From positions 1 through 26,074 of IMG/VR virus record IMGVR_UViG_3300031885_000098: a DNA stretch of 26,074 nt; one strand, given 5' to 3'. The notes under the pieces are model-generated. The model had not been told where the DNA came from. It worked only from the letters and a program-made list of their open reading frames with translations, and did no database searches. The translations under genes and the position numbers were made by a program. The first letter of the stretch is position 1. Each line of letters opens with the position of its first letter. The stretch comes from a virus. This document shows positions 1 to 26,074 of the stretch, piece after piece.

Positions 1-52
1 TCTCGAAATCCACCCTCCCGCTTGTGGGGATAGCATAAATAAATCCACTCAT
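1..52 (-). CDS. Possible start of a further tail gene (truncated by window edge)
   Basis: An ATG at 50-52 opens a frame of 17 codons (MSGFIYAIPTSGRVDFE) that runs off the left end of the window without a stop. A second ATG at 57-59 in another frame is also open to the edge, so the frame choice is uncertain. No clear Shine-Dalgarno sequence precedes either start; the upstream DNA is AT-rich filler. Position directly after the major tail protein and a small coiled-coil gene would fit a tail-assembly gene, but nothing in 17 residues identifies it. Confidence 0.3.
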   Translation of the reverse strand, partial: MSGFIYAIPTSGRVDFE

Positions 53-95
53 TTGTCATTTCCCATTTTCAATTTTCAATTTTTGATTTTATTAT

Positions 96-137
96 CAATC
101 TGAAATCTTAAATCGCCAATCTCAAATCCTCAATCAC
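96..137. repeat. Heptamer array, 6 units, runs into the stop codon of the upstream gene
   Basis: Six in-register 7-bp units: CAATCTG, AAATCTT, AAATCGC, CAATCTC, AAATCCT, CAATCAC. The array encodes the last residues of the small gene at 108-344 (ending DLRLAI) and continues past its stop. Confidence 0.8.
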
Positions 138-344
138 TCGTTTCGCCTCTCTCTTGGCGGTCAGCGCTGACTGGCAGGCCTGCTGGTGCTGCTGTTTCTG
201 CTCTTCCGGCATTCCTGCCGTATTCTGCCTGACTAATTCATAATATGCCTGTTCCGCCTGTCTTAGTTCTTCCACCGCCTTTTCGAACTTTGGGTTCAGC
301 ACTTCCTTTGTCTCTTCCGGCTTTGGTTTCTCTGTTTTTGCCAT
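108..344 (-). CDS. Small charged coiled-coil protein after the major tail gene
   Basis: A 78-residue protein rich in Glu, Lys, Gln and Ala, with no membrane segment and a pattern typical of one long amphipathic helix (residues about 15-75, EKAVEELRQAEQAYYELVRQ). An AGGTGG sequence four bases before the ATG is a good ribosome binding site. It follows the major tail protein gene in transcription order, the place where siphoviruses often carry tail-assembly chaperones, but I do not recognise the sequence. The last six residues (DLRLAI) are encoded by a 7-bp repeat array, so the natural C-terminus may once have been different. Function unknown. Confidence 0.6.
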   Translation of the reverse strand: MAKTEKPKPEETKEVLNPKFEKAVEELRQAEQAYYELVRQNTAGMPEEQKQQHQQACQSALTAKREAKRVIEDLRLAI

Positions 345-363
345 AAATCCACCTATTCCTTTT

Positions 364-398
364 CAATCGTCAATCGTAAATCTTCAATCTACAATGCC
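364..398. repeat. Heptamer array, 5 units
   Basis: Five 7-bp units in register (CAATCGT, CAATCGT, AAATCTT, CAATCTA, CAATGCC) in the 220-bp gap between the major tail gene and the small coiled-coil gene. The rest of this gap holds a GGGGC / GCCCC hairpin near 464-479 and AT-rich filler; no convincing gene is seen there. Confidence 0.75.
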
Positions 399-564
399 CC
401 TGTATGCTCCTGGCTACCTCGTGGGCAGTTTTTATTTGCCAAACCGACCTGTTACACCCTGTTGGGGCCTTTTCGCCCCTGCCTGCCCCGTTTATCAGCT
501 AATCCTGCCGGCCAAAAGGTAGCTTCCACAATTTTGCCTTTTGATTTTTAATATTTGATTTTTC

Positions 565-1452
565 TTATGTTATTCCGGTAATCGCGATAATATCAGCGGT
601 ACCATCCCATGTCGGGGTGACCCGCGCTGAGCCGCCGATTCGCTGGCCATGAGCGCCCGTGATGTTTTCGAAGTGGGCCATGCCGGCATTGACGCTGAAA
701 GTGATTGGGGCAGCGCCGCGGACCCCTCCTTCCACCTGATTCTGCAAAATAATCGTCGAATCGGTCGCTCCCTGGACGATACCGTCGATGTCCCAGCTTG
801 CAAGTGCATCGAGGTCGAATGTCTTAACGGTGAAGAAGGGTGCCCGGTTCATTATTCCGACAAAGGTCGGATATATTCCGCCGTCGGCGAAGATGATTTC
901 AAGATTGATGCCGAAATCCAGCGTCATATCATCGACGCCGGGCAATGCTGTGCCGTTGACTGTGACAGGGCCAAGCGTATAGATTTCATTGGCTGCATCC
1001 TGACCGGTTTCCAGCGACTGCAGTGTCGTCATCGTTATAGGCGCAAGGATACCATTACTGCTTACCGGTACTGCGCGATAGCCGATAGTTGCTTCCCTGC
1101 TCTGGGCGGCCCTGATTTGGGTCGGGATGATAATGCCGGCTACCGCGACCACTTTTATATTCGTGGATGCCCCTCCCCGTTTGCCGCCGGCCAGCATTCT
1201 CTGGAAATAAAAGGTATCACTGCTCATGGCGGCCCCACTGATGCCGCCCACGCCGGCCAGCGCCGTCTTGATTGCGGTCGCATCGAATGTTATCTCCGGC
1301 TGCATCTGGCCGATGCTGACGAATGTCGGGTCCACCGCGCCGCTTCCCGATGAGATAATCTGCTGCAGATTAGGGGTCAGGTTGAGGTTCTGCACACCCT
1401 TAATCAGGATACTTGCATGTTTAAATGCGGATATTACATATTGATTTCCCAT
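565..1452 (-). CDS. Major tail protein (tail tube subunit)
   Basis: The 295-residue product begins MGNQYVISAFKHASILIKGV and has the composition of a beta-rich structural protein (many Gly, Ala, Thr, Ile; almost no Cys). Its N-terminal pattern, 'hIlI.GvqnLnltPnlqqi' then '(v)DPtFvsIgqmqPeitF', resembles major tail proteins of lambda-like siphoviruses that I know from planctomycete-type phage genomes. The start is well supported: AGAAGGAGAATAAA precedes the ATG. It lies after the head and neck genes in transcription order, as expected for the tail tube gene. Assignment is from family resemblance and position. Confidence 0.65.
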   Translation of the reverse strand: MGNQYVISAFKHASILIKGVQNLNLTPNLQQIISSGSGAVDPTFVSIGQMQPEITFDATAIKTALAGVGGISGAAMSSDTFYFQRMLAGGKRGGASTNIKVVAVAGIIIPTQIRAAQSREATIGYRAVPVSSNGILAPITMTTLQSLETGQDAANEIYTLGPVTVNGTALPGVDDMTLDFGINLEIIFADGGIYPTFVGIMNRAPFFTVKTFDLDALASWDIDGIVQGATDSTIILQNQVEGGVRGAAPITFSVNAGMAHFENITGAHGQRIGGSARVTPTWDGTADIIAITGIT

Positions 1453-1475
1453 TTTATTCTCCTTCTATAATTTCT

Positions 1476-1491
1476 ATCCGCCTTGGCGGAT
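1476..1491. repeat. Short palindrome ATCCGCC-TT-GGCGGAT
   Basis: Perfect 7-bp arms separated by two bases, between the major tail gene and the gene upstream. A second copy with a three-base loop (TAC) is at 11946-11962, so this is a dispersed palindromic element rather than a gene-specific signal. Confidence 0.7.
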
Positions 1492-1528
1492 TCCATAATT
1501 TTGCATTTTGATTTTTGATATTTGATTT

Positions 1529-2656
1529 TTATTCAACAATTCCCCAGTTGACCATTAACCTGATTCCGTTTATAAATTTTCCCGCCTTCTCTTTGTATTG
1601 GGTCGGTCCTTCGATGAGTGTTATGCTGTTGATTGCGAACTTCCCTGCCTGTCGGCTCAAAGTCCACATCTCCGCCAGCACCGTCTCTACCTTATTGAGA
1701 AAATACAGCTCCGCATTTTTCGGCACTTTCTTATAATCGACGGGGATAGTATCTTCGAACCGCAGTTCGAGGTCCCCCCCGACATTGTCGGCATCGACTG
1801 CAATTGTTTCATCCTTATCGTTATCCGTCCTGCATACCAGTCCGAACGGTTTTATAAATACGCCGTCCGCCGGCGTGTATGCCGTCATAAACAGATAATT
1901 CCTCGCCTCAACGCTGTCCGCCGCCCCTGTCCATGCCTGGAAGCTCTCGCATTCGGCGACGAGGTTGCGGAGGTTGACCATTGCCTTGCCCCGTGCCCCC
2001 GTCGGCACTACCTCATCCGCCTCGGCCGTTCCGAACCATAGCACCTTATCCCGCCCGAACCATCGGTCATTTATATCATAAGATGCACCCAGTTTTTCGC
2101 TGTAGAATATATGATATGTCCCCGCCGTTGTGCAGGATGATGGGAATACCTTCGTATAGTACCCGCCCCCTTTATCGTCCATTGCATAAGCGCATTCCGC
2201 TTTGCGTGCATTGTCCCATGTCCCAACCACTTCAAGTAAGTTATCTCCGACATCCCAGACCTTGGCATCATCCTGCGAACGGATAATTGCATAGACCGTT
2301 TTTCCTGTTGTGTGCCCCGCCGCTAACATTGAGCGTTCCTCGATGGAAGCAGCACCGTTTATGAACTTCTCAAGATAAAGCATCCGGTCGTTTATATCGA
2401 TATCATCGCCTAAGCGGACAAAGTAGAACGCATCCCAGACCCCGTCGTCGCACCCTTTCGGGAAATTCTCTGTGTAATATCCGCCCCCTCTGTCCGGCAG
2501 GACAACTGCGCACGCGGCCTTGCGGCTGTTATTCCACGTCCACAGCGCTTCTTCCGCACCTGTTGTGGTGTTGTAGATATTGCCGTTCAATCTCCTCCGC
2601 AGGACTGCATAAGTGGTCTTTTCGAGCAAATGTGCTATAGCAAGTTTTTTAATCAT
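1529..2656 (-). CDS. Tail-region protein with two tandem beta-domains and a neck-like C-terminal part
   Basis: A 375-residue protein in two parts. Residues about 12-80 and 110-190 are two copies of one domain sharing 'TW(D/N)N(S/A)RKA(E/A)CA', 'D(R/K)GGGYYT', 'FP..C' and a 'LG...DINDR' end. The rest, about 200-375, is a separate domain with 'NLRNLVAECESFQAW' and a C-terminal 'KFINGIRLMVNWGI'. Its place immediately before the major tail gene suggests that the C-terminal part is the tail terminator / neck protein, but that is positional inference. The repeated domain also occurs once in the secreted protein at 2712-3395. The start ATG lacks a strong ribosome binding site (GGAAGAA is 12-15 bases upstream). 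Confidence 0.55.
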   Translation of the reverse strand: MIKKLAIAHLLEKTTYAVLRRRLNGNIYNTTTGAEEALWTWNNSRKAACAVVLPDRGGGYYTENFPKGCDDGVWDAFYFVRLGDDIDINDRMLYLEKFINGAASIEERSMLAAGHTTGKTVYAIIRSQDDAKVWDVGDNLLEVVGTWDNARKAECAYAMDDKGGGYYTKVFPSSCTTAGTYHIFYSEKLGASYDINDRWFGRDKVLWFGTAEADEVVPTGARGKAMVNLRNLVAECESFQAWTGAADSVEARNYLFMTAYTPADGVFIKPFGLVCRTDNDKDETIAVDADNVGGDLELRFEDTIPVDYKKVPKNAELYFLNKVETVLAEMWTLSRQAGKFAINSITLIEGPTQYKEKAGKFINGIRLMVNWGIVE

Positions 2657-2711
2657 TTTTCAAATAAATTCTTCCACATTTTTGATTTTTGCATTTTGAT
2701 TTTTAATTTTT

Positions 2712-3395
2712 CTATGGGAATCCTCCGCTGTTTGACAGCCACAAATCGGCTATTCTGCCTGCAATCGTGGCGCTGTCGTTCGGGTCATTTACCTGGTCTT
2801 TTATAGCATTTATGTCGCTGACCAGCCCGGCGAGGGTCTGCTGCAGCTCGTTGGTATCTTCAATGATTATCGTTTGATTTGCGACCGTGGCAAGCGGCGT
2901 ATCTGAACCAGTTAATCGTATTCTTGCCTCGCCATTGGTATCCACCGCTGAAGTATCAGCAAGTACCAATGTTGTATTTGCATCTGCCCTTTTGGAATAG
3001 ATAGCAGCAGTATTGGCATCAACGGCAGGATTGTATTCCGCAGAGCCAGTCCAGCTCAATATATACCCATCTGAATATGTGGTATTCGGGTTGAACAAAG
3101 TAGAATTTGAATCGTAACAGAAAATCAAATAATCCCCCGCAGGTGTATTCACATCTGGAAATGTCCCCAGATATAATCCCTTGCCAGTGTTCTCGGTCAG
3201 ATTTATACCTCGATACTCTTTGACAACCGAAGAGGCGAAAGCGGAAGTATTGGTATTCCAGTGATAATGGTTTGACTTTTTTATTATAGTAAAACATCTG
3301 GTCAGTCCCGTCTCGCCAGGAAACTCAATTTCATCGGCAGCCCAAAGATATAATGTCATTAACAAAATAAATAATAAGGCAAATAATTTTTTCAT
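2712..3395 (-). CDS. Secreted protein with one tail-type beta-domain and C-terminal helix
   Basis: The product starts MKKLFALLFILLMTLYLWAA, a clear Sec signal peptide with likely cleavage after AWA/AA. Residues about 25-115 look like the domain duplicated in the neighbouring 375-residue protein: aromatic start, a 'GLYLGTFPDVNTPAGDYLIF' core and a '(Y)ILSWTG' end. A C-terminal helix (ELQQTLAGLVSDINAIKDQV) follows. The ATG at 3393-3395 is preceded by AGGAAG at good spacing; a GTG two codons upstream overlaps the stop codon of the fibre-like gene (GTGA). A signal peptide is unusual for a virion protein, so this may be an accessory 'moron' product displayed on or exported from the lysogen. Function unknown. 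Confidence 0.55.
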   Translation of the reverse strand: MKKLFALLFILLMTLYLWAADEIEFPGETGLTRCFTIIKKSNHYHWNTNTSAFASSVVKEYRGINLTENTGKGLYLGTFPDVNTPAGDYLIFCYDSNSTLFNPNTTYSDGYILSWTGSAEYNPAVDANTAAIYSKRADANTTLVLADTSAVDTNGEARIRLTGSDTPLATVANQTIIIEDTNELQQTLAGLVSDINAIKDQVNDPNDSATIAGRIADLWLSNSGGFP

Positions 3396-3397
3396 TT

Positions 3398-5185
3398 TCA
3401 CTTCCTAACAGTCATATAAGAACCCACCAGCACGGAACTCGTATATGCAGTCGCCATGTTTTGTGCGAATTGAACCGTTAAAGTGCCACCGGCATTGACA
3501 GTGATAGTGCCTTTAATGCTTGCGTTTACGGTGGCAAGAGTTGCAAGGGCGACTGATGTACCTAACGCCGTAGCACGAGTAAGAGCATAATGACCAGCGG
3601 CGGAATTAGTCCCAACATCATAAACAATCGAAGTTGCCGTTAACGTGTTTGAGGTAGATACTGCACATTTATCTGCCGTACCCGTTCCTGATGATATAAA
3701 CAAGGTAACTTCAAAAGTATAAGTCTGACCGGCATCAAGCGTGACGGAAAGACCTGGAATGTTCGCAAGATTGGTATCATTATATTTATCAAATTGAGTC
3801 GAAACTCGACTATTTGCAGTCACGGAACAGGGGTCACTTTCGGGAGTCTCCCCCCAATTCCCGTTTATAATATCGCTCGGTGTTCTTACAACCAGTTTCC
3901 CCTCATCAACCAAAACCTTCGCCGCATCGACTACGCTCTTAAAATATGGATAATTGACATCGCCTGCCCCTTGGTCATCGCACTGATGAAAGACAAATAC
4001 CGCAATGCCGTGGTCGGCGGCAGCAGCCGTCAGCACAGCTGAATGATTAGTTCCATTTGTCCCAAGACTGTAGGGTTGAAAACTTAGATTATAAAAAGTC
4101 AACGGATAATACCAGCCATAACCGAAATTAGTCAATACATCCAAAAAACCACCCATCATTAAATCGTAGTCATCCCGATTACAGCCGTACCCAGGCGTTG
4201 AGACTATCTTTGCCCCATTTCCAAATCCGTTATCAGTTAACCATTTCCCGTTGACTCGCAAACAAGATTTTTTCTGCTCTAAAGTCTTGTTTTGCCAGTT
4301 AATACCATCTTGATTTGGATACATCGCAACCAAATGCCCTGCACTTTTAAGCTGATGCAAATCAGCCATTGTCATATAGCCGCTGCCATTGCCGGTATTC
4401 GGTTTGCTGGCATAGAAAGTGCCAACCATTCCTTTTGAGTTCAGATACATCGCCGCTCTTTTTTGTTTAACATAACTGCCATCAAAACCAAAACAGACAA
4501 TGCCAGGAGTAGTGGGTTGCGTGTAGAACATCAACCGACCGCAGGTTACAGCAGGAGTAGTACCTTCAACTTTATTGATATTAACCGTTATGGTCGTTAT
4601 ATTAGCCAAATTCATTGAACCTTTGGACGATACGAGAGGAACACTTAATGACAACCAGCCAGGCACAAGGGGGCCGCCAGTGAAACCCGAACTTGCAGCA
4701 CTTGTCACAAGATGATATATCACCACTACATCGTTTGAATCCTTTAAGTAAATATAAAGGGATGTGATATTTGTCCACGATGAATTTCCACTGCCCTCGT
4801 GCACATAAACATTAAAGACAAGATGACAGTTATTTACATTCTTCGCAGGACTCCAGACCTTATACATCGTAGCCGATGTCCCGGAAGCAAGCGTCTGCAT
4901 CTTTGTTCCGGCAACTGTCGTGCCATCAGTTGCTTGATAATTTGTGGTATCAGATGATAATGTCGGAGTTCCCTCGTTGGAAACCCAATGGCCAGAACCG
5001 AAGGTTGTGTCCGAGAAATCTTCAATATGTTTAATTGCACCAATTCGTGTAAGTCTTGGGCTGGGTGCCGCACCTCTAACTGCGTAAGGGTCTCTGCTTG
5101 ACCCCAAAGTTCTTGCAAAACAAACTATACCCAACCCCAAAACCAGCAGAAGTGCAATTACGATTTTCGATTTTCGATTTCCCAT
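3398..5185 (-). CDS. Secreted, degenerate polysaccharide-deacetylase-like (NodB fold) fibre protein
   Basis: About 595 residues. A signal peptide (IVIALLLVLGLGIVCFA) is followed by a beta-rich region (about 60-225), a NodB/CE4-like segment (about 225-445), and a C-terminal repeat-like beta region ending VLVGSYMTVRK, a style common at the ends of phage tail proteins. CE4 enzymes use a TFDDG motif and an HxxxH metal site; here the matching segments read GFDGS (residues about 233-237) and GHLVAMYP (about 283-290), so the second Asp and the second His are missing. A later 'VFVFHQCDD' resembles the conserved His motif near the CE4 end. It may bind cell-surface glycan rather than deacetylate it. 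The ATG at 5183-5185 is chosen over an upstream in-frame TTG. The positively charged start (GNRKSK) is encoded by intergenic 7-bp repeat DNA. Confidence 0.55.
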   Translation of the reverse strand: MGNRKSKIVIALLLVLGLGIVCFARTLGSSRDPYAVRGAAPSPRLTRIGAIKHIEDFSDTTFGSGHWVSNEGTPTLSSDTTNYQATDGTTVAGTKMQTLASGTSATMYKVWSPAKNVNNCHLVFNVYVHEGSGNSSWTNITSLYIYLKDSNDVVVIYHLVTSAASSGFTGGPLVPGWLSLSVPLVSSKGSMNLANITTITVNINKVEGTTPAVTCGRLMFYTQPTTPGIVCFGFDGSYVKQKRAAMYLNSKGMVGTFYASKPNTGNGSGYMTMADLHQLKSAGHLVAMYPNQDGINWQNKTLEQKKSCLRVNGKWLTDNGFGNGAKIVSTPGYGCNRDDYDLMMGGFLDVLTNFGYGWYYPLTFYNLSFQPYSLGTNGTNHSAVLTAAAADHGIAVFVFHQCDDQGAGDVNYPYFKSVVDAAKVLVDEGKLVVRTPSDIINGNWGETPESDPCSVTANSRVSTQFDKYNDTNLANIPGLSVTLDAGQTYTFEVTLFISSGTGTADKCAVSTSNTLTATSIVYDVGTNSAAGHYALTRATALGTSVALATLATVNASIKGTITVNAGGTLTVQFAQNMATAYTSSVLVGSYMTVRK

Positions 5186-5204
5186 TTTCAATTTTTCTTT
5201 ACTT

Positions 5205-5295
5205 CAATCCTCAATCGGCATTCGGCATTCGGCAATCTGAAATCTTCAATCTGAAATCCTCAATCTAAAATCCTCAATCTAAAATCCCAAATCAT
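5205..5295. repeat. Longest heptamer array, 13 units, starting 1 bp after a stop codon
   Basis: Thirteen consecutive 7-bp units in perfect register, all of form (C/A)A(A/T)TCNN, for example CAATCGG, CATTCGG, CAATCTG, AAATCCT, CAATCTA. The array fills the spacer from the holin-like gene's stop codon at 5297-5299 down to the start region of the fibre-like gene. Confidence 0.85.
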
Positions 5296-5296
5296 C

Positions 5297-5560
5297 TTAT
5301 TCCTGCTTGAATTTTGCTATACAGGGCCGTTTTAATAATTCATCTTTCAGCTCAATAGCAACACTAAGCGTATCAGCGGAGTGTTTATCTACCGCCTGAA
5401 TGGCCTGCGTATTTGCCGCAATTACGATATTGTTTTCTTTCAACACCTTCAATAACTCCCGGATAAGCCATATAAGAATGCCTAAAAGGATTACGCTGAA
5501 TCCGGCAAATCCGTATTGCATAACCGGAGTCATAAGGTTTGTCGTTACCGTTTCATTCAT
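5297..5560 (-). CDS. Holin-like single-span membrane protein
   Basis: An 87-residue protein with one strong transmembrane helix at about residues 15-33 (QYGFAGFSVILLGILIWLI), then a charged amphipathic region with 'RELLKVLKENN.VIAANTQAI'. This layout, short N-terminus, one membrane helix and charged C-terminal helix, is common in small phage holins and holin-like proteins. GGGGAATAT precedes the ATG. It lies between head-tail and fibre genes, where lysis genes are sometimes found, but no endolysin is visible nearby, so it could instead anchor a structural protein. Class-level assignment only. Confidence 0.55.
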   Translation of the reverse strand: MNETVTTNLMTPVMQYGFAGFSVILLGILIWLIRELLKVLKENNIVIAANTQAIQAVDKHSADTLSVAIELKDELLKRPCIAKFKQE

Positions 5561-5626
5561 ATATTCCCCGCTATCATTTTCGATTTACGATTTATAATTT
5601 ATGATTTCTTAATTCTTTTTCTCTTT

Positions 5627-5682
5627 CAATCGACATTCGGCAATCGGCATTCGGCATTCGTCATTCGGCAATCGTCAATGTC
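5627..5682. repeat. Heptamer array, 8 units, directly abutting a stop codon
   Basis: Eight in-register units (CAATCGA, CATTCGG, CAATCGG, CATTCGG, CATTCGT, CATTCGG, CAATCGT, CAATGTC). The array ends at 5682 and the stop codon of the next upstream gene occupies 5683-5685, with no spacer. Confidence 0.85.
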
Positions 5683-6054
5683 CTACACCTTTTTCTTATG
5701 CATTTTATTATATTTGCTCGTCGCCTCATTCCATCGGCACTGCAGGTCCACAAATCCCGAGCTGATGCCGATAATATTAGTTACTGCCCAATCTTCTCCT
5801 TCTGCAGTTACGATGCCGTCTGCATATTCCACCGTTGCTTCCGGGACCGGTATCGTGATTTGGCGTGTCTTTATCGATGTCTCGCCCAGTTCATCGTCCC
5901 TGATTTCGCCGTCTATCGGCCCAAGTATCGCGTCCGTTTCAAATCCCTCACCGCCCTTGGGTGTAAAGGTGATTTTGTCTTCGTCTTTGAATTTGAACTC
6001 GTCGAACACCTTTTTGTTCGCCTTTTGCATGCTCGTTTCGAATCTGCTGCCCAT
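5683..6054 (-). CDS. Small head-tail / neck-region phage protein
   Basis: A 123-residue acidic-basic protein. It begins MGSRFETSMQKANKKVFDEF, contains a beta-rich middle with 'TFTPKGGEGFETDAILGPID', and ends in Lys residues (MHKKKV). AAGGACATT before the ATG is a good ribosome binding site. Its place after the decoration-protein gene and its size fit lambda FII-like head-tail joining or stopper proteins; 'ilGpid.ei' resembles the ORFs annotated as head-tail attachment in related phages. I cannot confirm this from sequence alone. Confidence 0.5.
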   Translation of the reverse strand: MGSRFETSMQKANKKVFDEFKFKDEDKITFTPKGGEGFETDAILGPIDGEIRDDELGETSIKTRQITIPVPEATVEYADGIVTAEGEDWAVTNIIGISSGFVDLQCRWNEATSKYNKMHKKKV

Positions 6055-6126
6055 AATGTCCTTATCTCAAGTATGGGCGACAGCCGGTTTTAATGGCTGT
6101 CGCCCCAAACCGAATCGGCGAAAGTG

Positions 6127-7275
6127 CTACAAATTTATCTGTACAAAAGTAGCGCCATTGGCAGCATTATTGTTATCGATGATGTATCCTGCATGTTGCT
6201 GGTATTTGGCAGTTGCGCTGGTCGGGTCATGTATATCGAGGCTGCCATCATGTCTGAATACCACTTCTCTACTGTGAGCTGTTTTGCCGACGGCATCCTG
6301 AGGCGCTATCCACATTTTAACCTTTTTCAGCAGCCAGAAAAATTTACCGCTGCCGCTGATATAAGAAGCGGGTATCCCGGCTATCGAAGTCCCGGTGTCG
6401 GTACCAAATTTAATCGAACTATAGGGGGAAGGCATGCAGAAAGCGTATGTTGCAGTTGTAACGGCGCGAACCAGACCGTTCTTAAAATAAACGGTGCAGG
6501 CCGCACCGGATAGTGAAGCATCATTGCCCGTAATAACTCTCTGTTGGACCTGTTTGTCTTGGTCTGAACCGACATCCTGATCACTGATTAGTAATAATCC
6601 GCCTTTAAGTTCATCTTTCAGGAAGGCAGGATGCGTGGCGGCGGCAAATGTCACCTGCTTATCCCCGATGGCCTGGTTTGCTCCGAGGAGTGTAAAATCG
6701 ATTCCATCGGACATTGCCAGATGGAATTTATTACCGCGACCGGCCCAGCATACACCGCTTGATTTGGAATAAATGGCCTCATCTCCATTTGGCATTACAC
6801 GGGGGGTACCTATTGGATAATTTTGAGTGGTACTTACCTCGCAGAGTTCCTGTTCCACCCCGCCTGCCAGCAATTCACCGCATATGATGTCGTAATTTCT
6901 ATGCTGCATCGCAACGAATTCGTTCAATTCAATCTCGGCCTCACCATCGGTGGCTGTCAGGTCCTTTGTCAATGTGCCAACCAGAAAATCTGCATTCGAT
7001 AGCGTCGTCGTGGCAGCGCCTGTCCCGGCCGTCCCGCCGTACGGATTGCCGTCCTCGTCCCAGCCGATATTGCCACCGGCATTGCCTGCGACTGCTGCCG
7101 CCCTCATTTTGACCACACCTTTGACCTTGACGGAGCCGCGTACAAGAGCGGCAATGGCTGTGGCACATATTCCAGCGCGTCCGGCGACCTGTACGACCTG
7201 CCCGGCCGTCTTCGCGGCCGCCGGCGTATAATCCAGGAAATCCCCTTCCTGTAAATTCTGAGCTTCTGTATTCAT
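6127..7275 (-). CDS. Capsid decoration-type protein (DUF2190-like N-terminus)
   Basis: 382 residues. The first ~100 residues (MNTEAQNLQEGDFLDYTPAA, then 'AGQVVQVAGRAGICATAIAA..GSVKVKGVVKM') match the pattern of DUF2190 proteins, small proteins made next to major capsid genes and thought to decorate the head. The remaining ~280 residues are an extension rich in Gly, Ala, Thr and Asp with a beta pattern, ending DNNNAANGATFVQINL. CAAGGAGAAAATT precedes the ATG. DUF2190 proteins are often only about 110 residues, so this is a long version with an extra domain. Position just after the capsid genes supports the call. Confidence 0.6.
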   Translation of the reverse strand: MNTEAQNLQEGDFLDYTPAAAKTAGQVVQVAGRAGICATAIAALVRGSVKVKGVVKMRAAAVAGNAGGNIGWDEDGNPYGGTAGTGAATTTLSNADFLVGTLTKDLTATDGEAEIELNEFVAMQHRNYDIICGELLAGGVEQELCEVSTTQNYPIGTPRVMPNGDEAIYSKSSGVCWAGRGNKFHLAMSDGIDFTLLGANQAIGDKQVTFAAATHPAFLKDELKGGLLLISDQDVGSDQDKQVQQRVITGNDASLSGAACTVYFKNGLVRAVTTATYAFCMPSPYSSIKFGTDTGTSIAGIPASYISGSGKFFWLLKKVKMWIAPQDAVGKTAHSREVVFRHDGSLDIHDPTSATAKYQQHAGYIIDNNNAANGATFVQINL

Positions 7276-7339
7276 AATTTTCTCCTTGTGAAAAAGGGTT
7301 AATCAATTTTTAATTCTTTACAATTCCATCGGAACTGTC

Positions 7340-7612
7340 CTACAATTTTTTCTTCTTCTTTCCCCGTGGTTTCTCAACTGGCTTCTCAACCGGCTTATTG
7401 ACGGCTTCATCAATTGGCTTCTCGACCGGTTTCGGTTCCGGCTCCGTTTTGGCCGCCGGTTCCGGAGACAATCCTTTTAATGGTGCCCTGCAATTGAAAC
7501 ACAGACCTTTGCATAACTCACCGTTGCCGTGTTTGGTGATATCGTAGCGCAGGCCTTCTTCGGTCTCGACCAGCTGGTTATCCATCCCGCAGGAACATTG
7601 GACTTTTTTCAT
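7340..7612 (-). CDS. Cys-rich small protein with Pro/Glu/Lys tail in the head cluster
   Basis: A 90-residue protein. Its N-terminal half carries CSC at residues 6-8 and a second pair in 'LCKGLCFNC', a likely zinc-binding knuckle. The C-terminal half is a low-complexity repeat of Pro, Glu and Lys (EKPxxEAVNKPVEKPVEKP) ending in KKKKKL. AAAGGAAATGTT precedes the ATG. It lies between the major capsid and decoration genes. I recall similar short zinc-finger proteins at this place in related phages, but no function is known to me. Confidence 0.55.
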   Translation of the reverse strand: MKKVQCSCGMDNQLVETEEGLRYDITKHGNGELCKGLCFNCRAPLKGLSPEPAAKTEPEPKPVEKPIDEAVNKPVEKPVEKPRGKKKKKL

Positions 7613-7671
7613 AACATTTCCTTTCTTTTTTTTCGTCCATCGTCCATCTTCTGTTGTCTGTCATCCGTTGT

Positions 7672-9207
7672 TTATCCGACGTTCTTCTGCATCCCGCGGT
7701 GGTCGAGGCTCTTGCATCCGACATCGATGAATACGCGGTAAATAAGTCCCATCACGTTCGGGCCCGCGTTGAACTGCTCGAGCGTCGGCTCCTGCCTGCC
7801 GTTGAGGAACGCCACCACGATGGTATCGACGATGTTCGGATCGCCCGTAAGATACCATGTCACTGCCGAATAATTGGTATATGCGAGGTTGCTCAATCGC
7901 CCTTCGCTGACCACCTCAAGATTGAGGTCTGACATAGCATTGTAAGATGGTACTATCGCATCGGTTGTGCCCCTGATTATGAGGGTTGCGCTCTTGAGCA
8001 ATTCCAGGGCTGTGAACTTCAGGTCAGGTGGGACAAGTAGTATTCTCGGCTCGACGTTGATGGGCTGGTTGTCCTTGTCAGTCTGCTTCATAAGAGCCAC
8101 AATGGCTGCGGCTAATTTGTCTTTGGCAAGCGCAGCCGATGTATTGAGGTTCTTATGGTCCGCGTGGAATAGGGCTACATTATCCGTCATTGCCCCGTTT
8201 GCCAGCAGGTGTGCATAGACAAGGTCTCCCGCCTTGCGTCTCGCTCTGGCTCCCATCGCCTGCGGGACTGTGGTAAGTGCTCGCAGGTCATCGTTGATGA
8301 TGTTCTGCCGCGTAATGCCGAAGTTCTTGGCATAAGTTGCAACACTGTACTTCTCATATTCCTCGGCGGCGCCGCCGTATTTAACCTCTCCGCTGTTGCC
8401 GACCTGTTCAAGCTGGCCCGTATCGGTCAGACGTGCCCCGGTCACTTCCTTGAAATCCGAGACACTCGTCACACCGCACCATTTCTCCCACGTTGACAGC
8501 ACGCTGGTGTAGCCCTTGAGCATGCTCTTTTTGGCGATATTACCGAGTATAATCGGCAACTCCATCGTCGTGAACGCCGCCCTTATGACCTCTTCACGCC
8601 CGACCGGGATCGCCTGACCCGCGAATAGAAGGGCCTGCCGGCAGACATCGATTAGCGTCATATCGCGGTATCTTCGGGCCGCCTCGACCCGCTGCTCGCC
8701 CTTGGCCTTGTCGCTGCGGACGACATCTTCGCTTCCCGCTCGAAGCAGCATTGCATCTTCGAGTATTTCGCGGTTGACTCCGCTTAGGACCTCGATGTTC
8801 GGCGCCACCTTTGCCCGGCTGCTGCGTACGGCTGTCAGCACCTCGGCCCGTGCCTTGTCGATGTCGCTACCATCCGTGATGCATCTTGAAATCACCTCCG
8901 CCGGCACATCATCCCCGCCGAGGCTTTTGATTGCCTCGACCCTCTGCCGCTCCATCCTGATCGCTTCAAAGGCGATTACTTTCGGGTCGGCAGCAGGCGG
9001 GTCAGCCGGAGGGCTTATCCGTTGCTCGCCTTTCTGTCCATCATCCTTCGTCCCTCGTCTCTCTTTTCCGGAATCAGGCGGGTCAGCCGGCTTGCTGCGC
9101 TTCATTTCAGCATCGTACTCGGCCTTCAGCTCCGTCCGCCTATTATCGTCAAGGGTATCCGGATTTTCGCCCCTTGCGATCAGCCATTCTCTGAATTTCT
9201 TGTCCAT
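7672..9207 (-). CDS. Nested internal start: major capsid protein alone
   Basis: Within the fusion, ATG at 9205-9207 (Met295) is preceded by TCTAAAGGAGAAAAAACT, one of the strongest ribosome binding sites in the window and better than that of the full-length start. Initiation there gives a 511-residue protein beginning MDKKFREWLIARGENPDTLD, the natural length and start style of a gpT-like capsid subunit with its scaffold-like leader. Most capsid subunits are therefore probably made from this start, with the full-length product as a minor protease form. This is inferred from the ribosome binding site, not proven. Confidence 0.7.
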   Translation of the reverse strand: MDKKFREWLIARGENPDTLDDNRRTELKAEYDAEMKRSKPADPPDSGKERRGTKDDGQKGEQRISPPADPPAADPKVIAFEAIRMERQRVEAIKSLGGDDVPAEVISRCITDGSDIDKARAEVLTAVRSSRAKVAPNIEVLSGVNREILEDAMLLRAGSEDVVRSDKAKGEQRVEAARRYRDMTLIDVCRQALLFAGQAIPVGREEVIRAAFTTMELPIILGNIAKKSMLKGYTSVLSTWEKWCGVTSVSDFKEVTGARLTDTGQLEQVGNSGEVKYGGAAEEYEKYSVATYAKNFGITRQNIINDDLRALTTVPQAMGARARRKAGDLVYAHLLANGAMTDNVALFHADHKNLNTSAALAKDKLAAAIVALMKQTDKDNQPINVEPRILLVPPDLKFTALELLKSATLIIRGTTDAIVPSYNAMSDLNLEVVSEGRLSNLAYTNYSAVTWYLTGDPNIVDTIVVAFLNGRQEPTLEQFNAGPNVMGLIYRVFIDVGCKSLDHRGMQKNVG

Positions 9208-10089
9208 AGTTTTTTCTCCTTTAGAAATAGTAATATTCTGTTCAAATCTGTTTTTCGCATCCTCATCAGCGGCTATAGGACAGACGCTGTTTTCCTTGAC
9301 TTCCCATTCGGTCGTTACCCGCAGGTCGCGTGTCGGCGAGGCCCTGAAAACCCTGCCTGCGACATTTGCCTCATGACCTTTTTCGATGACCACCGAATTG
9401 ATTACCCTGTACCCGATGGAGTTGTCCTTGAGGTGTTTTTCTTTTACCAGCGTCCATGCATGTTCGGCCTCATCGGAACTGCTGAAATAATTTTGCCCGA
9501 TAAGTTTATCGCCTTCGGTACGGAGATTTCGCGTGCTGCCGAGTTGTTTCTGCACGGTCGAACGATCGTGTGTGTCGAGCATTGGTATTTGCCCGTTTTC
9601 CGGCATTCTGCACCCGTTCATCAACAGCACTTCTTCGATGACCTGCCAGCGGTTCCAATCCATAACAAGGACCGGGTTCTCCGTGGCAATTACCGCCTCG
9701 ATGGATCGTGTCTTCTCATCGAGCGTATCTGCCCTGAGCTGATAAATACGCGTGGTGATATCACGCGTCTGCATCTGAATATCATCGGATGATTTTTTCT
9801 TTTCTTCCTTCGCCGCCTCGAATGTCCCTCCTCTTGCGCTGCAGACCTTGCGCGCCTCATCCGCCGTCCAGTTCTCTTTCGGGAACCGTAACGCCTGTAT
9901 CTCGCTGCCGCCTTCGCTCTTTATGCCGTAAATCACGTCGATGCATTTACCATCATGTTTCTGATCGCAATTGACCCGGCTGAATTTTTTGTATTTATTA
10001 GGGTCTTCCAGCCGGCAGCTATGCTCATTCGGATATGGTCTCGTGTCTAAATTATTCGCTGTTCGTTTCATTATTCTGTCCCTTTTCAT
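7672..10089 (-). CDS. Fused prohead protease and major capsid protein
   Basis: One uninterrupted 805-residue frame. Residues about 20-95 form a Cys-containing N-terminal module (HSCRLEDPNKYKKFSRVNC, 'GKCIDVIYGIKSEGGSEIQALRFP'). Residues about 105-260 look like an HK97/S78-type prohead protease, with likely catalytic His174 (LDTHDRS) and Ser224 (LKDNSIGYRV). Residues about 295-805 are a Mu gpT-like major capsid protein with a Pro/Lys-rich linker and a capsid core ('AFTTMELPIILGNIAKKSM', 'LLVPPDLKFTALELLKS', 'NVMGLIYRVFIDVGCKSLDHRG'). Protease and capsid are usually separate genes. The frame overlaps the portal gene's end by 38 bp; M7 (10069-10071), with AAGGGA upstream, is an equally plausible start. 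The protease would cut scaffold or delta-domain sequence during head maturation. Confidence 0.8.
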   Translation of the reverse strand: MKRDRIMKRTANNLDTRPYPNEHSCRLEDPNKYKKFSRVNCDQKHDGKCIDVIYGIKSEGGSEIQALRFPKENWTADEARKVCSARGGTFEAAKEEKKKSSDDIQMQTRDITTRIYQLRADTLDEKTRSIEAVIATENPVLVMDWNRWQVIEEVLLMNGCRMPENGQIPMLDTHDRSTVQKQLGSTRNLRTEGDKLIGQNYFSSSDEAEHAWTLVKEKHLKDNSIGYRVINSVVIEKGHEANVAGRVFRASPTRDLRVTTEWEVKENSVCPIAADEDAKNRFEQNITISKGEKTMDKKFREWLIARGENPDTLDDNRRTELKAEYDAEMKRSKPADPPDSGKERRGTKDDGQKGEQRISPPADPPAADPKVIAFEAIRMERQRVEAIKSLGGDDVPAEVISRCITDGSDIDKARAEVLTAVRSSRAKVAPNIEVLSGVNREILEDAMLLRAGSEDVVRSDKAKGEQRVEAARRYRDMTLIDVCRQALLFAGQAIPVGREEVIRAAFTTMELPIILGNIAKKSMLKGYTSVLSTWEKWCGVTSVSDFKEVTGARLTDTGQLEQVGNSGEVKYGGAAEEYEKYSVATYAKNFGITRQNIINDDLRALTTVPQAMGARARRKAGDLVYAHLLANGAMTDNVALFHADHKNLNTSAALAKDKLAAAIVALMKQTDKDNQPINVEPRILLVPPDLKFTALELLKSATLIIRGTTDAIVPSYNAMSDLNLEVVSEGRLSNLAYTNYSAVTWYLTGDPNIVDTIVVAFLNGRQEPTLEQFNAGPNVMGLIYRVFIDVGCKSLDHRGMQKNVG

Positions 10090-11548
10090 TTTTCGAATTT
10101 GTCTTTGTACTCAGCCACGGTATCCCCAGCTCTTCGCACAAGTCCTTTTCTTTCTTTATCTGCCCCAGTTCCCGCTCCCAGTCCTTGCCCTGCATCGCGT
10201 ATTCCGTTTTGAGATTTGTCGTTAGGCTTAAGCGCCGCGTGTTCTGCGCATCGGCCTCTTTCTTCGGGTCCACATGCTCGCTGCCCGGCCAGTTCCATTC
10301 CGGCCTGGCAAGTTCTACAACACTATTGAAATATTTGAAATACCCGGGTATGAGAACCGCCTCCCCCAGCCAGGCGTAGAATATGCGGTTGCATTCATGC
10401 GCCTCTAACCAGTTCCGAATCGTCCTGATGAACCTGTAATAAACTTGCCAGTCTAATCTGCCCGATGCGTAATTGTATTTTGCCGAGTTTGCCGCCGCCA
10501 CATTGAACGGCATACAGAGACAGCGCGCTATTTCGTTGATGATTTCATTCTTGAACATCTCGTAGGTCGTCGCCGGATGTTCCGGTTTGAGCTGGTTCAT
10601 CTTACTGCCCATAGGCAATGTAAGAAGCGAATTGCGGGGAATCTCGACCTCATCCATTGTATCAACCGGGGGTTGTTCTGCCCCAAAGGCATCTGTCTCG
10701 ATTGCCCCCATCGGATTGGCCACCGATTCCGCATTCTGGATTGTTGCAAGAGTAAATCTGCGGAGTTGCGCGAATAACGATAGTGATGGTGTTATCCACG
10801 GCATCCCCCGCGATTGCCCGGGCCTGTTCTGCCGGTAGAGATGTATAGTTTGAGAAGCCGGAATTTTATTGTAATCGCCGAATCCGCCGAAATTGGCCGC
10901 CGACCCCGGATGCTGGTTGAGTATGTAATAAAATGCCGGTCGGCCATTTTCATCGTATTCGATGCCATCCCTTATTCTTTCATCGTTTATTCTTCCCGTC
11001 ATCAGGCCGAAAGGCGATGCCAGTCTGTCCGGTTCAATCACCCGAAGCCGTAATAATGGTTCCGCTCTTGCCCTCGTCCAGTTCTTCTGTGTTTCGATAT
11101 TTTCAAAAACTATAAGCCCTTCTCCTGATTCGCATTGCTGTCGGCCGCCTGTCAGGGCCAGTATTTCCCCGAAAGTTATCCTGCCCTCGATGTCGCAATT
11201 CTGAGACCAGCGATAAAATTTTTCCTCGAGTTCAGTATCTGCATTCGGATTGCCTGTCGCCAACTGCAGGTCGGGCCCTGTCCCCACAAGGTCGTTCGCC
11301 AGCGTGGCGATTATCCCCTCGGCGTATGAGTTGTTGCGGATTTCATACCGTGCGCGGTTGCGTGTCGTCGGCAGGTCCTGCCGAATCCAGAAATCCGCAT
11401 CGCTTGCATCGGCGTAGAGCCAGTGGTTTTCATTGTGCCGGCTTATCGCCGCCGCATCGTAAGATCGGATTCGTTCCCGCGGCATATTGCTTATCACAAC
11501 CGACTTTTTCACCTGGTTCTTTTTGATTTCAAAACCTAATAATTTCAT
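10052..11548 (-). CDS. Portal protein, lambda gpB family
   Basis: A 498-residue protein matching lambda-family portals (PF05136). Recognisable stretches are 'RARYEIRNNSYAEGIIATLANDLVGTGPDLQL', 'GEGLIVFEN', 'RLRVIEPDRL', 'GIEYDENGRPAFYYIL', 'IPASQTIHLYRQNRPGQSRG' followed by 'PWITPSLSL', and 'CMPFNVAAANSAKYNYASGRLDWQ'. It forms the dodecameric DNA channel at the head vertex. It sits between the gpW-like connector gene and the protease-capsid fusion, the usual order. No good ribosome binding site precedes the ATG at 11548; the upstream spacer is a 7-bp repeat (AACTAAA/AACTCAA). The C-terminal ~30 residues are Lys/Asn/Glu-rich and overlap the next gene. Confidence 0.92.
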   Translation of the reverse strand: MKLLGFEIKKNQVKKSVVISNMPRERIRSYDAAAISRHNENHWLYADASDADFWIRQDLPTTRNRARYEIRNNSYAEGIIATLANDLVGTGPDLQLATGNPNADTELEEKFYRWSQNCDIEGRITFGEILALTGGRQQCESGEGLIVFENIETQKNWTRARAEPLLRLRVIEPDRLASPFGLMTGRINDERIRDGIEYDENGRPAFYYILNQHPGSAANFGGFGDYNKIPASQTIHLYRQNRPGQSRGMPWITPSLSLFAQLRRFTLATIQNAESVANPMGAIETDAFGAEQPPVDTMDEVEIPRNSLLTLPMGSKMNQLKPEHPATTYEMFKNEIINEIARCLCMPFNVAAANSAKYNYASGRLDWQVYYRFIRTIRNWLEAHECNRIFYAWLGEAVLIPGYFKYFNSVVELARPEWNWPGSEHVDPKKEADAQNTRRLSLTTNLKTEYAMQGKDWERELGQIKKEKDLCEELGIPWLSTKTNSKNEKGQNNETNSE

Positions 11549-11560
11549 TTTTTGTCGATA

Positions 11561-11592
11561 AACTAAAAACTCAAAACTAAAAACTCAAAACT
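11561..11592. repeat. Heptamer array AACTAAA / AACTCAA
   Basis: Four and a half alternating 7-bp units in the spacer between the connector and portal genes. The base motif differs from the CAATCNN arrays but the 7-bp period is the same. Confidence 0.75.
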
Positions 11593-11597
11593 GCTTC

Positions 11598-11813
11598 TCA
11601 TCTTGCCCCTCCGGCCTTCAGGTTTATTATCCCGAATGGTTTTTTATTGGTCACCTGCTGCTGCAAATTGGCGTAATATTTTCTCGCATCAATTAATTGG
11701 GTTAAGCTTCGATATGTCACCGACCGTCCCCCTTCCTGCATGGAGACCGGCTCGCCTGCCCATTCCAGGATTGCCGCATCGATTGCCGTTATGATTGCCG
11801 CGTAATCAGCCAT
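11598..11813 (-). CDS. gpW-like head-tail connector protein
   Basis: A 71-residue protein (MADYAAIITAIDAAILEWAG, then 'PVSMQEGGRSVTYRSLTQLIDARKYYANLQ', ending KAGGAR). This follows the lambda gpW layout: an N-terminal helix, a beta hairpin carrying a short basic 'GRSVTYRS' segment, and a C-terminal helix. gpW-like proteins join head and tail and are usually encoded between terminase and portal, exactly as here. No strong ribosome binding site is seen; the DNA upstream is poly-T-like filler on the plus strand. Confidence 0.75.
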   Translation of the reverse strand: MADYAAIITAIDAAILEWAGEPVSMQEGGRSVTYRSLTQLIDARKYYANLQQQVTNKKPFGIINLKAGGAR

Positions 11814-11883
11814 TATTTTTTTACCACTAAGACACTAAGTTTTTATTTTTTGTGTCTTCGTGCCTTCGTGGCGCCTCTTAGAT

Positions 11884-11931
11884 CAAAGAAAAAAGCGCCA
11901 AATGCAGGGGTGCGGCCCCGCACGGCGCTTT
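11884..11931 (-). terminator. Terminator-like hairpin between packaging and head genes
   Basis: Read on the minus strand, outer arms AAAGCGCC and GGCGCTTT (11924-11931 and 11892-11899) enclose an inner GTGCGG / CCGCAC stem and are followed by a TTTCTTT run. It would end transcripts from the terminase side before the connector gene, or act as an RNA-processing structure. Confidence 0.5.
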
Positions 11932-11988
11932 AATTTCTCTGACCAATCCGCCTACGGCGGATAAATATTGTAAAGAACTGCCCTTGTA

Positions 11989-12020
11989 CTCGTCAGGGCG
12001 AAGCGCCCTGCCGTAACCTG
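11989..12020. repeat. Palindromic element, CTCGTCA family, copy 1
   Basis: CAGGGC (11994-11999) and GCCCTG (12005-12010) form a perfect stem with loop GAAGC. The flanks (CTCGT before, CCGTAACC after) align with the tandem element at 17108-17167, where the stem reads CACGGC / GCCGT, suggesting base changes that keep pairing. Confidence 0.55.
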
Positions 12021-12097
12021 AAGGGACTTTACATTAGTGATTTTCGACTAATCGAACAAATTCTGTCAATGACAAAAACCGGATTTTTCAGGAGATG

Positions 12098-12120
12098 GGC
12101 TACCGGTAGCCTTTTTTTTT
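12098..12120 (+). terminator. Plus-strand intrinsic-terminator-like palindrome with T9
   Basis: A perfect 14-bp palindrome GGCTACCGGTAGCC (12098-12111) is followed by nine T on the plus strand. No plus-strand gene lies upstream, so it may stop antisense transcription or be a remnant. Confidence 0.5.
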
Positions 12121-12166
12121 GTTTATGGGCTACTAATAGGAAAGAATTTTTGCAGATTTCGATGAT

Positions 12167-12346
12167 TTATTGCTCGTATTTTACTGAAATTCGGTCGAGA
12201 CCTACCAAAAACTCGGCGCGGACTGGATAGAGTTTATCTTCATATAAATTACCGATAAAGATAGCTCCGCTGATTGGCTTTCCATTCAATATGACCTTTC
12301 TGGTTATGAACCGGCTCTGTTTTTTAGGCTTTTGTTTTTTCTTCAC
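12167..12346 (-). CDS. Small basic protein, unknown function
   Basis: A GTG start at 12344-12346 is preceded by GAGGTGAAAAATA, the same ribosome binding site used by neighbouring small genes. It opens 59 codons: a Lys-rich start (VKKKQKPKKQSRF) followed by a beta-like sequence (VILNGKPISGAIFIGNLYED) ending VKYEQ. The clean ribosome binding site and reasonable composition support a real gene. No family is recognised. It is the last gene before the 353-bp gap that separates the packaging cluster from portal and head genes. Confidence 0.55.
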   Translation of the reverse strand: MKKKQKPKKQSRFITRKVILNGKPISGAIFIGNLYEDKLYPVRAEFLVGLDRISVKYEQ

Positions 12347-12401
12347 TATTTTTCACCTCATTGAAATCATAATGACGCGGATTTCGCTGATTACGCAGAT
12401 T

Positions 12402-12614
12402 TTAATTTATTGGTATAAGAACGATTGCATCACCCCTGCCCTTTGCGCAAGGGTATATTTCGCCCGAATCTGTACTGTCCGGTTCATAATGCCCCTCGCA
12501 AATTTCGGCAAGTGGAGAATAATCATTGCCCTCAGCATCCTTTTGAACGATTATGATACTTTCATCAGGATATTCTGCCAGCATTTCAATCAATTGTTTT
12601 TTTGTTATTGCCAT
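12402..12614 (-). CDS. Conserved small phage protein, unknown function
   Basis: A 70-residue acidic protein: MAITKKQLIEMLAEYPDESI, a 'DAEGNDYSPLAEICEGHYEPDST' middle and 'IVLIPIN' end. I recall many short phage proteins with the same plan (KELIExLxExPDDxxV, 'DxEGNxxSPLxxxxEGxY', hydrophobic end), none with a known role. GAGGTGAAAAT directly before the ATG is a strong ribosome binding site. The stop codon lies inside a filler repeat (GACGCGGATTTCGCTGATTACGCAG at 12373-12397 lies just after it). Confidence 0.65.
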   Translation of the reverse strand: MAITKKQLIEMLAEYPDESIIIVQKDAEGNDYSPLAEICEGHYEPDSTDSGEIYPCAKGRGDAIVLIPIN

Positions 12615-12623
12615 ATTTTCACC

Positions 12624-12725
12624 TCATTTTTTTGGATCTATAAACGCCCATTTTTTAACTTCTTCTATGGTCGGTTTTCTGTATCCGGTAGAATATTTTA
12701 ATTTTTCAATACTTCTCCGCCGCAT
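12624..12725 (-). CDS. Very small basic protein, 33 codons
   Basis: ATG at 12723-12725 opens MRRRSIEKLKYSTGYRKPTI and ends WAFIDPKK. It overlaps the end of the 40-codon gene upstream by 28 bp in another frame, and its stop (12624-12626) sits next to the ribosome binding site of the following gene. This is tight translational-coupling geometry. The two tiny frames could also be one ancestral gene split by a frameshift. No family recognised. Confidence 0.4.
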   Translation of the reverse strand: MRRRSIEKLKYSTGYRKPTIEEVKKWAFIDPKK

Positions 12726-12820
12726 GCTTTTCTCAAATCATTTATCAATTTCCGGTAGAATTGTTTGAAACTGGGGACGCCTTCCATCTTAATCTCAATT
12801 TTAATATTATCTCGCGGCAT
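12698..12820 (-). CDS. Very small protein, 40 codons
   Basis: ATG at 12818-12820 preceded by GAGGTGAAAA opens MPRDNIKIEIKMEGVPSFKQ and ends GGEVLKN. The ribosome binding site is as good as those of recognised neighbours. Together with the genes at 12624, 12402 and 12167 it forms a run of four very short genes between the zinc-ribbon gene and the gap. No family recognised. Confidence 0.45.
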   Translation of the reverse strand: MPRDNIKIEIKMEGVPSFKQFYRKLINDLRKACGGEVLKN

Positions 12821-12841
12821 TTTTCACCTCACTTAAAATTA

Positions 12842-12862
12842 TCAATAATCAATCATCAATAA
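12842..12862. repeat. Heptamer array TCAATAA / TCAATCA
   Basis: Three in-register 7-bp units just after the zinc-ribbon gene's stop codon. Confidence 0.6.
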
Positions 12863-12870
12863 TAAATGGT

Positions 12871-13062
12871 TTAATCTTCTTTTTCAATAGTTTCTTTTGT
12901 CCTGACTTTTTTGCCGCAATATCTGCATATTTTATACCTGCGGATCGCCCCAAATATCGGGATAGTTTTTACCGTGTCCCAGGGCCTGCCCTCTTCATCG
13001 CGAAAGTCCTCGCACCCGCAATTCGGGCATTTCAAGCCAACCTGTTTTTTCTTTTCGTTCAT
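12871..13062 (-). CDS. Small zinc-ribbon protein, Com-like
   Basis: 63 residues with two CxxC pairs: CPNCGC near residue 12 and CRYCGKK near residue 46, followed by KVRTKETIE. This is the plan of small phage zinc ribbons similar to Mu Com and to the N-terminus of NrdR; similar proteins are frequent next to terminase in related phages. It may bind RNA or DNA to regulate a neighbouring gene, as Com does for mom, but no mom-like gene is seen here. The ATG at 13060-13062 follows a 7-bp repeat array, so there is no normal ribosome binding site; an in-frame TTG two codons upstream is an alternative. Confidence 0.65.
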   Translation of the reverse strand: MNEKKKQVGLKCPNCGCEDFRDEEGRPWDTVKTIPIFGAIRRYKICRYCGKKVRTKETIEKED

Positions 13063-13064
13063 TT

Positions 13065-13099
13065 TCAATTATCAATAATCAATTATCACTAATCATTTA
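13065..13099. repeat. Heptamer array, 5 units, reaching a stop codon
   Basis: TCAATTA, TCAATAA, TCAATTA, TCACTAA, TCATTTA: five units in register. The last includes the large-terminase stop codon (13097-13099). Confidence 0.8.
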
Positions 13100-15064
13100 C
13101 CTGAGTCTCTTCTGCCTCTGCAGTTCCGACAGTACTATTTTTTTCTTTTGACCCGCTGCCGCTGCGGGCGCTACCTTCTCGCCAGCACCTCTTAGGTAAT
13201 GCACACCCTTATAGAATCCCGCCGCCGCCGCAAGGACCGCCGTATCAAGCGAGTGTGTCTGCGCACCCTGAGCAACCGGCTTCCATATCCATTTGACTCC
13301 GCCCCTGGTGTCCCTAACCTTGACCTTCTGCTCGTTCGAAAATTCCGTAAGGTAGTAAAACGGAATCTCATCGTAAAATGCCGTCAATGGTTCTGTGATA
13401 ATTTTGCCCTGCTCATCTAATCGCGGCTCCGCCCAGCTCTGCACCTGGTTTTTGAAAAAGTGCGTATCGATAATCATAAGCTGCATTCCGCGGTACCTGC
13501 TTCGCTGCCTCGCTGTCAATCTTCTCTCCGTAGCGCTCTCGAGTTCCGATGGCCGCAATGGTTTCAGGCACGGACCGACCTCGCCTTTGGTCGGTATTGT
13601 CAGCCCGGGTCTCTGCCGGCAGTACTCGTAAACATCATCCGGCTTGTATCCTGAATCGATGAATAGACAGACCACCGGCAGCCATAACTTTTTCTCATTT
13701 GCCGTCCCATCCGCCCACGGGAATGCGCTTAGCAATACCATTTTGTCGAGCTCCTCGAACGACGGCGCTGTCCCGCTTGCTATAATATAATTTTTCAAAC
13801 CTGTAGCGAACCCTCTTACCTCATAATCTATCCGCACAATCCCCCTCGCCTCTGATTTATGATAGTCCGCCGCCGCCACTAATGTCACGCAATCCGCCGG
13901 CACCGTCCCGCGAGAAAATCCGCCGACAAGTTTCCTCAATTCGCTCGTCTTTAATTTCTTCCCCGTCTCCTCGAATGCAACCGCGTCAATCGAATTCTTG
14001 AAATCCAGCAGTTTGCCGACGGCAATCCCTTCTTCCGTGTTCGCCTCGAACCATTGCGCCATAATCTCCGTCCAGCTAATCCACGGGCTGATATATGCCG
14101 TGTAATTGAACCCGCTGTGTCTTTTTGACCGCTCCGGCTCACCTTTTATATTGCCGTTCGCATCGATTGTTTGTCCTTTCGGCAGCCAGACGCCCGCCGC
14201 GACAATCCTCTCTTTCTCCATTTCTTCAATTCTCACTGCGCAATGCTCGCATTCGTACCATACAGCATTTTTATTTTTTCGGATTTCATCCGGGTCCCTC
14301 AGCGTTTTCGGTATTTTAAGCTGGATGAATTTCCAGATACTATATTCTCCGCATTGCGGGCAGGGACAGTAATACTGCTGCTGGTTCGATTTTTTGTATT
14401 CGACCGTTATATAACCATCCGTCGTCGTCGGCGTCGAGACCTTGACGATTTTCCTGTCCCAGAATGTCAGCGTTCTTTTGCTGGCTAAATCGATGGGATT
14501 GGCCTCTTTACCCATAAACGGCGGGTATTTATTGACCTCATCGAGGAACAGGTACCGGATTGGCTTTGCCGACAGGCCTGCCGGCGAATTGCTGCCGGCG
14601 AAATAGAGCGTCATGTTATCGAAATAGAATTCTTTTTTCGACAGGTCCCATACCCTTCCCGTTGTATGCTCTACCATTGCCGGACTCGATTGCACCATCG
14701 GTTTGAGCCGGTTCTCGACTGCATAATCGCAATCCTCGTCCCTGGCCATAACCAAAAGTGCCGGTCCCGGGTCCTGCAGCACCGCCGACATTATCATATT
14801 GTAAATCGATTCCGTCCCCGCGAACTGCGGCGGCTTCTGAATTGTCTCTTCTTCTACTTCCGGGTCGCAGAAGGCATCCATAATCGCCCGCATCTGCGGC
14901 ACGCGGTCCGTTCGCCATGGCCCCGGCTCTGCGCACGAGCGTGCATCGAGAACGCGGTTAAGGTCAGCACATTCGCTGACCGTAATGCGTTCCGGCATCC
15001 TCCACGCCTCGCGCTCCGCCGCCGACCAGATTTTAATTTTCGATTTGTGATTTGCGATTTTCAA
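13097..15064 (-). CDS. terL: Terminase large subunit, GpA family
   Basis: A 655-residue packaging ATPase/nuclease (PF05876-like). Visible features are an adenine/Walker A-like region 'ETIQKPPQFAGTES' at about 73-86, 'NSPAGLSAKPIRYLFLDEVNKYP' with Walker B Asp175-Glu176, and a zinc-finger insert (CPCPQC and CEHC pairs, about 235-275). Nuclease-type acidic motifs follow ('VAAADYHK', 'LFIDSGYKPDDVYEYCR', 'HSLDTAVLAAAAG'). It docks on the portal and cuts and pumps DNA. The first 12 residues (MKIANHKSKIKIW region) are encoded by intergenic 7-bp repeat DNA from a TTG start; the conserved part begins around Met23 (RMPERITVSECADLNRVL), so the true start may be ATG at 14998. Confidence 0.93.
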   Translation of the reverse strand: MKIANHKSKIKIWSAAEREAWRMPERITVSECADLNRVLDARSCAEPGPWRTDRVPQMRAIMDAFCDPEVEEETIQKPPQFAGTESIYNMIMSAVLQDPGPALLVMARDEDCDYAVENRLKPMVQSSPAMVEHTTGRVWDLSKKEFYFDNMTLYFAGSNSPAGLSAKPIRYLFLDEVNKYPPFMGKEANPIDLASKRTLTFWDRKIVKVSTPTTTDGYITVEYKKSNQQQYYCPCPQCGEYSIWKFIQLKIPKTLRDPDEIRKNKNAVWYECEHCAVRIEEMEKERIVAAGVWLPKGQTIDANGNIKGEPERSKRHSGFNYTAYISPWISWTEIMAQWFEANTEEGIAVGKLLDFKNSIDAVAFEETGKKLKTSELRKLVGGFSRGTVPADCVTLVAAADYHKSEARGIVRIDYEVRGFATGLKNYIIASGTAPSFEELDKMVLLSAFPWADGTANEKKLWLPVVCLFIDSGYKPDDVYEYCRQRPGLTIPTKGEVGPCLKPLRPSELESATERRLTARQRSRYRGMQLMIIDTHFFKNQVQSWAEPRLDEQGKIITEPLTAFYDEIPFYYLTEFSNEQKVKVRDTRGGVKWIWKPVAQGAQTHSLDTAVLAAAAGFYKGVHYLRGAGEKVAPAAAAGQKKKIVLSELQRQKRLR

Positions 15065-15077
15065 TTTTTATTCACTT

Positions 15078-15119
15078 CAATAGTAAATCTTCAATCTTCA
15101 ATCTTAAATCTTCAATGTT
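15078..15119. repeat. Heptamer array, 6 units, 1 bp from a stop codon
   Basis: CAATAGT, AAATCTT, CAATCTT, CAATCTT, AAATCTT, CAATGTT in register, ending one base before the small-terminase stop codon at 15121-15123. Confidence 0.8.
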
Positions 15120-15120
15120 C

Positions 15121-15633
15121 TCACCTTGCAAATCCTTCGATTATTTGCCTGTTTTCCTTATCCAAAAGCACCTGAATTTTTCGCGGGTCCGTGAGCGCCG
15201 CTAACTGCATCGCAAGTTTCCTGCCCTGTCCGAGCAGGGCGCGTTTGACCGTCAGGATCTTCTGAATGTTGTTCCTCTCTACATCATCTTTTCTAATATA
15301 TCCGCCCTTATCTCTTTCGAACTCCCACCTTTCCCGTTCATCGCGGGTTGTTTTTATGCCCGCCTCCGCCTCATCCTTTTTTAATTTTGTTTGTGTTGGT
15401 TTTTTCCCTTCGTTCGCCGCGAATAATTTCAATTGGCTGCGTAAATAAACAGGTTTGCCTTCTTTGTTATAAGCTACTAACATCCCTTCTTTTTGCCATC
15501 TGCGGATTGTCCGAGAATTACGTCCAATGAATGCCGCCGCCTCTTCTTGAGTTTCAATGATTTCGGCGGCGGCAATTTCTGCACGTGAATCGCGGCTTTG
15601 GACTGGTGATTTATCGTTTGTCCCTTTAGACAT
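15121..15633 (-). CDS. terS: Terminase small subunit, Nu1-like
   Basis: 170 residues. An N-terminal helix-turn-helix (TQEEAAAFIGRNSRTIRRWQ, then 'KEGMLVAYNKEGKPVY') should bind the packaging site; a charged linker and C-terminal helix (RDERERWEFERDKGGYIRKD, 'LLGQGRKLAMQLAAL') resemble Nu1-type small terminases. The start at 15631-15633 is chosen because AAGGAAGCTG precedes it; the open frame extends 29 codons further upstream, but that part overlaps the neighbouring gene and looks unlike protein of this family. It partners the large subunit encoded directly downstream. Confidence 0.82.
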   Translation of the reverse strand: MSKGTNDKSPVQSRDSRAEIAAAEIIETQEEAAAFIGRNSRTIRRWQKEGMLVAYNKEGKPVYLRSQLKLFAANEGKKPTQTKLKKDEAEAGIKTTRDERERWEFERDKGGYIRKDDVERNNIQKILTVKRALLGQGRKLAMQLAALTDPRKIQVLLDKENRQIIEGFAR

Positions 15634-15671
15634 CAGCTTCCTTGCTATGTTTAACGTTCGAAAAATTGATA

Positions 15672-16265
15672 TCAGGCAACATGAAACATGCCATAAGAGC
15701 CGCCTTTTTGCGGCCTCCATTCGCCCACACCTATTGCAAATCCGGCTATATTAAACAAATTTGAAATTTGCCCGACGGAGAGAACATTGCTATTAAACCT
15801 TATTTGCAATTTGACCGACCATTTTTTAAATTGGCCACGATATCTGATGTCGGCCACTCCCATGCCAATCCGCACCATATCTTCTCTTGGCGTGGGCTTG
15901 GACCCTTCTATCTTGACCAACTCCCCTACGACATGAAAAGCCCCGCGAGCCAGCACTTTTGTTACGCCGTCCACAAATGAACATCCATTAATAGCCGCCG
16001 CCTTGAAAGCAACTGCCGGGAACCCGTATCCGCCGCCCGGATAAGGATAAAGCGACTCCTCGAAATCCTGTTCCGGGTCCTTTGCTTTTTTCGCCTGTTG
16101 TGCCTTTTTCATCTGTCGGTTGAGCATTAACTCTTTGGCTTTATTGCTCCACGCGTGACATATCAGGGGACTATCGCCTTCTAATTTTAATTCCATCAAC
16201 TTAATATCCAGTGCCGGTATCTCAATTACCTGCTCTGTCTGTTTTGTCTCTTTTTTTTTAGTCAT
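15672..16265 (-). CDS. Conserved phage protein of unknown function (early/packaging border)
   Basis: 197 residues. I recognise this as a widespread siphovirus protein from the pattern 'LEGDSPLICHAWSNKAKELM', 'DPEQDFEESLYPYPGGGYGF', 'PAVAFKAAAINGCSFVDG', 'ARGAFHVVGELVKIEG', 'REDMVRIGMGVADIRYRGQF' and the end 'GVGEWRPQKGGSYGMFHV'. It is usually encoded near recombination or terminase genes; its role has not been established to my knowledge. AAAGGGCAAAAA precedes the ATG. Its length is normal and the gene appears intact. Confidence 0.8.
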   Translation of the reverse strand: MTKKKETKQTEQVIEIPALDIKLMELKLEGDSPLICHAWSNKAKELMLNRQMKKAQQAKKAKDPEQDFEESLYPYPGGGYGFPAVAFKAAAINGCSFVDGVTKVLARGAFHVVGELVKIEGSKPTPREDMVRIGMGVADIRYRGQFKKWSVKLQIRFNSNVLSVGQISNLFNIAGFAIGVGEWRPQKGGSYGMFHVA

Positions 16266-16298
16266 TTTTTGCCCTTTCGCCGATTCAGTTAATAAAAT

Positions 16299-16498
16299 TT
16301 AAACTAATCCAAACCTTGCCTGCCATGCCGAAATGAACCTTGCCTTGCCCTGCCAAACCAAACCACGCCGGGACCTGCCTGCCATGCCTGACCTTGCCGC
16401 ATCTTGCCTTACCATACCTGATCTTACCTCGCCAAGCCATACCTGCCGCGCCGTGCCAGACCATGACCCGCCTCGCCTTGGTTCACCCAACCCGGTCA
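16299..16498. repeat. Degenerate pentanucleotide tract (plus strand NNRCC, minus strand GGYNN)
   Basis: About 200 bp between two conserved phage genes is built of 5-bp units. From 16384 to 16443 twelve consecutive units stay in exact register: ATGCC, TGACC, TTGCC, GCATC, TTGCC, TTACC, ATACC, TGATC, TTACC, TCGCC, AAGCC, ATACC. The tract is C-rich on plus and G-rich on minus. An open minus-strand frame crosses it (86 codons, Arg/Gly/Trp-rich), but a 5-bp period cannot encode a stable protein repeat, so I treat it as DNA or RNA structure, not a gene. Confidence 0.8.
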
Positions 16499-16503
16499 AA
16501 ATT

Positions 16504-17004
16504 TCATCCGGCCTTTCGGCGTTTAATTTTCTTCTGCTGTTCTGCCGCCACTTCTGCAATCGCAGCGAATATTCGAGATAATTCCTTCAGGTCTTCATAC
16601 TTCTGCTGCCAATTCTGCAATTCGCCCATCGCTTGAAGGAGAAGTTGCTCTCTCAGATGCGGCTTCGACATCGCTCTTTCAAATGGCGTGTAATGAATAC
16701 CTCTTTCTTCTTCCACACTGACGAATGCTCGAACTTTCAACAAATCTTTATTGTTTTTACCTTTTTGAATGATAACAAGCTGGACAAGAATCTGCCGGGC
16801 TTGTTCTTCGCGGTAATTCTTCGCTGCCACTGTATCGTCCCATTCGAAGAGATTGTGCAGGGGCGATTTTTTGGCTTTCGCCTCTTTAACAATTGCTTTT
16901 GCCGTTATTGCCCCCCTGTTCTTTTTGGCGATTTGCTCGATGCAATCGCCCGCCGCCTGTGCGCTGACATTGCCTTTCGGCTGAAACTTCCATTTGTAAA
17001 TCAT
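16504..17004 (-). CDS. Conserved phage protein of unknown function
   Basis: 166 residues. The layout matches a conserved family often found beside recombination or ParB-like genes in siphoviruses: an N-terminal 'AQAAGDCIEQIAKKNRGAIT', a 'SPLHNLFEWDDTVAAKNYRE' motif, then '(V)RAFVSVEEERGIHYTP' and 'REQLLLQAMGELQNWQQKYE'. The 'SPLH..FEWDD..AA..YR.EQAR' block is the most conserved part I recall. Strong ribosome binding site AAAGGAGAAATAAC. The C-terminus is Lys/Arg-rich (KKIKRRKAG) and the stop lies at the edge of the pentanucleotide tract. Function unknown. Confidence 0.75.
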   Translation of the reverse strand: MIYKWKFQPKGNVSAQAAGDCIEQIAKKNRGAITAKAIVKEAKAKKSPLHNLFEWDDTVAAKNYREEQARQILVQLVIIQKGKNNKDLLKVRAFVSVEEERGIHYTPFERAMSKPHLREQLLLQAMGELQNWQQKYEDLKELSRIFAAIAEVAAEQQKKIKRRKAG

Positions 17005-17005
17005 G

Positions 17006-17275
17006 TTATTTCTCCTTTATCAAAAAAATGTTTCCACAACTTATTATGCTTTCCGCATGCAAAAATGCATCGGTAGTTTTCTTTATATCTCTCTCGCTTA
17101 TTGTCCTCTCGTCACGGCGAAGCGTGCCGTAGCCGGGCTCGTCACGGCGAAGCGTGCCGTAGCCGGGCGGGTTATACTTCGCCGGGTGAATCTCGCTCAT
17201 CTTGAACTGCTTGACCTGCGGCTCAACCTTGATTTCCGATTTACGATTTCTCATTTTTGATTTTTGATTTCTCAT
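17006..17275 (-). pseudogene. ParB-N-like gene fragment broken by a tandem palindromic element
   Basis: The frame begins with repeat-derived residues (MRNQKSKMRNRKSEIKVEP), then 'VKQFKMSEIHPAKYNPP', which matches the start of phage ParB/sulfiredoxin-like domains ('pls.ihPapYNPR'). Exactly there the sequence changes to two copies of PGYGTLRRDE, encoded by a 30-bp tandem repeat, and then to an unrelated tail without the expected 'lk.Si.e.G..ePiiwN' continuation. The domain is therefore missing most of its body. The stop overlaps the ribosome binding site of the next gene. I call it a pseudogene; a short recast peptide is possible. Confidence 0.6.
17108..17167. repeat. Tandem 30-bp palindromic element, CTCGTCA family, copies 2 and 3
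   Basis: Two identical 30-bp units (17108-17137 and 17138-17167) each containing ACGGC...GCCGT arms. Being 30 bp, they keep the frame and insert 2 x 10 residues in the ParB-N-like fragment. Related single elements are at 11989-12020 and 25575-25607. Confidence 0.85.
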
Positions 17276-17284
17276 TTATTTTTT

Positions 17285-17319
17285 CAATCCCAAATCCTAA
17301 ATCTGAAATCCTAAATCAC
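17285..17319. repeat. Heptamer array, 5 units, overlapping a stop codon
   Basis: CAATCCC, AAATCCT, AAATCTG, AAATCCT, AAATCAC in register; the array contains the stop codon (17311-17313) and last two codons of the conserved gene upstream. Confidence 0.75.
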
Positions 17320-17775
17320 TTTTTCCGCCGCTGCCGGCAGCAGGCCCTTAAATCCCTTCGCCTTCATCGACTCGAATAAAGTCTGCTGTTTCTGATGGTC
17401 ATAAAGGTATGGCAGGAATACCTCTATCATCTCGACCTGCGACAGTTCAATCAGTGCCATCTGCGCCTCAATCCAGTCCGAAATTATCTTCCACGTCGTC
17501 CGCTCCGCCTGTTCAGCCAGTTTTTTGAAGGTTTCCGGCCTTGCCCTGCGTGACATGTTCGCCCGCAGTATTTTCTCGCATTCCGCCAGTCTTGCGGGCA
17601 ATTTGTATGGCACTTCCCGCCCGCCGAGCTGCATCATAAAGCAGATGCCCGATACCTTGCCTGCCTCATCATAGAGTTTCAGTATCTGTCTTGCCCCGTG
17701 CTTTGTTAATTGTTCCTCAATATAAGAAATCGAGCGCGAGACCGACACCGTCGATGTATAATTTTTAAGTGCCAT
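17311..17775 (-). CDS. Conserved phage protein of unknown function
   Basis: 154 residues. Recognisable pattern: 'TSTVSVSRSISYIEEQLTKH' and 'GARQILKLYDEAGKVSGICF' at the N-terminus, then 'REVPYKLPARL', then 'QAERTTWKIISDWIEAQMAL' and 'IELSQVEMIEVFLPYLYD' at the C-terminus. I know this as a widespread siphovirus protein encoded in the middle region near ParB-like and recombination genes, with no assigned function. GAGGTAAACA precedes the ATG. The gene looks complete. Confidence 0.8.
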   Translation of the reverse strand: MALKNYTSTVSVSRSISYIEEQLTKHGARQILKLYDEAGKVSGICFMMQLGGREVPYKLPARLAECEKILRANMSRRARPETFKKLAEQAERTTWKIISDWIEAQMALIELSQVEMIEVFLPYLYDHQKQQTLFESMKAKGFKGLLPAAAEKVI

Positions 17776-18114
17776 TGTTTACCTCATCGTTTTTAGCTCA
17801 TAAATCACGTTTTAGGGGATATGTTATACCCCTGTTTTCAACCTGCGCAATCCTGGCTTGATTTTCATTCCCGCTTCATTCATCTTAATAATCCGTGTCA
17901 ATCCGTGTTAATCCGTGGTTAATAAACTTAAAATTTCAAAATGCGGGATGGTTTCAGGTTTGGAGTCTTAGCTTTTTACATTTCCTTGTCCCCATCCCGC
18001 ACCGCGTAACTTATCACCTTGTTTGCACTCATCAATTATCACTTATCAATTATCAATGCATCTACTTCACCTGCCTTTCTTTATTTATGATTTCTGATTT
18101 TTGATTTATTATTT
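17776..18114. other. 339-bp gap with filler repeats and inverted repeats, no convincing gene
   Basis: Contains three 10-bp units AATCCGTGTC / AATCCGTGTT / AATCCGTGGT (17890-17919), a perfect 10-bp inverted repeat TGCGGGATGG / CCATCCCGCA (17942-17951 and 17992-18001), a heptamer array (18032-18059) and an AAATCA-type filler (18080-18112). On the minus strand an AGGTGAAGTAG site is followed by ATG CAT TGA, a two-codon frame. This looks like the start of a lost small gene whose body has been replaced by repeats. Confidence 0.55.
18032..18059. repeat. Heptamer array TCAATTA type, 4 units
   Basis: TCAATTA, TCACTTA, TCAATTA, TCAATGC in exact 7-bp register inside the gap after the methyltransferase gene. 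Confidence 0.75.
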
Positions 18115-19023
18115 TCATTCATCACTTCGTTTTATCGCCCTCATAATAACCATAGCCACCTGTACCACTATCGCATTGCCTAAACATTTAAGTCTGTCCA
18201 CCCTATTGGGAATCCCATCAGCCACTCGACCCACGTCGGGTTCAACTGCCCACTGACTACATTCGGCAGACAATCTGTTTTGTTGCCATAATTGCCTCGC
18301 TGACTTTTGCCCTTCCAGTCCCTGCTTTTTAGGGTAGGCAGTAATCTTGCCACCGCCGTCGCCAAATCGTCCCCGCCCGATTCTTTCCTGTTTGCTCTTG
18401 CAAAGTCCGGCCCCGATGGAGTTGCCTTCGGTGTCGGCCACATTTGAACGGCGTTTGTCAGCTTCATCGCATGTCTTGTTTTGCCCGTAAATTCCTGACC
18501 TTTCATTACACCGCATGCATCGGTCGCTACTATTGTGGGCCACAATCCAGATCCTGTCTCTCTTATGTGGCGCACCAACGGCACAAGCCGGTATAATTTC
18601 CCACCAACAGTCATACCCGATTTCGGCCAGTCTCGATAAAATTCCGCCGAAGACGTTTCCTTCTTGAAGGGCAAACAGGTTTGGAACGTTCTCCAGGATT
18701 GCGTAGCGTGGTCGAACTGCCCTGATGGTATCGAGGGTAACAGGCCAGAGCCATCTATCGTCAGCAGTTCCACGTTTCTTCCCTGAAATACTCGCAGGCT
18801 GGCAAGGCACTCCAGCCGTAAGTAAGTCAATCTGTTCAAAATGTCTAATTCGTTCGTTGTTGATGTCATTTATTATTTCCACATCAGGCCAGTGCTTTTT
18901 CAAAACCTTACAGCAAAACTCTTCACTCTCGCAAAAGGCGACCGGTTCATAATTTTCCTGCCATATATTTTGGGCGGCCAAAACGAACCCGCCTATCCCT
19001 GTGAATAAATCAAGATGTCTCAT
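18115..19023 (-). CDS. DNA cytosine-5 methyltransferase
   Basis: 302 residues from the ATG at 19021-19023. C5-MTase motifs are clear: motif I 'HLDLFTGIGGF' at the start, motif IV 'GVPCQPAS' with catalytic Cys74, motif VI 'LENVPN' (about 110-115), motif VIII 'HKRDRIWIVA' and a motif X-like end 'RLKCLGNAIVVQVAMVI'. The region between VIII and X, where the target-recognition domain should be, is short and Gly/Arg-rich. Phage enzymes like this protect DNA from host restriction. The start is chosen because an eight-codon leader frame with a strong ribosome binding site overlaps it as ATGA; the frame is open 21 codons further upstream. The second half is overlapped by another open frame (18180-18869). 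Confidence 0.88.
   Translation of the reverse strand: MRHLDLFTGIGGFVLAAQNIWQENYEPVAFCESEEFCCKVLKKHWPDVEIINDINNERIRHFEQIDLLTAGVPCQPASISGKKRGTADDRWLWPVTLDTIRAVRPRYAILENVPNLFALQEGNVFGGILSRLAEIGYDCWWEIIPACAVGAPHKRDRIWIVAHNSSDRCMRCNERSGIYGQNKTCDEADKRRSNVADTEGNSIGAGLCKSKQERIGRGRFGDGGGKITAYPKKQGLEGQKSARQLWQQNRLSAECSQWAVEPDVGRVADGIPNRVDRLKCLGNAIVVQVAMVIMRAIKRSDE
18180..18869 (-). CDS. Overlapping +1-frame protein resembling phage methyltransferase C-terminal region
   Basis: A 229-codon frame lying entirely inside the methyltransferase gene, one base offset. Its second half is not random: 'GSGLWPTIVATDACGV', 'QMWPTPKATPSG', 'LLPTLKSRDWKGKSQRGNYG', 'CLPNVVSGQLNPTWVEWLMG' and 'FPIGWTDL' follow a pattern I know from conserved phage proteins and C-terminal parts of phage C5-methyltransferases (the 'LNPxWVEWLMGFPxGWT' block resembles motif IX). 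The same bases in the other frame give 'VEPDVGRVADGIPNRVDRL', also a known methyltransferase C-terminal pattern. The start ATG has only a weak GGAA site. It may be translated separately, joined by frameshifting, or be a relic. Confidence 0.5.
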   Translation of the reverse strand: MTSTTNELDILNRLTYLRLECLASLRVFQGRNVELLTIDGSGLLPSIPSGQFDHATQSWRTFQTCLPFKKETSSAEFYRDWPKSGMTVGGKLYRLVPLVRHIRETGSGLWPTIVATDACGVMKGQEFTGKTRHAMKLTNAVQMWPTPKATPSGPDFARANRKESGGDDLATAVARLLPTLKSRDWKGKSQRGNYGNKTDCLPNVVSGQLNPTWVEWLMGFPIGWTDLNV

Positions 19024-19046
19024 TCTGAAATAGCCAATTCTCGCAT
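19020..19046 (-). promoter_or_regulatory. Eight-codon leader frame coupled to the methyltransferase start
   Basis: GAGGTGAAGA followed by ATG opens MRELAISE and stops at TGA (19020-19022), which overlaps the methyltransferase ATG as ATGA. The ribosome binding site of the pair belongs to the leader; the methyltransferase start has none of its own, so it is probably translated by coupling. Confidence 0.5.
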
Positions 19047-19086
19047 TCTTCACCTCAATCAATTTTCTTAAATCGCCTGTCCGCAC

Positions 19087-19720
19087 AAAAAGTCAATCAT
19101 GTCACCATCGCCAAACAAAAATCGCCGCATCCTTCCTTTGGGTCCTTCCGGCTTCATACGATGGCCGCTAAAAGTGAATCGTGTCACCATGCATCTTTTG
19201 TCCGGCCATTTCCCTGTGGCTGGACACGCATTTCCCTGCGCAAAATTCGCTTTTTGCGCGCCATCAGGAACTACAGAAAGTTGCAACCTCTGGGAAGGAC
19301 CCAAATCATTATGTTTTGATGCGCGCACTCTAATTTTAACCCTTCCCAAAAACCCCATTTCCGATTTGAAAACAAGGATTCTATGTCCCCACGTTTTTAG
19401 CTTAAAAACGCACATTTGCCTGAAAAAGCGGACATTCCAAATTGCCACTTTTACAAAACCTGCACTCCTAAGCAAATAACAGGGGGTAGTGGACAAACCC
19501 ATGTCCGCCTCATTTTTGAGCGAATAACCCATATTGCACAACTAAAAACCTTTTTATTGAATTAAAAACGCTGTTTTCAAACAGCCGTTTGAATGTCCGC
19601 TCCCTTATTTTTTGTGTTTTTGAGCGTGATTTACCACAAACAGAACTGTTTGAATCACATCGACTTACGAATATATTCCGAAACAAAGTCATCATTACTC
19701 TATAAAAGGTTTACATTGGC
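19087..19720. promoter_or_regulatory. Non-coding, inverted-repeat-rich block after the integrase gene; candidate attP / control region
   Basis: No convincing gene in 634 bp. It holds a near-direct repeat GTCAATCATGTCACCAT / GTGAATCGTGTCACCAT (19092 and 19174), a 13-bp inverted repeat TTTGGGTCCTTCC / GGAAGGACCCAAA (19137-19149, 19293-19305) and hairpins at 19199-19226 (TGTCCGGCCA / TGGCTGGACA) and 19238-19259 (GCGCAAAA / TTTTGCGC). Further right are CGTTTTTA-GCT-TAAAAACG (19392-19410), a 10-bp inverted repeat GCGGACATTC / GAATGTCCGC (19428-19437, 19591-19600) with a third ATGTCCGC at 19501, and CTGTTT / AAACAG hairpins near 19570-19585 and 19636-19652. Location next to int fits attP with integrase arm sites, but no att core can be named. 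Confidence 0.45.
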
Positions 19721-20455
19721 TTACAAAAACTCATCATAACTGCGGTCCAAACGCTCACCCATCCCGTTCGTATGACCGCTAATAAAATGCAGGTATTTGG
19801 CCGTTGTCTCCAGGCTCGAATGCCCCATTAGATTCTGCAACGCATATATATCAATCCCCGCTCCTCCATCTTCCATCGACCTTAAAGCATTAACCGCAAA
19901 GGTATGCCTGAACATATGGGGATGAATCGCTTTGGCTATGCCGGCAGCCTGGCCCAGGCCTTTTATCATCCTATATAGCGAAACAGATGCCCGGGTCCTG
20001 ACCTTCAACTCGCCGGTTTTCTTGTTGGTTTCCTTGACTGCCTGCAGATATGGACGTTGTTGCGAACTGTAAAATACAGGTCTGCTTGTGTCACTGCGGC
20101 GAATGTGACGTGGTAGGGTTTTCGGTCTGATTTCGCGCACGTATTTATCAATCTCCCTGACCAGACGTGGACCGATCGGTACCATCCTGTCTTTTTTGCC
20201 TTTGCCCATGTAAACCTCAATCACCTTCTCACCCAAGACAGCAGGCATATCCTGCAGCCGGAGCTTGGCCAACTCCTGAATACGCAGGCCGGTATTTAGC
20301 AAGATATCACACATAAGATAAATCCGCCTGCCGGCGATCGTATTGGCTCGCTTTCTTAAATAGACCATGAGTTGCTGCTCTTCTTTGGCAGTAAATACCT
20401 TTCTCCAGGTGACAACATCTTTGCGATTTTGAGGCCCTGTCCGCGGCTGTCGCAT
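19721..20455 (-). CDS. int: Tyrosine recombinase (integrase), catalytic domain only
   Basis: 244 residues, with the catalytic set of tyrosine recombinases: Arg58 in 'LNTGLRIQELAKL', Lys85/87 in 'MGKGKKDRMVPI', His180-x-x-Arg183 in 'HPHMFRHTFAVN', His212 in 'LMGHSSLETT' and nucleophile Tyr221 in 'KYLHF'. Typical phage integrases and Xer proteins are 300-400 residues, with an N-terminal SAM-like core-binding domain; here the protein starts only about 15 residues before the catalytic domain, so that domain is absent. The ATG is 3-5 bases after the stop of the preceding small gene, suggesting co-translation with the replication cluster rather than separate control. It could serve integration, dimer resolution or inversion. 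Confidence 0.88.
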   Translation of the reverse strand: MRQPRTGPQNRKDVVTWRKVFTAKEEQQLMVYLRKRANTIAGRRIYLMCDILLNTGLRIQELAKLRLQDMPAVLGEKVIEVYMGKGKKDRMVPIGPRLVREIDKYVREIRPKTLPRHIRRSDTSRPVFYSSQQRPYLQAVKETNKKTGELKVRTRASVSLYRMIKGLGQAAGIAKAIHPHMFRHTFAVNALRSMEDGGAGIDIYALQNLMGHSSLETTAKYLHFISGHTNGMGERLDRSYDEFL

Positions 20456-20458
20456 GTA

Positions 20459-20701
20459 TTATTCCGTCCCTGGCAATCGTCCCTGAATCGGTGAAATTGT
20501 TATCAAAACCTTCTCGCCGGATTCAGCCAGTCCTTTAAGCAAATCCGCCTGCACCGTACTTACCTCAAATTTGCCGAAATGAATCTTCGGCCCCTTTTCA
20601 GCGAAAACCACGTCCTTGATTTTGGTTTCCGAACTTATCTTCGGAAACACCCCTACCACGTTTTCCGGTTTTTTGCTTTTGTTTTTTTCTTTCTTCGCCA
20701 T
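20459..20701 (-). CDS. Small phage protein before the integrase, unknown function
   Basis: 80 residues: a Lys-rich start (MAKKEKNKSKKPENVVGVF), then 'GPKIHFGKFEVSTVQADLLKG' and a beta-like 'EKVLITISPIQGRLPG'. I recall short phage proteins with 'ItfGkieVs..qa..L.giv....V.vti' but no known role. It overlaps the end of the membrane-protein gene by 104 bp in a different frame and ends three bases before the integrase ATG, so the three are likely co-translated. Confidence 0.6.
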   Translation of the reverse strand: MAKKEKNKSKKPENVVGVFPKISSETKIKDVVFAEKGPKIHFGKFEVSTVQADLLKGLAESGEKVLITISPIQGRLPGTE

Positions 20702-21128
20702 AATCTTTATCTTTCTGTTTTGTTGTAGTGGGGATATTAATTCTCAATCTTTTTTTTGCTTTTTTATGATAGGGCATGCCCTGAAGAATATTCCGCAAAT
20801 ATGTGTTTTCCTCGAGTAGAAGTGCTAATTGTTTATTGGTAAGTTCTCTTTCATTTGTTCTTGTCTGGCCAAAATCTTTTACCGCCTGTTTATAATTTTT
20901 GATTTCTCTCTGTATTTTTCGCCACTGAAAAATCCCGTATAAAGATATAAACCAAAAAACCCCGAAGAGAAATACCTGAGGATATTCACCCGCAATGATG
21001 TTGTACCAGCACCACCAGGCATTGCTGATAAGCCACAGCAAAAATCCCTGCCATTTGCCCCGGGTATTCAGAAATGCCCCCGCCAGTGCCACTGCCACGA
21101 CAAGCCACATCATTATTTTTATTATCAT
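20598..21128 (-). CDS. Short three-helix membrane protein, PnuC-like, with charged tail
   Basis: 176 residues from ATG 21126-21128. Three transmembrane segments lie at about 5-21 (IMMWLVVAVALAGAFLN), 27-46 (GFLLWLISNAWWCWYNI) and 51-70 (PQVFLFGVFWFISLYGIF), followed by QWRKIQ. The pattern 'GaflN..gk..gF..WlisN..W..Yn...geypQ..lf.vf...siyGi.qW' is that of short proteins related to nicotinamide riboside transporter PnuC. About 100 residues of coiled coil and Lys/Arg-rich sequence follow. Small phage PnuC-like proteins are of uncertain function; NAD-precursor uptake or a membrane-anchor role are possible. The frame extends upstream into the radical SAM gene, but the ATG chosen begins just before the first membrane helix. 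Confidence 0.55.
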   Translation of the reverse strand: MIIKIMMWLVVAVALAGAFLNTRGKWQGFLLWLISNAWWCWYNIIAGEYPQVFLFGVFWFISLYGIFQWRKIQREIKNYKQAVKDFGQTRTNERELTNKQLALLLEENTYLRNILQGMPYHKKAKKRLRINIPTTTKQKDKDYGEERKKQKQKTGKRGRGVSEDKFGNQNQGRGFR

Positions 21129-21147
21129 CTTTTGACTTTTCTTTTCT

Positions 21148-21906
21148 TTATCTTTTGACCTTTCTTCTGTCTGTGTTATAAAAATGAACGCCATCTAAAT
21201 GTTTGGCTAAGTCTGATTTAATGAAATAATCCTTATTGAATTTTCTGCAGAGTCGAATCGCCGCGATGCCGAATCTTCGCCAGGCCTGAGCAGTAAGCGT
21301 GTCGCAGTGGTTCATCTTACCTATTCGGTATTGGTCAACGATTGTGTGGGTCTGGCGGATTATTTCGAGCGTCGCCGCTGGCTCGATGACCGGCTCCAGG
21401 CTGACGAAGGTCTCAATGCCCTTAATTTTCGCAAGTTCGATGGCTGCAATCCTGTCTTCCGGCAGCGCTGCGTGCGGTTCGTGCAGCAGACTTTTGTCTT
21501 TATCTAATAGCGTCAGCGTTGTCCCAAACGCATCGTGCGGCCCGTACAAATCGAAATCTCTTGCCGCCCTCATCCCTCCTTTGGTCAGTATTTGAAACGG
21601 CACATCGCAGGCCCGCAGGATTTTAATGGCTTGCCGGGTGATTTCCTCTTTATCATCTAAGGGTTGATAAGGGTCGCAGGCAAAGCAAAGCAAAACCCTC
21701 TCATCCGTCCCCGCAAAATTTGGCGCTTCTCTTCGCAGCTGATAAAGCACATCCCAGCGGACCGACTGCTCGGTGAAGAATTTGTTGTTGTGCGTAACAT
21801 CAGGCACGTAGCAATACATACATCCGTGGGAACAGCCCACGTACAGGTTCGCCGCCAAATGCGAAAACTCCGCCGCCCTGCCTGCCGGTTTATAAATAAC
21901 ACCCAT
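21148..21906 (-). CDS. Radical SAM protein, SplB-like (COG1533)
   Basis: 252 residues from the ATG at 21904-21906, which follows GAGGAGAACT; an earlier in-frame TTG would include this site and is rejected. The radical SAM cluster motif is Cys25-x3-Cys29-x2-Cys32 (VGCSHGCMYCYVPD). Further matches to SplB/Rv2578c-type proteins are 'RVLLCFACDPYQPLD', 'TRQAIKILRACDVPFQILTK', 'FGTTLTLLDKD', 'ALPEDRIAAIELAKIKGIET', 'FVSLEPVIEP' and 'RIGKMNH'. The family includes spore photoproduct lyase, but most members, including phage ones, have no known substrate. Its place between a ParB-family gene and a membrane-protein gene in an early cluster suggests a DNA- or nucleotide-related role. Confidence 0.85.
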   Translation of the reverse strand: MGVIYKPAGRAAEFSHLAANLYVGCSHGCMYCYVPDVTHNNKFFTEQSVRWDVLYQLRREAPNFAGTDERVLLCFACDPYQPLDDKEEITRQAIKILRACDVPFQILTKGGMRAARDFDLYGPHDAFGTTLTLLDKDKSLLHEPHAALPEDRIAAIELAKIKGIETFVSLEPVIEPAATLEIIRQTHTIVDQYRIGKMNHCDTLTAQAWRRFGIAAIRLCRKFNKDYFIKSDLAKHLDGVHFYNTDRRKVKR

Positions 21907-21917
21907 AGTTCTCCTCG

Positions 21918-22115
21918 TCAATTTTTGTGGAGATATTCTCTATTCAAGTCACGAGTTGCAGTTTTGTAGCCCATCTTAAATGCTTCCCTGAATATCTTAG
22001 GAATAATCCCTCCGGCAATATGTTCATAACATTCAATCAATTGCGCCTTTTCTTCCACCGAAAGAGCGAGTAAATACCCATAGAGTCCGATTTCTATTTT
22101 TTCAAACATATCCAT
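21918..22115 (-). CDS. Small helical protein, unknown function
   Basis: 65 residues (MDMFEKIEIGLYGYLLALSV, then 'EEKAQLIECYEHIAGGIIPK', ending NREYLHKN). GGAAAGGCTAACAAA precedes the ATG, giving a fair ribosome binding site. The stop (TGA) is next to the GAGGAG site of the radical SAM gene, so the two are probably co-translated. Helical, one Cys, no membrane segment; no family recognised. Confidence 0.5.
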   Translation of the reverse strand: MDMFEKIEIGLYGYLLALSVEEKAQLIECYEHIAGGIIPKIFREAFKMGYKTATRDLNREYLHKN

Positions 22116-22129
22116 TTTGTTAGCCTTTC

Positions 22130-22166
22130 CTTCGACTTCGCTCAGGATCGCTGAACCTGTCGAATC
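22130..22166. repeat. Dispersed filler element TTCGACTTCGCTCAGG / CCTGTCGAA
   Basis: Begins CCTTCGACTTCGCTCAGGATC and ends in CTGTCGAA. Sequences of this type (minus strand CCTGAGCGAAGTCGAAGG) are familiar intergenic fillers in many bacterial chromosomes. It lies in the 149-bp spacer after the ParB-family gene. Confidence 0.6.
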
Positions 22167-22264
22167 ATTCTGCTGCCCGTGTGCCCCGTGGTGCCGCTTT
22201 GACCGCCGGGGCCGCTATTTACACCCTATGATTTGGCCTTCTTTGCCTTGGCCGCCTTTTTCAT

Positions 22265-23950
22265 TTATTTGTTTTTGCCGGCACAGCCGCTGCACAAATC
22301 ACCGTGCCCTTCGATCCAGTGGCATGGTTCTTCCGATGTCTGGCAGGGATTCTCTTCAGTGCATCCGCAGATGCGACACTTCTTGACCTTGTCCGCCGTT
22401 TCAAGCTTTACCTTTTTAGTTTTTGATTTTTTATCTTTGCTTTTTGATATCTCTTTTGGTGTTCCATCCGCTTTCAGATTCGCCCATTCCGCCGGCTCTT
22501 TGAACTCATCCCTGCTGCAGACCTCTTTGTATTTCTCGTCGAGGTCAATGCCGAGCAGTGGTGCGATTATCCTGCCCAGTTCGATTTCTTCCTTATTACC
22601 ATCTGTGTATGAATATCTCATAGCTTCCTGGGTGCTTTTCCAGATTTGGGCCTGCAGCCAGCACTTGGCCTTCTTGGCATCCTTTCTGAATAGGTCGATC
22701 GCTTGTGTTATAAAAGCAGAATCATTCGGAGCTGATGTATCGATACCCAGACCTGTCGCCAGAACCACGATGATAAAAAACTTGTCCGGGTGTTTTATAT
22801 CCTCTGGCTTTAACTTCATAATCTCCGAATACATCTCTTTCAATACCGCTGCCCAGCGGTTCTCCTCCAGCTCCGCCCGCAGTTGCTTTAGCGTTTTCGG
22901 TTTGCCGGGCGGCCTGGCCGCTGATTCCTCCTGCCCCTTTTTCACCTTCACATTCACATAAAGGATCTTGCCCTTGCCGCTGTCATCAATTACTAATGCC
23001 GGCACAGCGCCTTTGTCGGTCTTCTTGACCTTCTCATATTGCCATCTGCTCAGGGATTTGCCGTAGATTTTCTTGTTCCGGTCGATTGTGTCTTGTTCAT
23101 AACAACCGCTCCCTTCCACATAAACCAGCCCGGGATATTCCGCCTGGACCTCCGCGAGCTTTTCCTTCGCAGTTGCCACATCCTTGTTCAGCCAGCATTT
23201 CTTGTCGAGGCATCGGTCTTTTTCGCCCGTTACCTCTTCCGGCTTTTCCGCCCATAGTGTCGGCTGGCAGGAACTTCGCTTTGTGCAGTTCACGCACTTG
23301 CCCGTATCGAACGGCGCCTTTTTCAAAAGCAGGAATAGCTCAGCCAGCTTTTTATCGAGCTCTTTGACCGTGACATGACAATATTGAAGGCTCTTCACTA
23401 TCTCCCCATCCTGAATATGCTGCGGAAACCTCGCTATCAAACCCAGATGCGCCGCCGTGAAATAACTGTAGTCGGGATTCTCGAGGACCAGCTTTTTCCA
23501 TTTCTCCGACAGGTTGCTGTTTATCAGCTCCCGCTGCCGCACCCACTGCTCGGGCTTGCCTATCTTCGACGCTACCGCCACAATGTCGTCTTTGAATTTA
23601 GCCATCAGCGTCGCGACCGCCTTGCCCTGCTCGAGGATTGTCAGGTCTTCGCGTGCGAAATTCTCGGCGAACGTGACCTCGAATGCCGCATCATCGCTTA
23701 GTTCACCGTGATTAAGGGCGGGGATCGTAACCAAGCCTGCTTCTCCGGCCGCCAGCAGCCGACGTTCTCCGGCAATTAGTTCGTAGTCATATTTACCGCT
23801 GGTTTTCTCTCGCACGTGGATAGGCACTTTGACCCCCATCGATTTTATGCTGCTGACCAGCTCGAGGAATTCCTCACTCTTTTTGTTAATTATTCGCGGG
23901 TTGTCCCCGCTGATTCTGATTTGCTTGATTTTCAATTCACAGAGTTGCAT
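22265..23950 (-). CDS. ParB/RepB/Spo0J-family protein with C-terminal Cys cluster
   Basis: 561 residues from ATG 23948-23950, preceded by AAAGGAGAAAGTTACA; an upstream start 14 codons earlier would include this site and is rejected. The ParB-N domain covers residues 1-100: 'NPR' 17-19, 'SIKSMGVKVPIHV', 'YELIAGERRLLAA' with GERR 61-64, and 'TFAENFAREDLTILEQG'. A helix-turn-helix follows (IVAVASKIGKPEQWVRQREL). Residues about 205-260 and the C-terminus (CRICGCTEENPCQ...CHW...LCSGC) hold Cys clusters likely to bind zinc. ParB-N domains now often prove to be CTP switches or nucleases. Long ParB proteins with a 'CRxCGCTxxxPC' tail are frequent in phage early regions. A role in replication, partition or gene control is probable but unproven. 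Confidence 0.85.
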   Translation of the reverse strand: MQLCELKIKQIRISGDNPRIINKKSEEFLELVSSIKSMGVKVPIHVREKTSGKYDYELIAGERRLLAAGEAGLVTIPALNHGELSDDAAFEVTFAENFAREDLTILEQGKAVATLMAKFKDDIVAVASKIGKPEQWVRQRELINSNLSEKWKKLVLENPDYSYFTAAHLGLIARFPQHIQDGEIVKSLQYCHVTVKELDKKLAELFLLLKKAPFDTGKCVNCTKRSSCQPTLWAEKPEEVTGEKDRCLDKKCWLNKDVATAKEKLAEVQAEYPGLVYVEGSGCYEQDTIDRNKKIYGKSLSRWQYEKVKKTDKGAVPALVIDDSGKGKILYVNVKVKKGQEESAARPPGKPKTLKQLRAELEENRWAAVLKEMYSEIMKLKPEDIKHPDKFFIIVVLATGLGIDTSAPNDSAFITQAIDLFRKDAKKAKCWLQAQIWKSTQEAMRYSYTDGNKEEIELGRIIAPLLGIDLDEKYKEVCSRDEFKEPAEWANLKADGTPKEISKSKDKKSKTKKVKLETADKVKKCRICGCTEENPCQTSEEPCHWIEGHGDLCSGCAGKNK

Positions 23951-24022
23951 TGTAACTTTCTCCTTTCTTGCCTCGACTCTTGTTGAAGGCAAAGCCGGGC
24001 ATCGATTCGGTTTTTAATATGT

Positions 24023-24051
24023 CCCCATCCATCAATCTGTGACGGATGGGG
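24023..24051. other. Hairpin CCCCATCC / GGATGGGG between the membrane-protein and ParB genes
   Basis: Perfect 8-bp arms (24023-24030 and 24044-24051) in the 137-bp spacer. There is no strong T-run, so it could be an attenuator, RNA stabiliser or weak terminator. Only filler otherwise lies in this spacer. Confidence 0.45.
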
Positions 24052-24087
24052 GTTTGTCAATTTGTTTATAAATATTTGCCGTTTTAT

Positions 24088-24582
24088 TTAATTCGCTACC
24101 GGCAATATCCCTCGAATGATGCTAATCACATCGTCCGCGCTCGAGCCTTTTGGTATCAACTTTTGCAGCTCAGCGCTTAATTTTCCCCATTCCGCAGGAT
24201 TGGCCTTTTTATATTCCTCAATAGCCGTAACTGCCGAAGCAAGGACTGTATGGGTCTGGTCAGCCAATGTTTTTGCCTGAGTAATCTGCGGTTTCAATTT
24301 TGCCCACATTCCTGCAAGACCACCTAAAATGCCAACGATAAGCGTGACAATCGGAACGGCACCAGGGAAGAATGTTGAGGCAACCACAACAGCTGCTGGT
24401 GCAGCCACAGTCACTACCCCTGCTGCCGAATCAAAGACTCCTGCCCAATTCGGGTCAATTATATAAGTCTTTTGACCGGTTACGGGGTCGATGCGTGAGA
24501 TACATCCATATATCCCAATCACCACCAACATCATTGCCAGCACAGGCAAAAAGCCCTTTGCAAATTTTCTAACGTTCTTCAT
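24088..24582 (-). CDS. Lipoprotein-like membrane protein
   Basis: 164 residues. An N-terminal signal with a lipobox (LVVIGIYGC, Cys27) is followed by a short outer segment (DPVTGQKTYIIDPNWAG) and two hydrophobic stretches (VVTVAAPAAVVVASTFF about 56-72, and VPIVTLIVGILGGLAGMW about 76-93). A helical C-terminal half with 'QTHTVLASAVTAIEEYKKAN' then follows. The plan resembles short phage proteins annotated as holin-like or spanin-like. It lies between replication initiator and ParB-family genes, so an exclusion or membrane-anchoring function in the lysogen is also possible. Confidence 0.55.
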   Translation of the reverse strand: MKNVRKFAKGFLPVLAMMLVVIGIYGCISRIDPVTGQKTYIIDPNWAGVFDSAAGVVTVAAPAAVVVASTFFPGAVPIVTLIVGILGGLAGMWAKLKPQITQAKTLADQTHTVLASAVTAIEEYKKANPAEWGKLSAELQKLIPKGSSADDVISIIRGILPVAN

Positions 24583-24604
24583 ATTTTTCCCTTTCCAAAA
24601 AACG

Positions 24605-25402
24605 TTAATATTCCCCTATTTTATCCAATAGTTTTTTTTGTTTGTTGAACCCTGTCTCCTGCTTGATTTTCGCAACGAATAGCCCTTTTTTATTGGCGGC
24701 CGTCGAACTTTTCGCAGTCCTTGCCCATTCCACGGCATCCCTGAATATTGAACCCGGCAACTTGCCTACCTGGCATTGCTCTACAAGATAAGCAACGATG
24801 CGTTTGAAAGTCTGGGTTTCTCGTGCGGTAAAGAATTGGAATATTCCCGGGACTTGTTCCGTGCCTATGACCTGTTCTATGAAGAAATTCAGATCTTTTT
24901 TTATTTGCAAATCCAATTCCAGCTTTTTTTCAGAAGAAATCAATCCCAACCCTTTGGATTTGGTTGATTCATCTGTTAAACCATTGGTTATTGGATTTGG
25001 TAATGGTTTGTCATTTCCGGCAAATCCATTTGCCCGTTTTGACAAATCCATTTGCCCGTTTTGACAATTCGATTTGTCAATTCTGACAAATCGCTTTTCA
25101 TTCGTGAAGGCATACCAGGATGTGTGGTCGTAGCCCTTGGGATTGTAATTTCCTTTTGTCAAAACTTTCATCTCTATCAACTTGTCCAATATCACCCTCA
25201 ATTGCCGGGTAGTCCAGTAAGGAAAAATCTCCGTAAAGGCTCTCACTGAGAAGTAGGTCCATGTGCGACCATCGAATAGGTGTTTATTGTGAGCTTTGTT
25301 TTTGATAATCCAGAACTGCAAGTGGCGCAAAACAATCGCCGCATTCACCCCATACTTTTCCGCAATATCGACATCAAACAGATGTTCCACTTCCTGCCTC
25401 AC
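24605..25402 (-). CDS. Replication-initiator-like protein (O-like, winged helix)
   Basis: 265 residues. The N-terminal ~105 residues are a winged-helix pattern I know from phage replication proteins: 'LFDVDIAEKYGVNAAIVLRH', 'LQFWIIKNKAHNKHLFDGRT', 'WTYFSVRAFTEIFPYWTTRQ', 'LRVILDKLIEMKVLTKGNYN', 'YDHTSWYAFT'. A linker (about 106-140) contains the residues encoded by 22-bp DNA repeats, and a helical C-terminal part follows. By analogy with lambda O, the N-terminus would bind origin repeats inside the gene and the C-terminus would recruit replication partners. The start is a GTG at 25400-25402, overlapping the end of the upstream Cys-rich gene by 29 bp; another GTG four codons on is possible. 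Confidence 0.75.
   Translation of the reverse strand: MRQEVEHLFDVDIAEKYGVNAAIVLRHLQFWIIKNKAHNKHLFDGRTWTYFSVRAFTEIFPYWTTRQLRVILDKLIEMKVLTKGNYNPKGYDHTSWYAFTNEKRFVRIDKSNCQNGQMDLSKRANGFAGNDKPLPNPITNGLTDESTKSKGLGLISSEKKLELDLQIKKDLNFFIEQVIGTEQVPGIFQFFTARETQTFKRIVAYLVEQCQVGKLPGSIFRDAVEWARTAKSSTAANKKGLFVAKIKQETGFNKQKKLLDKIGEY
24999..25107. repeat. 22-bp iteron-like direct repeats inside the replication gene; candidate origin
   Basis: Two identical 22-bp units lie at 25021-25042 and 25043-25064 (CAAATCCATTTG, then CCCGTTTTGA). A diverged third at 25065-25086 begins CAATTCGATTTG; weaker fourth and zeroth units flank them. Each core has the imperfect palindrome CAAATNNATTTG. The period is 22 bp, two helical turns and not a multiple of three, so the same DNA is read in different frames (QNGQMDL versus SKRANGF). 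This suggests selection on DNA, as in lambda ori within the O gene. Confidence 0.75.
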
Positions 25403-25556
25403 TCATTACGCAAATCTCTGCCTGGCATCCGGACTTGCCGTCCCAGGCTGAGCATCGTATTTTTTGGTATGGACATAAAGTCGCCGGCAATTCTTCATGC
25501 GAAGGATTCTCCGGCACGCCAAACAATTGCTCATCTGTCAATGGTTGATTTGTCAT
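25374..25556 (-). CDS. Small Cys-rich protein
   Basis: 60 residues with four Cys in the spacing CPYQKIRC ... GCQAEIC, a likely small zinc finger, after an acidic start (MTNQPLTDEQLFGVPENPSH). The end overlaps the replication gene start by 29 bp, implying translational coupling. No clear ribosome binding site precedes the ATG, because the upstream spacer is made of repeat DNA. No family recognised. Confidence 0.45.
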   Translation of the reverse strand: MTNQPLTDEQLFGVPENPSHEELPATLCPYQKIRCSAWDGKSGCQAEICVMSEAGSGTSV

Positions 25557-25634
25557 TTTTCAATCATCAATTATCCCTGGCACGGCCACGAGCCGTGCCG
25601 TGGCCGGCAATTATCAATCATCAATAATCATTCA
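25557..25634. repeat. Heptamer array interrupted by a 33-bp palindromic element (copy 4)
   Basis: Units CAATCAT, CAATTAT (25561-25574), then a GC-rich element 25575-25607 with CACGGC / GCCGTG arms and end GTGGCCGG similar to the 17108-17167 element, then CAATTAT, CAATCAT, CAATAAT (25608-25628). The element sits exactly between 7-bp units and is flanked by CAATTAT on both sides. Confidence 0.7.
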
Positions 25635-26074
25635 AATAGTGTCGCCGTTTCTGCCGCATGTTGTTTTCTAACATTGCGAACACTCTGACTGTGTCCGAAC
25701 TTACCCAGTACACTTCCTGCCTCGCTGACCTTCAATTTCTCGATGATTGGTTTTTCTGTTTTCTGCCGTCTGAAGCATTTGAGATATTCGCAATTAACGC
25801 ATCTGTCCGGTATAATTGTTTTATGCGGCTTGTCCGGCAGCCGTTCCCATCCCGCTGGCTGCCTGTAATCGCCCTGCGCTGCCCAGAAGTGATACGTCTT
25901 TTTCTCCCCATCCCAGATGCCTTTGAACACCCCGATATCATTGACAATCCTTAGCTCGACCAGCTCGTTTCTTCTGGCTGTGACTTGATTGATTTTCCAA
26001 ACCCTTTTGAATTCTCGCGGTTTTAATGCCTTCTGTTCTTTTAGATTTAGTGCCTCGAGAATCCGCAGGTCATG
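25628..26074 (-). CDS. DNA-binding-like / Cys-pair protein, 5' end outside window
   Basis: The frame is open from the right window edge to a TGA at 25628-25630, giving at least 148 residues. A shorter reading from the GTG at 25928-25930 (100 residues) is probably internal, because the frame continues upstream with good protein character: 'LNLKEQKALKPREFKRVWKI', then 'NQVTARRNELVELRIVNDIG', a pattern like a winged-helix recognition region followed by a wing. The second half has 'YHFWAAQGDYRQPAGWERLP' and a CVNCEYLKC cysteine cluster with a third and fourth Cys. It may be the C-terminal half of a phage replication or regulatory protein; no family can be named. Confidence 0.6.
   Translation of the reverse strand, partial: HDLRILEALNLKEQKALKPREFKRVWKINQVTARRNELVELRIVNDIGVFKGIWDGEKKTYHFWAAQGDYRQPAGWERLPDKPHKTIIPDRCVNCEYLKCFRRQKTEKPIIEKLKVSEAGSVLGKFGHSQSVRNVRKQHAAETATLFE

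Follow-up and report, generated by a model that had tools for sequence, protein, structure and literature searches.

What does a cytosine methyltransferase gene encode when the same bases are open in two frames, one protein or two? The locus that raises this question lies in a window of 26,074 nucleotides (the whole stretch of DNA analysed here), a 26-kb virus record in which terminase, portal, head protease, integrase, ParB-like and replication genes are present and which, from this gene content, is a tailed phage or prophage fragment. A preliminary description, made from the letters alone, had pointed to two overlapping open frames, one base apart, in the second half of the gene, and had named dual coding, an evolutionary switch of frame and programmed frameshifting as possible explanations. 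Elsewhere in the window, a short tandem repeat (17105–17172) lies inside an open reading frame on the minus strand (17006–17275), so that PGYGTLRRDE is encoded twice.

Two frames and their motifs

Both translations are confirmed, on the minus strand and one base apart, but the overlap is larger than had been described: it is not restricted to the second half of the gene and takes up about 70% of the longer frame, some 200 codons from motif III/IV to motif IX. The two open reading frames are:

18115–19086, minus strand: alpha (ORF1), C5-cytosine DNA methyltransferase, predicted catalytic subunit; 323 amino acids counted from GTG
18180–18869, minus strand: beta (ORF2), in the +1 frame and wholly inside alpha; 229 amino acids, its ATG right behind an in-frame TAA

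The first ATG of alpha, at 19023, is probably its true start. The claim that both frames resemble protein families holds, as alpha matches PF00145 (E 1e-45), TIGR00675 and PHROG 363 (E 2.5e-69), and beta matches PHROG 1008 (E 5.8e-35, residues 8–228), which is labelled DNA methyltransferase; both frames thus correspond to known protein families. The PF00145 match in alpha is limited to positions 1–169 of 324, and PF00145 and TIGR00675 reach only to about residue 200. For beta, no family was found in Pfam or NCBIfam, and neither its sequence nor its profile gave a match to PDB sequences. The motifs are distributed between the two frames as follows:

18985–19014, minus strand: alpha motif I (DLFTGIGGF), AdoMet binding; outside the overlap, placed by conserved alignment columns
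18775–18819, minus strand: alpha motif IV with the catalytic Cys (GVPCQPASISG); overlapped by the N-terminal part of beta
18538–18573, minus strand: alpha motif VIII (APHKRDRIWIVA); the identical bases read VRHIRETGSGLWPT in the +1 frame of beta
18190–18531, minus strand: alpha spacer, replacing the target-recognition domain (TRD) and motif IX; predicted disordered, its frame-0 amino acids almost unconstrained, stop-free
18249–18545, minus strand: beta TRD, with the repeats LWPTIVATD, MWPTPKATPSGPDFARANRKESGGDDLATAV and LLPTLKSRDWKG; placed by substitution pattern and by alignment with the TRD of a single-frame methyltransferase
18195–18245, minus strand: beta motif IX (LNPTWVEWLMGFPIGWT); the identical bases read EPDVGRVADGIPNRVDRL in the alpha frame
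18118–18189, minus strand: alpha motif X (KCLGNAIVVQVAMVIMRAI); starts just ahead of the beta stop, the rest outside the overlap

The hallmarks of a C5-methyltransferase are all present in alpha, namely motifs I, IV (PCQ), VI (ENV), VIII and X together with the catalytic Cys, and P94, C95 and Q96 are invariant in the alignment of alpha homologues. The TRD and motif IX, which PF00145 would lead one to expect in the same chain, are missing from it. Its alignment with single-chain methyltransferases is confined to motifs I–VIII and X. The motifs of a large chain (I–VIII and X) are therefore found in alpha, and that of a small chain (IX) in beta, which starts near alpha column 59–76 and ends just ahead of motif X. 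The C-terminal end of beta is LNPTWVEWLMGFPIGWTDL, preceded by WPTP-type repeats, and P211, E215 and G219 are invariant in 98 sequences. In alignments with single-frame relatives, the WPTP repeats and LNPTWVEWLMGFPIGW fall on the TRD and motif IX.

The AlphaFold model of alpha is in line with this distribution. Motifs I–VIII and X are ordered, motif X as a helix with pLDDT 79–96, and residues 201–298, which include the alpha-frame reading of the motif IX region, are disordered (pLDDT about 37–48); comparison with M.HhaI by Foldseek gives E 2e-14 and an rmsd of 1.7 over 167 columns. Beta alone yields a poor AlphaFold model (pLDDT 57, pTM 0.21), so that its fold and its contact with alpha are putative.

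Selection on the two frames

If the second frame were a matter of chance, it should survive a rearrangement of the synonymous codons of the first. When the alpha codons were shuffled synonymously, the beta-family score over independent loci averaged 46 bits, down from 160, and every one of 123 independent loci scored above all 40 of its own shuffles, a difference that puts the overlap far beyond chance, as the preliminary description had argued.

The substitution pattern changes along the gene in step with beta. In pairs of related loci, the ratio of substitutions at alpha-frame position 3 to those at position 1 is 4.4 before beta, 1.65 over motifs V–VIII, 0.13–0.26 in the TRD/variable region, 0.50 at motif IX, and 3.6 at motif X, past the end of beta, where third-position variation is normal again. 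As position 3 of alpha is position 2 of beta, and position 1 of alpha is the wobble position of beta, these values mean that V–VIII are selected in both frames, and the variable region and motif IX mainly as beta protein. The slowest site in the variable region is the third codon position of the alpha frame, which shows that it is the frame of beta that encodes the TRD and motif IX. Codon choice follows the same line in the alpha stretch RVADGIPNRV, on the bases of motif IX: GTG makes up 391 of the 440 Val codons in its three Val columns but 168 of 574 elsewhere, and every GTG at these columns puts a Trp into beta.

Stop codons in the +1 frame delimit the same region. Before column 72 they are not depleted (558 observed, 434 expected); inside beta, the observed and expected numbers are 2 against 111, 8 against 33, 2 against 564 (V–VIII), 20 against 168 and 28 against 87; and after column 277, where beta ends, they are normal again (204 against 162). 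The depletion is absent from layouts without nesting. Among alpha-synonymous changes, none of 886 over V–VIII creates a stop in beta, compared with 132 of 1319 upstream. The amino acid replacements that such changes in V–VIII cause in beta are more conservative than expected. The reverse comparison concerns alpha: shuffles that keep beta synonymous predict about four alpha stops per locus in the variable region, where none was observed, in loci preselected for a complete alpha, and they predict an alpha frame open over the TRD in about 5% of cases, against 92% observed in a sample collected through the alpha N-terminus. Selection was measured here on homologues, the nearest relatives of the window being about 57% DNA-identical to it over the catalytic region, and these comparisons show protein-level selection on both frames. 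Dual coding is strongly supported by the shuffles, the substitution ratios and the stop counts. The preliminary description would have been contradicted by homologues for one frame only, or by a second frame open in this genome alone; homologues were found for both frames, and relatives in different phyla keep ORF2 open.

Internal starts, frame layouts and competing readings

Regarding the way in which beta is made, an internal start codon lies behind the last +1 stop in 199 of 199 loci. A Shine-Dalgarno-like match of at least 4 bases is found ahead of an internal start in 81% of loci, against 43% of shuffles, and GGAGG/AGGAG occurs at columns 62–63 in 25–27 cases where 4 are expected, that is, at about six times the expectation; ahead of the window's own beta ATG (18869) there is no Shine-Dalgarno match of 4 bases. 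We consider it very probable that the product of the locus is a heterodimeric m5C methyltransferase like M.EcoHK31I, in which two polypeptides come off the same bases and the internally started beta is the specificity subunit. Ribosomes would start beta internally on the mRNA of alpha itself, and beta would then fold on alpha and supply the recognition half of the enzyme. The part of alpha between motifs VIII and X would be a disordered bridge that only needs to stay open for motif X to be translated. For the phage, the enzyme would serve as an orphan methylase that probably counters host restriction; no restriction gene was seen in the window.

The relatives of the window carry the same blocks in differing frames. 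In the actinophage-like loci L276 and L280, a single frame holds motifs I–VIII, LPTP repeats, LNAAFVEWLMGLPDGW and LGNGVVPQ; the L276 protein matches alpha over I–VIII (5e-34) and over X (2e-4), whereas its alignment with beta takes in only the TRD and IX (3e-5), a weak match from a single comparison. Two overlapping genes are found in L003, L251, L252 and L255, also actinophage-like: frame 0 is interrupted, and the three blocks TRD, IX and X follow one another in the +1 frame. In L247, an LPTP-type TRD, whose frame was read directly, lies in the +1 frame, and IX and X appear to be back in frame 0; we infer the same TRD-only-in-+1 layout for L278 and L281, and L286, L288 and L298 appear alike. 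The TRD, IX and X blocks thus occur in four frame layouts among relatives, the window having the TRD and IX in beta and X in alpha, and an evolutionary switch of frame of the target-recognition end is visible across the family.

These layouts, together with the selection data, bear on the other explanations that could be given for the locus. The proposal of a frame switch is borne out as a description of the family, in which the TRD, IX and X sit in differing frames among relatives, but as the sole explanation, with one frame a mere relic of an earlier C-terminus, it is contradicted and very unlikely, both frames being open in 92% of the non-truncated loci when about 5% would be expected for alpha over the TRD. 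Even less credible is a shadow frame, untranslated and a by-product of conserved methyltransferase residues and codon bias. Conservation out of frame does occur over conserved motifs, and the shuffles do retain an average of 46 bits, but no test locus fails to beat its own shuffles, selection on the TRD and motif IX tracks the +1 frame rather than frame 0, layouts that are not nested show no loss of stops, and the +1 frame of the actinophage loci runs on with the TRD, IX and X where their frame 0 is broken.

Two further readings accept that the second frame is translated, and we regard both as improbable. Programmed frameshifting, one of the options of the preliminary description, would in the form of a +1 shift near motif VIII produce a fused I–VIII–TRD–IX protein, which has in its favour that the fusion is a co-linear enzyme and that the frame relation is always +1. 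Such a fusion would be deprived of motif X, located in alpha, and selection on the beta frame sets in at column 72, about 100 codons before a shift could be of use; internal initiation accounts for the start codons and the enriched Shine-Dalgarno-like motifs, whereas a shift near motif VIII leaves the selection 100 codons earlier unexplained. Beta could also be an independent regulator or counter-defence protein instead of a TRD subunit, with which it agrees that the roughly 100 residues N-terminal to its TRD match no known domain and that beta alone gives no confident fold. The little room left for this possibility reflects the alignment of the beta TRD and motif IX with single-frame methyltransferases, the lack of precisely these two elements in alpha, and the split actinophage loci, whose beta bears motif X too.

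Spread of the nested layout and known systems

The nested second frame is not a peculiarity of the window. Searches with beta by tblastn gave matches in 348 phage records and at least 598 IMG/VR stretches, and in all of the first 85 loci the beta frame is exactly +1 of an alpha homologue on the same bases. A sample chosen without regard to beta came from a search in which an alignment of the N-terminal part of alpha was run against viral contigs and GTDB genomes. There, the beta profile built on the first set matches the +1 frame in 134 of the 135 loci with a complete alpha, and alpha is open to motif X in 135 of 147 non-truncated loci (92%), the loci of this sample coming from phages and from Pseudomonadota, Bacillota, Bacteroidota, Chloroflexota, Synergistota and others. 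In E. coli genomes, the Salmonella phage copy has just four close relatives, a number that does not suffice for population tests, and plasmids gave two matches. Several pairs of loci share 90–97% identity over the first 500 bases or so and diverge afterwards, in the recognition part, as would be expected if TRDs are exchanged.

Some individual loci deserve mention. L160, L189 and L213 were considered as in-frame alpha-beta fusions and discarded, as they look like one-base indels past which the +1 relation continues. A tandem pair of alpha/beta methyltransferases, the second alpha without its N-terminus, is present in L134 (132–2100). One Roseovarius MAG chromosome (OX638333.1) bears five copies of the nested locus (L171–L175) with all match coordinates and scores identical, probably a repeated prophage. 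L027 (1651–3110) has a LAGLIDADG-like insertion (AAYAAGLIDGEGCISI) within the dual-coded region, both frames remaining open, and the copy in the E. coli PCP07014 prophage (L338, 3001–3762) is annotated as a pseudogene with an internal stop.

We think it likely that the window belongs to an old and widespread m5C family of phages and bacteria in which the recognition subunit is encoded inside the catalytic gene in the other frame, the blocks TRD, IX and X have changed frame on several occasions, target specificity is set by the nested subunit and not by the long chain, and gene callers often miss this subunit. If so, recognition and catalysis would evolve on the same bases, a natural example in which the reading frame separates the two. 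Long same-strand overlaps in prokaryotes are disputed; the one described here is large, conserved across phyla, testable and sharp-edged in the substitution data. The finding is important for annotation: Paenibacillus phage Tadhana is among the records in which both ORFs are annotated, other records annotate only alpha, and many orphan DNA methyltransferases of phages are listed without a recognition subunit. With that subunit unannotated, cloning of a recoded alpha alone, or predicting specificity from the TRD region of alpha, would fail.

Lee et al. in 1995 are said to have reported the small chain of M.EcoHK31I as nested in the large-chain gene in another frame, and M.EaeI is grouped with M.EcoHK31I as a two-polypeptide C5-methyltransferase for YGGCCR. 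The preliminary description knew of no account of such an overlap, but M.AquI and M.EcoHK31I were already known as two-polypeptide C5-methyltransferases, with motifs I–VIII and X as well as a predicted TRD in the larger chain of M.EcoHK31I and motif IX alone in its smaller chain (PMC3404938). In the open-licence literature, no description of conserved nested methyltransferase subunits in phages was found; what appears to be new, beyond the two-polypeptide architecture known from M.EcoHK31I, is the spread, the age and the location of the TRD in beta.

The window resembles M.EcoHK31I in having I–VIII and X in alpha and IX in beta, and, going by the nesting reported for M.EcoHK31I, in having the small chain encoded within the large one in a different frame. 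It differs in the location of the TRD, which is in beta here and predicted in the literature for the large chain (a prediction, not a defining property), and in that the window enzyme would be an orphan phage enzyme, M.EcoHK31I being compared by description only. In M.AquI, alpha stops early after motif VIII and beta carries IX and X, whereas the alpha of the window extends as far as X, ahead of which its beta ends; the M.AquI type of layout is seen in the overlapping genes of the actinophage relatives L003, L251 and L252 and not in the window. With M.HhaI and the ordinary single-chain C5-methyltransferases (PF00145), alpha has the I–VIII fold in common, but unlike them it lacks the TRD and motif IX. 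M.BatI, the C5-methyltransferase of a Bacillus prophage, has an unusually short TRD (PMC8936443) and may hide a nested beta. The ShiLan domain, a hidden HNH endonuclease, is likewise a second protein in the other frame of a phage methylase gene (PMC11855218), but it is an inserted selfish element, whereas the beta of the window would be the methylase's own recognition region.
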